Below, piece by piece: positions 1-64,000 of a DNA stretch of 64,000 nucleotides. How positions within the stretch are numbered: position 1 is the first letter of the stretch; every line of letters starts with the position of its first letter. The notes below the pieces were generated by a model that worked only from the letters and a program-made list of their open reading frames with translations, did not search any database and had not been told where the DNA came from. Where the stretch lies: NCBI GenBank assembly GCA_019746975.1, contig JAIERK010000050.1, forward strand, positions 1 through 64,000. The letters are read 5' to 3'. Made by a program: the position numbers and the translations under genes. Origin of the DNA: Candidatus Obscuribacterales bacterium. GTDB lineage: Bacteria; Cyanobacteriota; Vampirovibrionia; Obscuribacterales; Obscuribacteraceae.

Positions 1-150
1 CGGTGCATTGAGTAACAACCGCTCAGTATGATCCTCTTTGACCTGTTTGGCCTTAGAAGATGTTAAAGTCCCACTAGAAGCAGGGAAGTTTGATGATTCT
101 GAGCCTGGTCCATTTAGGGTCTTCGCCGTTTATCGGCTCGGTTGATGCTG

Positions 151-921
151 TCAATTTGAGTAAATGTCAAACCAGCAATCAAGCCGAAATCTTGTTAATA
201 AGCGCATCGTATTAACGTTTAGTGCAGGGCAAGTGTTCCAGCCCTCGGTATGCCAATCACACATCATGTCTGTGTTGAAGCCTTGGTCTTGAAATAGGTG
301 AATTACTTCGATGCAGTGTAACAGCTGGTCGAGCACCCAACATATGTGGATGTTTGCGTCGACTGAACTGAACTGATTTTTGGAACTCAAGATCCAAATT
401 CCTTGCTGATGCGGCGTGTAAACTCTTCCTTGTCGACCTTCTCTCGGTGCGCCCTTGAAGTGCGATTTAGTAGGACTCATTCCAAAAGCCGTGGAGATCA
501 ATTTCGGGTCGAGATCTTCGTGAAAAATTCTGAAACTTGCCGACACTCTATATGGTGGCGGATTAATACGCAGACTTCGCCCCGAAGCTGTATAAAGTTC
601 ATCGTATTCGGTCATGAACTCCTCGTCGAATTTCGCAGCTCTTCCGCATACTTCTGCGCCTTTTCGAATGCTGATCGGATGTGTCCGATGTCGCTGGAAG
701 AACTCATTGTCATCTGGCTCGTAGTTATTTGGAAACGATTGTCCGAGCACCAAACCAATTGCTTTTATAAGATTCGACTTCCCAGCATTGTTTTCGCCAA
801 GCAGTACTAAAGGCCTATGTAAAGGTAGGCTTATCTGGACTGGATCTCCAATCGATCTATAGTTTTCAACTGTAATAGAAGTTAGACGAGCCATAAACGA
901 AAAATCCGGTAGGATCTGCAC
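151..921 (-). pseudogene. Truncated OLD-family-like AAA ATPase (N-terminal part)
   Basis: The N-terminus looks like the ATPase domain of OLD-family (overcoming lysogenization defect) nucleases: an ENYRSIG start motif, then a Walker A GENNAGKS at residues 42-49. Members of this family normally run to about 500-700 residues, with ABC-signature, Walker B and Toprim parts further on. None of these is present: the frame closes after 256 residues, and the last 70 residues do not look like the family. I read it as an N-terminal remnant, though a short stand-alone protein is possible. The frame opens at GTG 921; ATG 894 gives a more typical start (MARLTSITVENYRSIG). It lies 3' of tRNA-Val in a decayed zone. 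Confidence 0.55.
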
Positions 922-930
922 ATTATTAGT

Positions 931-1068
931 CTATGCCGCTAGTTTGCTCTTGCGAAGCGCTGCCACAAAATCGCGCAGAGGTGCCCTTGGACGTCCCGGA
1001 CGAAATTTTTGATCAGAAAAGAAATACGCCTTTCGGCGGAATGTCGAGCGTTGTGGAACATTCCACAC
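931..1068 (-). CDS. Possible short basic ORF or gene remnant (45 aa)
   Basis: An open frame from GTG 1068 to TAG 931 encodes a very basic 45-residue peptide rich in Arg and Lys, containing GRPRAPLRDFVAALRKSKLAA-like sequence at its C-terminus. The composition looks coding, but there is no clear ribosome binding site, so it may be the tail of a decayed gene. A 7-bp inverted repeat with a 2-base spacer (TGTGGAA-CA-TTCCACA, 1052-1067) overlaps its start. Function unknown. Confidence 0.25.
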   Translation of the reverse strand: MWNVPQRSTFRRKAYFFSDQKFRPGRPRAPLRDFVAALRKSKLAA

Positions 1069-1290
1069 GTATTCCTACGCCAGGTCCCTAAGTTTCCGCT
1101 GATATGAGAATGCTCTCAGGAGTCGCTGCCAAGTGCACTGATCGTTCACTGTGTCCATAGATATGAGCGCACCGTCTGCGGTGCCTCGGTCGCATGTGGT
1201 CTTTCTCTTTCTTTGTTCTGATTTCCGTTTGGTGCGGCATGTTGTTTCTTCCGGAATAGAAGATGTATAGAAGATCGCCAAAATCGACTA

Positions 1291-1328
1291 CCCCAAAAAC
1301 AAGAGCGGGATCTCTCGAATCCCGCTCT
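1291..1328 (-). terminator. Rho-independent terminator after tRNA-Val
   Basis: On the minus strand a perfect 10-bp stem (AGAGCGGGAT/ATCCCGCTCT, 7-nt loop) is followed by TG and five T residues. It starts about 10 bases past the 3' end of the tRNA, so the tRNA appears to be a single-gene transcript. Confidence 0.85.
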
Positions 1329-1338
1329 ACACAAGCCT

Positions 1339-1410
1339 TGGGCGGTGAGAGACTCGAACTCCCAACCCCTTCGGTGTAAACGAAGTGCTCCACCATTGAG
1401 CTAACCGCCC
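1339..1410 (-). tRNA. tRNA-Val (anticodon UAC)
   Basis: A complete cloverleaf can be folded on the minus strand: acceptor stem GGGCGGT/ACCGCCC, D-stem GCTC/GAGC, anticodon stem CTTCG/CGAAG around the loop TTTACAC, and a T-arm with GTTCGAGTC. Anticodon TAC reads Val GUA codons. The discriminator base is A. The 3' CCA is not encoded (AAG follows), so it must be added by a nucleotidyltransferase. Confidence 0.93.
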
Positions 1411-1608
1411 GTAACAAGCTTGAGTGTAGCACGGACTGGTTGATTGGCGCATTTGCCGACTAACTTTCGTAAAGTCCAGTCGTGAGTGGGCACTCGGTGA
1501 CTTTTCCGCCGCTTGTCAATTGTCCGCGCTGACGCTCGACCTGGAGCTCGACACACCCTGAAATCGCTGGGAGCCTGTAGAATAGGTACAGGTGGCCAAT
1601 TGGACAAA

Positions 1609-2261
1609 ATGAGACGCAATTCTCTTCTTCTGGCTATCCTAACAGCTTGTATAGCGATGGGATGCTCGCGGTCCCTCGATTCTAGTCTCGCGGAGTGGCA
1701 GAAGCTTGAATCAAGCGCCAGGGAAAAGGTCCAGAGCGGCGCTTATCCATAAGCGGAGACGGAATAAGAATTAGCAAGCGCTAAGGCTGAGCTTCTCACC
1801 GATCAGCAGCCTCACTGCTAGATCTAAGTAGTTTGCACAGCAGGTCGGGACAGTCCGAAAAAAGTCGTGTCCCTCTACTCATTCTTGCGCACGAAATCGG
1901 GCAAATGCAACTAAAATCTCCCAGCTTAGCAAACTCAGAGTGCTGGCAGATTAGCACTGCCTGTAGTGCTTACCAGTTAGCAAATTCGTATCGAGACCAG
2001 GGTGACTTTCCGCAGGCGGCAGCATTCAATAGACTGGCTTCTAAACACATCAAGAACTGCAACACAACGGAGGCTAACGATCTAGCCTCCGAAATCGGAG
2101 ATGAGTATCGGCGGATGGACACCAACCGTCGATACGCGGACGCTCAAATAGATGACATGCATAGTAAAGGCAGGGCATTTTCCATTCGTTGGTGGTCTCA
2201 TAAAGCCGCTCGGTTTCGAGCGCGATCGTTAGCTGAAAACGAATGTCCAGCGGTCGTTTAG
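1609..2261 (+). pseudogene. Decayed TPR lipoprotein gene
   Basis: ATG 1609 opens a lipoprotein signal peptide (MRRNSLLLAILTACIAMGC, lipobox ending in Cys) followed by about 30 residues that look like the start of a TPR-type protein. The frame then hits TAA at 1750 and more stops soon after. Homologous-looking sequence resumes in another frame (about 1833-2261), including a TPR-like helix pair around ANSYRDQGDFPQAAAFNRLA. Nonsense mutations plus a frameshift make this a broken gene. It ends about 60 bp before the first kinase and may once have been part of that operon. Confidence 0.6.
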
Positions 2262-2321
2262 TCCAAAATCGGGGAATAAGTAAATTACCCATCATGCTAG
2301 CGATTGGCGCAACAGGGCTCT

Positions 2322-4334
2322 ATGCCGGACAATCACTCTGATAATTCAACCGATCTGGTTGCTTCTGCTGCTTCGAAAGCCTACCCCGAGGACTTTCCCG
2401 ATATTGACTCGGGACGTTATGTGTTCGAGAAAATCGTAGGCGCAGGCGGATGCGGAACAGTCTATCGAGCTTACGACAACAAGCTGGACAAAACCGTCGC
2501 CATCAAGAAGCTGCATGACAGTGCCAATGAGATGCAAGCGATTCGATTTCAGAGAGAAGCGAGGTTGGTCGGGTTGCTCAACCATCTGAATGTACTCAGC
2601 GCACTAGATTACGGAATGACTTCGCGCAACGAGCCCTATCTGATTCTCGACTTTGTGAGTGGTGAAAGTCTAGCCGCCGTATTAAGGCGGACCGGACCTC
2701 TACCGATTGATAGCGCCCTAGACTTGCTGATTCAGCTTTGTTCTGGATTTGCACATGCCCATAGGAAGAATGTCATTCACCGCGACATCAAGCCAAGTAA
2801 TGTAATGCTGGTTCGCGACTCCATCGACCAGAAGACAGTGATTGCAAAGGTCGTCGATTTCGGTTTGGCAAAAAACATTGATGACGATCGTCAACATCTT
2901 ACGATGACTGGTCTGGGTTTAGGTACTCCGAAATACATGTCACCAGAGCAGGTGATCGGCATTGAGGCTGACAAAAGAAGCGACATCTATTCTTTCGGCT
3001 GCTTGATATTCGAGGTCCTATCCGGTCAAGTCCCTTTTTTGGGTGAAACCGCTATTGATACCGTAGAGATGCACCGTCAATTGCCACCACCAACGCTGGC
3101 AAGTATGGGAGTCAGATGCTCCGAGAACATGGAGAGAATTGTTGCCGTTTGTTTGAAGAAAGACCCGACGGAACGATATCAGTCATTCGAGACGTTAAAA
3201 CAACAACTGGAGGCGGAGCAGGAATCGAGGAAGTCCGAGAAGTCTAGCACCTCGACGACCATTGCAGACTACTCCTACCCGATCGATGAGACTACTTCTG
3301 TCAGACCAACACAAAATCCCAGGTCGTTAACAATTCCCTTTGCAATAGGCGGGATAATGATCGGTGCAATTTTTGTCGCCATGATTTGGGTTTGGTGGAA
3401 ACCTTCTCAACCATTGAAGAAACCAGCGGCTATAGACCCCCTGATAGTAAACCCTATCAGTCTGGAAAGTGGAAATTCTATATTCCCAGCCGGAACTGTG
3501 GGAATTTGCAGAGACGACGTCAGACAGACTGCAAGCTACGTTTGCGATGGCGTCACCGACAAGGAGCTTAAATCGTTCGTCAAAAAGTATGGGGAGATCG
3601 ATCAGGTGATCCTCATGCGGAATTCACTAACGCGCAAGGGTTTTGCGCTTCTCGATCGGGCGGGAGTCAAGGCGATAGTCATTGTTGAGCCTGTTATAAG
3701 TGATGAGCTATTTGCGCGACTATCTCCGATAAAGACATTGCGGGCGCTGTCATTGGAAGACCCTCAAAAAGTTGATGCGAATGCGTTGACCATGTTAGGA
3801 AGTGTTTCCACCCTTGAGCAACTAGAGTTAAGCCGTCTTAAGTTGGACGATTCAGCGATCACTTCTATTTGTGAGTTGATGGGATTGAAACATCTCAACT
3901 TGCATGGATGTAACGGGTTGACCAGAGATAGAATCGCAAAACTAGTCTCTCTTCCTAAGCTCACGACGCTAAAACTCGAGCAGACCGATATCACGGATGG
4001 AGCGCTCGAACCGGTCATTAACAGCAAGTTGGAATGCCTCGAAGTTTGCAATACCGGTATTACCGATAGTATCATCCGAAAAGTAGATATGATGCCTCGT
4101 TTGGGCATACTCGACGTTAGAAGCACTAAAGTTACTCCGCAGACCGTAGCCATACTGCAGTCGAAGAGAGATCCGAAAAAAGGGCGACTCTATGTTTTTT
4201 CAGGTCCGATTCCGAAAGCTGAGATGTCCGCAGAAGATTTGCCTTTCGGTGTTATATCCGATGGTCCCGACCTCAAAGGAAACGAGGAAGATCAACGAAA
4301 TAAACTCAACGTAATTCGAAACGAACCAAAGTAA
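2322..4334 (+). CDS. Membrane Ser/Thr protein kinase with C-terminal LRR domain (kinase 1)
   Basis: An Hanks-type kinase with all catalytic elements: glycine loop GAGGCGTVY, VAIK Lys62, HRDIKPSN with Asp155 and Lys157, DFG Asp179, and SPEQ in the activation segment. One membrane helix (about residues 337-359) separates the cytoplasmic kinase from an outer C-terminal part with about five leucine-rich repeats near residues 470-620. This is the reverse domain order of plant LRR receptor kinases. Ligand binding by the LRRs is inference. ATG 2322 (AGGG 4 bases upstream) was chosen; an in-frame TTG lies at 2304. First gene of a tight three-gene operon: the next start is 26 bp downstream. Confidence 0.92.
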   Translation: MPDNHSDNSTDLVASAASKAYPEDFPDIDSGRYVFEKIVGAGGCGTVYRAYDNKLDKTVAIKKLHDSANEMQAIRFQREARLVGLLNHLNVLSALDYGMTSRNEPYLILDFVSGESLAAVLRRTGPLPIDSALDLLIQLCSGFAHAHRKNVIHRDIKPSNVMLVRDSIDQKTVIAKVVDFGLAKNIDDDRQHLTMTGLGLGTPKYMSPEQVIGIEADKRSDIYSFGCLIFEVLSGQVPFLGETAIDTVEMHRQLPPPTLASMGVRCSENMERIVAVCLKKDPTERYQSFETLKQQLEAEQESRKSEKSSTSTTIADYSYPIDETTSVRPTQNPRSLTIPFAIGGIMIGAIFVAMIWVWWKPSQPLKKPAAIDPLIVNPISLESGNSIFPAGTVGICRDDVRQTASYVCDGVTDKELKSFVKKYGEIDQVILMRNSLTRKGFALLDRAGVKAIVIVEPVISDELFARLSPIKTLRALSLEDPQKVDANALTMLGSVSTLEQLELSRLKLDDSAITSICELMGLKHLNLHGCNGLTRDRIAKLVSLPKLTTLKLEQTDITDGALEPVINSKLECLEVCNTGITDSIIRKVDMMPRLGILDVRSTKVTPQTVAILQSKRDPKKGRLYVFSGPIPKAEMSAEDLPFGVISDGPDLKGNEEDQRNKLNVIRNEPK

Positions 4335-4360
4335 CTGGCAACAGGAATCCCTTAAGGAAA

Positions 4361-6175
4361 ATGACTGATTTGCGACAAGACGAGTTTCCTATAATCCAAT
4401 CCGACAGATACAAGATTATCTCGGTGCTTGGTTCTGGCGGCGCAGGCATCGTATACAAGGCCCTGGATACCCTTCTAGACAAAACAGTGGCGATCAAGAA
4501 GCTTCACAGAACTGCATCAAGAGCCGAATCTCTTCGCTTTCAACGCGAAGCCAAAATGGCGGCGACCCTAAACCATCCAAACGTTTCGACCATATTGGAT
4601 TTTGGGCTGACGGAAAAGCATGAACCATATATGGTATTGGATTACATAGACGGTCAGAGTCTTTCGACTTATTTATACAAGGTAGAATCGCTTCAGATAG
4701 GCGAAGCCCTGGGCATCTTCATTCAGATCGCCGAAGGTCTGGCACACGCGCATAGGAAGCGGGTCATTCACAGAGATGTTACTCCAAACAATGTAATGCT
4801 GGTGGAGAGTGGCGGAGTCAAATCTGCAAGAATCGTCGATTTTGGATTGGCAAAATCCACCAAAGAGGAGCAAGACCTCACAATGTCGGGTGTCGGAATC
4901 GGAACACCTCTATACATGTCTCCCGAGCAAATTCGCGGAAAGAATGTAGACCAGAGAAGCGACATCTACTCTTTCGGATGCTTGATGTACACCGCACTGA
5001 AAGGCGAACCTCCTTTCGAAAGCGACAACATTCTCAGTCTCATGGATATGCACTTGAAGACCGAAGCTCCTCGGATAAAGGTGATATCGCTCAATAAGGC
5101 ACAAGCTTCTCAAGTCGAAGCTCTGATCGATCGATGCTTGAAGAAAAAGCCTCCGGAGCGATACCAATCCGTAGACGAGATTCTGGTAGATTTGAATAGG
5201 GCGGCAAATGCTAAAGTAGAAGAAGATTTCAGTCCGCGTCCGATGTACAAAAAAGACAATCGCGGGATTCTCTTGATAGTAGTATTGTCCCTTGCCGGCG
5301 CCGGCTCAGCCTTCCTTCTGTACTTCTTTGTTGACTTCATAGTGGAATCTTCATCAGAGCAACACATAGTCGAAAAAGTCGTCGAGAAAGAAAAGGCTGA
5401 CGATGGGACATTAGACGAAGTAGCAGACAATACGGGTTCACCAGAGAACAAGGCAAGAAAAGGGGCATACAAATCGGCGAAGCGATTCGTAAGTTCTGAT
5501 TCGGACCTGGTGCAGTTCGCGAAGCTTCACCCAGAAGCAATCGAACTGGAGCTCGGCAGCGCCCATCATGTGACATCCGAGGGTTTAGCGGCGCTAGAAA
5601 AATTGCCTTTGGACAAACTGTCTTTAAAGCACTGTGCTTCACTTACAGCAGTTGGGTTTAAGCACATAGTAGGGCTGAAAAATCTACGGCACCTTAAGCT
5701 TATCAAGATCGGCAAAATGGAAACTGAAGGATTTGCAGAACTGAAAAAGTGCAAGTCGCTGGAAGAGTTGGCATTCATCGATTGCAATATTATCGCCGAC
5801 CAATTTGAAATTCTATCAACTCTACCTGGATTAACGAGATTCGAGTTAAAAGACTGTACCGGACTAAAGGAAGTTGATGTCGGGAAGTTGTCCAATTTTA
5901 AGAACCTGGACACACTGACTTTAAGCGATGTTGGGGACACGCGTATTTTTGGATTCGATAAACTAAAAGATCTACCAATAAAGACAATAGATTTGAGCGG
6001 CTCTCCCATTGCGCCGGTGGAACTAAAAAACATTGCCGCCATCAGGGCACTTCGAGAGCTCACCATTTGTTATCCGCCACGAGCGATCACTCCCTTGATG
6101 TTCGCGGAATTTAAGAAGTCGAGGCCGAACGTAATTCTCAAAAACAAGTTCGTCGACGATAGATTTTCTCTATAA
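4361..6175 (+). CDS. Membrane Ser/Thr protein kinase with C-terminal LRR domain (kinase 2)
   Basis: A paralogue of the preceding kinase with the same plan: kinase domain (residues 15-275), one membrane helix (about 303-325), a short coiled linker rich in Glu/Lys, and LRR-like repeats (about 390-600). The glycine loop, VAIK Lys46, HRD Asp139 and DFG Asp160 are intact. The catalytic loop reads HRDVTPNN, so the Lys that normally follows HRDx is Thr141; such variants occur in some bacterial kinases, and activity may be kept. SD AAGGAA sits directly upstream of ATG 4361. It follows kinase 1 by 26 bp and precedes the pseudokinase by 15 bp, so co-transcription is likely. Confidence 0.92.
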   Translation: MTDLRQDEFPIIQSDRYKIISVLGSGGAGIVYKALDTLLDKTVAIKKLHRTASRAESLRFQREAKMAATLNHPNVSTILDFGLTEKHEPYMVLDYIDGQSLSTYLYKVESLQIGEALGIFIQIAEGLAHAHRKRVIHRDVTPNNVMLVESGGVKSARIVDFGLAKSTKEEQDLTMSGVGIGTPLYMSPEQIRGKNVDQRSDIYSFGCLMYTALKGEPPFESDNILSLMDMHLKTEAPRIKVISLNKAQASQVEALIDRCLKKKPPERYQSVDEILVDLNRAANAKVEEDFSPRPMYKKDNRGILLIVVLSLAGAGSAFLLYFFVDFIVESSSEQHIVEKVVEKEKADDGTLDEVADNTGSPENKARKGAYKSAKRFVSSDSDLVQFAKLHPEAIELELGSAHHVTSEGLAALEKLPLDKLSLKHCASLTAVGFKHIVGLKNLRHLKLIKIGKMETEGFAELKKCKSLEELAFIDCNIIADQFEILSTLPGLTRFELKDCTGLKEVDVGKLSNFKNLDTLTLSDVGDTRIFGFDKLKDLPIKTIDLSGSPIAPVELKNIAAIRALRELTICYPPRAITPLMFAEFKKSRPNVILKNKFVDDRFSL

Positions 6176-6190
6176 TGTTCACTAGTTACC

Positions 6191-7246
6191 ATGAATAATT
6201 CAGCTGACGACTCCCCCACTATCAAACTCATCGCTACCTGCCCAAAGTGCGATGAGCCTTTGCCCGTCGCCGATGACTTGGACGAAAAAACAGACCTTGC
6301 GGCACTCTGTCCGAAGTGTTCTGGTAAGACGGCACAGGAACAGACCAATGAGAGGATTCTCGATCCTGACGTACCTGCGTTGTACGAAATCAAACATCGA
6401 ATCGAAGAGTGTCAGAATGGAAAAGCATTCCTGGTGCGTGACACCAGTCTCGATACCAATCTCATTATCAGATTCGTAACTACCGGAGTAGCGCGTTTAA
6501 CCGGTGGACTGCCGATTGAAAAGGTAGCGCAGCTTCTCGTGCAAGAAACACATCCGCATCTTTCTACTGTCTATGATTGGCGGACGGATACGAAAAGCAA
6601 GTATTTAATCGTGGATGCACCGACGGAAAAGACGTTGGAATCACTCATTAAGGATGAAGGGTTTCTAGACCTTCCCAGAGCAATCGAGATATTCATACAG
6701 GTCTGTGAGGGGCTCGAGGAACTCCATAAGATGGGAGTTATCCATGGTCATCTGCGTCCAAGGACAGTCGGTATCGTTGAACAAGACAACAAGATTGATA
6801 TCGTAAAGCTCACCAATTTTAGTATCACTAACACCCTGTCCAACAACATCGAACAGCCGTTGAAAATTTCGCGTAACTACACCTGCAACGACGCGTTCTA
6901 TATGAGTCCGGAGGAGCTGCGAGGCGAATGCCCGACGGTATCCGGCGATATCTACAACCTTGGCTGTGTATTTTTTCACTCGATAACTGGCAAGCCTGTG
7001 TATCGAGCAAGAACTGTCCAGGAAGTAAAAGATCAGCACCTCGATCCGGCTCCCGCAAAATTTCGACGACGCTACGAGATACCAAATAACGTAGAGTTGG
7101 TGATTCTTCGAATGCTCGAGTTCGATCCGCGTAAACGATATAAGTCGGTTAAATCAATCCGCAAGGACTTCGAACGTCTGCGCTCCGATAAAGAGCCTTT
7201 GCTCGAAGATCGTTGGAAAACGATGTTGTCCTACTTCGGTCAATGA
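6191..7246 (+). CDS. Zinc-ribbon pseudokinase
   Basis: The N-terminus holds a CPKC pair (residues 17-20 and 40-43), typical of a zinc ribbon. The rest is a recognisable kinase fold with degenerate active site. There is no glycine loop; the VAIK Lys position is Arg94; HRDxKPxN has become HGHLRPRT (185-192, the catalytic Asp replaced by His187); and DFG is NFS (209-211). Structural features survive: MSPEE, the GDIYNLGC helix F motif, and the C-terminal FDPRKRYKS block. No membrane helix is present, so it should be cytoplasmic. It probably cannot phosphorylate and may act as a scaffold or allosteric partner of the two kinases encoded just upstream (inference). It ends 52 bp before a convergent gene. 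Confidence 0.85.
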   Translation: MNNSADDSPTIKLIATCPKCDEPLPVADDLDEKTDLAALCPKCSGKTAQEQTNERILDPDVPALYEIKHRIEECQNGKAFLVRDTSLDTNLIIRFVTTGVARLTGGLPIEKVAQLLVQETHPHLSTVYDWRTDTKSKYLIVDAPTEKTLESLIKDEGFLDLPRAIEIFIQVCEGLEELHKMGVIHGHLRPRTVGIVEQDNKIDIVKLTNFSITNTLSNNIEQPLKISRNYTCNDAFYMSPEELRGECPTVSGDIYNLGCVFFHSITGKPVYRARTVQEVKDQHLDPAPAKFRRRYEIPNNVELVILRMLEFDPRKRYKSVKSIRKDFERLRSDKEPLLEDRWKTMLSYFGQ

Positions 7247-7298
7247 AATTAGACCACAGTTTGGTGCACCATTCGTAGCGTCCAGAAATTCTTTGGGG

Positions 7299-8135
7299 CT
7301 ACTTTCTGGAAGATAGCTCGAATCCGCCCAGACTTGTTGGCGGTGGCGGCATTTGCGGTGGTGGAATCTCCGTGAGCCTGCCTTTTGGGATATCAAAAAC
7401 GTTAGCATCAGGTGGTGCGATTTTGGTTTTCGGATAGGATTTGAACTTCCCGATACTAGCTGTCGAAGTCAGGCTGCTCGTAACGTCGGCAGATAGATCG
7501 TACGAAGCTTCGTGTCTGACTTCGGTCTTAGATTCTTCTGTGCTGTCCCTTTGGGTGTCGTTAGTTGTAAGTTTAGCGGATTTCTTCATTTCGCGTTTTG
7601 ATGATTCAGGAGCCGGAGGCTTATCATGTTGCTCCTCAACATTCCGATATGTCGATGGCGTACTGTAAGTTCGTCGTTCACCTTTCCTTCCATCACTGGT
7701 CTCTCCCGGCTTAGGTGCCACCATCCCCGCACGAAAGTTGTACCACGTCGAGGTATTGCCAGTGGTGCGGGACGAGTGAGTCTTTGTCACAGCATTCTGT
7801 CGACGATTCTCTTCGTATCTATCAGAATAGCTGCTCTGTTCTGCTCTTACGGAAGCTCGGCGGCGCTTTGTTCTCAGTGAAGTGCCGCCGGAATAACTGT
7901 TGCCTGTGGAGTAGGTCCTGCGTCTCTTCGAAGGAGCTTCTTGAACCGAAGCTGATTCGTGCGTCCTCAGATACGTGTCGACAGTAGAATACGCTCGACG
8001 TGGTCTCGGGGGCGGTGGCGTTATGTTGCCATATTCTTGGGCTCTCGATGGGATCGAATTCAATACAAGAAGCGCCAGGCTCGAAAGGACGATCAACCTG
8101 ACGGTGAGACACGATTTCAGAGACTGATTTTTCAT
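7299..8135 (-). CDS. Exported basic low-complexity protein with RRxYST repeats
   Basis: A signal peptide (LIVLSSLALLVLNSIPSRAQ) leads into a 250-residue, Ser/Thr/Arg/Lys-rich, probably disordered chain with proline runs near both ends. A short motif recurs three times: RRAYSTVDTY, RRTYSTGNSY and RRTYSTPSTY, i.e. RR(A/T)YST-x3-Y with variations. No catalytic domain is recognised. ATG 8135 overlaps the TGA of the upstream TPR gene by four bases (ATGA), which fixes the start and implies translational coupling. A surface, cell-wall-binding or substrate role is possible; the sequence does not decide. Confidence 0.75.
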   Translation of the reverse strand: MKNQSLKSCLTVRLIVLSSLALLVLNSIPSRAQEYGNITPPPPRPRRAYSTVDTYLRTHESASVQEAPSKRRRTYSTGNSYSGGTSLRTKRRRASVRAEQSSYSDRYEENRRQNAVTKTHSSRTTGNTSTWYNFRAGMVAPKPGETSDGRKGERRTYSTPSTYRNVEEQHDKPPAPESSKREMKKSAKLTTNDTQRDSTEESKTEVRHEASYDLSADVTSSLTSTASIGKFKSYPKTKIAPPDANVFDIPKGRLTEIPPPQMPPPPTSLGGFELSSRK

Positions 8136-11100
8136 TTGGTCTGCCCCTCAGCCCCCATCCACTCCAAAGATTTCCGAGCGAGCAAATACTCGGAATTGAG
8201 CATCAGTCCATCAGAAACAACCCAGCGCAACTTCTCTTTCGCTTCGCTCTTCTTGCCTGCGAAGTAGTCCTTCATGCCGCCGTAATAAAACGCATCGGTA
8301 AGTTCGCCGAGATTCTTCGACTCGTTCTTGAGTTGCTCGAAGTTGATCTCACCAAGTAGAAACCTGACCACAGGTGTCGGCCAAGGAAAATTTTCGGCAT
8401 TGTTCTTGCAATTGAGCAAGACTTCGCGCGCGAGTAATGTCTTGCCCTGGTAATTTAGTGCTACCCACTTAAGTAAAACCGCGGCATAACTATTCGCGTC
8501 TTCCCAACCTTTTGTTTTGACAATTTTGTCCGCTGACATCACAGCACCATTCCAGTCTTTCTGGAGAATCGAGGACAAAGCTTGCCTGGTCAGTGCCGGT
8601 GCGCTGTTACGATTAAGCGTCAGCGCTTTTCGAACATCTTGGTCGGCCTTATCCAGTTCGCCTTGCCTCAAGTAGCTGGCGGCGCGATCGGAGTAACCTT
8701 CATCGTCTTCCTTGAGCGTTAACGCAGTGTCGAAGTCTTTCTGAGCTTCAACGAACTTTCCCGCCAGTGAATAGGCGGTTCCTCGCAAGCGGAAGTTACC
8801 CTCATTGTAAGGGTTGGCTGTCAGAAGTTTGGAGCAGTCGCTAATTGCATTGTCGAGCTGTCTGATGGTCTCAAAGAAAAAAATCCTTGTCGGGTATGTT
8901 TCTTGACCAGGTTTGATCGTCACCGCTTTGTTGAGCAGGTTGAGCGCCTCATCATGGTTACCCAGGTCCAGCATCAAACTACCAAGACAAATAAAGCCAT
9001 GCCAATGGTTGGGATTGAGCGCAATCGATTTACGCAAGTCTAACTCCGCTTCTTTGACTCGCTTGCCTTCTATGTATGTAAGCGCCCTGTTACTGTAGTT
9101 GGAGGCATTCATCGGTTGTAACGTGACAAGCCTATTATTGTCGGCCAGGGCCGTTTCATAGTCACCGCGACTCAATAGCACAACACTTCTGACCGTGTAG
9201 GGCGTAGTGAGTGTGTTATCGATTTGAATCGCTTTTTCTGCGTCTGACAAAGCCTCGGGATAGTGATCGCTTCGATAACTGGCATAGGCCCGGTCCCCGT
9301 ACGCGTCACCACTCGTGGTACTGACACTAATGGCGACACTAAGCGGAGCAATCGCATCTTCATACAAACCAAGCTCTTTGTAGCACGTGCCAAGGACCTC
9401 ATACGAGCCAGCATTGCGAGGGTTGAGAGCTATGGCCTCATTCGCATAATACAGCGCGTCTTTAAAACGATCGAGCTTCGACAAGCCAAATGCAACCAGA
9501 GCATATCCCACGTGCGACTTGGGTTGATCCTTCATCTTCTGGCGTCCGCGCTGGATCAGCTCATTGCAGGCAAAATTCAAATTGTCCTGAGCAGAGGACA
9601 AATCCGGCTCGCGCTTCAGCGCGCTCTTGAAATCGTTGATTGCACCAATCGGCTCTTTCTGATACCAGCGCAATATTCCTCTTTCGTTGAACAGGTTAGC
9701 GTCACCGGGGCTGATATCAATCGCGTCGCCATAATACTTCCTAGCTTCATTGTAATAACTCGGTCCCTTTTCAAAAGCCAGAATCGCAAGGTTGCGCAGT
9801 GCTAGGCCGGACGAGTCTTTCATCGGTCCCTGCGCGGACAGATATTGATTGACCGCGGCAATCTCATTCTTTTGTCCCTTGTAAATCGTGGTACCAAGAG
9901 CGATTACAACTTCAGGGTTGCCTGGCGAGTCTTCCAGGATTCTTCGCAATCCACTCTCGGCTTCGGAATATTCTCCTGAATAGTACTTTGCTAGAGCCAA
10001 CCCAAATCTGACCTTACTGGTGTCTTTGCCGCTCTTGATCAATCGATTGTAATCATCGATCGCTTGCCGATACTGACCAAGCGCGATATGGGCGGCAGCT
10101 CGATCTAGATAGGCTTCGCAGAGATCCGACTTCTTGGTGATTGCAGCATCAAAATCTGCCAGTGCGAGTTGCCCGGATTGTTGGTCGTGTAATTGCAACC
10201 GAGCTAAGCCTCGCTTGTGATAAAGAGATGCGAGGTTCGGATTTTCGCTTATCGCTTTAGTGAGGTAGTCGATCGCTTCAGACCAGCTTTTATTGCTGAT
10301 GGCCACGTCAGCTTGCTGTGAGAGTTGCTTCCAGTCGAGAGTGCTGGATTTGGATAACCAGTTAACGCCGGACGTCGCGATCATCCATCCAGTAATTGTG
10401 GTGCCAACCAATACAACAACGACCGCAACTGCAACAAACGCGATCAATTTAACCGGCGGAGCCTTTGGTTCTTGATCTCTAGTTGTTGTTTCGGCTTGGT
10501 TGTCCGTCTTGGTCCCGTCAGCCCGACTACCAGCAATTTGCTTGTCGATGTAAGAGGACAATTTACGCACCTTCCTTGGTGCTTCGCTATCCTCACTGGA
10601 AGAGGCGGAAGCCGACTGCTGCTCCTCTATCGGTAAGCTAACAGCAAAGACTGGACCAGACAAAAGCCGCGCTGGTGGCATTGACGAAGGAGTCGGAGCA
10701 ACGTTGATCCCGTGCACCGTCGCCGGAAAGTCATCCCACAGAGGAATGTCGTTACTCGACTCTGGTGGCAGCGAATGCTCGGGTAGAGGTTGCACTGGCG
10801 ATAGCGCTCGCATCAGAGGTTGCTCCGGGCGAGTGTTCAAAGTTTGCTCGGGAGGAGGATCTTGGTGTTCAATCTCTCCGTGTTGCAAGGGCTTGTCTTG
10901 AGGAGGACGTCCGAGGGGCAAGCCCACAGTCGCACTCGAATGTTCCTCTTCCTTCTCCGGCTCCTTCTCCCGGCGCGGGTTCAAAGACTCAGGATCCGGT
11001 CTCTTATGACCAACAATCGGCGTTTTCTTCAATCCAGGCGGGGTCCACTTAGGAGACGAATTTGCCTCCATCGCCGTGTGCAAACGCTCCTCAGCCTCGT

Positions 11101-11548
11101 CCGAGACAGGGGATTCTTCTGGTACTGTTTCCGCCGCCGGTACGGAAGCTTGTGAGACTTCGACGGTCGGTGCGAACAGTGGCTCATCCTCGTTGTTCTG
11201 AAGCGCCCTATCGGGGATCGAGTAGTTGATGGAGTCTTCTTGTGAGGAGTCTGAAGTAAAAGGTGTATTTCCCCCGTCCGATTCATCGACGCGGGAGCTG
11301 ATGTCCTGAGGAGACATTGCGTCCCGCTTTATCGGATTGATTTCTTCTCGAATTGACGCAGTGATCTTCCGCAATACTTCGAGACTCGGTTGAGACTTGA
11401 ATGAGGACGAATCCCCTTGCGGAATCGTCGACGGCGTCGTCCTGAGGTGCACAGCCAGAGGTTTTTTCTTTCCACCATGACTACCAAGCAACCAGGGGTG
11501 GTGCGGCGCATGCCAACCGCCAGGAGGATTCGTCGTTGCATCAGCCAC
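8132..11548 (-). CDS. Large membrane-anchored TPR-repeat protein
   Basis: A protein of 1138 residues in three parts: a proline/glutamate-rich disordered N-terminus (1-360), one membrane helix (about 367-390), then a long array of tetratricopeptide repeats (about 405-1050), recognisable by repeated A-LY-KRGLARLQL and AL-LNPNN-type helices. TPR arrays bind other proteins, so this is likely a scaffold outside or at the inner membrane. The annotated start is GTG 11548 without a clear SD. The frame is open upstream to about 11648 with coding-like sequence but no ATG/GTG/TTG, so a rare start codon further up cannot be excluded. It is coupled by an ATGA overlap to the downstream exported RRxYST protein and is convergent with the kinase operon. 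Confidence 0.88.
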   Translation of the reverse strand: MADATTNPPGGWHAPHHPWLLGSHGGKKKPLAVHLRTTPSTIPQGDSSSFKSQPSLEVLRKITASIREEINPIKRDAMSPQDISSRVDESDGGNTPFTSDSSQEDSINYSIPDRALQNNEDEPLFAPTVEVSQASVPAAETVPEESPVSDEAEERLHTAMEANSSPKWTPPGLKKTPIVGHKRPDPESLNPRREKEPEKEEEHSSATVGLPLGRPPQDKPLQHGEIEHQDPPPEQTLNTRPEQPLMRALSPVQPLPEHSLPPESSNDIPLWDDFPATVHGINVAPTPSSMPPARLLSGPVFAVSLPIEEQQSASASSSEDSEAPRKVRKLSSYIDKQIAGSRADGTKTDNQAETTTRDQEPKAPPVKLIAFVAVAVVVVLVGTTITGWMIATSGVNWLSKSSTLDWKQLSQQADVAISNKSWSEAIDYLTKAISENPNLASLYHKRGLARLQLHDQQSGQLALADFDAAITKKSDLCEAYLDRAAAHIALGQYRQAIDDYNRLIKSGKDTSKVRFGLALAKYYSGEYSEAESGLRRILEDSPGNPEVVIALGTTIYKGQKNEIAAVNQYLSAQGPMKDSSGLALRNLAILAFEKGPSYYNEARKYYGDAIDISPGDANLFNERGILRWYQKEPIGAINDFKSALKREPDLSSAQDNLNFACNELIQRGRQKMKDQPKSHVGYALVAFGLSKLDRFKDALYYANEAIALNPRNAGSYEVLGTCYKELGLYEDAIAPLSVAISVSTTSGDAYGDRAYASYRSDHYPEALSDAEKAIQIDNTLTTPYTVRSVVLLSRGDYETALADNNRLVTLQPMNASNYSNRALTYIEGKRVKEAELDLRKSIALNPNHWHGFICLGSLMLDLGNHDEALNLLNKAVTIKPGQETYPTRIFFFETIRQLDNAISDCSKLLTANPYNEGNFRLRGTAYSLAGKFVEAQKDFDTALTLKEDDEGYSDRAASYLRQGELDKADQDVRKALTLNRNSAPALTRQALSSILQKDWNGAVMSADKIVKTKGWEDANSYAAVLLKWVALNYQGKTLLAREVLLNCKNNAENFPWPTPVVRFLLGEINFEQLKNESKNLGELTDAFYYGGMKDYFAGKKSEAKEKLRWVVSDGLMLNSEYLLARKSLEWMGAEGQTK

Positions 11549-12041
11549 GGCAGCTCGAGCCGATGGACCAGGGTTGCGCCAAACTTCAGAAGCTGGTGCG
11601 GTTGCTATCCGGATCTTTTCCAGAGTTTGTATGAGTTGTCTTAAAAGTCATTTGAAACGAAGAGTCCAGCTTCAACTTTTCTTCATTGTCGAAATTGTCC
11701 TTATCCTGTTTCATTCGTGACCGCTTATCTCTTTAATAGTGGCGAGCCGGGTGAACTGGGATACCTTTCCGGTTCCTAGAATTCTAATATAGTTACAGCT
11801 TGCCCATCATCCATCCGTCAAATAACACTCAGTCGATTCACAATTCACAGTTTCGCTGCAGGATGTTTCCACCTGCCGTCATATTCTCAAAAAAATCAGA
11901 CAGCCCAAATGAAATCCCGAGCCGTTCGGTCTAAAATGCTACATGCATCGGCTTCCTTGTTAGAATGTCGACCAAGAATTCATCGGATCAAGCTGTGTAA
12001 GCTCAATTTCAGCGGTACTCAGCATCCTTCGGAGTAAATTG
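11549..12041. other. Divergent intergenic region before the Fur-family gene
   Basis: About 490 bases separate the large TPR gene (minus) from the Fur-family gene (plus). The first 100 bases are open in the TPR gene's frame. I see no further gene, RNA or strong hairpin; an extended -10 near 11958 is listed separately. Confidence 0.5.
11958..11966 (+). promoter_or_regulatory. Extended -10 promoter element for the Fur-family gene
   Basis: The sequence TGtTAGAAT fits an extended -10 element (TGnTATAAT). It lies about 75 bp upstream of the Fur-family start. No good -35 hexamer is visible at the usual distance, as is common for extended -10 promoters. Confidence 0.4.
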
Positions 12042-12428
12042 ATGAGGCTCACCAAAGGCTGCAAGAAGGTTCTCGAGGTACTCGAGCACGCACACGATCT
12101 TTCAAGCGCCCAGGACATCCACGGACGCATGCGCGGAGAGGACGACAAGGCGCCTGGGCTGACGACCGTTTATCGCTCACTCGAGTCATTGGTCAGCATG
12201 GGTCTTGTCCAGGCGGTGGACCTAGGCGATGGCGAGCGTCGATACGAATTGGTCAAGCCAGGTGAGCATCATCACCATCTGGTGTGCGAAAGCTGCCGGT
12301 CCAGTGTCCACCTCGACCAGTGTTTGATTGAGGAACTTGAAGAAGGAATCCGTCACAAATACGGATTTCAGATTAAAGGTCACATTCTCGAAATCTTCGG
12401 AACCTGCAAAGGGTGCCTCACGAAGTAG
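12042..12428 (+). CDS. Fur-family metal-responsive repressor
   Basis: A 128-residue regulator of the Fur/Zur/PerR family: an N-terminal winged helix (LSSAQDIHGRM...TTVYRSLESL is the recognition region), then the metal-binding HHHHLVCESC motif and a second Cys pair CKGC at the C-terminus that would hold structural zinc. Which metal it senses cannot be read from the sequence; pairing with a MerC-like transporter and the Cys-rich site make Zur-like zinc sensing a reasonable guess. ATG 12042 has SD GGAG seven bases upstream; TTG 12039 is in frame but worse placed. A perfect inverted repeat just before the next gene (12508-12528) may be its operator. Confidence 0.9.
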   Translation: MRLTKGCKKVLEVLEHAHDLSSAQDIHGRMRGEDDKAPGLTTVYRSLESLVSMGLVQAVDLGDGERRYELVKPGEHHHHLVCESCRSSVHLDQCLIEELEEGIRHKYGFQIKGHILEIFGTCKGCLTK

Positions 12429-12507
12429 CTTTTGGTTAAGTACGGCATAATCTTTTATAGAATCTCAATTTTATTAACCTTGGCAAATGTCGTTTCCTGC
12501 CGCACAA

Positions 12508-12528
12508 TAGAAATGGATTTCATTTCTA
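12508..12528. promoter_or_regulatory. Perfect 8-bp inverted repeat, candidate operator
   Basis: TAGAAATG and CATTTCTA flank a GATTT spacer, ending 8 bases before the start of the MerC-like gene. The symmetry and AT-rich arms resemble sites bound by Fur-family dimers, and a Fur-family gene lies directly upstream. The overlap with the ribosome-binding region would also allow control of translation by hairpin formation. Confidence 0.5.
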
Positions 12529-12536
12529 ATTGGTGA

Positions 12537-13019
12537 ATGATGACTATCAACAACAATGCCGCCCATGACAGTTGCTGTTCTGAGGACCACCAATCAGAAG
12601 CTCAGACGCAAGCAGGCGCTCATCAAGACGAAGTCATCAATGTAGCGATTACGTCGATGGACAATCTCGGAATTTTTGCCTCTGCTCTCTGCCTGGTCCA
12701 CTGCCTGGCAATGCCGTTCGTTATCGCCTTTCTTCCGGTGCTGGGTCTGCAATTTCTGGAGACCCACGAGTCGCACCTGATCATCGCTTCCTTTATCTGG
12801 CTTTTCGCCCTGTTCGCAATTGTTCCTGGTTATGTGAAGCACAAGAGAAAAGAGATTTTGATCGGAATGATTCTCGGTCTAGGACTCGTCACATTTGCCG
12901 TAGCAGCCGGGCATCAGTTCTTCGGTGAAAAGGGCGAGCTCATATGCTTGACGATTGGCAACCTCACTTTAGTTGCCGTCCACTGGAAGAATCGTGGACT
13001 CTGCAAGTGCGACCACTGA
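12537..13019 (+). CDS. MerC-domain membrane protein, probable metal transporter
   Basis: The signature ALCLVHCLAMPF matches the Cys-x-x-His-Cys part of the MerC family, which moves mercuric ions and, in many genomes, probably zinc or other metals. Four membrane helices are visible (about residues 40-65, 75-92, 103-120, 128-147). The ends carry extra metal ligands: DSCCSEDH near the N-terminus with several His, and CKCDH at the very C-terminus. No merR, merA or merT is nearby, so a mercury operon is unlikely. With a Fur-family gene 110 bp upstream and an inverted repeat before the start, regulated uptake of zinc or a similar metal is the best inference. Start ATG 12537 or the adjacent ATG 12540. 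Confidence 0.85.
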   Translation: MMTINNNAAHDSCCSEDHQSEAQTQAGAHQDEVINVAITSMDNLGIFASALCLVHCLAMPFVIAFLPVLGLQFLETHESHLIIASFIWLFALFAIVPGYVKHKRKEILIGMILGLGLVTFAVAAGHQFFGEKGELICLTIGNLTLVAVHWKNRGLCKCDH

Positions 13020-13060
13020 AGCCTGAACAAAAATATTTCTGATGTAACACAAGTCAACTC

Positions 13061-13079
13061 CTTAACCGCTCGTTAACCG
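13061..13079 (+). promoter_or_regulatory. Pho-box-like tandem repeat
   Basis: Two direct repeats, CTTAACCG and GTTAACCG, are separated by exactly 3 bases (11-bp period). This is the layout of the cyanobacterial Pho box (PyTTAAPyPy(T/A) octamers spaced by 3 bp) bound by PhoB/SphR. A -10-like TACTGA lies about 15 bp downstream. It precedes a small membrane-protein ORF. Only two octamers are seen and both end in G, so this remains a candidate. Confidence 0.4.
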
Positions 13080-13147
13080 TGGTGATGAGATCCTACTGAC
13101 TACGCAGTTGTTAACTCGGCTCTCGAGCGGAATCAGGTATCCAGGTC

Positions 13148-13324
13148 ATGAGCATTCTTCCTTGCATACTCTTCTACAGCTCGTTACTGGCATTCGTGCT
13201 AGCGATGCTAATCACCTTCATGCCGGACGAAATGTCCGCTGCCTTCTATTTCATGTTGGATTCAGTCCACAGAATAGAGCGATTGCTTTTGGGAAACAAT
13301 TGGAATCGTAGTCAGCGTCAATGA
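13148..13324 (+). CDS. Small single-pass membrane protein (58 aa)
   Basis: ATG 13148 opens a 58-residue frame with one clear membrane helix (ILPCILFYSSLLAFVLAMLI, about residues 3-24) and an amphipathic, charged C-terminal tail containing RIERLLLG. AGG sits only two bases before the spacer to ATG, so the ribosome binding site is weak. It lies 69 bp downstream of a Pho-box-like repeat. No family is recognised. The hydrophobic profile and promoter-like context support it; conservation would have to confirm. Confidence 0.45.
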   Translation: MSILPCILFYSSLLAFVLAMLITFMPDEMSAAFYFMLDSVHRIERLLLGNNWNRSQRQ

Positions 13325-13483
13325 TTCGCACGGCATTATAGTCGACTCATTGAAAAATTTCGAGTTGTTTGAAATCACGCACAACAAAAGCAAACAGCGC
13401 CATGACACTCTGTCGCTGTTGATAGTCTGATTTATCTGGTGTAAAACGGCGTCACCGTATAGAGTGGCACCGCATTTCTACAC

Positions 13484-13870
13484 TTACTTCTTGAAGCGAA
13501 CGGCGCTGTTGGTTACTTCGTACGGATCCGGCACCAGAACTCGGGCCGGATTGAACTTATTAAATCCAGTGAGCGCATATCGGGAGAGATCGATCATGAC
13601 GTGGCGCCAGATCAAAAACTTCTCTTTATGCCTCAGGCGCGAAACCATCTTCAAGCGATTGGGCTGACAATCGCGATCTTCATTATTGAACTGACGCGCG
13701 GCCTCTCGACCGGCGAGAGTCTTGTTTTTGCTCAACTCTCGATAGCCTCTCGATAGCTGAGTGCTGTCTTCCGGACGTGGAATACTGTCGAGGCTTTCTG
13801 TGCGACGCTTCGACACCATGTCTCGTTTTGGTGAGCTGGTAACGGTTTTGTAGAACAGTAAAAGGCCCAT
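13484..13870 (-). CDS. Hypothetical basic protein (128 aa)
   Basis: A 128-residue, Arg/Lys-rich soluble protein without signal peptide or membrane helix. The C-terminal half (KFLIWRHVMIDLSRYALTGFNKF) looks folded, while the N-terminal half is rich in charged and polar residues. No family recognised. ATG 13870 is chosen because GAGG lies six bases upstream; a TTG four codons earlier is also in frame. It is transcribed away from the next gene across a 290-bp divergent region. Function unknown. Confidence 0.6.
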   Translation of the reverse strand: MGLLLFYKTVTSSPKRDMVSKRRTESLDSIPRPEDSTQLSRGYRELSKNKTLAGREAARQFNNEDRDCQPNRLKMVSRLRHKEKFLIWRHVMIDLSRYALTGFNKFNPARVLVPDPYEVTNSAVRFKK

Positions 13871-14013
13871 GGGGCACCTCAATTTCTAGGTATATCAACC
13901 GGACTTCTACAATATAGATGACGGAGATAGTAGGAGATCAACGACTTCCCAAGCCATTATGCATACTTTGTCAGTGAGGAACAAGCAGAAATCTGCCGAT
14001 CCTGAAGTCAAGA

Positions 14014-14071
14014 AGCGTTGAGAAAAACTCGAAATACCGAGCTATAGATATTTTGAGCGTTGACGAAAAAA
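14014..14071. repeat. Pair of imperfect direct repeats in divergent promoter region
   Basis: AGCGTTGAGAAAAA near 14014 and AGCGTTGACGAAAAAA near 14056 lie 42 bp apart, about four helical turns, between two divergently transcribed genes. They could be paired operator sites. No known consensus is recognised. Confidence 0.25.
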
Positions 14072-14162
14072 TATTAGGGTTTATCCGCTACTACTGACAA
14101 CCAGCTTTATCGACAATAGCCCGAAGTCGGGGAGTTCTTGATAAGCAGGATGGATCCAATAT

Positions 14163-14810
14163 ATGTCTTTTGATACCAACACAGATGCCGCAATCAAGTG
14201 TCTACCTTATATTGCCCAGATAGGCTCTCAGCGAGCGGTTCGAGCGGCACCAGTGACGGTAGCAGACGAGCGGAGCGAAACGCTTATGGCAGATTCAAGA
14301 GCGTTAGCGCGCAAGCCGCTTCGCACCGAATGGAGCCTTGCCGGTTTGGGTCGCCAGGCTCTTCGCAGTGCCGACCAAGCGCACGCCACATGTCTTTTTC
14401 AACAGCAGTTCGAGCGTGCCATGCTCTCCAAGCAACCTGAGGACATCGCTGAAGCAGCAACCGACCTCGCCTTCTTATGTATTAGTGCCGGCAAGCTCGA
14501 GCGCGCCGGTCGACTCTACCTGGTAGCGCTTCGTAATTGGATGCTAGTGAAGCCGCATCTAGCAATCAAATCGGCTCGGGTTATATCTGCCTATGCATTG
14601 TTTTTGCATGACTACAGTAACTTTCTGATTGTACGAGACGACCTCAATCTGGCCGCTCGAGTCAGGCGGCGGTTGACTCGACTGGCTGATAGGTTCTCCG
14701 CATTCACCGTATATAGTGCCCTGGCCAAGAAGCTCAGAGAGCGCGGTCAGCAAAGGCAATCAGAAGTCGTGCTGCAGCAAGCGCGAAGCGCTGTTCTTGA
14801 TCTAGAGTAA
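14163..14810 (+). CDS. Hypothetical helical protein, TPR-like
   Basis: A 215-residue protein that is almost entirely alpha-helical by composition. Residues 80-205 resemble degenerate tetratricopeptide helices (AEAATDLAFLCISAGKLERAGRLYLVALRNW is the clearest pair), ending in SEVVLQQARSAVLDLE. No signal peptide or membrane segment, so probably cytoplasmic. ATG 14163 has AGGA some 11-14 bases upstream. The specific role is unknown; a protein-interaction function is inferred only from the TPR-like pattern. Confidence 0.65.
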   Translation: MSFDTNTDAAIKCLPYIAQIGSQRAVRAAPVTVADERSETLMADSRALARKPLRTEWSLAGLGRQALRSADQAHATCLFQQQFERAMLSKQPEDIAEAATDLAFLCISAGKLERAGRLYLVALRNWMLVKPHLAIKSARVISAYALFLHDYSNFLIVRDDLNLAARVRRRLTRLADRFSAFTVYSALAKKLRERGQQRQSEVVLQQARSAVLDLE

Positions 14811-14996
14811 ACCTTCTGTGGCAATCGCCCAACAACAACCAGCCGTGCACAAGGCGCTGATGCTCCGTACACGTCATAATTTATTGCCGGAGCTGAAATC
14901 CTAACCTCTCGAAGCTGACTAATCCGTTAACTAAAACTCTCTCTGGTTGAATCAGAGCAATGAGAGTAGAATGCTATTGGGGCTGGTGAGTAAGTC

Positions 14997-16043
14997 ATGT
15001 CTATGTTATGGAGACCTTCTTTGTTGAAGCTACGATTGGTAATCGTGGCGGCAAGCGCTCTGGGCGTATTCGATTTCAGCCAGGGTCTATCCGCTCGCGC
15101 GGAAGATCCGGATATCACCAAAGGCAGTGTCACGAAGAGTGCGGCCGAAGAGCAAAAGAGCAATGTCTCTTCATCAAGCAATCGAAAAGTGCGAGTCGCG
15201 CTTGTCCTCGGCGGTGGTGGCACGCGCGGAGCAGCCCACGTCGGTGTCCTGAAGGTTCTGAAGGAAGAAAAAATCCCTATAGACCTGGTTGTCGGCACCA
15301 GTATGGGAGCAATCGTAGGCGGCTTTTATTGCGCTGGGCTTCCTCTTGAAAGAATTGAAAAAATGTTCGTCGATCGCTCTCTCATGCGCGCCTACATGAC
15401 GGTGCCTCTGCTTGTACGATTGATAACAGTGCCGATAATGACCATGCCGAGACTGGTCTATCACCCTTACGATGGGCTGTATTGGGGAATTAGATTTCGC
15501 AGATTCCTCAATTCGAAGCTTCCGGATAATGAAAAACATATTCAAGATTTGATTATCCCGTATGCTGCTGTGGCAGTAGACCTCACCGATGGACAGCCGC
15601 ACGTCATCACGAGCGGAAGGCTCAGCTATGCGATGCAGGCTAGCTCTGCCGTACCTGGTCTGCGCAAGCCGGTGCAAATATACGATCAGTTGTTCGTAGA
15701 TGGTGGCGTGCTGGAGAATGTACCTGTTGAGCAGGCGACGGAATTAGGCGCTGATATTATCATCGCTGTCAATGTCGACGAGCGTATGGAGCGAGTCCCA
15801 CTGAAGACTTTTCGAAGGATGGGCAGTGTCAGCTCACGTGTTGTGACCATGCAACTCGAACTGCTCGATCGCGAGCACCTCAATAAAGCGTGTGCGATTA
15901 TTCATCCGGACGTTAATGGCATCGGTCTATTGTCTACTAAAAAAAGAGACGCCGTAACTGCCATCGAGAGAGGCGAACAAGCAGCCAGAGAAGCGTTGCC
16001 CCAGATTCGACGCTGCCTCACGGATGCAGGTGTCGAGTTTTAA
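14997..16043 (+). CDS. Patatin-like phospholipase, exported or membrane-anchored
   Basis: Serine acyl hydrolase of the patatin/RssA family. The oxyanion-hole motif GGGGTRG lies near residues 70-77, the nucleophile in GTSMG is Ser102, and the dyad Asp is in DGG (Asp235), so the active site is complete. The N-terminal 36 residues (basic start, then LRLVIVAASALGVF and a small-residue stretch) look like a signal peptide or anchor. Such enzymes hydrolyse phospholipids or other acyl esters. The neighbours do not form an obvious pathway. ATG 14997 was chosen; GGTGAG lies upstream. Confidence 0.9.
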   Translation: MSMLWRPSLLKLRLVIVAASALGVFDFSQGLSARAEDPDITKGSVTKSAAEEQKSNVSSSSNRKVRVALVLGGGGTRGAAHVGVLKVLKEEKIPIDLVVGTSMGAIVGGFYCAGLPLERIEKMFVDRSLMRAYMTVPLLVRLITVPIMTMPRLVYHPYDGLYWGIRFRRFLNSKLPDNEKHIQDLIIPYAAVAVDLTDGQPHVITSGRLSYAMQASSAVPGLRKPVQIYDQLFVDGGVLENVPVEQATELGADIIIAVNVDERMERVPLKTFRRMGSVSSRVVTMQLELLDREHLNKACAIIHPDVNGIGLLSTKKRDAVTAIERGEQAAREALPQIRRCLTDAGVEF

Positions 16044-16174
16044 GATCGTGAAGCAGTTTTGATCTTTTGACGAAGCGTAACAAGCAGGCGAAAGATTCAA
16101 GTCGACTGAGATAGACTGTATCAACTTTTGAGGCACCTGTCACTGACATTGACTCAAACAGCAGGAGGAATGAC

Positions 16175-16513
16175 ATGGCTACGAAGAAAACGGAATCCAG
16201 CGCCAAGCAAACCAAAGCTGGCACCAACTCGACAAAAACTACGACCACAAAAGCTGTACTCAAAAAGCCCGAGGCGTCGGTCGAAGTCGAAGCAACTGTG
16301 ACGTCCCCAAAGGCTGCCGTATTGGAAGCACCTGCGGTGAAAATCGACATCACACTTGATACTGCTCCTGCAGTCAAAGAGCCGAAAAAGCAAATCACTC
16401 TCGATCACATCGCCGCTCGCGCTTACCTACTGTGGCTGGAGCGAGGATGCGAACACGGCTACGACGTTATCGACTGGTTGCGCGCTGAAGCTGAACTGAA
16501 AGAGCGGAACTAG
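16175..16513 (+). CDS. DUF2934 protein with Lys/Thr-rich tail
   Basis: The C-terminal 40 residues (ITLDHIAARAYLLWLERGCEHGYDVIDWLRAEAELKER) match the DUF2934 pattern of a short helix pair with conserved RAY-LW and DW-AE. The first 70 residues are a low-complexity Lys/Thr/Ala/Val stretch resembling histone-H1-like tails. Function of DUF2934 is not established. A strong SD (AGGAGGA, 5-6 bases before ATG 16175) indicates high translation. A good terminator follows at 16536. Confidence 0.85.
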   Translation: MATKKTESSAKQTKAGTNSTKTTTTKAVLKKPEASVEVEATVTSPKAAVLEAPAVKIDITLDTAPAVKEPKKQITLDHIAARAYLLWLERGCEHGYDVIDWLRAEAELKERN

Positions 16514-16535
16514 AATCTGATACACACGACACGAC

Positions 16536-16589
16536 ATCCGCTCGGAATGCGCCTCTGAATCAGAATCAGGCGCCATTCGAGCGGATTTT
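16536..16589 (+). terminator. Rho-independent terminator after the DUF2934 gene
   Basis: A long stem (ATCCGCTCG GAATG CGCCT paired with AGGCG C CATTC GAGCGGAT, one bulged C) is followed by TTTT. It begins 23 bases past the stop codon. Confidence 0.8.
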
Positions 16590-17016
16590 GCAGGCCACGA
16601 CAACCAAGCGTAGATACCGGCTAATGCGGGTATACAACGAAATGGCATGTTCTGATTATGTGATCAAAGCAGGCAATGGGCTGTCAGGATGGTCGATCCG
16701 TAGCTAATGCAGAAAATTCCCTATGAAATGTATAAACTTCCAAGTGGGAGTGGTAAACCGGTGAGAGTGATGTGTGAGTTTAGCCGCGTCGTCAGCTCCG
16801 GCTACTGTTGTCTTCGGAGTTTGAACTCCGCCGCCGGAAGCACAATGAGTAGTGACAAAAATCGTCGTGAAGTCTACATTGGGAAACATCCATTTTCGAC
16901 GCCGAAGGAACCTAAAAGGCTATGAACAATTCTGAGGTGCCCGTTGTGAAAACCCGGAAGTTGACGGATAACATTGCTGAGATATTCAATTATTGGAGAG
17001 GTTCAGCCAGAGACAA
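16590..17016. other. Intergenic region upstream of the Yip1-like gene
   Basis: About 430 bases without a convincing gene. A 72-codon plus-strand frame (16707-16925) has no ribosome binding site and noncoding-like composition. A perfect 7-bp palindrome CGGAGTT-TG-AACTCCG (16815-16830) lies inside it. No RNA gene recognised. Confidence 0.4.
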
Positions 17017-18606
17017 ATGACCGATCCGAATAGTCTACCGAACAACCACGATGAGGAGCGGCAATCAGTGCCAACGACTCCCGACTTTGGTCCGCCGCTG
17101 ATGTCCAATGCCGCAGAACTCGGAGTTGCTCCGGAGGAATTTTTTCAAGTCTCAATCGACGTCCCACCGCCGCAACAAACATCCGATCTAATGGTGACCG
17201 GAGGACAACAGCCTGAGTACCGATCGTCACAATACACGGGAGAGGATGAGCAGGTTCCACCAGTCAATGGCTCCTCAATGCCACCCTCCGGTGAGGTTAT
17301 GGCAACCGCGTTGCCCTCCGCTTCTCGCGGACCCAACGACTTTTTCGATCAATCAGGTAGAATTGCTCAACCTGGTAATCACACCAGTCAGGCTCAGGCT
17401 CTGCCTCCCGAGGAGCGGCAAGAGTCGAAAGGTTACAGCTTTAGCACGTTCCTCGACGGTCCCCAGGCTCAACCCAAGCAATCAAGAAGCAACGACCCGT
17501 ATGCATTCTTTGACAGCGCTTCTGAAAGCACCGCATCTGGTGCCACTCCCGGACCTACCGGTGCAGGTTCATCTCAGTCCCATCCAAATGTACTCGGTGG
17601 TGGTGGACTCACAGCCGAACAAGCATTTTTCTTCGGTGGTGACAGTCCGATCGATCAGCCCAACAGAGCTTTTCAAAAAGATTCTACATTCCAGTCCTTC
17701 TACCAAACGAATTCGCCACAAGGACCTGGTCCAGAGGCACAACTACCAGCTCAGGAAGTGCAGACACAGCAGCCCGACGGGTGGGGACCGGCTCATTTGC
17801 CTTCAACGCACCAGTTTGACCATTCCAACCAACAAATCAATCCTAATATTCAGCCGGCAGTCGAACCTCCGCCGCCACCACCACCGCTTACTAACAGACT
17901 CAATTTGATTGAAGATCGCCCGAAGATCGAAGGCAACGCGCCACCATCCAACAAGACCAGACCAGAAGAAGCTTCGCCCAAGCCCAAAAGGCGACGATTC
18001 TCAGAACCCGATCGAGGAGACGATTTCACGAAGGCTACAGAGCCGCAACAATTTCCCAGTCTCGATAAGTTGATAACGCCCGAGACCAGAGGGACACTCA
18101 TGTTCGCGATGTACCAGATCCGTGAGATCCTCCAATCCCCCAATGAGTTCTTTAACGCTATGCCGCTGCGGGGCAATATAGCGGAGCCCGCTATTTTCAT
18201 GGTCATCTGCGCCGTCGGAAGCGGATTGCTTGCCGGCTTTATCAATTTCAACTTACTTATCACCCTTCAATTCGCAATCGGTGCGATTATCTCGGCAGTC
18301 ATGCTCAGCTTTTCGGCCTGGAAGTGTTACGGAATGATGGGATCACAGGAGCCGTTCGAGGCGAACTTCAGGGTGATTGCCTATAGTCAGGCGGCGCTCA
18401 TAATTGCCGGAATCCAGCTCAATTTTCTCGGCACACCAATTCCCGGCTATTTGACTCTGTTCATTTCAATTGTTCTGTCCATGCGCTTGCAGTTGATTGG
18501 AATGGCAGCTGTTCATCAAGATCTTCAGACCAACAAACTATTTCCGGTGCTGATCCTGACCACGGTTTTCATCATGGTAATAAGAATCAGATTGGGCTTG
18601 ATTTAG
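17017..18606 (+). CDS. Yip1-family membrane protein with long disordered N-terminus
   Basis: The C-terminal 170 residues hold about five membrane helices, starting after a cytoplasmic helix with ILQSPNEFFNAM, the entry motif of bacterial Yip1/YIP1-family proteins. The preceding 350 residues are disordered, rich in Pro, Gln, Ser and Asn, and contain at least four short copies of an acidic-aromatic motif ending in FF (PEEFF, NDFF, YAFF, QAFFF). Function of bacterial Yip1 proteins is not settled; roles in membrane organisation are suggested for the family. ATG 17017 was chosen over TTG 16993; neither has a well-placed SD. Confidence 0.75.
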   Translation: MTDPNSLPNNHDEERQSVPTTPDFGPPLMSNAAELGVAPEEFFQVSIDVPPPQQTSDLMVTGGQQPEYRSSQYTGEDEQVPPVNGSSMPPSGEVMATALPSASRGPNDFFDQSGRIAQPGNHTSQAQALPPEERQESKGYSFSTFLDGPQAQPKQSRSNDPYAFFDSASESTASGATPGPTGAGSSQSHPNVLGGGGLTAEQAFFFGGDSPIDQPNRAFQKDSTFQSFYQTNSPQGPGPEAQLPAQEVQTQQPDGWGPAHLPSTHQFDHSNQQINPNIQPAVEPPPPPPPLTNRLNLIEDRPKIEGNAPPSNKTRPEEASPKPKRRRFSEPDRGDDFTKATEPQQFPSLDKLITPETRGTLMFAMYQIREILQSPNEFFNAMPLRGNIAEPAIFMVICAVGSGLLAGFINFNLLITLQFAIGAIISAVMLSFSAWKCYGMMGSQEPFEANFRVIAYSQAALIIAGIQLNFLGTPIPGYLTLFISIVLSMRLQLIGMAAVHQDLQTNKLFPVLILTTVFIMVIRIRLGLI

Positions 18607-18843
18607 GCGACGACTCTGATTGCTCACAAAATCGTGTCGATATACACAATCGAAGCAAGCCGCAAAAACGCATCTCTTCAATCGTAGTAAGGCGCAAAAT
18701 CGGCATCTCTTACTAGCGAAATAAGCGAGGCGGAGCGCCGGCATCGAGCAATTCCGCACCGTCCTCCCGCTGGAATCGTCGGGATATCGGCTATCGCCCC
18801 GGTTCCGAACACGTTCAACCTCGAGACATCGATCCTCTCGCGC

Positions 18844-19935
18844 CTATTCTCTCGGCAAGTTAATCTTGCGAGTAGCAGGCTCAAGCCTCTTGAACCCATC
18901 CGGATCGGTCATTATGAGAAGCTTGTCTCCAACCGCAAGCGTGTTGGCCGGAGCCGGATTCCAGTCGAGAGCGCCACCAGCTTTTTCTTGAAGCAATACG
19001 GTTACTTCGTGGCGCTCCCTCAATTCGTCTATGGTCTGCCCAACCAATGCTGTGTTTGGCTCGACGACGATCTGAACAACATTGATGATGGTGCCTGCGA
19101 ATTCGAAGGAATCTAAGATATGTCCGCTAATGGCGGCCTGCGCAAACAGTGGACCAGCCTTCGCAGACGAGCTGTAGGCTCCCTCGAAATTGAGAACCTT
19201 GGCCATTTTCTTGGCAAGCTTTTGATCGAACATTCGAAGAACGACGCGGATTCCCGGATTCAACTCTCGAGCCGTCAAGCAGGCTTCCAGGTTAACGAGA
19301 TCATTATCCGTCACCGCAATAATTGCCTTGGCACTTCGGCATGATGCTGTCTCCAAAATTGTTTGATCTCGAGCATCACCGCTCAAGACCGGCATGTTGA
19401 ATCCAGAGGCCTCATATGCGAAGCGATTGTCTTTATTGCATTCGATAACAACGACCTCTTCGCCGATGTTACGCAAGTGCTCAACGACGCGAACTCCGAC
19501 GTTACCTAAACCGCATACAATTATGTGATCGTCCATAGTCTCTGCTATCATCTGCTGCCATTCTTTGGAGAATCTTTTTCTCTGAAACAATAAATGGCTT
19601 AAGTGAACCACGCCTTCGGCAATAGTAACCAGACCGGCAACCGGAAGCAAGAAGAATATCGGTGCCAGTCTCCAATCTTCGACATACGCAAGCGGAGTCT
19701 CGAAGAAAGTCATCAATACTGTGTAGTAAGCGGTCTGAAGCAATGAGAGCTTGCCGCCGGGCACGAGATCGCGCGGATAGAACGAATACAAACACAATAC
19801 AGATATGGTGAATCCAAGACAGGCACAAATTAAAAACCCCCGGAATTCCCGCAACAGAACTTTCATTAAACGCAACGCCTGTCGGCTGCGTCTCTTGTAT
19901 TTCTGATTTGCTGAATCCTGGGGGTGTGTGACCAA
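18844..19935 (-). CDS. RCK/TrkA-type NAD-binding membrane protein lacking a K+ filter
   Basis: Residues 33-52 and 90-110 form two membrane helices flanking a pore-like segment, as in bacterial 2-TM K+ channels. The selectivity filter TVGYG is absent: the segment reads YYTVLMTFFETPLAY. A full TrkA_N (RCK) domain follows with GLGNVG at 142-147 and the acidic ribose-binding end VVVIE, then a TrkA_C domain (residues about 275-355) containing TALVGQTIDEL. Such proteins usually gate ion flow in response to nucleotides; without the filter this one may regulate another subunit or transport something else. Start at 19935, opposite the end of the window's sigma gene by 65 bp. Confidence 0.8.
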   Translation of the reverse strand: MVTHPQDSANQKYKRRSRQALRLMKVLLREFRGFLICACLGFTISVLCLYSFYPRDLVPGGKLSLLQTAYYTVLMTFFETPLAYVEDWRLAPIFFLLPVAGLVTIAEGVVHLSHLLFQRKRFSKEWQQMIAETMDDHIIVCGLGNVGVRVVEHLRNIGEEVVVIECNKDNRFAYEASGFNMPVLSGDARDQTILETASCRSAKAIIAVTDNDLVNLEACLTARELNPGIRVVLRMFDQKLAKKMAKVLNFEGAYSSSAKAGPLFAQAAISGHILDSFEFAGTIINVVQIVVEPNTALVGQTIDELRERHEVTVLLQEKAGGALDWNPAPANTLAVGDKLLIMTDPDGFKRLEPATRKINLPRE

Positions 19936-20000
19936 TTGAACCCACCTATATGATGACTACATCGAAATGATGCCAATCAAACAGGTCGTATTCTAGCAGG

Positions 20001-21110
20001 CTAGTTGAGATATGCTCTCAGTCCGCTGGTCACTTTGCTATTTCGCAATTTTCGAATTGCTTTGGCTTCAATCTGGCGAGCGCGCTCTCTGCTTATACCA
20101 AGCACCTGTCCGGCTTGCGATAGCGTTCTTGCGGTGCCGTCTTTAAGTCCAAATCGCATGTCGATCACCGATTTTTCCTGATCGTTCAAACAGGTCAATA
20201 GGCCATCCACATCTTCTTTTAGAAGATTCATTGTGGCGGTATCTACTGGAGCAGGCAAGACATCGTCCTCGAGGAGATCGCCTAACGTGCTGTCGAAACC
20301 CGTTCCGATCGCGCTGTCTAGAGACAGCAGATCGCGTGACGTCTCCATCACCTGAAGGAGCTTGTCTTTCCTGACGCCAGTCGCGAGACTAAGCTCGTCG
20401 ATAGTCGGCGGACGACCAAGTGCAGAACTCAGGCGACGCACTTCCTTTCGGAGTTTGGCAAGGAGCTCGTTGACATGAACAGGAAGCCTTATCATGCGCG
20501 ATTTATCGGCGATAGCACGCGTGATCGCTTGCTTGATCCACCAGGTCGCGTAAGTTGAGAATCGGAAACCTCTATACGGATCGAATTTGTCGACGGCACG
20601 TAAGAGTCCTACGTTGCCTTCCTGAATCAGATCCTGCAGGGCCATTCCACGTTTGAGATAACGCTTTGCGACGCTGACAACCAGGCGCAAATTGCTTTCT
20701 ACGAGCAGGGCTCGCGCTTTCGTGTCGCCGGCCTTGGCGCGCTTTGCCAGATCTTGCTCATCCTTTGCATTAAGAAGGTCGTGCTTGGCGATTTCGGAGA
20801 AGTACTTTTTGATTGAATCAGGGACGCCGGAAGCGCTTGCCTTATACAGCACGGCTCCTTCAGCCTCAGAATCTTCACTCTCGTAATCAAGCTCTACATC
20901 GCCAAGAATCTCATCGGCCGGATCTGCATCAAGCGGCTCGTCGCCGATGAATCCACCGTCGTCATCGGAGCAATCCGAGCCTACGGCCTTAAGTCGTCGA
21001 TCTTTCTTGCCGCCCTTCGAACGCTTGCTTGAACCTGATCTGCCGCCGGCATAGGCTTGTATTGGAGTCAGTCCATTGTCCATGATTTCCAGTTTCTTAG
21101 GGTGTCCCAT
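20001..21110 (-). CDS. rpoD: Group 1 (housekeeping) RNA polymerase sigma factor
   Basis: Sigma-70 family protein of 369 residues. Region 1.2 is at [18 protein letters not shown], region 2 shows [19 protein letters not shown] with [37 protein letters not shown], region 3 follows, and region 4.2 ends in [17 protein letters not shown]. The strongly conserved regions 2.3-2.4 point to a housekeeping factor like cyanobacterial SigA. The N-terminal 90 residues are acidic and low-complexity in place of a canonical region 1.1. ATG 21110 is chosen because AGGAGG stands four bases upstream; the open frame extends to 21218 without support. The alternative symbol sigA applies. Confidence 0.9.
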
Positions 21111-21900
21111 AGAGCCTCCTGAAGGCTTGATTCTTTCCTTCTTGTGCGATTCTCGCCTTGTCTCGTGCCACCTCTTTTTCGAGGTTTTGCCCGATACAGT
21201 GCATAGGTAATAAGACAATTCGAGAGCTAAAATGTTCCGTTCTATTAACGATATTTAGGATTTCTTTACTATTGCTTATATTGGGGTTCTCGGGCATTCT
21301 GTCATTACCATTTATATACCCCATAATTTGCTTCGGATCCATCTACATTGATGCTTGTCAGGTTGACTAATGCTTGATGACGGCTACAACGGTTATTCGG
21401 CAATTCAAAACCACTTTCCTCTTTCTAGATTTTGATGGTAGACGCAGAACGGTCTACTAAGTTTCCACTCAAAATTGCATTGCGAAACTTCGCGCCAAAC
21501 AGTTGTCGGCGGAAGAAATTCTCACCCGCGGCATCTGTACTCTAATAATGGAAGCTTTTTTCCAGTTCAAAGAGCTGGACACTGCCTGTAGTATCACGCC
21601 TGCAACCTGCACGGACTTTCTGATACCAGATCCGTTCAATCTCATTTGAACACCAAATAAAAGTTATTCTTCAAAACGTGCTGCATGTTCGTTGAACTCG
21701 TTGGGCAAAAACGCAACTGCTCGGTTAGCCGCATCTAAGAAAGCAGAACATATGCAGTACATATACGGTTCCAAAGTAGGAGGCTTGGTGATACCATCGA
21801 CAGATTCCCTTAAGTAGGCACGCCATCTCCTCTTGACGACTGGTGGTGAGCGCGTTTCTTTTGTTGAATCCTCTCTATTATTTAAGATTGGCGGGACCAC
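21111..21900. other. Long intergenic region upstream of the sigma gene
   Basis: About 790 bases. The sigma gene's promoter must lie here, but no clear -35/-10 pair was identified. A plus-strand frame at 21461-21649 is open for 62 codons with coding-like sequence but begins only after a stop; its sole ATG (21548) would give 33 residues. It may be a gene remnant. Hydrophobic frames near 21230-21370 lack starts with a ribosome binding site. Confidence 0.35.
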
Positions 21901-22551
21901 TTGATAACAATAAAAAGGTTTAACCATCTTTTCTTGGCGAATATGGCGCTGGTGATCACCTCGGCAGTGGCACCATTGGCGGTACTGAGTCAGTCGCTGG
22001 TCGAGCCGCCTCTATCTGTTTTAAATAAAAGCACTCTTTCCGGAAATTCAATTTCGAATTTCGATCTGGTCAACGACGGTATTCTTCGTGGTGGCTTACC
22101 ATCAGAAAAGGATTTGATCATACTTGCAAATTCCGGAGTAAAAACAGTGCTCGATCTTCGCATGGATGGCGCTGGACAAAGGAAGGAAGAACAGGTCGCA
22201 AAGCGATTGGGATTGAAGTATGTCCATATTCCGATGGGCTTTTCCGATCCGGACAGAGGAGTGTTGAGCAAAGTATTGTCGGTTATGGTCGACAAGAAGA
22301 TGCAACCAGTCTTCGTCCACTGCCGCCAGGGTGCTGACAGGACAGGTGTTGCGGTAGGCATCTATCGTCAATTGGTCGACCACTGGAAGTTCGAGAAAAC
22401 GTATGCTGAGATGCGCCGCCACCACTTCAAGCCGGTTTTACTGGCAATGAAGGCTGCGGTGAGAAGCTCGCAAAATGAGCCTAAGCTAACATCAGTCCTG
22501 GGTGCCACAACAGCTACAGCGTTGCCTGAGCAAGAACGCGCAGCATTCTAG
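21901..22551 (+). CDS. Exported dual-specificity-type (CX5R) phosphatase
   Basis: The signature HCRQGADRTG places the nucleophile at Cys141 and the phosphate-binding Arg at 147, as in cysteine-dependent tyrosine/dual-specificity phosphatases. An upstream Asp-containing loop (FSDPD, near 118) can supply the general acid, and the fold entry LRGGLPSEKDLIILANSGVKTVLDLR is typical of the DSP-like family shared by bacteria. Residues 1-32 (KR followed by hydrophobic LANMALVITSAVAPLAVLS) look like a signal peptide, so it should act in the periplasm. TTG 21901 keeps the basic signal-peptide start; ATG 21943 would remove it. Substrate unknown; a phosphoprotein or phosphoinositide-like substrate is possible. 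Confidence 0.85.
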   Translation: MITIKRFNHLFLANMALVITSAVAPLAVLSQSLVEPPLSVLNKSTLSGNSISNFDLVNDGILRGGLPSEKDLIILANSGVKTVLDLRMDGAGQRKEEQVAKRLGLKYVHIPMGFSDPDRGVLSKVLSVMVDKKMQPVFVHCRQGADRTGVAVGIYRQLVDHWKFEKTYAEMRRHHFKPVLLAMKAAVRSSQNEPKLTSVLGATTATALPEQERAAF

Positions 22552-22571
22552 CAGTTAAATTTTGCGATTGG

Positions 22572-22865
22572 TCATTCTTCGTCGTTTACGCAGGCGCTCG
22601 ACTGAGTGCGCCGATTTTCTACCAACTGGCGCATTCCAGGATCAAGCTCATAGAGTCGATAAAGCGGATCAAGAGAATTCTTGATCGTCGAAAGTATGCC
22701 ATTCACTTCTGACCCGATAATGTTGAAGGCTGCTTTCGCCTGCGGCGAAGTAGCATTGGTGTCGATGTCATCAGCCAGACGGACGAGCCTATCAGTCTCC
22801 TTCACCAGTTTGGTAAGGAGTTGAAGCACATGAATATCTTTTGTTTCGCGGCTTGGATCGGACAT
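22572..22865 (-). CDS. Hypothetical helical protein (97 aa)
   Basis: A 97-residue, helix-rich, acidic/basic mixed protein with a heptad-like pattern in residues 12-35 (LQLLTKLVKETDRLVRLADDI), suggesting a coiled coil or helical bundle. No signal peptide, membrane helix or Cys motif. No family recognised. It is convergent with the phosphatase gene, 20 bp apart. ATG 22865 has no evident SD. Confidence 0.55.
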   Translation of the reverse strand: MSDPSRETKDIHVLQLLTKLVKETDRLVRLADDIDTNATSPQAKAAFNIIGSEVNGILSTIKNSLDPLYRLYELDPGMRQLVENRRTQSSACVNDEE

Positions 22866-23088
22866 AGATGAATATACCCTTCTCTACCATTTAACCAGGT
22901 TAGACCAGAATTGTGACCGTCTACTTTCAATCCAAACAGAGCGCAAAAATGATACGTGCGGTGAAGGCTCATGTACACTGACATTCCAGGCTAAATGCCC
23001 AAGATTAATTGACCGCCACCTGCGAATTTGACATGATAACCGCACCTGTCACTTTGCCTCTTCAAAACTTTGTTGAAAGATTACTGTT

Positions 23089-24060
23089 GTGGAATCGATT
23101 CTTCGCGTAGAACAATTATCAACTGTCTTTCACACCGAAGCAGGGCTTGTCAAGGCAGTCGATAACGTCAGTTTTTCAATCGGCAGGGGCTCGGTGCTTG
23201 GCGTAGTTGGCGAATCCGGTTGCGGGAAGTCAATTACATCTCTTTCCATGCTTCGGCTTGTGCCACCACCCGGAGAGATTGTAGGCGGTCGCATCATCCT
23301 CGAGGGGCAAGATCTTTTGAGCCTGACCGAGGCGCAAATGCGTTCTGTGCGCGGTAACAAGATCGCTTTCATTCCACAAGATCCCATGACCTCTCTAAAT
23401 CCGGTGTATACGATAGGGGCTCAGATTGTCGAAGCCATAGAACTGCACCAGAGAGTCGGACGTGCCGAAGCGCGCAAACGAGCCATACAGGCACTGGAGC
23501 AAGTGCGCATTCCGCAAGCGAATCAACGTGTCGACGACTATCCACATCAATTCTCGGGCGGCATGCGTCAGCGCGTAATGATAGCGATGGCCCTGTCATG
23601 CAATCCGATTGTTCTCGTCGCCGACGAGCCTACGACCGCCCTGGACGTCACTGTTCAGGCGCAGATTCTCGATCTCTTGCGTGAGCTACAAAGAGATCGC
23701 GGTATGTCTATCTTGCTTATCACCCATGATTTGGGTGTAGTGGCGGAGATGTGCGAACATGTGGCAGTTATGTACGCAGGATCGGTTGTTGAATACGCCG
23801 AAGTGAAGGATCTGTTTCGCGATCCGAAACACCCATACACCGTGGGTCTTCTCAACTCTGTCCCGAGACCGGATACCATCAAGTTACAGCCCATTGAAGG
23901 TCAGCCGCCAAGCCTGATCGCCCTTCCGCCCGGTTGTCGATTTGCCGACCGCTGTCCACTGGTGGAAGAGCGCTGCCTTCCTGCTGTACCACCGCTGGAA
24001 GAGAAAGTGAGCGAGCACTTCGCGCGTTGCGTCGTCGTCGACGCGGCACGCTCCAGATAG
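23089..24060 (+). CDS. Oligopeptide/dipeptide ABC transporter ATP-binding protein (OppD/DppD type)
   Basis: ABC ATPase with Walker A GESGCGKS (41-48), Q-loop in FIPQDP, signature FSGGMRQR, Walker B VLVADEPT and H-loop THD. The C-terminal extension has the oligopeptide-transporter motif HPYTVGLL and a Cys cluster ([14 protein letters not shown]), which in OppD/DppD proteins is linked to an Fe-S site. It would power peptide or nickel uptake by an Opp/Dpp complex. No permease, partner ATPase (OppF) or binding protein lies beside it, so the rest of the transporter must be encoded elsewhere. Start GTG 23089. Confidence 0.93.
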
Positions 24061-24161
24061 CAGATATAAATAATGCAACACAGGTTGAAGATCGGACTCG
24101 ATCAACGGGACAATTACAAGCTTCAATTAGAATTGGAACCTCTTGTCGAGTTGATTTTGAG

Positions 24162-25934
24162 ATGCGCATTGCAACCACCGCCCAAATAAGAGATCTGGAG
24201 AGAAATTGGATCAATCAGTGCGATGAGCATTGGGGTCAGGTGCTCATGGAGATAGCCGGCCGTGGTGCCGCCATCAAATCGTTACGAATGTGGCAGGAAA
24301 ATCCCGGCGAAGTCGTCGTTGTCTGCGGCAAAGGCAACAACGGCGGCGATGGATTGGTTGTTGCACGATATTTGACACTATGGGGAGTGCCGGTCAAAGT
24401 TTGGCTTGTTGCTCAGGAGAGAAAACACACAGAAGACGTAACGTCAAAAGAGCCCGTTGGCACGAGCGCGGCAACGCCCAAGTCGAGCACATCGCAGGCA
24501 ACAGCCGCAGCGGTAGAAGCCGAGCCGACCTCCAAAACCGATACGCCAAAGTCCTTGCCCTCGCCCCAGATGCGCACTCGCGAAAGCTCGGTCAATAAAA
24601 CTATTCTAGAATCGCTTCAAGTACCGGTCAGAGTACTCCATGAACAACTGGTCGACGAGCATATCGATACTGATGACTCCGGGTCCGGATCAGATCCAGA
24701 CGTGGACGAAATTTTCGATGGAGCGGCTTTGATCGTCGACGCATTATTCGGTACCGGCTTGACGCAGCCTCTGGATGGATTGAACAAGCGCGTTGTCGAC
24801 GCCATTAACAGAAGCGCCAAGCGTGTCTTATCCATTGATGTTCCCAGTGGTATCAACTCCGATACCGGTCAAATTATGGGCGCAGCGGTCAGAGCGGATA
24901 AGACGATTTCGTTCGGGTACCTCAAGCCCGGCTTGTTGACTCATCCAGGAGCGACGCTTGCCGGTCATCTCGGAATCTGCGACATCGGATTGCCGGAATT
25001 GCCGGAAGGTTCGCCGGATATAAATCTACTCACTGTTGAAATCGCGCGCGAAATACTTCCACTCAGACCCAGCGATTCCCACAAGGGTACATTCGGCCAT
25101 GTACTGCTGATCGCAGGTAGCCCGGGCATGGCAGGTGCCGCTATGCTCGCATCACACAGCGCCCTCAGAGTAGGCGCGGGCTTGGCTTACCTTGCCGCTC
25201 CCAGGTCGCTGGTCAACTTTCTGCCTCCAGAAGAAATCATCTACAGACCGATGCCGGAAAATCAAAGCGGCACCTTGAGCCATGACGCATACGAAGCTAT
25301 GAAGGGTCACATTTCAAATGCCAGTGCTATAGTACTGGGTCCGGGACTTGGTCTGAATGATGACACCATCGCGCTGGTAGAAACACTAATTGGCAACATC
25401 GATTGTCCTTGCGTGATCGACGCCGATGGATTAAATGCAGTTTCGAAAAAGCCTTCCATTTTTCAGAACAATGAAGGCGCCTTCGTACTGACTCCGCATC
25501 CGAAAGAGCTCGCCCGTCTTCTGAATTGCGATGTGGCTACGGTCCAATCCGATCGTATAAATCAGTCGATCGATGCCGCGAAAAAATTCAACTGCGTGGT
25601 TGTTTTGAAGGGAGCAATGTCCGTGATTGCAAATCCACAGGGTGAAGTCTTCATCAATCCGACAGGGAATCCAGCTATGGCAACTGCTGGAGCAGGGGAC
25701 GTTTTGTCCGGAATAATCGGCGGACTGCTTGCTCAAAAGGTAGATCCCTTTCAGGCAGCCGCATGTGGAGTCTATATTCATGGTCGAGCTGGAGACATTC
25801 TGTCGCAAGAGCTGGGGCAATCCGGTATCGTAGCCGGTGACCTGAAAAGGCTCATCCCATTCGCAGTGGAGAGCATCAGATCAGGCGATCGAAGCAATCT
25901 CGAGACAATGCTTCTGACGGATGGTTCCGACTAA
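24162..25934 (+). CDS. nnr: Bifunctional NAD(P)H-hydrate epimerase / ADP-dependent NAD(P)H-hydrate dehydratase
   Basis: Repairs hydrated NAD(P)H. The N-terminal YjeF_N (NnrE) domain carries GKGNNGGDGLVVARYL, and the C-terminal carbohydrate-kinase-like NnrD domain carries GTFGHVLLIAGSPGMAGA, LTPHPKELARLL and NPAMATAGAGDVLSG. Unusually, the epimerase domain is split by a low-complexity insertion at about residues 84-146 (Thr/Ser/Pro/Ala-rich) after the VWLVAQERK strand, followed by an acidic stretch; the protein is about 590 residues instead of about 500. ATG 24162 begins the family's usual MRIATTAQI; the longer open frame from 23934 overlaps the oppD-type gene and is not supported. Confidence 0.92.
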   Translation: MRIATTAQIRDLERNWINQCDEHWGQVLMEIAGRGAAIKSLRMWQENPGEVVVVCGKGNNGGDGLVVARYLTLWGVPVKVWLVAQERKHTEDVTSKEPVGTSAATPKSSTSQATAAAVEAEPTSKTDTPKSLPSPQMRTRESSVNKTILESLQVPVRVLHEQLVDEHIDTDDSGSGSDPDVDEIFDGAALIVDALFGTGLTQPLDGLNKRVVDAINRSAKRVLSIDVPSGINSDTGQIMGAAVRADKTISFGYLKPGLLTHPGATLAGHLGICDIGLPELPEGSPDINLLTVEIAREILPLRPSDSHKGTFGHVLLIAGSPGMAGAAMLASHSALRVGAGLAYLAAPRSLVNFLPPEEIIYRPMPENQSGTLSHDAYEAMKGHISNASAIVLGPGLGLNDDTIALVETLIGNIDCPCVIDADGLNAVSKKPSIFQNNEGAFVLTPHPKELARLLNCDVATVQSDRINQSIDAAKKFNCVVVLKGAMSVIANPQGEVFINPTGNPAMATAGAGDVLSGIIGGLLAQKVDPFQAAACGVYIHGRAGDILSQELGQSGIVAGDLKRLIPFAVESIRSGDRSNLETMLLTDGSD

Positions 25935-25967
25935 AAAGCTACCGGGGTCCTACAAAGCGAGGGAGCT

Positions 25968-26885
25968 ATGGTTCCGAAAAATAACAAAGAAAAATTCACC
26001 AAGATTCACGACTTCGTGGCACCGTATAAGGTGACTAACGGTAAATCGTTCAAGCTCTCCGATTTCGATCCAAGCAACACCGGTCCCTTTTCCAACGAGA
26101 AAAAACAGGAAGCAAAAGATCTACTCGCCGAGGGTATAGAGCTGCTTAAGATCCAGCAAGACATGCTTTATGCGCAGGATCGCTATGCCATGCTCCTTGT
26201 TTTTCAAGCGATGGATGCTGCCGGCAAGGACGGCACGATCAAACATGTAATGTCTGGAATCAACCCACAAGGGTGCCAGGTTTATTCTTTTAAACAGCCT
26301 TCGCCTGAAGAGCTCGACCACGATTACATGTGGCGCTACTTGCGGTGCCTGCCTGAGCGCGGACGAATAGGGATTTACAACCGGTCCTATTATGAAGAGG
26401 TTCTGGTTGTGCGAGTGCACAAAGAGATCCTCGCCCATCAACGTATTCCAGACGAACTGATTACTAAAGATATCTGGCGGGACAGATTGGAAGATATCGC
26501 CAATTTCGAGAGCTACCTGACGCGCAATGCCGTAGTCGTCGTGAAGTTCTTCCTCAACGTGTCGAAGACCGAGCAGAAGAAGCGATTCATGGCTCGACTA
26601 GACAGAAGCGAGAAAAACTGGAAATTCTCATCTTCGGATCTTTCAGAGCGTCGTTTTTGGGACGATTACATGAAAGCGTATCAAGAAGCCATCAGAGCAA
26701 CCGCCACCAAATCAGCACCATGGTACATCGTGCCTGCCGACAACAAATGGTATACACGACTAGTAGTTGCTGGTGCCATAGCGGACACCATGAGTCGAAT
26801 GAACTTGGCCTATCCAGTTGTCGATAAGGTCAAAATGAAAGAGATCGAAGAGGCCCGCCAACTTCTGGCAGAAGGCAACGTTTAA
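25968..26885 (+). CDS. Polyphosphate kinase 2 family protein
   Basis: PPK2-family phosphotransferase, 305 residues, one domain. Walker A MDAAGKDGTIKH (Lys87 in the loop), the NRSYYEE motif and the late KFFLNVSK/RF-ARLDRSEKNWKF block match the family. It uses polyphosphate to phosphorylate nucleotides (NMP or NDP); the DAAGKDGT and NPQG...EELDHDYMWR pattern resembles class III enzymes, which can act on both AMP and ADP. Class assignment is inference. SD GGGAG lies three bases before ATG 25968, and it follows nnr by 33 bp, so both may share a transcript. Confidence 0.92.
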   Translation: MVPKNNKEKFTKIHDFVAPYKVTNGKSFKLSDFDPSNTGPFSNEKKQEAKDLLAEGIELLKIQQDMLYAQDRYAMLLVFQAMDAAGKDGTIKHVMSGINPQGCQVYSFKQPSPEELDHDYMWRYLRCLPERGRIGIYNRSYYEEVLVVRVHKEILAHQRIPDELITKDIWRDRLEDIANFESYLTRNAVVVVKFFLNVSKTEQKKRFMARLDRSEKNWKFSSSDLSERRFWDDYMKAYQEAIRATATKSAPWYIVPADNKWYTRLVVAGAIADTMSRMNLAYPVVDKVKMKEIEEARQLLAEGNV

Positions 26886-27112
26886 CGCTGCTACAGCCAG
26901 AAATCATGCACGCTAACCAAAGAAGTATTCGGTCATAGTCAGTCCTAGCGTTGCATGCGAATTGCAGTGGAATATGCGGCAGCAGGAAACTGCCGGGACA
27001 GCGCAGCTGCCGGAACAACACAGCGGCTGGGACCGCCAAAGTCTCGTCGGCACCGAGCAAAATCGGCTACATTCAAGTTGGTGTTCCTCTAACCAGCTCT
27101 GTCTTCATCTCA

Positions 27113-28102
27113 TCAGCGCGCGAGGGCGGATTCGAGGAACTCGATTTGCCCTCTACCAGTCTGCGCCATGGTTTTCACGCCCAGAGGTACGACGCGGCAT
27201 GACTGTGTTTGGCCGAACGCCATCGAAAAGCAGGACGGAATTTTTAGATCTTGCACCTTCCTGTCAAAAAGCTCTTCGACAGAAAGCATACTGTAAGCAC
27301 CTCGGATTCCACAGTTATCGAACTGTCCGAAGAGTAGTGCTCCGACTTTTTTGAGCTCACCTGAGAGATCGAGGCTGACGAGAAGGCGATCTAAAACATC
27401 CGGACGCTCGTTCTTCTCTTCCAAAAGTAGGATGCGATTCTTAAAAACAGGTTGATACCTGGTTCCCATCAGAGAAAACAGGGCCGAGAGATTGCCTCCT
27501 AGGGTGAGACCCTCTACCGTCGCATTTACCGGTGCATAAACGAAGCCGCTAGGAAATGAGGCGACCGTCTCTACCGGCGGTATCACTTTGGTGGTTGTTA
27601 CGGCCCGCGCAATGTCGTCGAACACTGTTTGGGTGTTGACGTTATCGAGATTGTGACCGTGGAAACAGACAAGCCCAGTCATTTTGTGAATGGCAAGCAG
27701 AAGCGAGGTGTTCTCATCGCTGCCAAAAACAACTTTCGGATCTGCCTTGAGTCCATCGTAATCAATCAGATCGAGAATGCGCAGGGATCCGTATCCACCT
27801 GAAATACAAAAAATACCTCTCACCGAATGATTATTGATGAAGTCATTGAAATCCCAGGCGCGAGACTGATCGTTGCCGGCGAGATAGCCGTGAATGCCGA
27901 GCACGTTTTTTCCCGCGACCGGCGTAAAGCCCATGTTGGACAGTATCGACGAAGCACGGGCGACAGCAAGCGGTCCATCCGGTCTGCTTGCCGGAGCGAC
28001 TATTCCTACGCGGTCACCTTTCTTCAGCACAGTTGCCTTGAGCGGCGTCGCACCATATTCGGTGGTGCGTTTTTTCTTTGTTTTCTGCTTGAAATTAGTC
28101 AT
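27113..28102 (-). CDS. S66-family LD-carboxypeptidase-like protein, catalytic His missing
   Basis: Paralogue of the neighbouring S66 peptidase. The nucleophile Ser is present in FGSDENTS and the Glu in LLLEEKNE, the latter followed by DRLLVSLDLSG. The C-terminal GH motif that supplies the catalytic His is replaced: the segment reads AFGQTQSCRVVPLGV with Gln298 (codon CAA) at the His position. The enzyme may be inactive, or may use another base. The family cleaves L,D-peptide bonds of murein tetrapeptides (LdcA) or inactivates peptide-nucleotide toxins (MccF). It follows the intact paralogue by 50 bp on the same strand. Confidence 0.85.
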   Translation of the reverse strand: MTNFKQKTKKKRTTEYGATPLKATVLKKGDRVGIVAPASRPDGPLAVARASSILSNMGFTPVAGKNVLGIHGYLAGNDQSRAWDFNDFINNHSVRGIFCISGGYGSLRILDLIDYDGLKADPKVVFGSDENTSLLLAIHKMTGLVCFHGHNLDNVNTQTVFDDIARAVTTTKVIPPVETVASFPSGFVYAPVNATVEGLTLGGNLSALFSLMGTRYQPVFKNRILLLEEKNERPDVLDRLLVSLDLSGELKKVGALLFGQFDNCGIRGAYSMLSVEELFDRKVQDLKIPSCFSMAFGQTQSCRVVPLGVKTMAQTGRGQIEFLESALAR

Positions 28103-28152
28103 TTGTGCGAGCGTCTTTTGTTTCCACCACCGACAAACTTACAGAATGCCAA

Positions 28153-29127
28153 CTAAATTGTTGCGGGTTCTTCAATTTTCAATGTCACCGAACCTTTTAA
28201 AGTCGCCTTGAGCTCTGCCATCACCCCAAGTGGCAATGTGAATTTTTCACGACTATGTCCTAATCGCATCCCATAAACAACCGGTTTGCCAAAACCAGCA
28301 AATTTCTCTCTGAGCATTCGCTCGACGCTGAAATTCAAATTGATTCGACCGCGGCGGCTATCCCCAGGGCGAGAGCTTATGCATTCGCCGACAATCACGC
28401 CGGCGCATTCATCGAACTTTCCGGCAAGCTCTAATTGAGTTAGCATTCGGTCGATGTTGTGAGGTTCTTCGCCGACATCTTCGAGAAAAAATATTTTCCC
28501 TCTAGTGTCGATCTCCCAGGGTGTCCCCATCAGCTGCCGGATAAGTGAAAGACATCCACCGGTCAAAAGACCTCTGGCTTTGCCGGTAGAGATAACCAGC
28601 CGGTACGGCGGATACTCTGGATTCCAAGAGTCCTTGGAGGATGGGTCGACTATTGTACCCAGTGGTTTTGGCTGCATGAGAGCCTTCTCGAAGTTTCGAT
28701 AAGTGTACGGCGACTCGAAAAAGGAGAGCGCCGTCGGTCCGTGGAAGGTAACGATCTTCGATGCCTGATTGATCGGAATCAAGAGTCCTGTGATGTCGGA
28801 ATATCCGATTAGAATCTTGGGATGTCTCGCGAACAGATCAAAATCCAGGTTTTTTAACAACCTGACACTGCCATTGCCACCTCTAACCGCGATTAGCGCA
28901 TCGACCGCAGGATTTTGCCACATCTCGTGAAAGTCCTCGAGTCGATCTCGATCGCTGCCTGCCAGGTCGCCAAACTGGTCTGTGACGTGCTTTCCAACGA
29001 TCCACCGCAAGCCGAGTTTGCTCAACCATTGAAATGTAAACTCAAGATCACCCTCTTCGAATGGCGGCGACGAGGGAGCCACGATTGCAATCGTGGAGCC
29101 TTTCTTTAGACTTGGAGGACGCTTCAT
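28153..29127 (-). CDS. LD-carboxypeptidase (S66 family)
   Basis: Serine peptidase of family S66 (LdcA/MccF). All three expected catalytic residues are visible: Ser in LIGYSDITG, Glu in FFLEDVGEEPHNIDRM, and His291 in GMRLGHSREKFTLPLG. It would trim the terminal D-Ala from murein tetrapeptides during cell-wall recycling, in the cytoplasm (no signal peptide). ATG 29127 was chosen (MKRPPSLKKGSTIAIVAPSS is the usual family start); GTG 29145 is also in frame. It is the first gene of a two-gene tandem with a His-less paralogue. Confidence 0.92.
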   Translation of the reverse strand: MKRPPSLKKGSTIAIVAPSSPPFEEGDLEFTFQWLSKLGLRWIVGKHVTDQFGDLAGSDRDRLEDFHEMWQNPAVDALIAVRGGNGSVRLLKNLDFDLFARHPKILIGYSDITGLLIPINQASKIVTFHGPTALSFFESPYTYRNFEKALMQPKPLGTIVDPSSKDSWNPEYPPYRLVISTGKARGLLTGGCLSLIRQLMGTPWEIDTRGKIFFLEDVGEEPHNIDRMLTQLELAGKFDECAGVIVGECISSRPGDSRRGRINLNFSVERMLREKFAGFGKPVVYGMRLGHSREKFTLPLGVMAELKATLKGSVTLKIEEPATI

Positions 29128-29376
29128 CAAACAAGAACCATGCACTTTGCGTACCGGATTGAATTGGCAAGTTATCCGTTGCCAGTCTTTGGATCCTGAT
29201 TTAAGTCTTACGACTTTACAAAATCAGGCTGGTCGACAACCAAGAATTCCCCCCGAGAATGCCGACTGATAGCGTATACACGCTATCCGCAGGTCGACAA
29301 TTCTACCGCAATCCCTTCAGTGCTTAACAAGCGTGGATGAGCGATTCTCAATGTCTCTACAAATAAGCACTCCAGT

Positions 29377-29385
29377 TGATATAGT
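29377..29385 (+). promoter_or_regulatory. Extended -10 promoter of the acyl-CoA dehydrogenase gene
   Basis: TGaTATAGT matches an extended -10 element and predicts a transcription start near 29391, about 22 bases before the start codon. Confidence 0.5.
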
Positions 29386-29397
29386 TATTGCTACCTC

Positions 29398-29409
29398 ATG
29401 AGCGCTCAT
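29398..29409. promoter_or_regulatory. Perfect 12-bp palindrome, candidate operator
   Basis: ATGAGCGCTCAT lies just downstream of the predicted transcription start and five bases before the start codon of the acyl-CoA dehydrogenase gene. TetR-type regulators of fatty-acid genes bind palindromes of this size. No regulator gene is adjacent. Confidence 0.4.
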
Positions 29410-29413
29410 TTTT

Positions 29414-30622
29414 ATGTTGGAAACTAGGAACGTCCCCACCCACAACTCCGATCAGTCCTTGCGATATTCCCAAGAACAGCTAGCCTGGCTCAAGAAAGCG
29501 AAGTCCTTTGCAGACCGGATTTCGATAGAGGATGTCATAAAGGCGGATGTCGAAAACAGTTTCAGAAGAGACCTTTTCGAGCAGGCTTGCCAAGAAGGTC
29601 TTGGCTCCCTGCCTTTCCCGACAACGTATGGTGGGTCTGGTGGAGACTATGTCAGCTTTTGCCTGGTCAACGAAGAATTTGCCAGGCGTTGCGTGCCTAT
29701 AATGAGCTCGCTCGGCGTTCATGTCCTCTGCCAGGAGCCTGTGATGCGCTTCGGATCGGAGGAGCAGAAACAACGTTATCTTCTGCCTTCGGCTTCGGGT
29801 AAATTCCTCGCTGCATTCGGACTGACCGAGCCCAACGCGGGCTCTGACACGGCAGCCCTCGAGACGACGGCGAAACTCGAGCAAGACGCGTATATACTCA
29901 ACGGAACCAAAACCTTCATCACTAGTGGTGCCTCAGCTGATTTCTACATCGTCATGGCCAAGGTGGTGGGCGAGGCACACAAGCCCATTCAACCTCGCGC
30001 CGACAAAGGTACGATCGACACCATCACAGCATTCATCGTGGAAAGAGACTATCCGGGATTCAACATCGGACAGAAATTCGACATGCTCGGAATGCGCGGA
30101 TATTCTACCTGCGAGCTTGTTTTCTCGGACTGTCGTGTACCGATATCGAACACCCTCGGAGAGCCGGGAGAAGGGCGAAAGGTGGCGCTGTCCAGTCTCG
30201 CGAAAGGGCGTGTGACGATAGCGGCGCAGGCTACAGGGTGGGCGCAGGGTGCGCTCGATGCATTGACTACAGTGCTCAAAGAAGAGATCAGCAAAGGTGA
30301 GATCGACAACAATCTCAACGGCATGGCATCGATTCTCGGCGATATGATTATGCAGGTGGAGAGCGCTAGAGTTCTAACGTATCAGGCTGCCGCTGCCATC
30401 GACAGTGGTGACTCGGATGTCACTTTGGCATCGATGGCGAAAGCCACCGCCACCGATGCCGCAATGAAAGTATCTACCGATGCCATTTCACTGATTTCCA
30501 GCCAGGGTCTTCAACCCGAGCTCCTCATCGAAAGGATTTTCAGAGACGCTAAAGCCGGACAAATCTACGAGGGAACCAACCAGATTCAACGCATGTTGAT
30601 CGCCAGAACGCTTTTGAAGTGA
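29414..30622 (+). CDS. Acyl-CoA dehydrogenase
   Basis: FAD-dependent enzyme of fatty-acid or branched-chain acyl-CoA oxidation, 402 residues. Family signatures are AAFGLTEPNAGSDTAALET (substrate and FAD contacts) and the C-terminal QIYEGTNQIQRMLIARTLL, in which Glu386 is the catalytic base position used by short/medium-chain enzymes. The order N-terminal helical, beta middle, C-terminal helical domains is complete. No electron-transfer flavoprotein or other beta-oxidation gene is adjacent. ATG 29414 lacks an SD; the predicted transcript leader is only about 20 nt long. Confidence 0.93.
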   Translation: MLETRNVPTHNSDQSLRYSQEQLAWLKKAKSFADRISIEDVIKADVENSFRRDLFEQACQEGLGSLPFPTTYGGSGGDYVSFCLVNEEFARRCVPIMSSLGVHVLCQEPVMRFGSEEQKQRYLLPSASGKFLAAFGLTEPNAGSDTAALETTAKLEQDAYILNGTKTFITSGASADFYIVMAKVVGEAHKPIQPRADKGTIDTITAFIVERDYPGFNIGQKFDMLGMRGYSTCELVFSDCRVPISNTLGEPGEGRKVALSSLAKGRVTIAAQATGWAQGALDALTTVLKEEISKGEIDNNLNGMASILGDMIMQVESARVLTYQAAAAIDSGDSDVTLASMAKATATDAAMKVSTDAISLISSQGLQPELLIERIFRDAKAGQIYEGTNQIQRMLIARTLLK

Positions 30623-30676
30623 CGACTATGACGCGTCGGTTTTTGACTCACCACCGTTCAGCTCCAGTAATTTAAA

Positions 30677-31315
30677 ATGCATGCAGATACACAGAATAAA
30701 GAGAAAGTGATAGAGACCAGCATAAAACCGGCATATCCTCTCATCTCCAATCAACCGGAGCGGTTCGGCGCACTCTCGGAAGCGTTTCTTTATATCGAAG
30801 AGAAGAGATACGAAGAGGTTATCAACAAAATCAAGGGAATTTCTATCTTTGTGGGAATCCTGTTATTGATTCCGATTATCGGCAGAGTGACCTGGAGAGT
30901 GATGAACAACACGGTTTTTCCAGGCACCGTAGTTGATATCGTCAAAATTCTTCTCGTATACGCTGTCGTTGCGATTATTGGCGCGCTGATTGCGTATTGG
31001 AAGTATCGCGACAAGATAATGGAGATTCTCTTGCAACTTGAGGATCTGGCCTGGTTCGGCGACGATCTTGCCCGCTTCTATATGCCATATGTGAGAGGCG
31101 AATTGAAGGATTTCAACGAGCGCTTGACGAAGGCCAAGCAGGATCCGGATCTGCCTACCGGTATGGATCTGGCAAAGGAGCTCTGGCCCGTTGTTTCGCT
31201 CATAATTAAAAGAGATCCTAATCTATTGAAGTGGGGACAGGTCGGATTGAAGGCATTCAAGACTCTATCCGTTTTCTTCAAAGACAAAGACAAGAGCAAA
31301 AGCGAACCTACTTAA
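30677..31315 (+). CDS. Two-helix membrane protein, hypothetical
   Basis: 212 residues with two membrane helices (about 55-73 and 92-115) between a charged N-terminal segment and a soluble C-terminal half rich in Lys/Asp. No family recognised. Its stop TAA is directly followed by the ATG of the prenyl diphosphate synthase gene (TAAATG), so the two are one transcript and possibly translationally coupled. A link to isoprenoid or envelope lipid metabolism is inferred only from this arrangement. Confidence 0.7.
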   Translation: MHADTQNKEKVIETSIKPAYPLISNQPERFGALSEAFLYIEEKRYEEVINKIKGISIFVGILLLIPIIGRVTWRVMNNTVFPGTVVDIVKILLVYAVVAIIGALIAYWKYRDKIMEILLQLEDLAWFGDDLARFYMPYVRGELKDFNERLTKAKQDPDLPTGMDLAKELWPVVSLIIKRDPNLLKWGQVGLKAFKTLSVFFKDKDKSKSEPT

Positions 31316-32308
31316 ATGGCGTCAACCACAACATCGCAATCGGCATTCGACTTTAAAAGCTACATGGCAGATCGCCGCGAACTGGTCGATCACGACCTGG
31401 AAAAAAGACTGTCGTGCGAAGAGCCCTCCGTACTGTGGGAAAGCATGCGCTACTCTGCCTTGGCGTCAGGCAAAAGAATTCGCGCCCTGCTCGCCATAGC
31501 CGCTTACGAAACGGTCAGTCGCCTTAATAACAGATTCGATATCTCGCATTCCGCCCACGAGCTCTCGCTCTCTCTCAAGCCAGTCATGCCTCTTTCGTGC
31601 GCTATTGAAATGGTGCATGCCATGAGTCTGATCCACGATGATCTTCCATGTCTTGACAACGATGACATGCGAAGAGGGAAGCCGACGAATCATAAAGTCT
31701 ATGGTGAAGCGATGGCACTTCTGGCAGGTGATGCGCTTCTAATGAGAGCCTTCGAGGTGCTGCTCGGCAGTGGTGATATGGATGGTGATATCGAAAACAG
31801 CGCAATACTTCTTGACATCGCCTCTGGTTTAGCAACTGCTACAGGGGCTAATGGCATGGTTGGCGGTCAGGTTTTCGATCTTATTTATACCGGACTCGGA
31901 GCCGATAAGGGCACCATAGATGAGACCATTATAAGAAAGATTCACAAAGGAAAAACGGGCGCGTTGCTGCGCTTCTCTTTGTGGTCAGGCGCGAGATTGG
32001 CACGGGCTGAGACTTCTCAGCTAGAAGCGATGGAACGCTTCGGCGACATTATGGGATTAGGATTTCAAATCGCCGATGACTTGCTTGACGTCACCGGCAA
32101 TATCGAAACGTTGGGGAAAACGCCCGGAAAAGACCAGGCGGCCAATAAAGCAACGTGGGTCTCTGTTTTCGGGATCGACACCGCACGCGAGAATTTGTTG
32201 AAATTGGAATCAGAAGGAAAGTTGTTACTGGAAACCACCGGTTTGTCGCAACCAGACCAGCCTGCTCTCGAGTCGTTGCTTGAGATGGCAATCCACAGAA
32301 ATAAGTAA
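31316..32308 (+). CDS. Polyprenyl diphosphate synthase (farnesyl/geranylgeranyl type)
   Basis: Trans-prenyltransferase that extends DMAPP/GPP/FPP with IPP. The first Asp-rich motif is DDLPCLDNDDMRRG (Asp108, 109, 114), with the two-residue insertion typical of bacterial type II FPP synthases (IspA) and GGPP synthases; the second is DDLLD (254-258). The SGKRIRALLAIAAYE and GQVFDL blocks are also present. Product chain length cannot be settled by eye. It sits immediately after a membrane-protein gene and 12 bp before a DUF212 gene, an association also seen in cyanobacteria. Confidence 0.92.
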   Translation: MASTTTSQSAFDFKSYMADRRELVDHDLEKRLSCEEPSVLWESMRYSALASGKRIRALLAIAAYETVSRLNNRFDISHSAHELSLSLKPVMPLSCAIEMVHAMSLIHDDLPCLDNDDMRRGKPTNHKVYGEAMALLAGDALLMRAFEVLLGSGDMDGDIENSAILLDIASGLATATGANGMVGGQVFDLIYTGLGADKGTIDETIIRKIHKGKTGALLRFSLWSGARLARAETSQLEAMERFGDIMGLGFQIADDLLDVTGNIETLGKTPGKDQAANKATWVSVFGIDTARENLLKLESEGKLLLETTGLSQPDQPALESLLEMAIHRNK

Positions 32309-32319
32309 GGAAGGCACCG

Positions 32320-32862
32320 ATGGATTTTTTGCCAGTCAGCCAACTATGCCTCATTTGGGCTGACACTATTATTGATACTGGTGCCAACCTTTCTCCAGGG
32401 GCCAATCGCGGCTGGCAAGTCATTGCGGTCACGCTGTTGAGCAGCTTTCTGGCTCAAGCTCTGAAGATTGTTTGGAAACTGATCAAGACCGGTCATTTAG
32501 ATCTAAGAATGATGGCGAAGACGGGTGGAATGCCGTCCAGCCATAGCTGCTGCACCATGGGAATGGCAGTCTCGGTCGGACTTATCGAGGGATTTAACTC
32601 GGTCTCATTTGCGATTGCTTTATGTCTCGCCATGATCGTTATGTACGATGCCGCTGGCGTCAGGCGCACCGTAGGACTGCAGGCCAAGGTGCTCAACGAG
32701 ATGATGAGCGAACTCTTTTCGGAGCATCCGCATCTGTCTGGAGAGCGCATTAAAGAATTCCTAGGTCACACTCCAGTGGAGGTTTTGGTGGGCGCGGCGC
32801 TGGGCACCTTAATCGCCTGGGTATTCAATATCCTCACTGTGCAGCACTTTCTTCATGGCTAG
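32320..32862 (+). CDS. DUF212 (divergent PAP2 family) membrane protein
   Basis: An integral membrane protein of 180 residues with the family signature KTGGMPSSHSCCTMGMAVSVG, followed by FAIALCLAMIVMYDAAGVRRTVGLQAKVLN. This is the YuiD/DUF212 group, distantly related to PAP2 phosphatases (GGMPSSHS corresponds to the PAP2 SGH-containing motif). A lipid-diphosphate phosphatase role is plausible and fits its place 12 bp after a prenyl diphosphate synthase gene, but is unproven. SD AAGGAAGG lies upstream of ATG 32320. Confidence 0.9.
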   Translation: MDFLPVSQLCLIWADTIIDTGANLSPGANRGWQVIAVTLLSSFLAQALKIVWKLIKTGHLDLRMMAKTGGMPSSHSCCTMGMAVSVGLIEGFNSVSFAIALCLAMIVMYDAAGVRRTVGLQAKVLNEMMSELFSEHPHLSGERIKEFLGHTPVEVLVGAALGTLIAWVFNILTVQHFLHG

Positions 32863-33265
32863 CCCCTGTTGTCATGAGCCGGAAAGCCTCACAGTATTAC
32901 GATCACTTAATACATGACTACCGCTAAAATCTGTTGCTTTTGCTCTATAATCAAGGTCTTGGAAAGGGTTGCCAGGCATCATCCCGAGACTGACGAAATC
33001 AATTTGATGTCAAGGGAACGATATCGAGAGTAGTACTACTTGTATATCGATGGCAGTAATAGTCAGGAAAGTACTAGCACCCTTCCCCTTGGGCAATTGC
33101 TGCTCGCAATGTCAAAGGCTGTGCGTTGGAAGTGGTGGCATTAGCCACCAGGTTTCACATTTATGCTGTACCAGTCGGAATCCGTGTTTTCTTGAAAAGG
33201 AGGAAAGGCAGAGGAAAAACAATAAGCTCCCAAGAGTCTAAAGTAATAACGCTGCCGAAAACTAA
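32863..33265 (+). other. Long structured leader region before the tandem RHH-like gene
   Basis: Some 400 bases without a convincing ORF. A -10-like TATAAT at 32946-32951 would give a leader of about 310 nt. The leader contains a nested hairpin (CGATAT 33019-33024 with ATATCG 33044-33049, enclosing the palindrome AGTAGTACTACT at 33029-33040) and a 7-bp stem TGGTGGC-ATTA-GCCACCA near 33134-33151. No known riboswitch motif was recognised. Confidence 0.4.
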
Positions 33266-33865
33266 ATGAACACAACGGTCCAAACAAACACCACACCCAA
33301 AACAACTTCGCCCCGGCGGTCACGCTTCCCAGGGAAAGAGTCGGGCTCCGTCTCTTTCAACTTGACCGCACTTGGTCGACAGCTGCTCAAAGAACAAGCC
33401 TCAGCTGCTGGTGTTTCAAATGGGGACTACGTCGAAATGCTCATTCGCGAGCGCGCCGGCATGCCACCATTGAGACTGCCTGCCTCTCTGAAGCAGACTG
33501 GACCCAAGGGTGGTGCCAAATCTTACTTCTTCGGTAAGAATCGTGGCACCACAACCGCCGTGTGCGTAACTCCGATGGCCCACAGACTGCTCGACGAACA
33601 AGTCGCAGCATCTAGAATGAGCCGCGGCGATTACATCGAATACCTACTTCGCGAGAAGTCTGGAGTAATCGAGGAATCATTCAAGAACTTCAACTTGGCT
33701 ACATGGCAAGCTAATCAAGTGCCCCCAGCACAGGTTGCCCAGCCCGAAGTTCAAACTTCCTTTGCCCCCCCACAGCCACAGCCCCAGCCACAACCAGTTA
33801 CCGAATCGCATGGTTATACCCAACCAGCACCGGTCCCTGTACGTGATTGGAATTCCGGTTATTAA
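33266..33865 (+). CDS. Protein with two ribbon-helix-helix-like repeats
   Basis: Two copies of the same roughly 38-residue unit are visible: residues about 28-66 (VSFNLTALGRQLLKEQ...GVSNGDYVEMLIRERAG) and about 96-134 (AVCVTPMAHRLLDEQ...RMSRGDYIEYLLREKSG). Each reads as a short strand plus two helices with an S(N/R)GDY turn, like Arc/MetJ-type ribbon-helix-helix DNA-binding domains, which normally dimerise; here one chain could form the pair. The C-terminal 60 residues are Pro/Gln-rich and disordered. DNA binding is inference. It has a long leader and a strong terminator and seems to be transcribed alone. No toxin gene is adjacent. Confidence 0.7.
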   Translation: MNTTVQTNTTPKTTSPRRSRFPGKESGSVSFNLTALGRQLLKEQASAAGVSNGDYVEMLIRERAGMPPLRLPASLKQTGPKGGAKSYFFGKNRGTTTAVCVTPMAHRLLDEQVAASRMSRGDYIEYLLREKSGVIEESFKNFNLATWQANQVPPAQVAQPEVQTSFAPPQPQPQPQPVTESHGYTQPAPVPVRDWNSGY

Positions 33866-33910
33866 ACCGGTAGCGGGAGTAGCGGGAACCCTGAATTGAT
33901 CCTCCTTTTA

Positions 33911-33943
33911 GAGGCCTTCGAATCAAATCGGAGGCCTCTTTTG
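33911..33943 (+). terminator. Rho-independent terminator after the RHH-like gene
   Basis: AGAGGCCT and AGGCCTCT form a perfect 8-bp stem followed by TTT, 45 bases past the stop codon. Confidence 0.8.
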
Positions 33944-34021
33944 CATGGATAAGCTATCATCGTAAAAGTCGATCTTTCTTTCCAATGCCGACTTTTCCGT
34001 GACGATGACGAGCTCGACAAA

Positions 34022-34504
34022 ATGACTGCACCCAATAACTATGCAGGATTTCCCTGGCGAGTCGTGGCTTGCCTGGTCGATTTTCTGATCGTAATGACGG
34101 CGACCGGAATTATCAGCCTGATCGCTGGGTTCGAACTCTACCTGGTGAGCTCATTTCTGAAATTCGATCAGGACACCATGCGGTTGGCCATTCAAATCGT
34201 GAGCTGGTCAGTGGGCGCTCTCGTGCCTACTCTCTATTTTGCCGGTCTGGAGAGCTCACCATGGCAAGCCACGCTCGGTAAGCGCTTCTTCGGAATGAAA
34301 GTAACGACCGTCGAAGGTCGGCCGATTAGCTTTGCTCGCGCATTCATCCGTTTTCTTCTCAAATTCTTTTCCGGATTTCTTTTCGGATTAGCCTACCTGG
34401 TTTGTCTGTTTACCGAACGGAAACAAGCATTGCACGACATCCTGATCAACACCGTGGTGTTGAAAGAGGCAGATGATTCGGACGATCAATCCGAGTCTAT
34501 TTGA
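34022..34504 (+). CDS. RDD-family membrane protein
   Basis: A 160-residue protein with the RDD-family pattern: an Arg/Asp-containing first helix (FPWRVVACLVDFLIVMTATGII), a central LGKRFFGMKVTTVEGRPISFARAFIRFLLKF block, and three membrane helices. RDD proteins are of uncertain function; some are proposed transporters. Its last 8 bases overlap the 3' end of a convergent gene. Confidence 0.88.
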   Translation: MTAPNNYAGFPWRVVACLVDFLIVMTATGIISLIAGFELYLVSSFLKFDQDTMRLAIQIVSWSVGALVPTLYFAGLESSPWQATLGKRFFGMKVTTVEGRPISFARAFIRFLLKFFSGFLFGLAYLVCLFTERKQALHDILINTVVLKEADDSDDQSESI

Positions 34505-36254
34505 TCTTAGAAAGCGCAGTCTGAGCGTCCTTCTTGATGGTCGGGCTCTTGCTGTTCTTGACGAGCCAAGTGAACTCAGCGCGTGCCTGGACCTTCATAT
34601 TTTCTCCGAGGTAACACTGACCTCTGAGCAGACGTACGTCATCAGTCAGTTTGAGTCTACCAAGCAATGCCAATGCATCTTTATATTTTTTCAAACGGTA
34701 GAGTTGATGCGCTTGTGCCAGGGACGGATTTGATTCCTCAACCTTCGAGCTGGATTCTTCGTAAGGCAACTCGGTCAATACACCTTCAGATACGACCGGT
34801 CTGTTGCCGGACATTTGCTCAACTACAAATCCTTTTTTACTCAGCTCTTTGAGCAGTCCCTGCTCGCCGAGCAAACAACAGATATCCATTGCAAGAAAAA
34901 CTGGAGATTCCTTTTCTAAATACGACTCAAGTTTGGCTGCCATCTTAGGGTTTTTGACATAATAGAAATCAAAATGCGCATCCGTGAGTTCCGGCTTGGC
35001 ATGCGGCAGTCTCTCGATCACTTCCAATGCGGCTTTACTATCTCCATTAATCCAAGCGTCTTCGAGATCCTTTTGATAGCTTTGGAAATCAAACATTTGC
35101 AATACGCACGATCGAAATATTTTGTCCTGTGCATCGGCAGATAGATCGTTGAATTGCTTATGACGCTCACCATAAGTCTCCAATCCCACTACCGGTTTGC
35201 CGAGGCGCTTAGCCTCCTTCTTGAGTTGTTTTTCGATGTCGATTGAGTTGAAACCAACAGTTCGCAACGCCGAATAGTTGAACGCATAAATCGCATTCCT
35301 GATAGTCTGAATCTCGTAGATAGAAAGCGGTTCGTCCGCCCACTCCAGATATTGATTAAGAATCACCTTTGTTTCATCGCTCAAGTGATTGCTCAACTTG
35401 TCGCCGTCCGGATAACAGTCAGATTCTTTGTCGTCGTTTTGCCCCTCAGTCTCGACCACTAGAAGCTTCGATTCTTTAAATCGCCTACCCATCTCACCGG
35501 TAATCGGATAATATCTGTTTTTTCCCCACTCCAATATTCCGGAGACGTAGGCGGTCGCACCATCCCTGGTGACTTTCCAAAGCGGCAGAAGGCTGCTTCC
35601 CGGAGTAATTGGTTTTGCTGCTTCGCTTGCAGATGAGCTATTTGCCACGGTTGGAACCTTCGTTGATTCGTCCATTGGCCTGGTGGCTTCGGTTGATGAC
35701 TTCGCTGATGCCTCACCTTTGCTTTCCGGAGCTATGTCGACGGCAAAGCCGTTGACGACAGACTGAAAACGATCCACGAATTCATGCTGAGCGTCGGTGG
35801 GATAAGAGAGTTTGGCAAAGACGTGCAAATCATGTTCTTTAGAATATGGCGCGATGATGACCACCGAATACGATGCATACTCCGAGTACATTTGCGGTAC
35901 TTTCAACTTTCCGGTATAAGGTCCGGACTTGATATCCAGGTCACCTATCACGCCACCATACGCGGGGATGATCTCCTGCCTTCCCGAGGTAGTATTCAAA
36001 TTCGGGCGCGACTTGTATTCGAAGTGGATCTTTCCACCATTCTTTGTAATCTTTGCCTTGGTGTAAAACTCTTTGACGAGCTCAGTCAGTTTTTCTAAGA
36101 GCCGGTTTTCGATTTCAACATTTTTCGACTCTTCGGTTCTGGCAGGCACGATCAAACTCAGAAGCAAAACTAGCGAGAGTAAAGAAGGGAAAAGTAGACG
36201 GATTTTTGAAGCTTGATTTTGTTGTTTTAAAAGCGGCATTGACCCGGAACTCAT
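34497..36254 (-). CDS. Exported TraB/GumN-like protein lacking the motif histidines
   Basis: A signal peptide or anchor (LLFPSLLSLVLLLSLIVPART) precedes a 170-residue N-terminal region, a Ser/Ala-rich linker, then a TraB/GumN-like domain (about residues 225-490). Recognisable are PLWKVTRDGATAYVSGI, SKLLVVETEG, GKPVVGLETYGER and FLAMDICCLLGEQGLLKEL. The two GxxH motifs of active TraB/TIKI metalloproteases are altered: GILE and DICC stand where His is expected. A C-terminal TPR-like tail follows. It is probably a non-enzymatic member. Its ATG overlaps the TGA of the upstream gene (ATGA). Confidence 0.72.
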   Translation of the reverse strand: MSSGSMPLLKQQNQASKIRLLFPSLLSLVLLLSLIVPARTEESKNVEIENRLLEKLTELVKEFYTKAKITKNGGKIHFEYKSRPNLNTTSGRQEIIPAYGGVIGDLDIKSGPYTGKLKVPQMYSEYASYSVVIIAPYSKEHDLHVFAKLSYPTDAQHEFVDRFQSVVNGFAVDIAPESKGEASAKSSTEATRPMDESTKVPTVANSSSASEAAKPITPGSSLLPLWKVTRDGATAYVSGILEWGKNRYYPITGEMGRRFKESKLLVVETEGQNDDKESDCYPDGDKLSNHLSDETKVILNQYLEWADEPLSIYEIQTIRNAIYAFNYSALRTVGFNSIDIEKQLKKEAKRLGKPVVGLETYGERHKQFNDLSADAQDKIFRSCVLQMFDFQSYQKDLEDAWINGDSKAALEVIERLPHAKPELTDAHFDFYYVKNPKMAAKLESYLEKESPVFLAMDICCLLGEQGLLKELSKKGFVVEQMSGNRPVVSEGVLTELPYEESSSKVEESNPSLAQAHQLYRLKKYKDALALLGRLKLTDDVRLLRGQCYLGENMKVQARAEFTWLVKNSKSPTIKKDAQTALSKIK

Positions 36255-36859
36255 TGTGTAATCTGGAAAGAATCAAAAAACTTGTCGCCTATCGATGACG
36301 TCACATACGGTTTCGTGCCCATCAGTCCTACGATGTAAATCCTTCGGCCACTGCAATAGGCTTGAAGCTTCATGGCAGTATTTTTTTGATCGAAGAGCTG
36401 ATATTCCAATCCCTGGCAGCCTTGCAATTTGATCGGTTTTTCCTTCTGCTCAGCCTTATTCGTCGGCGATAGCGAGCTAATCATCTTCTCCATCAGCGGT
36501 TTGAGAAGAAGCGGGCTGACGTTGACGTGCGGAGGCATGGATAGGCACATGAACATGTACTGCCCATGCGGATTGTCATAGCCATACATCGTGTACGACG
36601 GATTGCCGCCCTGGCGCTGATACTGATTCGTGAACAAGAGCTTGCACTGATACGCCGGCAGATCGATTGTACGGAGCTTGCTCACTCGGACTTTCGGAAG
36701 ATAACGGGATTCTTCTGGATTGTTTGCTGTAGACGATTCTGGAAGATCGGAGGCGCTGCCTTTCGATGGTGTCGAGAATGCGAGTATAGACGCCAAAGCA
36801 AACGCTAACCCGGCAATACGCTCGTACAAGCGCTCCTTATCTTTCCTGGCTGTGGTCAT
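36251..36859 (-). CDS. Hypothetical exported protein
   Basis: About 202 residues from ATG 36859 with a signal peptide (RIAGLAFALASILAFSTPSKGSAS). The mature part has repeated Tyr/Phe-rich strands and three Cys, and reads like a small beta-rich periplasmic domain (QCKLLFTNQYQ, GQYMFMCLSMP, RRIYIVGLMG). No family recognised. The start at 36859 overlaps the end of the upstream glycosidase-like gene, and its TGA overlaps the next ATG, so three minus-strand genes (39.3-34.5 kb) form one coupled unit. Confidence 0.65.
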   Translation of the reverse strand: MTTARKDKERLYERIAGLAFALASILAFSTPSKGSASDLPESSTANNPEESRYLPKVRVSKLRTIDLPAYQCKLLFTNQYQRQGGNPSYTMYGYDNPHGQYMFMCLSMPPHVNVSPLLLKPLMEKMISSLSPTNKAEQKEKPIKLQGCQGLEYQLFDQKNTAMKLQAYCSGRRIYIVGLMGTKPYVTSSIGDKFFDSFQITQ

Positions 36860-39311
36860 CGTGGTCCGCCACCGCTTGTGGTGCACTGCCATTGCCGACC
36901 TTCGCCTTGTGCGAGGCGTACGATAGGATGGCCTCGACCTGACTCAAGTAATCGACAATATAGCGAGCTCGAAAGCCTCTTTGAATGAATGCCTCTAACC
37001 GCAGCCACTCCTTGACCGTGCTGTGCAGGGAGCTCACATCCTTCAAGGCGTTGTCGATATCAGCACCGCTCGATCCTTTGTCCAATGAATGCATCGCCTT
37101 TTGTAGCGATTCTATCTGATTAAGTACATCGTTGGTGCTGGCGGTGTCTGAGAGAATATGAGTCTTCGGATCCTGCAGATAACGATTCACAAGTGCAGCG
37201 AAATCGTCGACCAGAAATCGACTGGCTCTAAGCGGCTCGGACTGCGGGGTAAGCAACGTCTGTCTGCGATACGGACCAAGCTTCAACACATTCAATTTTT
37301 TGTCATCCAGATGCGCACACGCGAACATCGTCGTACCTAGCGTACCTGCAGCGCGAGCGGTATCGAGTTGTTCAATCAATCCGGCCATATCGACCCTCAT
37401 GATCGCGAGCCCTGGATAAACGAGCGTTTTGTCGGAGGTAGACTCGCGGCAGTAGCTCGCCATGACCGACAAGTCCTGCGGAGTGTGCGCGTATGTCATC
37501 GGGTTGAGGGTATCTATCCAACCGTTGGTCACCCATGTTTCCCAATCCTGTTGAATAGCATTAATGCGCATGCGTCTGGGGAAGGCGTAGACGGCGGCCG
37601 AAATTCTCGCCTTCGGTCTCTGACTCCTGACCAGATCTGACACTTCCTTAACGAGCTGATTGACCTGGTGAGTCTTCCACGCGATAAAAAGTTCGCGTGT
37701 ATTGTCATCGAGTCGATCGAGAGACAGACCGGTCTCTTGTTCGAACCGAGTACGGCTGCCCCAGTTGAAGCCGCACTCGCTGCCTCTGTTGTTGAACGGG
37801 TAACGGATATAGTCGAGCTGCACACCATCGACCTGGTATCGCGAGACCACTTCGGCGATCAGGTCTTTGATGTATTTTCGACACTCAGGGTTTGATGCAT
37901 CTAACCAAAACTCATGCTGTTTTGCTGGCACCAGAGCACCATTGCTGGCGGTCAACGCCCAGGTGAAATCATGTCGGCTCAGAACAGGACCCGGGTAATC
38001 CGGCTCTTTTCCAATAATTGGATTATGGCGAGTATTACCGACGGCGAAAGCCCACATCCACGCATGAACTTCCATGCCGCGCTTCTTGCCTTCGATAACT
38101 GCCGTACCTAATGGATCCCAACCTTTAGTCTCCGGGTTCTGCTCGGTCAGGTTGCTGGGGTACATGGCAAAACCAGCATTATTGGTTTCGAAATAGACTA
38201 CATTGATTCCAGCCGATTTCAATTTGTCGAAAAGATCGCTGAGCCCACGAGGACCTTTAGATGCCACAATCGTGCCTCGATCGAGCCATACCGAGCGTGC
38301 TTCGACCGGTCTAACCGGCATGGCCTGCCCAAAGGCGAGACCGAAAAGTTGGCGTGCCTTGGAGAGATTTTCATCGGCTTCGAGGAATTTTCTATCTTTA
38401 TACGCGGCATGAAATGCTTCCACATGTTTCAACGCCGAATCGTAATCGGATTGAATGGACCGATATGGAACTACGAACTCAGCTTGTTTTGCCGTTTTTA
38501 TCGTCTCGAGGGTACGGTTGGAAAGATATTCGAGCTCGGTTTTGATTGTCTGGTAGTCGGCGAAGCTGATTTGAATTGCAGCTTCCTGGGTGATCCCGGG
38601 AGAGAGTTCGTCCAGAACCATCGACATGTATCTAGAGTTGACGCCGATGTCGCCCTGCATACCTGGCACCCAGCCCATGTATGCGACGTTACTCTTGCGG
38701 ACGACGGCCGATCCAGGTGAATTTTCACCTTCCCATTTAGCCAAAGTCTTTGCGTCCGGAGTAACCACCACGCGCGCCACCATTGTTCCGACCGCGACAG
38801 CATCGCTCATCGGCAGTGGCGAGTTGGTCCATGTCAGTTTGGACGGCTCCTTGAAGGTCACCTGTGACTCGACCGTGACGCCTGCAAGTCGATTGAGCGT
38901 TTGCGCCCCCGGTCCGGGCGTGCCACCGCCATCGGTGATGATCAATTTGCCGCCACCTTTAACATAGTCGACAAGACCATTCACCACATCTGGTGACAGG
39001 TTGACCAAAAGTGGAACGATAATCAGTTTGAACTTCGAAAGTCGATCGCGTCCAAGCGCGACGTCGCCATCGATAAGCTCATCGTACCTGACGTTGGCCC
39101 TGCCTACGGTCCGTTTGAACTCGGCAAAGTCGTCGTCGAAGGTGCCGAGATGCTGCTCCTGGTAAGCCGACGCATTGTAGACGCTGCTGACCAGACCAAC
39201 TGGAGACTGAGCAAGCGCCGCACCAGCAAAGAAAATCGCCAGACAGAATGCGACTGAAACGACAAAAGTGCTTTTAAATGCCCGTTTTGCAAATCCGTGC
39301 GCTGTCAACAC
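36837..39311 (-). CDS. Exported family-10-like glycosyl hydrolase (GHL10/DUF187)
   Basis: About 824 residues with a signal peptide (FVVSVAFCLAIFFAGAALAQ). Residues 25-270 resemble a glutamine-amidotransferase-like sugar-enzyme domain (ADYVKGGGKLIITDGG region). A GHL10/DUF187 TIM-barrel follows (about 340-680), with EARSVWLDRGTI, the GINVVYFETNNAG strand, VDGVQLDYIRYP and LNPMTYAH. The family (YngK-like) is thought to cleave cell-wall or surface polysaccharides; activity is inferred. The C-terminus is helical. GTG 39311 has GGAGG six bases upstream (GTG 39314 is adjacent). Followed by two genes with overlapping ends. Confidence 0.85.
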   Translation of the reverse strand: MLTAHGFAKRAFKSTFVVSVAFCLAIFFAGAALAQSPVGLVSSVYNASAYQEQHLGTFDDDFAEFKRTVGRANVRYDELIDGDVALGRDRLSKFKLIIVPLLVNLSPDVVNGLVDYVKGGGKLIITDGGGTPGPGAQTLNRLAGVTVESQVTFKEPSKLTWTNSPLPMSDAVAVGTMVARVVVTPDAKTLAKWEGENSPGSAVVRKSNVAYMGWVPGMQGDIGVNSRYMSMVLDELSPGITQEAAIQISFADYQTIKTELEYLSNRTLETIKTAKQAEFVVPYRSIQSDYDSALKHVEAFHAAYKDRKFLEADENLSKARQLFGLAFGQAMPVRPVEARSVWLDRGTIVASKGPRGLSDLFDKLKSAGINVVYFETNNAGFAMYPSNLTEQNPETKGWDPLGTAVIEGKKRGMEVHAWMWAFAVGNTRHNPIIGKEPDYPGPVLSRHDFTWALTASNGALVPAKQHEFWLDASNPECRKYIKDLIAEVVSRYQVDGVQLDYIRYPFNNRGSECGFNWGSRTRFEQETGLSLDRLDDNTRELFIAWKTHQVNQLVKEVSDLVRSQRPKARISAAVYAFPRRMRINAIQQDWETWVTNGWIDTLNPMTYAHTPQDLSVMASYCRESTSDKTLVYPGLAIMRVDMAGLIEQLDTARAAGTLGTTMFACAHLDDKKLNVLKLGPYRRQTLLTPQSEPLRASRFLVDDFAALVNRYLQDPKTHILSDTASTNDVLNQIESLQKAMHSLDKGSSGADIDNALKDVSSLHSTVKEWLRLEAFIQRGFRARYIVDYLSQVEAILSYASHKAKVGNGSAPQAVADHDDHSQER

Positions 39312-39510
39312 CACCTTCCTCCAACCCTTGAATACCGTCGAGCTTCGTGTTTACCAAAGTGAGCGTACCACTCCGACAAACAACAAGCCTGCATCTAGCA
39401 TTATTGACCGATTCGCCAGCCAGTTTCATTAACGGTTTCATCGCCCTTTCCCAGCATTCGTCGAACTGCAACAGGATATTCGCTAACGGGCGATCGGAAA
39501 TTTCACTCAT
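39274..39510 (-). CDS. Small hypothetical protein coupled to smpB
   Basis: 78 residues; the ATG overlaps the end of smpB (ATGAGTGA, where TGA is the smpB stop), and its 3' end contains the SD of the downstream glycosidase-like gene. The first 35 residues look like an amphipathic helix pair (LLQFDECWERAMKPLMKLAGE). No family recognised. The double coupling supports a real gene; the overlap of about 40 bases with the next gene is a mild argument against. Confidence 0.45.
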   Translation of the reverse strand: MSEISDRPLANILLQFDECWERAMKPLMKLAGESVNNARCRLVVCRSGTLTLVNTKLDGIQGLEEGGVDSARICKTGI

Positions 39511-40015
39511 ATCTTCGACTTTTTATTGTTCTTTCAAGCTGACGCTGGGAATCACGCTTCGATATTGAATCACGCTTGTCATAAATTTTCTTACCTCGGC
39601 AAAGTGCGAGTGCGACTTTTGCTCTGTTGTGATTGAAATACAGTTTCAATGGAATTAGAGACAGCCCCTTCTCCTGCACTTTGGCCTTGAGTTTGCGAAT
39701 TTCTGCTTTATGAAGAAGCAGTCGTCTCTTCCTGTCCGGATCGTGATTGAATCGGTTGCCATGGTCGTAGGGCGAGACATGGCAGTTGTACAGCCAGACT
39801 TCTCCATTTTCAATCCGCGCGTGCGAGTCTTGCAGATTGGCCAGTCCCTGTCGCATCGACTTAACTTCCGTCCCTACAAGAGCGATACCACACTCCAAAA
39901 CATCGAGAATCTCGTATTCATGCCGAGCTCGCCTATTGTCCGTGATGACCTTCGGGGTCTCCTTCTTGTTACTTCCCTTTGTCTCGGCTTTCGGTGGTGG
40001 ATTCTTTTTAGACAT
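39503..40015 (-). CDS. smpB: SsrA-binding protein SmpB
   Basis: The tmRNA partner of trans-translation, which rescues stalled ribosomes. Family motifs are YEILDVLECGIALVGTEVKSMRQG near residue 42, LYNCHVSPYDHG, RKRRLLLHKAEI and the basic tail KKIYDKRDSISKRDSQRQLERTIKSRR. The Lys-rich first 30 residues are an extension beyond the usual start. ATG 40015 (MSKKNPPPK) is preferred over the upstream frame opening at 40036. The ssrA RNA itself is not in the window. Confidence 0.95.
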   Translation of the reverse strand: MSKKNPPPKAETKGSNKKETPKVITDNRRARHEYEILDVLECGIALVGTEVKSMRQGLANLQDSHARIENGEVWLYNCHVSPYDHGNRFNHDPDRKRRLLLHKAEIRKLKAKVQEKGLSLIPLKLYFNHNRAKVALALCRGKKIYDKRDSISKRDSQRQLERTIKSRRYE

Positions 40016-40265
40016 GTCTTCAATTCTATAGAACAAAAAAATCGCGTGCAGCGAAGGTGCGAATCGCGTCGGAAGCGCCTGACGCGAGTGTTTGTGCGAC
40101 GGTAAGAGGTAATTCCTCCAACCGACCGTTAACTATGTCAGTATAAATGGTATAGAGCAATCTGGGGCCCCACCTGCATTCGGACTGGCAACGCTTCACT
40201 TGGCAAGGCGTGATATGATGAATGCGAAAGCTTGAGCCCGAGAAGCTATCGTAGAGCACGAGCAG

Positions 40266-41384
40266 ATGATCAAGATCCAACCATTCCTTCCCGGCGATTC
40301 CACGCAAGTAAAAGCACTGCTCCGTCACCAGAATGAGCCTGTGCCTTATGAAAGCTTTTGTCAGGAAGAGCGGGTTCTGGGCTCCGGATTGACATTCTGG
40401 CAGCACTGGATTCCTTGCGGCCTGCATGTCGGTCCATCAGCTTATGTAGCCAAAGAGGACAATGTCGTCCTTGGTCTAATCTCCATCGATACTGTCGGCA
40501 AATCACACAATTGTTGGCGGGTCGATCATCTGGTCGTTCATCCCCAGCACAGAGGTCGAGGCATAGCGCAAGAGCTCTTGCGATTCGCCCTTGCCTACTT
40601 CGGGAGTCAGGGCATCGGTCACTTTATTATGGAAGTAGCCGACCAAAATGCGGCAGCGCTTGCCCTCCTTAACTCATGTGGCTTCAGGCGGTGCAGCCGA
40701 GTGACCTATTACCAGGTACCGGTCGACTTCGAAGAGCGCGAATACAAGCCTGAAGGCGACGTATTTAGATTGGCATTACCCCAGGACAAAACAAAGATAT
40801 TCGAACTTACTCATGATGTCATCCCATCGGATATGCGACGCATATTCGACTATGTTGCGGATGATTTTCAGGTCGCCGAGATGAAGCTGGAGGGTTTCGA
40901 TAAGCTCACCAAGCGTCTGCTTCGGACAAAACGCTGGTATTGGGTAAAGGATCAAGCCGAACGAGGAGTGATTCCATGCGCCGTTCAGGTCACCGCCCAT
41001 CGTGAAGGCGATTACCATCTCGAGTTCTTCGTCCACCCTGGCTGGTCTCACATGGCGTCCGAGGTTGTCGAGTTCGTACTTAGCTTTATGAAACGCGCCG
41101 GCATGAGGGGCGTTGTCGTCACGAAGGTTTATGACTTTCAAAAGGATGTTCGAGAAGCTTTGGAACAAGCCGGTTTGGAGCGAACCGGATCCTTTATGGT
41201 TATGGCTCGTGAGCACTGGAAGCGGGCCAAGAAGCCCAAAGCGGCAATGCTAGAAAATGTTACGCTACCGAATCTGGCTAGACCGGCTGTCAATATCCCA
41301 TTTGTGACCGGGTCTGACCTCAGCCGGATGCTTGATATCGAATACCGCAGGCTGGAAGGCTTCGATCCGAAAGATGAGAGTTAA
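40266..41384 (+). CDS. GNAT-family N-acetyltransferase, two-domain
   Basis: The first 150 residues are a complete GNAT domain with the acetyl-CoA loop VVHPQHRGRGIAQELL (about 87-102) and NAAALALLNSCGF. Residues 150-320 resemble a second, degenerate GNAT-like half (EGDYHLEFFVHPGWS...VEFVLSFMKRAGMRGVVVTKVYDFQKDVREALEQAGLERTGSF) without the Q/RxxGxG/A loop. Substrate unknown. It stands alone between the smpB operon (divergent) and rpsL. Confidence 0.82.
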   Translation: MIKIQPFLPGDSTQVKALLRHQNEPVPYESFCQEERVLGSGLTFWQHWIPCGLHVGPSAYVAKEDNVVLGLISIDTVGKSHNCWRVDHLVVHPQHRGRGIAQELLRFALAYFGSQGIGHFIMEVADQNAAALALLNSCGFRRCSRVTYYQVPVDFEEREYKPEGDVFRLALPQDKTKIFELTHDVIPSDMRRIFDYVADDFQVAEMKLEGFDKLTKRLLRTKRWYWVKDQAERGVIPCAVQVTAHREGDYHLEFFVHPGWSHMASEVVEFVLSFMKRAGMRGVVVTKVYDFQKDVREALEQAGLERTGSFMVMAREHWKRAKKPKAAMLENVTLPNLARPAVNIPFVTGSDLSRMLDIEYRRLEGFDPKDES

Positions 41385-41643
41385 ATCGGTCTCACTCTGG
41401 AAGCGTCGACGTTGCAGGTTTGTAAAGGAATTCGGAAAGTAAGAGGCACGCTCTATATTTATCTGATACCCTTGCTATTTGCCGAGTGAAGCCGGATCAC
41501 ATACGTTCATTCAAACAGGTTTTGATTTGAGCGTGGGCGGCAGACTTGGTATTAACTAATTGCTCGAAAAAACCTAATAAGTCGAGCGCCGTAATCTATG
41601 TCGGTTAGCCAAGCGGTTTTTTAAGATAGTCAGGAGATATCTG

Positions 41644-42045
41644 GTGCCAACCATCAACCAACTCATCCGTCGTGAGCGCAAAAAGGTCACATTCAAGACC
41701 AAGTCGCCTGCCCTAAAGTCCTGCCCACAGCGCAGAGGCGTCTGCACTCAGGTGAAGACGACCACACCGAAGAAGCCGAATTCGGCTCTCAGAAAGATTG
41801 CCAGGGTGCGGCTCACCAACGGCATTGAAATCACCGCTTACATCCCCGGCGTTGGCCACAACTTACAGGAGCACTCTGTTGTTCTCGTAAGAGGCGGACG
41901 GGTTAAGGATTTACCTGGTGTTCGTTATCACATCGTCAGAGGCGCTCTCGATACCGCTGGTGTCAAAGATCGCATGCAAGGTCGCAGCAAATATGGCACC
42001 AAGCGTCCGAAGCCCGGTGCCGCGAAGACCGGTGCTAAGAAGTAA
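41644..42045 (+). CDS. rpsL: 30S ribosomal protein S12
   Basis: Near-universal sequence of 133 residues: [13 protein letters not shown] start, [11 protein letters not shown] with the Lys linked to streptomycin sensitivity, and [15 protein letters not shown]. The C-terminus has an Ala/Lys-rich extension. GTG 41644 is preceded by AGGAG seven bases upstream. First gene of a two-gene unit with rpsG. Confidence 0.98.
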
Positions 42046-42076
42046 TTGATCAAACTATTATTTTAGGAAAACGATT

Positions 42077-42547
42077 ATGTCCAGAAGAAATCAAGCCACC
42101 AAGCGCCTTCCGCCTCCAGATCCGGTTTACGATAGCCAACTGATTCAGCGTTTCATCAACCGCATGATGCAACGCGGAAAGCGCAGCACAGCGCAGAGAC
42201 TGTTTTACACAGCGCTCACGATCATCGAAGACAAGCTAAAGCAGGAGCCGCTCGAAGTATTCAATAAAGCGGTCAAGAATGTCACCCCACTAGTCGAAGT
42301 AAAAGCACGACGCGTCGGCGGTTCAACCTACCAGGTTCCCGTTGAAGTCAAGACATCGCGCGGCGTCGCTCTCGCCACCCAGTGGATCATCACCAACAGC
42401 CGCAAGCGCGGCGGTCGCTCTTTCGCAGAAAGACTGTCGGCCGAGTTGATCGATGCTTCAAATGGTAACGGAGCCTCGGTTAAGAAGCGTGACGATACCC
42501 ACAAGATGGCTGAAGCCAACAAGGCGTTCGCTCATTACCGCTACTAA
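42077..42547 (+). CDS. rpsG: 30S ribosomal protein S7
   Basis: 156 residues with the family pattern: [10 protein letters not shown] start, [43 protein letters not shown] and [10 protein letters not shown] end. It binds 16S rRNA at the head of the small subunit. 31 bp after rpsL. A terminator follows, separating it from fusA. Confidence 0.98.
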
Positions 42548-42581
42548 GGCTTAGAGCCACAGTCATTTCTTAGAAGTTTAA

Positions 42582-42605
42582 AAACGAGCCCTCGTGCTCG
42601 TTTTT
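42582..42605 (+). terminator. Rho-independent terminator after rpsG
   Basis: AAACGAGC and GCTCGTTT form an 8-bp stem with a 6-base loop, and the T run continues to 42605. It splits the classical rpsL-rpsG-fusA operon. Confidence 0.8.
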
Positions 42606-43048
42606 GCTCGACTACCGAAATTTGTTTTCGCCTATCTATATAGATTGGTTTCAACCTTTGACCTTTCTCGAAAGCAACTTTCGGATTTGAATATGGTGTC
42701 TGCCGGATGACCCGGTTCGCAACAAAACGATGCATCCGTTTACATCCGCGACGCTCAAAAAAATCTGGTCAAGAAGGAATTTGCAATCATGAGCCTATCC
42801 TCCGAAAAGCTTACAAACTGCGATTCTTACCTACCCCGGATGATCGCAAAAAGCCTCCATTTGATTACGTGGAAAGGCTTTTGAGGAAGACAATTGTAAA
42901 GACTGGATCTGAAGACTCTGATAGTTTTCCTCGTGAATATTGAAAACCCATGTTATTTTCCAAGAGGTTGATCGCACCTCTCGTGAAAACAATCGTTATT
43001 GAATTGATTTGATTCAACCGGAAACTCACTAAACTAAAGGCAGCAATC
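42606..43048 (+). other. Long leader region of fusA
   Basis: About 440 bases between the rpsG terminator and fusA. It holds a perfect 12-bp palindrome ATCTATATAGAT (42634-42645), a hairpin CGAAAG-CAA-CTTTCG near 42669, and AGAGGT/ACCTCT (42963-42981). A 78-codon plus-strand frame (42707-42943) has no SD and is left uncalled. The fusA promoter must be here. Confidence 0.4.
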
Positions 43049-45178
43049 ATGGCAGTGGATATGAATGAAAGGAAACTCAAGGTGACTAGCAGACTGGAGA
43101 ATCTTCGCAACATGGGCATTGCGGCGCACATTGACGCCGGCAAGACCACTTGTACAGAGAGAATCCTCTTCTATAGTGGTCTCATTCACCGTATGGGTGA
43201 AGTCCACGAAGGTACCAGTGTCACCGATTGGATGGAGCAAGAACGCGAGCGCGGCATCACAATCACCGCCGCCGCCATCACATCGGAATGGAAAGGGCAT
43301 CGTATCAATTTGATCGACACACCAGGACACGTCGACTTCACGGTCGAAGTGGAACGCAGTATGCGCGTCCTGGATGGCGTCGTCATCGTTCTGTGTGCAG
43401 TAGCCGGCGTTCAGCCGCAAACGTTGACGGTTTGGAAACAAGCCAACCGTTATTCGGTTCCGCGCATGATTCTGGTCAACAAAATGGACCGTCAAGGCGC
43501 TGACTTCTTCCGGGTGCTTAAACAGGTCAAAGAGAATCTTCCCGGTCAACATTCCGCCTGGGCGAATGCACACCCAATTCAGATGCCAATCGGAGCAGAA
43601 GGTCAGTTCCTCGGTATTGTCGACCTGATCGAGCGCAAAGCCGTCTTCTATGAAGAGGATGATCCGTTGGGCCGCAATGTGACGGAAGGCGATATTCCTG
43701 GCGACCTCAGAGACGAGGCCGAAGAGTACAGAAAGCAACTTGAAGAAGCGATCGTTGAAACCAACGACGAACTGATGACCAAGTATCTCGAAGGCGTAGA
43801 GATCAGCGCTGCTGAACTCAAGGCCGCATTGAGAGAAGCCGTCATCAACAATCAGATTATTCCAGTATTGTGCGGATCCGCCTTCAAGAACAAAGGCGTG
43901 CAGCCACTGCTCGACGCAATCGTCGGACTTCTGCCATCGCCTACGGAAGCAAAACCTATTAAAGGTGTTTTGCCGAACGGTGAAGAAGCAGAAAGACCGA
44001 GCGACGAATCAGCTCCATTTGCAGGACTGGCGTTCAAAGTCATGAACGATCCGTTCGTCGGCAGACTGACATTCGTGAGAGTCTATAGCGGCAAAATTAC
44101 AGCCGGATCGTACGTGCTCAACAGCACCAAGGGCAAACGCGAACGCGTCAGCCGCTTGATCCAGTTGCAAGCCGATCAACGCACCGATATTCACGAAGCA
44201 TATGCCGGAGACATCGTTGCCATCGTCGGATTGAAAGACACCACCACTGGTGACACGCTCTGCGACGACACAAAACCAATTATCCTGGAATCGATGAACT
44301 TCCCGGAACCCGTAATTTCGGTTGCCATCGAGCCCAAGACGAAGGTCGACAACGATAAGCTCGGTGGAGCGCTTTCTCGCCTTGTTGAAGAAGATCCGAC
44401 CTTCAAGGTCAAAGTCGATCACGAAACCGGACAAACAATCATTGCCGGGATGGGCGAACTCCACCTCGAGATCATCGTCGATCGTCTACTTCGCGAATTC
44501 AAAGTCGAAGCCAACGTCGGCAAGCCTCAGGTCGCTTATCGCGAAACCTGCCGCGGCACGGTCCTCAAGCAAGAGGGCAAATTCGTTCGCCAATCAGGTG
44601 GTCGCGGTCAATTCGGTCATTGCTACATCTCGGTCGAGCCGAATGAAGCCGGCAAAGGTTTCGAATTCGTCAACAAGATCGTCGGTGGCTCTATTCCGAA
44701 GGAATACATCCCAGCTGTCGAAGCGGGCGTGAAGGAAGCGATGGTAGGCGGCGTCTACGCCGGTTATCAGATTATCGACATCAAGGTCACGTTGCTCGAC
44801 GGTACGTTCCACCCGGTAGACTCGTCCGAAATGGCGTTCAGAATCGCAGGCTCCATGGCATTCAAGGAAGGCTTTATGAAGGCCAAACCTGTATTGCTCG
44901 AGCCTCTCATGAAGGTCGAAGTGGAAGTTCCGGAAGACTATATGGGCGACGTTATCGGCGATCTCTCCAGCCGTCGTGGACGTATCGAAGGCATGGAAAC
45001 AGTCGAGCGCCTCTCCAAGGTGCGCGGTCAGGTCCCATTGTCCGAAATGTTCGGATATGCAACGGACATCCGCAACAAGACCAGAGGTCAAGGAACCTTC
45101 GTTATGGAATTCCTCAAGTATGATGAAGTGCCACAAGCAATGGCGCAGCAAATCATCACCAACACGAAAGTTCAATAA
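43049..45178 (+). CDS. fusA: Elongation factor G
   Basis: Translocation GTPase of 709 residues with all five domains. G1 is AHIDAGKT, the switch I block [10 protein letters not shown] follows, G3 is DTPGH and G4 is NKMD. Domain IV motif GQFGHCYI and the C-terminal domain V ([11 protein letters not shown]) are present. Length and motifs fit the ribosomal translocase form. AAGG precedes ATG 43049. No tuf gene follows: a terminator and an unrelated gene come next. Confidence 0.98.
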
Positions 45179-45198
45179 CTCTCAAAGATTGACCATTG

Positions 45199-45238
45199 GA
45201 GCCGGGTATTCAAACGAATACTCGGCTCATTTTTTTTG
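45199..45238 (+). terminator. Rho-independent terminator after fusA
   Basis: A 13-bp stem (GAGCCGGGTATTC with GAATACTCGGCTC, one G-U pair, 4-base loop) is followed by A and nine T residues, about 20 bases past the stop. Confidence 0.92.
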
Positions 45239-45322
45239 TAACCGCGCTCTGGTTAGACCTTGCAAATGGGGTAACATTCATATGATGGAATTCCATTTCT
45301 GAATCACCATTTGAGGGATGTC

Positions 45323-45736
45323 ATGAAGTATCTTCACAGCGGTTACATTCTATTCTGCGAAAAAGCCGAGCATGATGACTGCGGAATGCTCAATGTCTAC
45401 GGCTTATTCGACGTCCTCGAAGTAAGCGAAATCCCGACCACAATGAATTGCTCCTGGATAGTGGGCTTTGGTACACCCTACGAAAGGCGTCAGTACAAGG
45501 GCTCCATCACGGTTGAGAACCCCAAAGGTGAAGAGGTTCTGGTCAAGGAGTTCCACGCTAACGATCCCAATGACATCTATAAAGGTCATTATGTTTTCAG
45601 ACCAGAGATCAAAGTCGACCATGAAGGGGCCTGGACCGTCAAAGTCGTTTTGAAGAACTGGAAAGACGAAAATATGTGGGACATTCAACGGCAATTCTGG
45701 TGCATGATCGAATCGGATAGCCCGCCCGATCCATAA
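45323..45736 (+). CDS. Hypothetical protein, DUF6941-like
   Basis: 137 residues, no signal peptide or membrane helix. The start MKYLHSGYILFCEKAEHDDCGMLNVYGLFDVL and the alternating strand pattern resemble DUF6941-type small beta-sandwich proteins, whose function is unknown; the assignment is from memory of the pattern. ATG 45323 is chosen because GAGGGA stands about 4 bases upstream; TTG 45311 is also in frame. Monocistronic between a terminator and a convergent gene. Confidence 0.65.
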   Translation: MKYLHSGYILFCEKAEHDDCGMLNVYGLFDVLEVSEIPTTMNCSWIVGFGTPYERRQYKGSITVENPKGEEVLVKEFHANDPNDIYKGHYVFRPEIKVDHEGAWTVKVVLKNWKDENMWDIQRQFWCMIESDSPPDP

Positions 45737-45828
45737 GCGTGCACCAAGTTCGGCAGTCGTCTACTAGCACCGTATGCGATATCACTTTCGAATCGAATTT
45801 TTTCGCCTACTCGTGCCTGCCAAAACTA

Positions 45829-46383
45829 CTAACCTCCTTGTTCTCTTTGCAAATCCTCATGCTCAGCGACTTTCTTGACGAAGGCCAGCCTCTTATGGAT
45901 GTCTTCGTGAGCCGATAGATGCTGCAGAAAATCTTTGGCAGGAACTTGCACGTTGCTGTCTACATATGAAGTAAGGCGAACCATCGTACTTTTAGAGTCA
46001 CCCTCCGATACAGGAGTGAGAATCCAGTTACCCTCGAAGATCTTGAGCTTATCGGATGAAACCAACTGATACTCAACGCGACTATACGGGATCTCAGTCT
46101 CTTCATAAGTGCATTCGACATCGCCTAGAATCGGAAGTCCGGCAAATTTTTCCTTGATGGTGGCACGTCCGTTACTCTCTTCGATTACGCTTCGCTTTCT
46201 ACTATCGCAATGTCTGTACTGCCGAATAGCGTCAAAAACCTCTTGCGGAGTAGCTTTAATGAGCATCTTGCTGACCACGCCGGTCATCTCTGTGTGCGAT
46301 TCTGCATTGCCACCAGAAAACAACATGGTCGAAAGAAAAAAGGACAGACTCGCAAATAATACTGCTTTGGTCATATTAGCCAT
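45829..46383 (-). CDS. Exported SRPBCC/START-like protein
   Basis: A signal peptide (AVLFASLSFFLSTMLFSGGNAES) precedes a 150-residue domain that fits the SRPBCC (polyketide cyclase/START-like) fold: IKATPQEVFDAIRQYRH at the start, a central strand block (TIKEKFAGLPILGDVECTY) and a long C-terminal helix (LQHLSAHEDIHKRLAFVKKVAEHE). Such domains bind hydrophobic ligands. GAGGAG lies 10 bases before ATG 46383; an ATG three codons on (46374) is possible. Ligand unknown. Confidence 0.75.
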   Translation of the reverse strand: MANMTKAVLFASLSFFLSTMLFSGGNAESHTEMTGVVSKMLIKATPQEVFDAIRQYRHCDSRKRSVIEESNGRATIKEKFAGLPILGDVECTYEETEIPYSRVEYQLVSSDKLKIFEGNWILTPVSEGDSKSTMVRLTSYVDSNVQVPAKDFLQHLSAHEDIHKRLAFVKKVAEHEDLQREQGG

Positions 46384-46494
46384 GGTCTGGTTACTCCTCT
46401 GATTGACCGGATTTTAGAATATGTCTCCGGCAATTTAAAGAGCGTTCTCAATTGATGCAGGACGCTGATCGGGCTCAAACCGCACTTGCAATGC

Positions 46495-46992
46495 TTATGC
46501 GCCAGGCATCAAGATCTTCGTTTTGATGATCGGGTAGGCGTACATTTGCCTGAACACCATGTCGTTGTTGTCATTGAAAGTGACACCAAAGAAGAAAATC
46601 GGCACAGGCAACTTCACCGTTACTTCCGTTCGAACCTGAACGTAGGGTGTTTCGTTGACAGGTGGAACGCCACCAAACGTCTCATAGTTGAGCATGGTAA
46701 TCGTGGGCTGAGTGATGAAATAGCCGTCTGTTCTATGAGCCTTGATCGCCGCTTGAGCGAGGCTGGTTGCCTTGGAGACATCGCCCCCCTGAGCGGCCGC
46801 TCGAGCCGCATTTCGGCAAGCGCTATCGTTGATGCTTGAACCGAAAATTAGAAGCGCCGTGTCCACGCCTAGTGCAGCAAAAACGATCACGAAGAATGAT
46901 GTGCCGGCGACTTCAGCGAACGTGAATCCAACCCCTCTCCTCCGCCTGCGCGCAAGGAGTGAGGTTGTGAAACTGCTGTGCCTCTTAGTCAT
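46495..46992 (-). CDS. TadE-like pseudopilin protein 2
   Basis: Typical TadE/TadG-type N-terminus: a basic stretch, then a long membrane helix with an acidic residue at its start (FTFAEVAGTSFFVIVFAALGVDTALLIFG), followed by INDSACRNAARAAAQGG, the conserved region after the helix. The 110-residue remainder is beta-rich and extracytoplasmic. ATG 46992 overlaps the TAA of the preceding TadE-like gene (ATGACTAA), which selects this start over the upstream frame opening at 47013. Third and last gene of the unit. Confidence 0.8.
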   Translation of the reverse strand: MTKRHSSFTTSLLARRRRRGVGFTFAEVAGTSFFVIVFAALGVDTALLIFGSSINDSACRNAARAAAQGGDVSKATSLAQAAIKAHRTDGYFITQPTITMLNYETFGGVPPVNETPYVQVRTEVTVKLPVPIFFFGVTFNDNNDMVFRQMYAYPIIKTKILMPGA

Positions 46993-47545
46993 CGAGCCCT
47001 TGCGTGTTTTCAAACGGCTGTTGAGATGTAACCGACACGCGGAATGGCGCTGTCAATCCGGGAATAGGGATACCTCCAACGCCAGGATGCCGAATCAACG
47101 GCTCGACATTGCCATCCAGCTCTACCTGAATGCTGTAAAAGAAATTGTCTGGATCTGGCGGCGCATAGCCAGAGCCTTGCAAACGTTGATTGGGAACAGC
47201 CAATTTTTCAGGATTTCCAGTAGTGAGATCGGTTCTGATTATAAACACATTGACTGGTGGGATAATAGTAATTCCATCAAAGCTAGCAGCAGCGGCGTTG
47301 GCGACGCTCGTCGCGATTGCTACTGCGGATTGACCGGAAGGCGGCGGATTTTCGAAGGTCTGGGCAGAGCAAGCTTGTTTGCAAGCATCACGAGCGGCAT
47401 TCCAAAAAAATGCATACTTCAACGATGTCATGACTAGGATGAGAAGTGGGAATGCCATAGCCATGATGACAATCCAGAGTGCTAGCGGTGCCTCCGCAAT
47501 AGTGCTGCCAATTGGATGGTTTCTACGTCTGTTGCCTGCAATCAT
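46985..47545 (-). CDS. TadE-like pseudopilin protein 1
   Basis: About 186 residues from ATG 47545, which overlaps the stop of the VWA gene (ATGA). After NRRRNHPIGSTIAEAPLALWIVIMAMAFPLLILV comes the Tad-type membrane helix, then KYAFFWNAARDACKQACSAQTF and a beta-rich extracytoplasmic part. Minor pilin-like proteins of this kind work with the Tad secretion machine. The longer frame (to 47626) is not supported by an SD. Confidence 0.8.
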   Translation of the reverse strand: MIAGNRRRNHPIGSTIAEAPLALWIVIMAMAFPLLILVMTSLKYAFFWNAARDACKQACSAQTFENPPPSGQSAVAIATSVANAAAASFDGITIIPPVNVFIIRTDLTTGNPEKLAVPNQRLQGSGYAPPDPDNFFYSIQVELDGNVEPLIRHPGVGGIPIPGLTAPFRVSVTSQQPFENTQGLDD

Positions 47546-49620
47546 TTCACCAAGTTTACCAGTTGTCTTGCAATATTTCCAAACACTGCATTCAAGTCGC
47601 TTTGGCACTGGGTCTTGCTGACCCAATTCACTCGATAATACTTGGCACCATTTCCTGACTCGTACGCAATGCCACCAGGATTAGTGTCGTTGTAGTTGTC
47701 GTCGAGGAGCGGAGCCATTTGACCGTTTTGAGAAATCGCAACGACATATATCGGTATGCCTGCGGCCTTGGCTGCGGCCGCTTCGCCCTGAGCCTGAGAT
47801 ATCGGAAGAGCGTTGGCGGGGGGTCCAGAGTATTTCACTCCAGCCATATCCACCGAAGGCGTGCTGTCTGTCACGAGTACAATAGCTCGGGCTGCGCCGG
47901 TACGCGTGGTGGCAGTACCTCGAAGAGGGTCCAGCCGATTGAGCGTGTTGCGAAGCGCAGTCGCTGTACAAGCAGATCCGTCTACTGCAATAAGAGAGGT
48001 AGAAGATCCCATCACTGTCGGAACAGTTATAGTGCTATCGATCAGGGCGTGATTGTTGAGAAGCGGATCGACATGGATGCCAGGCAAAGGATAGGTAGCA
48101 GTGCCGCCTTGTGGATAGGCCCAAGACACTCTGAAGTCGGTGAATGTACTGTTTGGTAGCGAACCACATGTATCGGAGAAGGCGATAAAGCCGAAGTGTG
48201 GGTCTGTCGAAAATCGAACTTTATTGAGGAAGGTCGAGATGGCACTTTCGACGGAGAACAGCGGTTCTATAACTCCTGCAGCCGCAATTCGATAAGCATC
48301 TCTGTAGCCTGCAGTAGGAGTGACACCACCGAGCAGAGGCATGTCCAACTTCGCATTGGCTACCGCAGCCGGGGACTCGAGATTGTTCAATGATGCTTCT
48401 ACGAGAGTTCTGTAGTTCGGAAAGTCGAACGTGAACATGGTCTTGTTGACAAAGTTGGTATTGCCGTCGATGTTGACCACCATGTGAGTGATTGTGCAGT
48501 CGTCATAGGTTTGACCAGCTGCACTCGCGGGTGCATCCCATATCTGGTTGTCACGCTTGGTCTGCGCCGGAACTGCCTTACGTAGTGCTGTACGATCCCT
48601 CGGGAACAGTGGGTCAAAGTTGTCGGGACTGTGAGGCTCGAATATGTAACAGCTTTCGCTCGCACCAGCTGAAACCCCTGGAATACCCAGTGGAGGCGTC
48701 AAGCCACCATTGACGGGTGTCGAATCACCAGGAGTGGCGAGACCTGGTCCACCCAACGGTTCTGTGATACCACGCAGGTCATCCGTGCCTGAGGTAGGAT
48801 TGTTGACATTAACTACTTCGCTGAAGCATGCTTCGCAGGTGTACTCAGGATTCGTCTGTGTCTGATCGAGAGCCTGCGGTTCTATGGCATTGGTGCCGGA
48901 CCCGGTGGCAGCTGTACACGTGACATCGGCGATGGTGCCAGGCTGTCGGTTAGGAGGCGGCGGTATGCTATAAGTCGGAGCTCCTACTCCGCCGTTGCCG
49001 GTTGGATCCCATTTCTTCAAGACCCAGGTTACTGGAGTCTGGTCATCCATAGAACCGGAGATGTCGAGCAGAACATACATATCTAGTGCCGGCAGCGATG
49101 CTTTGGTCGCTACTGCTACCGTATATACTGAGTTGCCGAAACCATACAACTCTCCACCGAAGAGCTGATACGAATATGCGCCTGTGACTTGAAGTACATT
49201 GGAATTCGGTCCACCGACAGTACCAGAGACAGGATCGACAAACTTGAAGTAGAGCTGAGCCTCACCAGCACTCGGCGACAGAGAAGTTGGGCTAGGGACC
49301 TCACTCACTGTTGTCATCGGATTGCCGAGGATAGCATTGCGCCTGAACATATTGAGCCCAGTCTCCTTGGCGGTGGCCTGGGCGAGAGTGTATGTCTGAG
49401 TGGAAGATAACAATGAGGCTTCGCCGGCTAGAGCCGCGATGTCGACACACGATTTGAGTTGCTCACGAGCCAAGAGGATGCGAGCCATTTCGTACGCCAT
49501 TATTGCTAAGCAGCCTACTATAAGTAAGCCAATTATCAAATTAAGTGCGGTCGCGACTTGACCTTCGCAACCGCGGATCTTTGACACAGATGGGTATCGT
49601 CGTGTTGCTGCCACAGTCAA
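47542..49620 (-). CDS. TadG-like protein with von Willebrand A domain
   Basis: 692 residues. The N-terminus is a TadG-type helix (GQVATALNLIIGLLIVGCLAIMAYEMARILLAREQLKSCVDIAALAGE). A VWA domain begins at LDMYVLLDISGSMDD (about residue 180-194), with the DxSxS metal-site motif, and ends with the long FGNIARQLVNLVK helix; it is interrupted by a Pro/Gly/Thr-rich insertion (about 205-335). It is probably an adhesin or pilus-associated protein anchored in the membrane. GGAGAG precedes TTG 49620 by 2-3 bases and GTG 49614 by 8; the latter may be the true start. First of three coupled tad-type genes. Confidence 0.88.
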   Translation of the reverse strand: MTVAATRRYPSVSKIRGCEGQVATALNLIIGLLIVGCLAIMAYEMARILLAREQLKSCVDIAALAGEASLLSSTQTYTLAQATAKETGLNMFRRNAILGNPMTTVSEVPSPTSLSPSAGEAQLYFKFVDPVSGTVGGPNSNVLQVTGAYSYQLFGGELYGFGNSVYTVAVATKASLPALDMYVLLDISGSMDDQTPVTWVLKKWDPTGNGGVGAPTYSIPPPPNRQPGTIADVTCTAATGSGTNAIEPQALDQTQTNPEYTCEACFSEVVNVNNPTSGTDDLRGITEPLGGPGLATPGDSTPVNGGLTPPLGIPGVSAGASESCYIFEPHSPDNFDPLFPRDRTALRKAVPAQTKRDNQIWDAPASAAGQTYDDCTITHMVVNIDGNTNFVNKTMFTFDFPNYRTLVEASLNNLESPAAVANAKLDMPLLGGVTPTAGYRDAYRIAAAGVIEPLFSVESAISTFLNKVRFSTDPHFGFIAFSDTCGSLPNSTFTDFRVSWAYPQGGTATYPLPGIHVDPLLNNHALIDSTITVPTVMGSSTSLIAVDGSACTATALRNTLNRLDPLRGTATTRTGAARAIVLVTDSTPSVDMAGVKYSGPPANALPISQAQGEAAAAKAAGIPIYVVAISQNGQMAPLLDDNYNDTNPGGIAYESGNGAKYYRVNWVSKTQCQSDLNAVFGNIARQLVNLVK

Positions 49621-49672
49621 TTCTCTCCAACCCTATACCATCCTATCACAACCATCAAGACCGGCATAGCGT

Positions 49673-50359
49673 TCACAGCCCGAGCTTGGACGTGGGCTCG
49701 TGTTCGTAGCTTTCTACTTCCAGCATCCGACCCAACTCTATTAAAGCAATCTGAGCATGATTTCTAATCATCCTCTTCATTGCTTCATCCAACTTGGTTT
49801 GTTCGGCGAATTTGTTTAGCCGATTTACCGTAGTATTGAGCATTTGCTCTCCCCGGGCTCTCTCCTCGCGAGTCGTTGCATGGCGTGCAGCCTGGATGTC
49901 TAGTTCGAGCAAGTCATTTAAAACAGATATGCGCGCGTCAAGATCATTTTGTTCTGCCTGAGTCAACGATTGCTCAAGATACACCTCTGCATCCTTATAC
50001 CTCATAATTTTGCCGTGTAAACGTCCCAGTCGCTGCAAGATTTGCTGCTTCGATTTACGACCGGCTGGAGTAGTGGCATCTATCGATGCCAAGTCTTGAT
50101 CGAGAATCTGAAAGGGGTCTCGATACCAACCATGTTTGGATAACAGATCGACTATTTCCAATCGGCGTTGAAGCGGTGCATTCTTAGCCTCTTTGGCTAA
50201 TTCGGCCACCTGTTTTTGATCAAGGGTGGTGCTTAAAGCCAACTGTCCTTTTTGTAGTATGTCCCTCTCGGCTCTCTCGAAATTGAAAACAATGATGGCG
50301 AATACAAGCAGATATGCAGCTGCCCAGACGATCTTGTTGCAACTGACCTTGACCTTCAC
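49673..50359 (-). CDS. Membrane-anchored helical (TPR-like) protein
   Basis: One N-terminal membrane helix (VWAAAYLLVFAIIVFNF) and about 200 residues of helical repeats resembling degenerate TPRs (LGRLHGKIMRYKDAEVYLEQSLTQAE). No family recognised. Its ATG at 50359 overlaps the stop of the upstream GT-C gene, so both are coupled; it may be an accessory of that enzyme (inference). Confidence 0.7.
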   Translation of the reverse strand: MKVKVSCNKIVWAAAYLLVFAIIVFNFERAERDILQKGQLALSTTLDQKQVAELAKEAKNAPLQRRLEIVDLLSKHGWYRDPFQILDQDLASIDATTPAGRKSKQQILQRLGRLHGKIMRYKDAEVYLEQSLTQAEQNDLDARISVLNDLLELDIQAARHATTREERARGEQMLNTTVNRLNKFAEQTKLDEAMKRMIRNHAQIALIELGRMLEVESYEHEPTSKLGL

Positions 50360-52221
50360 TTCTTATCCTCGACGAGTTTGAACAGATACAAACCGCGACT
50401 GCCCCAAATAGGCCCGACCCAAAACTTATCCATCCGATAAGCCTTGAGAAATCTTTCGTCGCGCATTAAGCCGCCTTCGGCAAAACAATCAAAAAATATT
50501 ACCCACTCCGGCTTCAACGCCACAACACTGTCCGGAGGAATCGCACCCCAGACTTTGATTCTCGGGCGTTCGCCCACGGGCACAGGGTAGTACTTCAGAG
50601 CTTCATCCGAAATCAAACCACCGAGGTCTAGAATGCGATCCTTAGGAAGTATGTAACCGATCACCCCCGGTTCCCAAGTTGCTATCCGTTCATTCTTTTG
50701 ATTGCGACCGGAGATATACATTGCCGCTCTTTTATACATACTGAGCCTATCTTGACCTGAGTTCCAGGCGAACAAATGCGCTCTAAACTCTTTGTACAAA
50801 GGCCATAGAGCTGGTGCGGCTCCTTCGTTAAATGTCGCTATCAATCGAGAAGGTGGCAAGGTCGCAATCGTGCCGTTGAACATGCAGAGGACAGCCAGCG
50901 TCGCCATGAAGGCTACAGATGGATAGCTCTTGAGCGAAGCTATAGGATTAACCAGCACGCGCACCATCATTGGTATCATCAGCGGTCCCATCAGCCCGAA
51001 CCACCCGTAGTACCAGGAAAACATCCATGGATCGAGATAGCAGAAGAAGGTCAAGATCGCTATAACGTTGTAGGCATATGGACGCAACCACGCATTTTTC
51101 CTGGCAAGTTCGAACAATAAGAGAAAAGCCACACATCCTTGCAAAATCCATGAGACCGGATCTAGATCGGGTGAAAAAAGCGATGCGCCTGTCTGACCAA
51201 AGATATCGGTCCCTGCTACTTTGAATATGTGGTACGCGGCTTTATCGGATGAATCGGCAATGAAACAGAACATAGCAGCGCGGCCCTTTGCGCCGTGAAA
51301 AATGTTGTCGACTCCATAGTAAGAAATCAGAGCAACATAGTTAACGACCAAGCTGAGGCCAGGAAAAATCCAACTACGAATCGCGCTTCGTCCACGCTTT
51401 TGCGAGTCCAAGAGGTAGGTGCCAACGAACCAAATCATACCCTCCGGCCGAGTCAACGCCAGTAACGCGCTGGACCACGCCAGCATGGTCGGTCGCTCTC
51501 TCGTCCAGGCGAACAAGGCGAGAGTTAGCAAGAAAGTGATCAAAGGGGCTTCCTTGCCTACGATCGCGTGAGACAGATTGGTCGGATTGAATGAGAACAC
51601 GACCACCGCGAGACTCGCCATTAGATCGTTATTGAAGATCTTCCTCGTCGTAATGAACAGGAGCAATACTGTGGCTACCTGCAAAACGCAGTTCAACATC
51701 TGTGATACGGCGCCAATGTCGACTCCATTGAATATGAAGGCCATTGCTGTTAAGACAAGAAGATGAAAAACCGATGAAAAACCCATCAGTTTTTCACCGC
51801 TGTTATAGTCGAGACCGAGCCCGTGGACCCATTTGTAGACGTACCGGAAATCTATATACGCATCGTCGCAACATACGGGAAATTGCAATGTTCTCGAGGC
51901 GATTATGCAGTAGACAGAAGCACTGACGATCAATGCCACAGCAAGATCTGCCTTACCTAGACTCTTTTTTTCTTTGGATTCAAGAAAGAAACAGATGCCG
52001 AGAACCACACCACCAAGCAAAATTCCGGCAGTAAAGCGGACCAAGATAGAGGGAATAAGGATTAAAAGCTCGGTCGTAAACTTCGGATCTATAAATAGGC
52101 TATTTAAAGACCCCCAATTGGCACAGACGTAGAAAAACGGAGCCATCATGGAAAGCTGGATCACGATTCCGATGAAAGTCGTGTTTCTGAGGAGCTTGCC
52201 GAGTTGGTCCCTACTAACCAT
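50356..52221 (-). CDS. GT-C-fold membrane glycosyltransferase
   Basis: 621 residues with about ten membrane helices. The motif DDAYIDFRYVYKWVHGLGLDYNSGEKLMGFSS (about residues 119-150) is characteristic of bacterial GT-C enzymes that use lipid-linked sugars, where the first acidic pair is catalytic. A soluble periplasmic part forms the last 150 residues. Acceptor and sugar are unknown; envelope polysaccharide or glycoprotein synthesis is likely. It is divergent from the spermidine-synthase-like gene, 70 bp away. Confidence 0.8.
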   Translation of the reverse strand: MVSRDQLGKLLRNTTFIGIVIQLSMMAPFFYVCANWGSLNSLFIDPKFTTELLILIPSILVRFTAGILLGGVVLGICFFLESKEKKSLGKADLAVALIVSASVYCIIASRTLQFPVCCDDAYIDFRYVYKWVHGLGLDYNSGEKLMGFSSVFHLLVLTAMAFIFNGVDIGAVSQMLNCVLQVATVLLLFITTRKIFNNDLMASLAVVVFSFNPTNLSHAIVGKEAPLITFLLTLALFAWTRERPTMLAWSSALLALTRPEGMIWFVGTYLLDSQKRGRSAIRSWIFPGLSLVVNYVALISYYGVDNIFHGAKGRAAMFCFIADSSDKAAYHIFKVAGTDIFGQTGASLFSPDLDPVSWILQGCVAFLLLFELARKNAWLRPYAYNVIAILTFFCYLDPWMFSWYYGWFGLMGPLMIPMMVRVLVNPIASLKSYPSVAFMATLAVLCMFNGTIATLPPSRLIATFNEGAAPALWPLYKEFRAHLFAWNSGQDRLSMYKRAAMYISGRNQKNERIATWEPGVIGYILPKDRILDLGGLISDEALKYYPVPVGERPRIKVWGAIPPDSVVALKPEWVIFFDCFAEGGLMRDERFLKAYRMDKFWVGPIWGSRGLYLFKLVEDKK

Positions 52222-52291
52222 TCGTACCTGAATTTATACAGTAGAATTCTTCCAAGATATTACCCTGTTTTCGCTTAACATTCTCAGCGCT

Positions 52292-54301
52292 GTGAGATTA
52301 GCAAGATTGTTCAATAAGTTGTTCGTTACCACTCTTGCAATCGCGTGGCTGGCAGTACCCACGATTATGCTCTCAGGCACTGAGATTCCATACCTGAATA
52401 ATTGGCCGAAGGTCCCTATCACAATCGTTCTTTTGTCTCTGGCTATAGGACTCTGTTTCCCTTCTAGAGCCCGTCTCGATAGTTGGATAGCGGCTATTTC
52501 AGCAGTGCTCATATTATCAGTCTCGAGCACTTCGAATTTTGGGGTCATGCCGATACTGAGAGGCGACGCAATTACAGTGCTCTTTTCTCTGTGCCTGGCT
52601 CTGGTATTTTGCGTTGTCTGTGCATACGCTTTTTTCAGACTAGGTCAAATCGCGGCAATCGAAGTGCGATCTCGATCACCAAGAGCGATTATTTTCGCGA
52701 TCACATCGGGCGCCATATCCGCTGCCGGGGCTCTCTTCGTTCTTTCCCTGTTGAGTATCAACGGTCCCTGGCAACTGGTTGCGATACCGCTTTTGTTGCC
52801 GCTCAGGCCACGATGGTACTTTTGTCTGGCAGCTATAGCCGCCGTCTTCGCTGCCAGTTGCTCGCACTATATCTACTCGCCTTATAGAAAGATCGAGCTT
52901 AAACCGGTGACTGGAGCGACCTTAGTGATCGGCAATGGCGTGCTTTACCAATCGTGCATGACGATACCAGATGAGAAGGAACTCGACAGACTGGCATCAA
53001 AGAAGTACGTCACCAACGACATGAATCAACTCAAGCACTACTTAGGTCGATTGAGCCTTCCCATGGTGGCGGCACCAAACAAGGACGAGGTACTCATCCT
53101 TGGTGCTGGTTGCGGCAACGATGTCGCCTTTGCGCTTGAATATGGCGCCGGAAAGATAGACGCTGTCGAACTAGACCCGACTCTTATCGACATTGGTAGA
53201 ACCAATCACCCCAATAAACCCTATGCCAGTCCGAAGGTCACTGTCTACAACACAGATCCAAGACGCTTCTTGACACAAACCGACAAGAAGTACGATCTGA
53301 TCCAGTTTGCCTTCATCAACGATGGACGCTGTTCGAATACTTACTATGACTTGAGTGGAGACAGTTTTGTCTACACACTCGAATGCCTGGAAATGGCAGT
53401 ATCAAAATTGAAAAGACGAGGCGTAGTGGTGATAAGCTTTGCTTGTCCCCAAAACGCAGTGGCTACAAAGAAGCTTTTGGCGACGGTTACAAATGCGTCT
53501 GGGTCCACCTTTTCTATGAAACAGCACGATTATGACGTGTACGATCTGGCACCTCAATATTCTTTCTTCACGCTTGGCCCGGCAGTTAAGCGCTACAACA
53601 AAACAACTTTTACACCAAAAGTAACTCGCTTCATATATCTCTCGCGCATGGAAAGTGATCGTGCAGATCTCGCATGCTCAGACAGTTGTCCCTTTCCAAA
53701 TTACGACAGAGAATCGGCAGATGCATTGCCGTTGAAGTTGGCTTTTTTGATTTTGTTGATCGTGACAATCCTGGTGTACAACTGTGATAAGCGGATAGGA
53801 GCAGCATCCAAGTCTTGCTACGTAGCAGTCGGCGCATTCTGGGCAGCCTCCAACTATTTCATCTATGTTGGCTCAATGCTGCAAATCGGCGCTGTGTGGT
53901 ACCTACCGCTGTTAATTGTTTCAATCAACGGAATTCTTCTCTTGGTATCGAGTGTGCTTCCGAATCGTCTGTACCAATCTATGTTTTACAGTCCCATGAC
54001 ATTCCTGCTGACACTTTGCGGAATCATCGGAATAGTTCAAATCGACGACAGTAGCTTGCGGCTAGCCAACGCTCTGATCCTCACATTCTTGGCGACGATG
54101 CTTTTCTATCGCCGCTTTCAAAGCGCCGACGAAAGCCGTGAGATCGTCCTCGGCTTGACACTTCTAGGATATTCTCTTGGAGTTGTTTGCAGTTTATTTG
54201 CCGTGTATCTCGGAGCTCGCCAGATCCTCGTTATAGCGCTGGCGGCGGGTGTCATTCTTTTCACAACGAAGACACATGTTCCAAAAGTCCAACAACAGTA
54301 G
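52292..54301 (+). CDS. Membrane protein with spermidine-synthase-like methyltransferase fold
   Basis: Five to six membrane helices (1-200) lead into a soluble Rossmann domain (about 230-440) with LILGAGCGNDVAFALEYGAGKIDAVELDP, which is the SAM or decarboxy-SAM binding motif of spermidine synthases, and DPRRFL with DLIQFAF. A further five helices (480-660) follow. This architecture, a SpeE-like domain between membrane parts, is known from multi-pass bacterial proteins. Whether it is an aminopropyltransferase or methyltransferase cannot be told. Start GTG 52292. Confidence 0.75.
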   Translation: MRLARLFNKLFVTTLAIAWLAVPTIMLSGTEIPYLNNWPKVPITIVLLSLAIGLCFPSRARLDSWIAAISAVLILSVSSTSNFGVMPILRGDAITVLFSLCLALVFCVVCAYAFFRLGQIAAIEVRSRSPRAIIFAITSGAISAAGALFVLSLLSINGPWQLVAIPLLLPLRPRWYFCLAAIAAVFAASCSHYIYSPYRKIELKPVTGATLVIGNGVLYQSCMTIPDEKELDRLASKKYVTNDMNQLKHYLGRLSLPMVAAPNKDEVLILGAGCGNDVAFALEYGAGKIDAVELDPTLIDIGRTNHPNKPYASPKVTVYNTDPRRFLTQTDKKYDLIQFAFINDGRCSNTYYDLSGDSFVYTLECLEMAVSKLKRRGVVVISFACPQNAVATKKLLATVTNASGSTFSMKQHDYDVYDLAPQYSFFTLGPAVKRYNKTTFTPKVTRFIYLSRMESDRADLACSDSCPFPNYDRESADALPLKLAFLILLIVTILVYNCDKRIGAASKSCYVAVGAFWAASNYFIYVGSMLQIGAVWYLPLLIVSINGILLLVSSVLPNRLYQSMFYSPMTFLLTLCGIIGIVQIDDSSLRLANALILTFLATMLFYRRFQSADESREIVLGLTLLGYSLGVVCSLFAVYLGARQILVIALAAGVILFTTKTHVPKVQQQ

Positions 54302-54602
54302 TCCAATTAAATTGGTTAACCGAGAAATTCCAGTATCAGGAAGCCGGCCAGGTCAGAAAATTACCTCAACAACCATTGTTTATATAAACAGGTACAACTA
54401 TCCAGAAATTCAGGAAAACGAGTCACAGCAACGATTTGCCGAGCTTTCCCGAGCGCAAGACCTGATTCTGAGACCCGCCTGGCCAACGACACTTTGATTA
54501 CAAATTGCTTGAACTCTGTAACTACGAGGAAAAAGTAACTTAGGACTGGGTACTTGATAATTAGGGGCCTGGTTAAGTTATTGAGCGAGGATTTGGCAGA
54601 CG
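54302..54602. other. Intergenic region before the 1324-residue protein gene
   Basis: About 300 bases. Right after the stop is a small palindrome CCAATT-A-AATTGG (54303-54315). No gene or RNA recognised; minus-strand frames here run on under the next gene and have noncoding-like composition. Confidence 0.4.
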
Positions 54603-57600
54603 GTGGTTTCGGAGCCCTTACAAGGAGCAAATCAAGAGTCTGAGGACCAGACTTCGGAAGGGCTCGGGGACGCGTCCACAGAAGACAAACCGTCCGATAA
54701 TGGATCCTCCACTCCTGATAATGAGGACGCAGCATCAAAAAAAGTGCAATTGTTTCCCAAGCACACGCAGGAGATTTCAGCCATAACACGGAGTCGGTTC
54801 GATTATCAGACCAAACCTGAGGATTCAGCCGAGATCGATGGTGAGTCCAATGAGTCCGAAGTTGAGAACGATCCAGCTCTGGAGCTCGACGAGGAAGAGA
54901 CGACCACCTCTGGTTTGTTTCAACGACTTCTCCAGCTTCAGGCTGAGGCAAGTAAGGAAATCGAGAAAGAGGAAGCTCAAAGCATCGGGCTAGGCGCCGG
55001 TCTCGGCTCATTGCTCGGCAAGATTGAAGAGAAAGAACTCTCGGATTCAGACGAGTTCAGCACCCTTTCATCCGAGCAAAGCCACGACCAGAATGATGCC
55101 GAGCCTGTTACCAACTCAGCATCAAGCACATTGACTGGCGAAACAGAGCCTATAGACATTGACTTGAAATCAGAGTCAGCTGAAATGGCTGTCGATGAAC
55201 TTGCTGAAGTCAATGAAGTCAATCAAGTCGATGAAGTTGCTAAAGTCGTTAGTGAAGCCAATGTAGAAGCAGATAGCGTAGAGACTCAAGATGAGGACAC
55301 CGTTTCAGAGACCGCTGCATCTGTTGGGCAACAACATATTGAAGTTGATGAGTCTCCTGCGCAAGTCGATGTAGAACAGGTTGAATGTCCCGAACAGACA
55401 CATGACACGGTTGAGCCAATCACGTCCGTACAGGAGGAAGTAGAACTTCCGGCGGAAGGAGACGATGATTCTGCCGAGCAACCGAATAAAGCAGATGATG
55501 ATTCTCACCAACAAGAATCAAGCGAGCAGGATGCAAACGACGAACAGATTGTTCAACCGGATTTAGAAGTCGAAGTCGACAAAATCGAATCTACGGAAGA
55601 GCAGGCTAGAGAGCCAGAGTTCGAAGGTCTAGAATTCGAAGATGTGGTGCCTCCATCGCCGAAGACCGTAGATGATTGGATAGGCGACACAGCTGCTGAG
55701 CCTCCGCTGAGTAGAGAAGAGCAAGAGATGATCGATGAGCTCGACTCTCTTTCATTTGACGAGCCGTTAGGTGGTCTCTCTGCTAGTCAAGCCGAGCCTG
55801 AGTCCATGCCCGACACCGATTCGGATCAGATATTTCTAAGCCGCGAAGAGCGGGAAAAAATCGCGAAACTCGGAGAGTCTGTTACTGAAATTCTCCCACC
55901 GGCTCCTACGGCTGATGCCCGTGGTCGAGGTACACCCCCACGGAGCTTGATAAAAAGACCGCCACCAAGCCAACCTGCAGGTCGTCCTCCCGCTAAAGCG
56001 CTTGACGCGTATGCCGACCTAGAGAGTGAATTCGGAGACGAGCCGAAAGCCACTCCCGAAAAGCGCAATCTACTGTCCTCCAAGATAGCGAAGCCCCTAT
56101 CTCCGGGCTCGGTCTCTCCTGGTTCTGGGGCACCGGGCTCTGGGGCTCAGGCACCTGCTCCGCCTCCGCCAGGAAAACCATCTACACAAGAGATTCAGTT
56201 GTCCTCATTCGTAGGACACAAGTCGAAGTTGACGACCGCACTATCCGGTGCAGGGAAAGGACGTCTCAGTGCGGAACCAGGAGAAGAGCATCCGACAATA
56301 GAGTCGAGCGCCGCCGATCTTGCTCGACTCGCACCGAACGCCGAAGTAGAAACAGACCCATTCTTCCAGTCCAGCACTGGTCCTTTACCGGCGCAGTTCA
56401 TGGCCAATCCCGAATTAGCCAATCCTCACCGCTCACAGACCCAAGCGAGACAAGAAGGCTTTATCCCGCAGAAAAACCGAGATAAGGTTCCTTCGCCAAC
56501 GCCGGTCGATGATATCGCTTTCGAGGACGTGCCTGCCCCTCCGACACTGGGCGGAAAGTTGATTGACGCGCCATGGAAAACGGTCAACAAATTGCCGGCA
56601 ATAACACCGGATATGTTGCTGAAGCTCAATGACAAGACCGGCGCGGACGATGCTCCGAAACAGCCCAATCGATTGGGCTCGCTTGGCAGAACGACCGGAC
56701 AGTGGGCAACCGAGCCGGGCAACCTGGACGACCTCGCTGCAGACGAGTTCATGACGAGCGAAATGGAAATCGACGAAGTCGAGCTCGACGAGATTCCGCT
56801 CGATGGCGAATCCGCGCCAATCATCCAGAATTTCCAGATGTTCTATCAGGAATTCAACAGTGCCTATGCGCACTCCGGACAACATACGAATCTTGAGATA
56901 ACTCCTGAATCCGCCGAGGAAGCCTACCTTCGAGGTAACATTCAGGAAGCGTGTCTGGCGTACCATACAGTAATCGAGAGACTTGAAGATAGTGCAAATC
57001 CTGATCTCGATCAGCTCGTCACCTGGCTCGAAACGCTCGCAGACATATATATCCTGCTTGATGATCCGGAATCGGCTGCGTCACTGTATTTCAAAGCGCG
57101 TCAGCTGAAACCTGAAAAGTCACGCCGCGTACAAAAATATCTGGCTTGCCTGTTGAAACTGGCAACCAAATACGAAGACGAGAGAAAGTCCAAAGAGGCG
57201 GAAGCGGTTTTTGTCGAAATGATCAAAATTGCCGCCGACGAACTGGACGAGAACGACATTCTGCATCAACGCATCAATGATAGTTACGTGGCTAGTTCCA
57301 GAAGGAAAGCCCAGAGTCTGACATCGTATGACGATCAATGTTCTACGGTGAGACTGAGGGCGATCGAGAAAGGTGATAAGTTTGATGCAACAAGAAAGCC
57401 CAGAGACATAATCCATTCGAAAGACGCATCATCAATAGATACAAGTGCATATAGGCGCCCTGAGTTTAGAAAAAAACTTACCGTCGCAGACATCGAGTTT
57501 GCCGCTGCCAAAGGAGCTGAGCAGCTCGGCGAAAGTCCTTTCATTCGAATGCTCAATTCACTGCCGGTGCAGATAATAATGAGCATCGCATTGTTGGCTT

Positions 57601-58577
57601 GTGGTGCATCTATCTTTGTCACCCTGGGAATCGGCGAGAAGCATTCTCCGATTCACAGTGGAATGAAGCTTGGCACTTACAAAACCGCCGACCAGCGCAG
57701 AGCCATGACTTTCCAGAAGAAAAAATCAACCGTATGGTTGCAAGATGGGACAAGCAATGGCAAAGGCAAATTTAAAACCGTCGCAAACGGAGACTTTGCT
57801 GATCTTTGGAACCTTCTTCCCGGACATCTGAAGAAAGAGACTGTCTTTTATACAATCAGCAACGGCATTATCACTGACGACGCCGGTCGAAAACTTTACG
57901 ACCCTGAAGCGCCGGAATTCAAGGTAATAGCACAAATGCGCCACTACGCCAACTTTGCGCAATGGCACTACGGCAAATACCACGTCTATCCCGACACTAC
58001 GGATAACTGGTTAAAGGCGCCCGGCGCGAACTTTAGATATCTCAATCCAGTATCTGGCAAAAGTACCTATGCCAGCATCGTACCCACCCAAGGCGCTTCT
58101 AGTAAGGATCTCGATGCTGTTGTCGGTTCCGGTCAGGTCTATCTCGGCGAGCCCCAACCAGAACCAGGAAGAATCGCCTGCGTGGTTTTTGATCATGTCC
58201 GGTTTTTCATTCGCGGCTTCGACCGCGATGGCAAAATGATCTGTGGCGATACTCCTGGACAGGCTTACTTCATCGAATGTTCGGACGGCACGAATGTCAC
58301 AGAGGCCAAAGAGAAAGAAGCTGCTATGGTCAAGGCAAAACGCGATAAGAAGCGTTATCGTATAGTCCTTTGTACTAGAGATCCATCAATCGCAGGCAAC
58401 TATCAAGCAGTTACGACAATCGGCCCCGCTTGTCTCTGGCTGTTTCTCATAGTCAACCTCTTTATCTTCGGCGGGATGATCGCTCAACGCAGGAAAGTGA
58501 GCACCTACATAGTGCTCTCACTGCTCACTGCTATATCGCTGGTTGGCGGTTGGTATTATATTGGATTGAGCGGCTAG
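54603..58577 (+). CDS. Very large acidic, disordered TPR membrane protein
   Basis: 1324 residues. Residues 1-760 are acidic and disordered, with Glu/Asp/Val runs and repeated short motifs (LSREE...I twice, FEDV.PP twice). Residues 775-900 are a TPR-like block (AYLRGNIQEACLAYHTVIERLED, LADIYILLDDPESAASLYFKARQLKP). One membrane helix follows at about 986-1008, then an outside domain of about 260 residues, and two helices at 1272-1320. The outside domain has YANFAQWHYGKYHVYPDTTDNW, which recalls pseudopilin-type sequences. No enzyme motif is seen. GTG 54603 was chosen (MVSEPLQGANQ). Confidence 0.75.
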   Translation: MVSEPLQGANQESEDQTSEGLGDASTEDKPSDNGSSTPDNEDAASKKVQLFPKHTQEISAITRSRFDYQTKPEDSAEIDGESNESEVENDPALELDEEETTTSGLFQRLLQLQAEASKEIEKEEAQSIGLGAGLGSLLGKIEEKELSDSDEFSTLSSEQSHDQNDAEPVTNSASSTLTGETEPIDIDLKSESAEMAVDELAEVNEVNQVDEVAKVVSEANVEADSVETQDEDTVSETAASVGQQHIEVDESPAQVDVEQVECPEQTHDTVEPITSVQEEVELPAEGDDDSAEQPNKADDDSHQQESSEQDANDEQIVQPDLEVEVDKIESTEEQAREPEFEGLEFEDVVPPSPKTVDDWIGDTAAEPPLSREEQEMIDELDSLSFDEPLGGLSASQAEPESMPDTDSDQIFLSREEREKIAKLGESVTEILPPAPTADARGRGTPPRSLIKRPPPSQPAGRPPAKALDAYADLESEFGDEPKATPEKRNLLSSKIAKPLSPGSVSPGSGAPGSGAQAPAPPPPGKPSTQEIQLSSFVGHKSKLTTALSGAGKGRLSAEPGEEHPTIESSAADLARLAPNAEVETDPFFQSSTGPLPAQFMANPELANPHRSQTQARQEGFIPQKNRDKVPSPTPVDDIAFEDVPAPPTLGGKLIDAPWKTVNKLPAITPDMLLKLNDKTGADDAPKQPNRLGSLGRTTGQWATEPGNLDDLAADEFMTSEMEIDEVELDEIPLDGESAPIIQNFQMFYQEFNSAYAHSGQHTNLEITPESAEEAYLRGNIQEACLAYHTVIERLEDSANPDLDQLVTWLETLADIYILLDDPESAASLYFKARQLKPEKSRRVQKYLACLLKLATKYEDERKSKEAEAVFVEMIKIAADELDENDILHQRINDSYVASSRRKAQSLTSYDDQCSTVRLRAIEKGDKFDATRKPRDIIHSKDASSIDTSAYRRPEFRKKLTVADIEFAAAKGAEQLGESPFIRMLNSLPVQIIMSIALLACGASIFVTLGIGEKHSPIHSGMKLGTYKTADQRRAMTFQKKKSTVWLQDGTSNGKGKFKTVANGDFADLWNLLPGHLKKETVFYTISNGIITDDAGRKLYDPEAPEFKVIAQMRHYANFAQWHYGKYHVYPDTTDNWLKAPGANFRYLNPVSGKSTYASIVPTQGASSKDLDAVVGSGQVYLGEPQPEPGRIACVVFDHVRFFIRGFDRDGKMICGDTPGQAYFIECSDGTNVTEAKEKEAAMVKAKRDKKRYRIVLCTRDPSIAGNYQAVTTIGPACLWLFLIVNLFIFGGMIAQRRKVSTYIVLSLLTAISLVGGWYYIGLSG

Positions 58578-58685
58578 CAATGACATCCTCCACCATCCCC
58601 TCAGCTCATGGCTTTCTGCGACGGGCTCAATTTTGGCGTGTATTGTTTTGAGGAACATTCGAACACGCAAGTGAAACATCGCGAT

Positions 58686-60413
58686 ATGTTGAAAAAAAGC
58701 ACCATTGCCTGCCTCATTCTGCTGGTCATCTTAGGCACCGCCGTTCGAACATACGGACTGGGACGGCTAACACTTCAGTATCGCGAATCCCTTACACTGC
58801 TCCACATCTCAGGGCATCTCCTGTCCAGCTCTCTTATTTCTGTCACTAGAGCAAGTGAGCTGGGCGCGTTGAACTGGGAAGATCTCATTGATAAGTATCA
58901 AACTAGCGGTGAATACTTCAGACAAGTCGCACGAGTGATCAATGTAGATCAACCCGACCGCCCACCTGGTTTCTATCAAGCATTATATGTATGGGCCCAG
59001 AATTACGGTGACGAGCCCTACGTGCTAAGACTCTTACCAGTGCTCTTTGGCGTAATCGGCTTGCCGGCATTTTTTTGGTTTGCATTCGAACTTTTTCAGA
59101 ACCGTGCTTCCGCGTGCTTAGCGACAACGATGCAATGTCTCTCGCCTCTTCATATTTTCTTTTCTCGAGAACTTGCGGAATACTCGCTGTTTATATTTTT
59201 CTTTTCAGTGTCCTGCGCGTCACTGTTGAGAGCATTGCGTCAGGGAGGACTGTCGAACTGGTGCGTTTATTCCGGCAGTATTGTAGCTGGTGTATATTGC
59301 TCCTACCTCATGATTCTGGTGCTTTGCGCTCAAGTACTCTGGTCTCTGTTATGTCTAATCAGTTTATTTCGCAAGAATGAGCGCCTGCCTCGACTCTTTA
59401 TCAATCAGAGAATCGTGCACGCCGCGATTGCGGTTGCATCCCTGGTGATACTGTCGCCCGTCCTTTCCATGGCGGCGACCAACTTAAAACGTGTTCAGAC
59501 GTCATATTCCTGGATTACCCAAACCATTCGGCAGTCTGACTTGAACAATGCCTGGCTTGCCTCTCCGCTATTCTCGTGGACATACAGACCGTCCATGACC
59601 TTTGAATACTGGTCGACTGGTTTGTTCGATAGTCTCTTCTGGTATCACGTTGTTATTCATGTAATCCTCTTCTCATCGATATGCTACATGACTGCTAATG
59701 CGCGCAGAGAGCTCGGTTTTCTAGCCACTATACTGTTTGTCTTCCTCTTCGCAATATGGATACCAGACGCACTTTGGGGTGGTCGAAGATCGATTGCGAT
59801 ACAGTTTTTCCTGCCTGTTCCTACGATAGCAATTCTCCCAGTGTCGTACATGCTGTCGCAGATTTGGAGCCGCGGCAACACAGGACGGCGTGTCATGCCA
59901 GCGCTCTGCATCATTTTTCTTTTGACTTGCCAGGTAGTCGAAGACCGATACGTGTTACGTAATCCAATGAGAGACCCGCCGGCAAGGTCGATCAACGCAG
60001 TCGCAGAAATGATAAATCGTCATCCTGATTATCCAGTTATTGTCGATCTTGAACGACGTCCTTCTCAATTTGCTTATGCTCTTGCATTGGGCAGATTGGT
60101 CGATGTTTCGCGACAAATCGTAATTGTGCGACAGCCCCCACCAGCCTGGATCAAGCACTACTTCAATGCATACATTCTGAATTTCGACGATGAACTGGCA
60201 GGAAAGTACAAGAGATTCAAGATCAAATGGATCTCTCGTCCCTGCGGAGTTGCACTGATCTACAGAAGCGGCGCAAAACCTGACTCCGCCTCGGTTTTGA
60301 AAACAAGTAAAGAAGATCCAAAAAAAGATCCGGTGGAAATCGAACGAGACTCAATAGAGATCGAACGGCAGCGAAGCTTTTGGAATTCGTGGTTTCAATT
60401 GGATGAGAACTAA
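58686..60413 (+). CDS. GT-C-type membrane glycosyltransferase or related protein
   Basis: About 575 residues with about ten membrane helices; the early loop contains DQPDRPPGFYQALYVWAQNYGDEPYVLRLLPVLFGVIGLP, the pattern of ArnT/PMT-like GT-C proteins (Asp/Pro-rich first loop, then RLP). The last 150 residues are soluble, ending in a charged tail with EIERD-SIEIERQ. ATG 58686 (MLKKSTIACLILL) gives a normal membrane start; the frame opens at 58608. It follows the 1324-residue gene by about 110 bp on the same strand. Substrate unknown. Confidence 0.75.
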   Translation: MLKKSTIACLILLVILGTAVRTYGLGRLTLQYRESLTLLHISGHLLSSSLISVTRASELGALNWEDLIDKYQTSGEYFRQVARVINVDQPDRPPGFYQALYVWAQNYGDEPYVLRLLPVLFGVIGLPAFFWFAFELFQNRASACLATTMQCLSPLHIFFSRELAEYSLFIFFFSVSCASLLRALRQGGLSNWCVYSGSIVAGVYCSYLMILVLCAQVLWSLLCLISLFRKNERLPRLFINQRIVHAAIAVASLVILSPVLSMAATNLKRVQTSYSWITQTIRQSDLNNAWLASPLFSWTYRPSMTFEYWSTGLFDSLFWYHVVIHVILFSSICYMTANARRELGFLATILFVFLFAIWIPDALWGGRRSIAIQFFLPVPTIAILPVSYMLSQIWSRGNTGRRVMPALCIIFLLTCQVVEDRYVLRNPMRDPPARSINAVAEMINRHPDYPVIVDLERRPSQFAYALALGRLVDVSRQIVIVRQPPPAWIKHYFNAYILNFDDELAGKYKRFKIKWISRPCGVALIYRSGAKPDSASVLKTSKEDPKKDPVEIERDSIEIERQRSFWNSWFQLDEN

Positions 60414-60420
60414 CCCCAGA

Positions 60421-61893
60421 TCAAAGTGCCCTGGGTTGCGCCAGCGTGATCAAGGCATCGACCGACTCGCAGCTGTCAGGAATGGTGGCTGTTCCTAAGG
60501 TAGCCAGAATACCGAAAGTGCCGGTGCTGGTGGTTATCGGAGCAGAATTCAAGATTTCGGTCAAATGCGACGCGAACTGTTTGGCCATTGCAGAGTCGGT
60601 ACAAGGCAAAATGCACGCCAGATTGTCGCCAAAGTGAAACAGCAGGTCGGTCTCTCGCAAGACCTGCTTGATGTGGTGACCGAGAATTCGGAACGCCTCG
60701 CCGTGGAGCGGATAAATATGATTGTCTGCTGACCTGATGCCGGCATTGATTATCACCGTTGAGAATGGCAACTTAAACCGCCGAAATCTGTAGTACTCGA
60801 GCGCCAAAAAGTAGAGGTATGCCTGATGTGTGTAGATAGCAGTCTCCCCATTGCTGAGCAATGCAGAGATTTGATGCACCTCGTTCCAGCTCACCGACAC
60901 CGGTTTAGTCTGCTCGAAATCAGCAGCATTCTTATATGAGCACAAATTGCAAGTGACCATGTTGAACACGATTGGTACCCAGGTAGCCTTATTCATCGGC
61001 AATTGCGCGAGGATACCAACTATAGGAGTGCGATCGTCAATCATCGTATAAAAGGTCTTCTGCAGTTTTTCATCGCATCCGGTTTGCTCGGCGAGAAGCT
61101 TGTTGTATTCCGCCTCCGGTAAGTTTGAATGTTTTTTGATCAAGTACGTGTCGAGACCAATCCCCTTGTCTCTGAGTAGATTGATCTGGTCTTGCAGAGC
61201 AGCCCCAGCCATAAGTAAGTGATGCAATGGCTTATCGATAGTGCGGTGCTGCCTGGCATCCTCTTTGAAGAAGCGGAATTTCCCGTGAGTCCAGGCAATT
61301 ACTTCGAGTAACGCATGTTCACCTTCAGTTTGATCGACGATACAATGAATGGGCTTTCCTTCCTGGAAGAAAATCACCGCCCGCTGCGCTTTATTGTCCA
61401 GATCCAGGCGTCCGGTCAACGCATTCATATCTACTGACTGAATCAAATTTGGAATCGCCATATTCTGCAAATCGCCTTCGAAGTTTGACTGCGACTCGGC
61501 CGGAGCCTCTACTTTAGTCAATCGGGCTGTTTGCATCTGATCTTGGGGAACCATCTCCTCTGTAAGCGTTTTCCTGCGTCCCATCTGAGGGAACGCGGCT
61601 TCTATAAGATTGAAGATCCAGTTCGGATCTGTAGTCTTCTGCTCCCACTCGAGGAATGAGCTGACCCCTTCGCCTCGATAGAGCATCCAGTGAACTATGC
61701 CCCTCATAGGATCGCGGGTGACCATGAGAGTGAAGCACTCCGGTGGCGAGCCAAACGGCATCTGGATGCTCATGCCTGTATTGTGAAGCGTATCGTCCAG
61801 CATCTTCTGCAACTGCTTCACAGACGGCGGCATGTCCTGATGCGCCAGAACAATCGTCTTGGGACCTTGTTGAGTTCTCTGCTTCCCAAACAT
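60421..61893 (-). CDS. DUF4388 protein with degenerate GGDEF-like domain
   Basis: 490 residues, soluble. DUF4388 lies at about 137-210 (FEGDLQNMAIPNLIQSVDMNALTGRLDLDN...GKPIHCIVDQTEGEHALLEVIAWTHGKFRF), a module seen in bacterial motility and signalling proteins. The C-terminal 120 residues follow the GGDEF fold, with FSTVIINAG, RETDLLFHFGDNLACILP and AKQFASHLTEIL, but the catalytic GG(D/E)EF is FGDNL and the inhibitory/metal sites are lost. It is therefore unlikely to make cyclic-di-GMP and may be a receptor or scaffold. GAGGAAAG lies 8-10 bases before ATG 61893. Confidence 0.8.
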   Translation of the reverse strand: MFGKQRTQQGPKTIVLAHQDMPPSVKQLQKMLDDTLHNTGMSIQMPFGSPPECFTLMVTRDPMRGIVHWMLYRGEGVSSFLEWEQKTTDPNWIFNLIEAAFPQMGRRKTLTEEMVPQDQMQTARLTKVEAPAESQSNFEGDLQNMAIPNLIQSVDMNALTGRLDLDNKAQRAVIFFQEGKPIHCIVDQTEGEHALLEVIAWTHGKFRFFKEDARQHRTIDKPLHHLLMAGAALQDQINLLRDKGIGLDTYLIKKHSNLPEAEYNKLLAEQTGCDEKLQKTFYTMIDDRTPIVGILAQLPMNKATWVPIVFNMVTCNLCSYKNAADFEQTKPVSVSWNEVHQISALLSNGETAIYTHQAYLYFLALEYYRFRRFKLPFSTVIINAGIRSADNHIYPLHGEAFRILGHHIKQVLRETDLLFHFGDNLACILPCTDSAMAKQFASHLTEILNSAPITTSTGTFGILATLGTATIPDSCESVDALITLAQPRAL

Positions 61894-62157
61894 CTAGGTA
61901 ACTTTCCTCTTGTCGACCCATAAGTAAATGTACCCAAAAAACATCGGCAAATCCGCATGTTGTCTTGCATTAGTGGAAGCCAGGCAAAATTTCTCATGAT
62001 CGAAAAATGGGGAGCAGATCAGCTAGAGCCTGTTGGACGACTTAGGAAGACATTTTTCAACCACTGTTGAGCGCGACTGGCATTTACAGTTTCTCGCTTC
62101 CACCCATCAACGTTGATGAGCTGGTGTCGATAAGCGTTTCACACCAACTCTGACTCG

Positions 62158-62865
62158 TCAGCAGGCGCTTAGTACATAAACCACTCCGCCATAGCCATAG
62201 TCGCCAACCTGCCTCCATCTGAAGTTGGAGTTAGCCGCGTTAAATTCTTCAAATGCTCCACAGACACCAAGGGTGGCATCACCTCTATAAGCGAAGAAAT
62301 CATCCATTATGAGCACGGTTCCTACTTGTAAGCTAGGCTTTGCGAATTCAAGAGCCAGGCTCGACGCTTCCTTTAGATCGCAATCGATAAATATGACGCG
62401 AGCTTTGGAGATGCCTAAATCAGTTGTTGATTTGCCTTTAATGCTGTCTCTGAAAAACCCTTTGACTAAGTGCGTTTCCAGCTTTCCAGCGTGCTTCTTG
62501 ATGTTGGCTAAAGTCCTTTTCGAATCAACTTTGAAAGTATCGGTCTTGTAGAACGGATGAGCATCGTAACTCTGTACTTCGCCGAAACCTTCAAAGGAGT
62601 CGAATCCAAAAAAGCGAGTTTCTTTTGTCGACAGACCTTTTAGCTTCTGATGAATCTGCATTGCGTATACAAATGAACTTCCGGTGAAGACACCGAATTC
62701 CAGGTAATCACCCTCAAGTTGTTCCAGCGCCGTCAAAAAGAATGCCTTCTTTATCGCGCGATACTTACCGAGGTTGTGCTCTATGAAGCACGGTGTCAAC
62801 GAGTAGATCTTGGCTGCGAGGTTTTGAAGAAATAAGTTGTTTTTCAAAACTTCGATGAGATCCAT
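62158..62865 (-). CDS. TylF/MycF-family SAM-dependent methyltransferase
   Basis: 235 residues of a class I O-methyltransferase related to macrocin O-methyltransferase TylF: motif I YLEFGVFTGSSFVYA, the sheet motif FFGFDSFEGFGE, FIDCDLKEAS and the metal-site-like IMDDFFAYRGD. It would methylate a sugar or similar hydroxyl on a glycan or secondary metabolite. AGGA stands directly before ATG 62865. It precedes, with a gap of 430 bp upstream, an acyl-carrier operon on the same strand. Confidence 0.85.
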   Translation of the reverse strand: MDLIEVLKNNLFLQNLAAKIYSLTPCFIEHNLGKYRAIKKAFFLTALEQLEGDYLEFGVFTGSSFVYAMQIHQKLKGLSTKETRFFGFDSFEGFGEVQSYDAHPFYKTDTFKVDSKRTLANIKKHAGKLETHLVKGFFRDSIKGKSTTDLGISKARVIFIDCDLKEASSLALEFAKPSLQVGTVLIMDDFFAYRGDATLGVCGAFEEFNAANSNFRWRQVGDYGYGGVVYVLSAC

Positions 62866-63296
62866 TCCTGTTTCATCGCTCCTGAGCGTGATCTGAATCT
62901 TGAATGCTGAGGGAAAAGACGGATTAGTTTTTTATTGGATGAACAAAATAGGATCTGCTGGAGCCATCGTCACATCAAGCCAGAGCAAATAGAAAGTACG
63001 AAAATTTACTCCGAAAATCTTCATGTCCTTATTCTACCCGACCGATCTTCCACCAAACGTCGTACCGTTGAAGTTTTACCGCGGGCGGAGTGCCCTTGAT
63101 GGCGCCCGTGTTAAAACTACAGCTTGTTGCTATCAGCGTGCCACAAGGGCAGTTGCTCGAATCCAAATAGAAGTTAGGCATGTAAAATCACACATCGAAC
63201 ATCCAATTGAAGCATGCTACCTAACTTCCAAGCCTTGAACAGTGTCCTGATCTCTTAGCAGCCAGCACCGTAATTGGTGCTCATTTGCTACATTAC
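62866..63296. other. Intergenic region upstream of the TylF-type gene
   Basis: About 430 bases with no supported gene. A 71-codon plus-strand frame (63023-63238) lacks an SD and looks noncoding. No terminator or RNA recognised. Confidence 0.4.
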
Positions 63297-63590
63297 TTAA
63301 GATGCATAAATTCTATTCAGGAAGAAATAGACACCCCTACGATGAGGAGCGATCAATTCCAGACTTCCAACTAACGCGTGGCGTATCGTAAATCTAGAAT
63401 ACTCTATTTCTTTCTTCGGCAGGCCAATTGAGATGACTCGGCCGGCGTTGAGATTTGATCGAGCAACCAATTGCGTATTAATTTCCCAAACGGAAATGAA
63501 GCAGTTGGCAGACGAGGTAAGAGAATGCTTCAGACAGAAGCCCATGATGAAAACCGCGTGAACTATACGACAGATGTCGCGAAAAGGCAC
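63297..63590 (-). CDS. Hypothetical protein downstream of acyl carrier protein
   Basis: 97 residues from GTG 63590, five bases after the acyl-carrier-protein stop and so probably in the same transcript. The second half (GRVISIGLPKKEIEYSRFTIRHALVG...RRGVYFFLNRIYAS) looks coding. No family recognised; it may be a small stand-alone protein or a fragment. Function unknown. Confidence 0.45.
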   Translation of the reverse strand: MPFRDICRIVHAVFIMGFCLKHSLTSSANCFISVWEINTQLVARSNLNAGRVISIGLPKKEIEYSRFTIRHALVGSLELIAPHRRGVYFFLNRIYAS

Positions 63591-63595
63591 ATTGA

Positions 63596-63862
63596 CTAAG
63601 CAGTCAATCGTCGAAGAATAAGATCCGCAAACTCGCCAACGTTAGCCGTTGCCTCTGTTTCACCCAGCCTAAAACGGATGTTGAATGCGCGCTCAACGGC
63701 TACGATGAATGCCACATGGACTAGAGAATCCCATTCCTCTACATCGTCAGCACACAATGTTTCGCTAACGACCACCGGCTCTACGAACACAGTATCAAAA
63801 ACGGTTTGCAGCTTGGCCATCACTTCTTCTTTTGTCATTCTTCCTTCATCCAATTCATTCAT
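63596..63862 (-). CDS. Acyl carrier protein-like protein
   Basis: 88 residues from ATG 63862, whose ATGA overlaps the stop of the upstream gene; an internal ATG at 63838 with AAGGA upstream would give a standard 80-residue acyl carrier protein. The phosphopantetheine-attachment motif is DSL in EEWDSLVHVAFIVAVE, preceded by the acidic helix ends typical of the family. It is likely dedicated to a biosynthetic or surface-modification pathway rather than fatty-acid synthesis, given its place beside a methyltransferase-like gene. Confidence 0.85.
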   Translation of the reverse strand: MNELDEGRMTKEEVMAKLQTVFDTVFVEPVVVSETLCADDVEEWDSLVHVAFIVAVERAFNIRFRLGETEATANVGEFADLILRRLTA

Positions 63863-64000
63863 TTCGACGACGCCACTACAACGCAAGACAAAGTTATCTT
63901 TCTCGCTCGGGCTTGCTCTTCCGTATATCCTGTGACTGGAAACACAGCAAAGTCGATTACGGCGAGACCGGCATCTTCTACAAGCTTTCGGGCCTCCTCC
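63859..64000 (-). CDS. C-terminal end of a gene, SAM-methyltransferase-like (partial)
   Basis: Reading in from the window's right edge, a frame runs to TGA at 63859-63861 with the C-terminus EEARKLVEDAGLAVIDFAVFPVTGYTEEQARARKITLSCVVVASSK, which resembles the last strands of class I methyltransferases. The stop overlaps the ATG of the acyl-carrier gene (ATGA). Only 47 codons are visible, so the family is a guess. Confidence 0.5.
   Translation of the reverse strand, partial: EEARKLVEDAGLAVIDFAVFPVTGYTEEQARARKITLSCVVVASSK

Follow-up and report, generated by a model that had tools for sequence, protein, structure and literature searches.

In plants, receptors that combine a leucine-rich repeat (LRR) ectodomain with a cytoplasmic kinase are well known, as are pseudokinase partners. 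Bacterial pseudokinases are described as little studied in a 2025 review, in which seven families are distinguished (PMC12599244). Among these, the MviN pseudokinase domain (family ActPs3) of Mycobacterium tuberculosis is stated there to be phosphorylated by the active receptor kinase PknB and to recruit the partner FhaA (PMC12599244). The terms 'zinc' and 'leucine-rich' are absent from the text of that review (PMC12599244), and among open-licence papers none was found that describes the gene composition considered here in Melainabacteria or Obscuribacter. A strictly conserved soluble pseudokinase beside its likely receptor kinase would be a compact system in which the control of an active kinase by an inactive one could be tested. 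Coming from a group with very large kinomes, the non-photosynthetic relatives of cyanobacteria, it would also be a bacterial parallel to plant LRR receptor signalling.

The window, i.e. the whole stretch of 64,000 nucleotides analysed in this study, comes from a 7.5 Mb genome of the Obscuribacterales with at least 150 kinase domains. Two membrane Ser/Thr kinases, K1 and K2, and a zinc-ribbon pseudokinase follow each other on the same strand with gaps of 26 and 15 bp (Table 1); the open reading frames were re-derived and agree in strand and spacing with the preliminary description. K1 has an alternative start at TTG 2304. From their spacing, the three genes probably form a single operon. Convergently to it, 7299-11548 (-) encodes a proline-rich protein that looks secreted and a TPR membrane protein of 1138 aa, and similar proline-rich and TPR genes occupy the same place in two of the related genomes described below (G001 and G002). 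On the other side, just upstream of the locus, are a tRNA-Val(TAC) at 1339-1410 (-) and an ORF at 151-921 (-) with a Walker-A-like GENNAGKS motif, an ATPase that is perhaps truncated; this region is a possible integration hotspot.

Table 1. Features of the receptor kinase-pseudokinase locus and its syntenic neighbours (window coordinates; residues refer to the respective protein).
Feature	Position	Strand	Residues and remarks
K1, membrane Ser/Thr kinase	2322..4334	+	kinase domain about 33-295, TM about 345-370
K1 LRR ectodomain		+	about 400-640
K2, membrane Ser/Thr kinase	4361..6175	+	kinase domain 17-282, TM near 307-330
K2 LRR solenoid		+	372-596
Zinc-ribbon pseudokinase, soluble, without TM	6191..7246	+	351 aa; degenerate kinase domain 63-330
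Four-cysteine ribbon of pseudokinase	6239..6319	+	17-43
Catalytic-loop position of pseudokinase, HGHLRPRT for HRDxKPxN	6743..6766	+	185-192
Pseudo-activation segment, NNIEQPLKISRNYTCNDAFYMSPEEL	6842..6919	+	218-243
C-terminal helix of pseudokinase, amphipathic-looking			341-350
fur gene	12039..12428	+	order-wide syntenic neighbour of the pseudokinase locus
MerC-family gene	12537..13019	+	found with fur in many Obscuribacterales genomes

The Pfam Pkinase model matches a full kinase domain in both K1 (1e-48) and K2 (6e-52), and in a 162-domain profile alignment of the genome's kinases the active site of each is intact (beta-3 Lys, HRD Asp, catalytic-loop Asn, and DFG Asp). Pfam LRR models match the C-terminal parts of both proteins below their cut-offs; phmmer matched both ectodomains to solved LRR proteins, and the AlphaFold2 model of K2 shows a repeated strand-helix solenoid with pLDDT mostly 73-92. 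With an intact kinase domain, a single TM, and an LRR ectodomain, K1 and K2 are the LRR receptor kinases that had been described from the letters of the sequence. In kinase domains, fold, and single-TM receptor layout they resemble PknB/Stk1; however, the ectodomain is LRR and not PASTA. They score 270 and 285 bits with the NCBIfam PknB-PASTA model (NF033483), against a cut-off of 450, and no PASTA domains were found. PADLOC and NCBIfam gave generic kinase matches and nothing more specific, and the high scores with the PADLOC defence kinase profile PD-T4-6 arose solely from the generic kinase domain. With plant LRR receptor-like kinases the likeness is one of analogy only, since the bacterial lineage is independent and the order of domains is reversed, with the kinase at the N-terminus and the LRRs at the C-terminus.

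The third protein has a kinase fold by both profile and structure. It matches Pkinase with an E-value of 2.4e-25 (89.9 bits, the cut-off being 31.7), and PknB/Stk1 is its best match in sequence (PknB, phmmer against the PDB, 4e-25) and in fold (PknB, Foldseek, 5e-16, with PknA also found). The AlphaFold2 model used for Foldseek, made with five sequences, is weak, with a mean pLDDT of 60, and served as a check of the fold only. Pfam finds the kinase and weak zinc-finger matches but no other domain. PknB/Stk1 differs from this protein, which is soluble and lacks the catalytic residues: R94 is at the position of the beta-3 Lys, H185-G186-H187 at that of HRD, and N209-F210-S211 at that of DFG. The loss of the active site had thus been read correctly from R94, H187, and NFS, and it extends to the catalytic-loop Asn, replaced by T192, and to the Gly-rich loop, which is absent.

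By profile search, orthologues of the pseudokinase are present in five of 53 Obscuribacterales genomes, each with at least 593 bits, the next match having 198 bits. These genomes are designated G000 (this genome), G001, G002, G003, and G009, the last from another genus. A contig scan recovered the same four relatives (Candidatus Obscuribacter MP9P1, Obscuribacterales ACE_CYA3, a Centralia MAG, and RI_106); the Centralia MAG is labelled 'Proteobacteria' and groups in the same family here. The orthologues form one clade (support 0.999), in which that of G003 (contig L117) is the most divergent. None of the five retains the HRD Asp or the DFG Asp, the HRD position being occupied by HGH, HGY, HGF, or HGA, and the beta-3 Lys is Arg in four; G003 keeps the Lys as well as the Gly of DFG. 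Catalytic activity of the third protein, which would have contradicted the preliminary description, is therefore not predicted, as far as sequence can tell. Among the four closest orthologues, codon positions 1 and 2 differ by 0.24-0.31 and position 3 by 0.60-0.70, and selection therefore keeps the protein; a simple dN/dS was unusable owing to saturated dS.

In kinases, the activation segment is normally a substrate or partner surface. In the five orthologues, no other long stretch is as conserved as the pseudo-activation segment, in which 17 of 26 residues are invariant, and the short catalytic-loop stretch, rewritten as HGxxRPR, is similar, with five invariant residues of eight (H185, G186, R189, P190, and R191). 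Conservation is far lower in the N-lobe (17 of 81) and in the ribbon, where the 5 of 33 invariant residues are its four Cys (17, 20, 40, and 43) and one Pro. Since both Asp are lost while the four Cys and the pseudo-activation segment are kept in all five, the third gene is, on this evidence, a maintained pseudokinase. The pattern is as would be expected of a binding protein, in which the partner face of the C-lobe is kept and catalysis is given up, and an active site that is lost in relatives that retain the shape suggests a docking or switching partner rather than an enzyme.

On the features compared, the protein falls outside the definitions of five of the seven reviewed families, namely ActPs2, ActPs3, GLW, CP1, and DLHK; the other two, ActPs1 and DYD, are both described as actinobacterial (PMC12599244). 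The actinobacterial ActPs2 members show Lys-to-Arg and HRN, have mostly lost the DFG by deletion, and carry long insertions and a C-terminal TM; the Arg for the beta-3 Lys alone is shared, whereas the present protein has HGx and NFS-type motifs and neither a TM nor large insertions (PMC12599244). MviN and its relatives in ActPs3 are alike in the loss of all catalytic motifs; however, an activation-loop deletion and mostly a C-terminal TM are expected there, whereas this pseudokinase is a separate soluble protein of another phylum with a zinc ribbon and a conserved activation segment (PMC12599244). GLW is defined by GLW for HRD and a C-terminal TM, against HGH/HGY/HGF/HGA in the orthologues; CP1 by fusion to a COG3899 ATPase, against a protein of 351 aa with only kinase and weak zinc-finger matches; and DLHK by a retained HRD Asp, which is lost here. 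The orthologues thus appear to be a lineage-restricted pseudokinase family with a probable receptor linkage.

L87 (Leu or Met) and D129 are kept in all five orthologues and are the equivalents of L33 and D76 of PknB, at the back-to-back dimer interface. A role of these positions in the PknB/MviN interface is given for MviN (PMC12599244). Equivalents of L87 and D129 occur in 79 and 113, respectively, of the 162 kinase domains of the genome. Being so common in the kinome, they do not single out a receptor-pseudokinase pair and speak for feasibility only.

The N-terminal zinc ribbon had been regarded as an added feature. Its four Cys are indeed present, but it is no special addition, since about 27 other kinases of the genome have a CxxC...Cx(1-2)C ribbon (about 28 with the pseudokinase, an approximate pattern count with duplicates removed by eye). 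Such ribbons are common among kinases of the order as well. In the zinc-ribbon kinases of the order (e.g. those on contigs L140, L009, and L060) the motif likewise directly precedes the kinase domain, although these are mostly catalytically intact. Homology between the ribbons is weakly supported (best non-member E 0.001, small set).

Four of the five genomes have, 15-65 bp before the pseudokinase, an LRR kinase or, where the contig ends, a fragment coding for LRRs. In G002 it is a single LRR kinase 65 bp upstream, itself behind a response-regulator gene; in G009 there is at least one, 15 bp upstream, with the contig ending 301 bp further up; and in G001 an LRR-coding fragment at the contig end stops 18 bp upstream. 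In G003 no kinase was found in the 5.9 kb upstream that were examined, and the pseudokinase stands alone, 124 bp upstream of fur and on the same strand, with merC following. The result for the expected linkage of the third gene to kinases is thus mixed, with G003 as the exception, and from G003 it follows that the pseudokinase can work without an adjacent receptor. Either the receptor arrived after the divergence of G003, or G003 has lost it. Two receptors occur in this genome only, the relatives having one (at least one in G009) or none, and a receptor pair as the conserved unit was therefore ruled out. fur is present in 50 of the 53 genomes of the order, and in many of the genomes checked its neighbour is merC while this pseudokinase is missing; therefore, the pseudokinase probably joined an already existing fur/merC neighbourhood.

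In a 35-row IQ-TREE phylogeny, K1 and K2 share one clade (support 100/99) with the locus receptors of G002 and G009. A first tree (0.968) had allowed K1 and K2 to be seen as locus-specific orthologues; this was abandoned when the wider tree placed in the same clade three receptors from other loci in G001 and G002, far from any pseudokinase. In whole-protein searches, K1 finds the locus receptor of G009 best, and K2 scores 309 bits with an other-locus receptor of G002 and 301 with its locus receptor. The locus, by this phylogeny, draws on one receptor subfamily that is not confined to it. About 47 of the 152 kinases long enough to judge are LRR receptor kinases (TM and three or more LRR motifs), and about 23 distinct same-strand tandem kinase pairs occur in the genome (one duplicate removed), both being approximate counts from simple patterns. 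With at least 150 kinases and so many tandem pairs, adjacency alone is weak evidence; what sets the locus apart is that catalysis is lost completely, that this loss is conserved, and that one receptor subfamily is linked to it repeatedly.

The reading preferred here, at a probability of about 0.5, is that the pseudokinase is a soluble dead relative of PknB kept for binding, and that it most likely works with the adjacent LRR receptor kinase or kinases. It is favoured by the maintenance of the dead protein with its conserved pseudo-activation segment, by the LRR kinase 15-65 bp upstream in G002 and G009 and the LRR fragment in G001, and by the common clade of the complete receptors. The protein would then serve an LRR receptor kinase as a cytoplasmic partner without catalysis, and would be independent of it in some lineages. 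The preliminary description had made it the scaffold or controller of a receptor-kinase pair; a non-catalytic partner is plausible, but the pair is particular to this genome and the subfamily also occurs away from pseudokinases, so that control of a pair as such is unsupported. In the mechanism that we infer, which comprises a signal, a physical interaction, a direction of control, a role for the ribbon, and a single transcript, an extracytoplasmic signal on the LRR domain would bring the receptor kinase domains together. The pseudokinase would dock on the active kinase domain through its pseudo-activation segment, the back-to-back N-lobe interface, or both, and would then modulate the kinase or serve as its phosphorylated scaffold, and the zinc ribbon may contact a downstream partner. 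A further-reaching proposal, that a new bacterial family marked by the four-Cys ribbon, HGxxRPR, and RNYTC-D-FY-SPEE provides LRR receptor kinases with a dedicated co-receptor or scaffold in the cytoplasm, as an independently evolved counterpart of the plant LRR-kinase/pseudokinase modules, is tentative and rather doubtful.

It is unlikely that no functional link exists and that the pseudokinase happens to lie next to LRR kinases that are expanding in a genome rich in kinases. The frequency of kinases, LRR kinases, ribbons, and tandem pairs and the missing receptor in G003 would fit such a chance arrangement, but in two genera the gene immediately upstream, at a distance of 15-65 bp, is from the same receptor subfamily. 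Alternatively, the pseudokinase, as a soluble zinc-ribbon protein, may be tied to fur/merC and metal homeostasis, the receptor kinases being later insertions at a busy locus. The order-wide occurrence of fur, often with merC, the solitary G003 gene close to fur, and the proximity of the pseudokinase to the same pair in G000, G001, and G002 agree with this. It is nevertheless improbable, because the pair does not need the pseudokinase in most genomes of the order, two convergent genes separate the pseudokinase from fur in lineages other than G003, and the ribbon is a common kinase accessory in the genome.

Little probability is likewise given to the reading that the protein binds nucleotide or is still a transferase, if a weak or unusual one; this has been suggested for some Lys-to-Arg pseudokinases. 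For ActPs2 and DLHK, ATP binding by pockets rich in Arg is proposed (PMC12599244), and R94 in four orthologues, the Lys of G003, and the invariant R189 and R191 would suit such a pocket; however, of the HRD Asp, the catalytic-loop Asn, the DFG Asp, and the Gly-rich loop, none is left. That the gene is a kinase paralogue decaying towards loss is disfavoured as extremely improbable: the degraded active site, with beta-3 Lys and DFG Gly surviving in G003, could be taken for decay, but five intact ORFs, the invariant Cys and activation segment, and the third-position-biased divergence contradict it.

Clear loss of the HRD Asp elsewhere was seen only in L133, L135, and L201 within the 162-domain set, and none of these has lost all motifs; the set consists of the top-scoring matches, so that weaker, more degenerate kinases are under-sampled, and the window's own pseudokinase is absent from the best 150 matches of the genome's Pkinase search. 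L201:1094-3190 (G000 C204) is a second ribbon pseudokinase, with HSL for HRD and DFA for DFG, a TM, and a C-terminal region resembling TPRs. L135:6731-8563 (HQQ) and L133:8663-10969 (HCN) are next to or near other kinase genes. The three were rejected as members of the same system since only part of their motifs is lost, and no LRR receptor kinase directly adjoining them was seen in the stretches examined. In addition, diverged membrane kinases in head-to-tail arrangement form about ten pairs in this genome, on L199, L200, L202, and L204-L210 (e.g. L204:2546-5627). In most of them one gene has HRDLTPDN...IDFGA and its neighbour HRDFTPDN...VDFNV or the like, the Gly of DFG being missing; this recurring DFG/DFN pairing may represent a heterodimer system.
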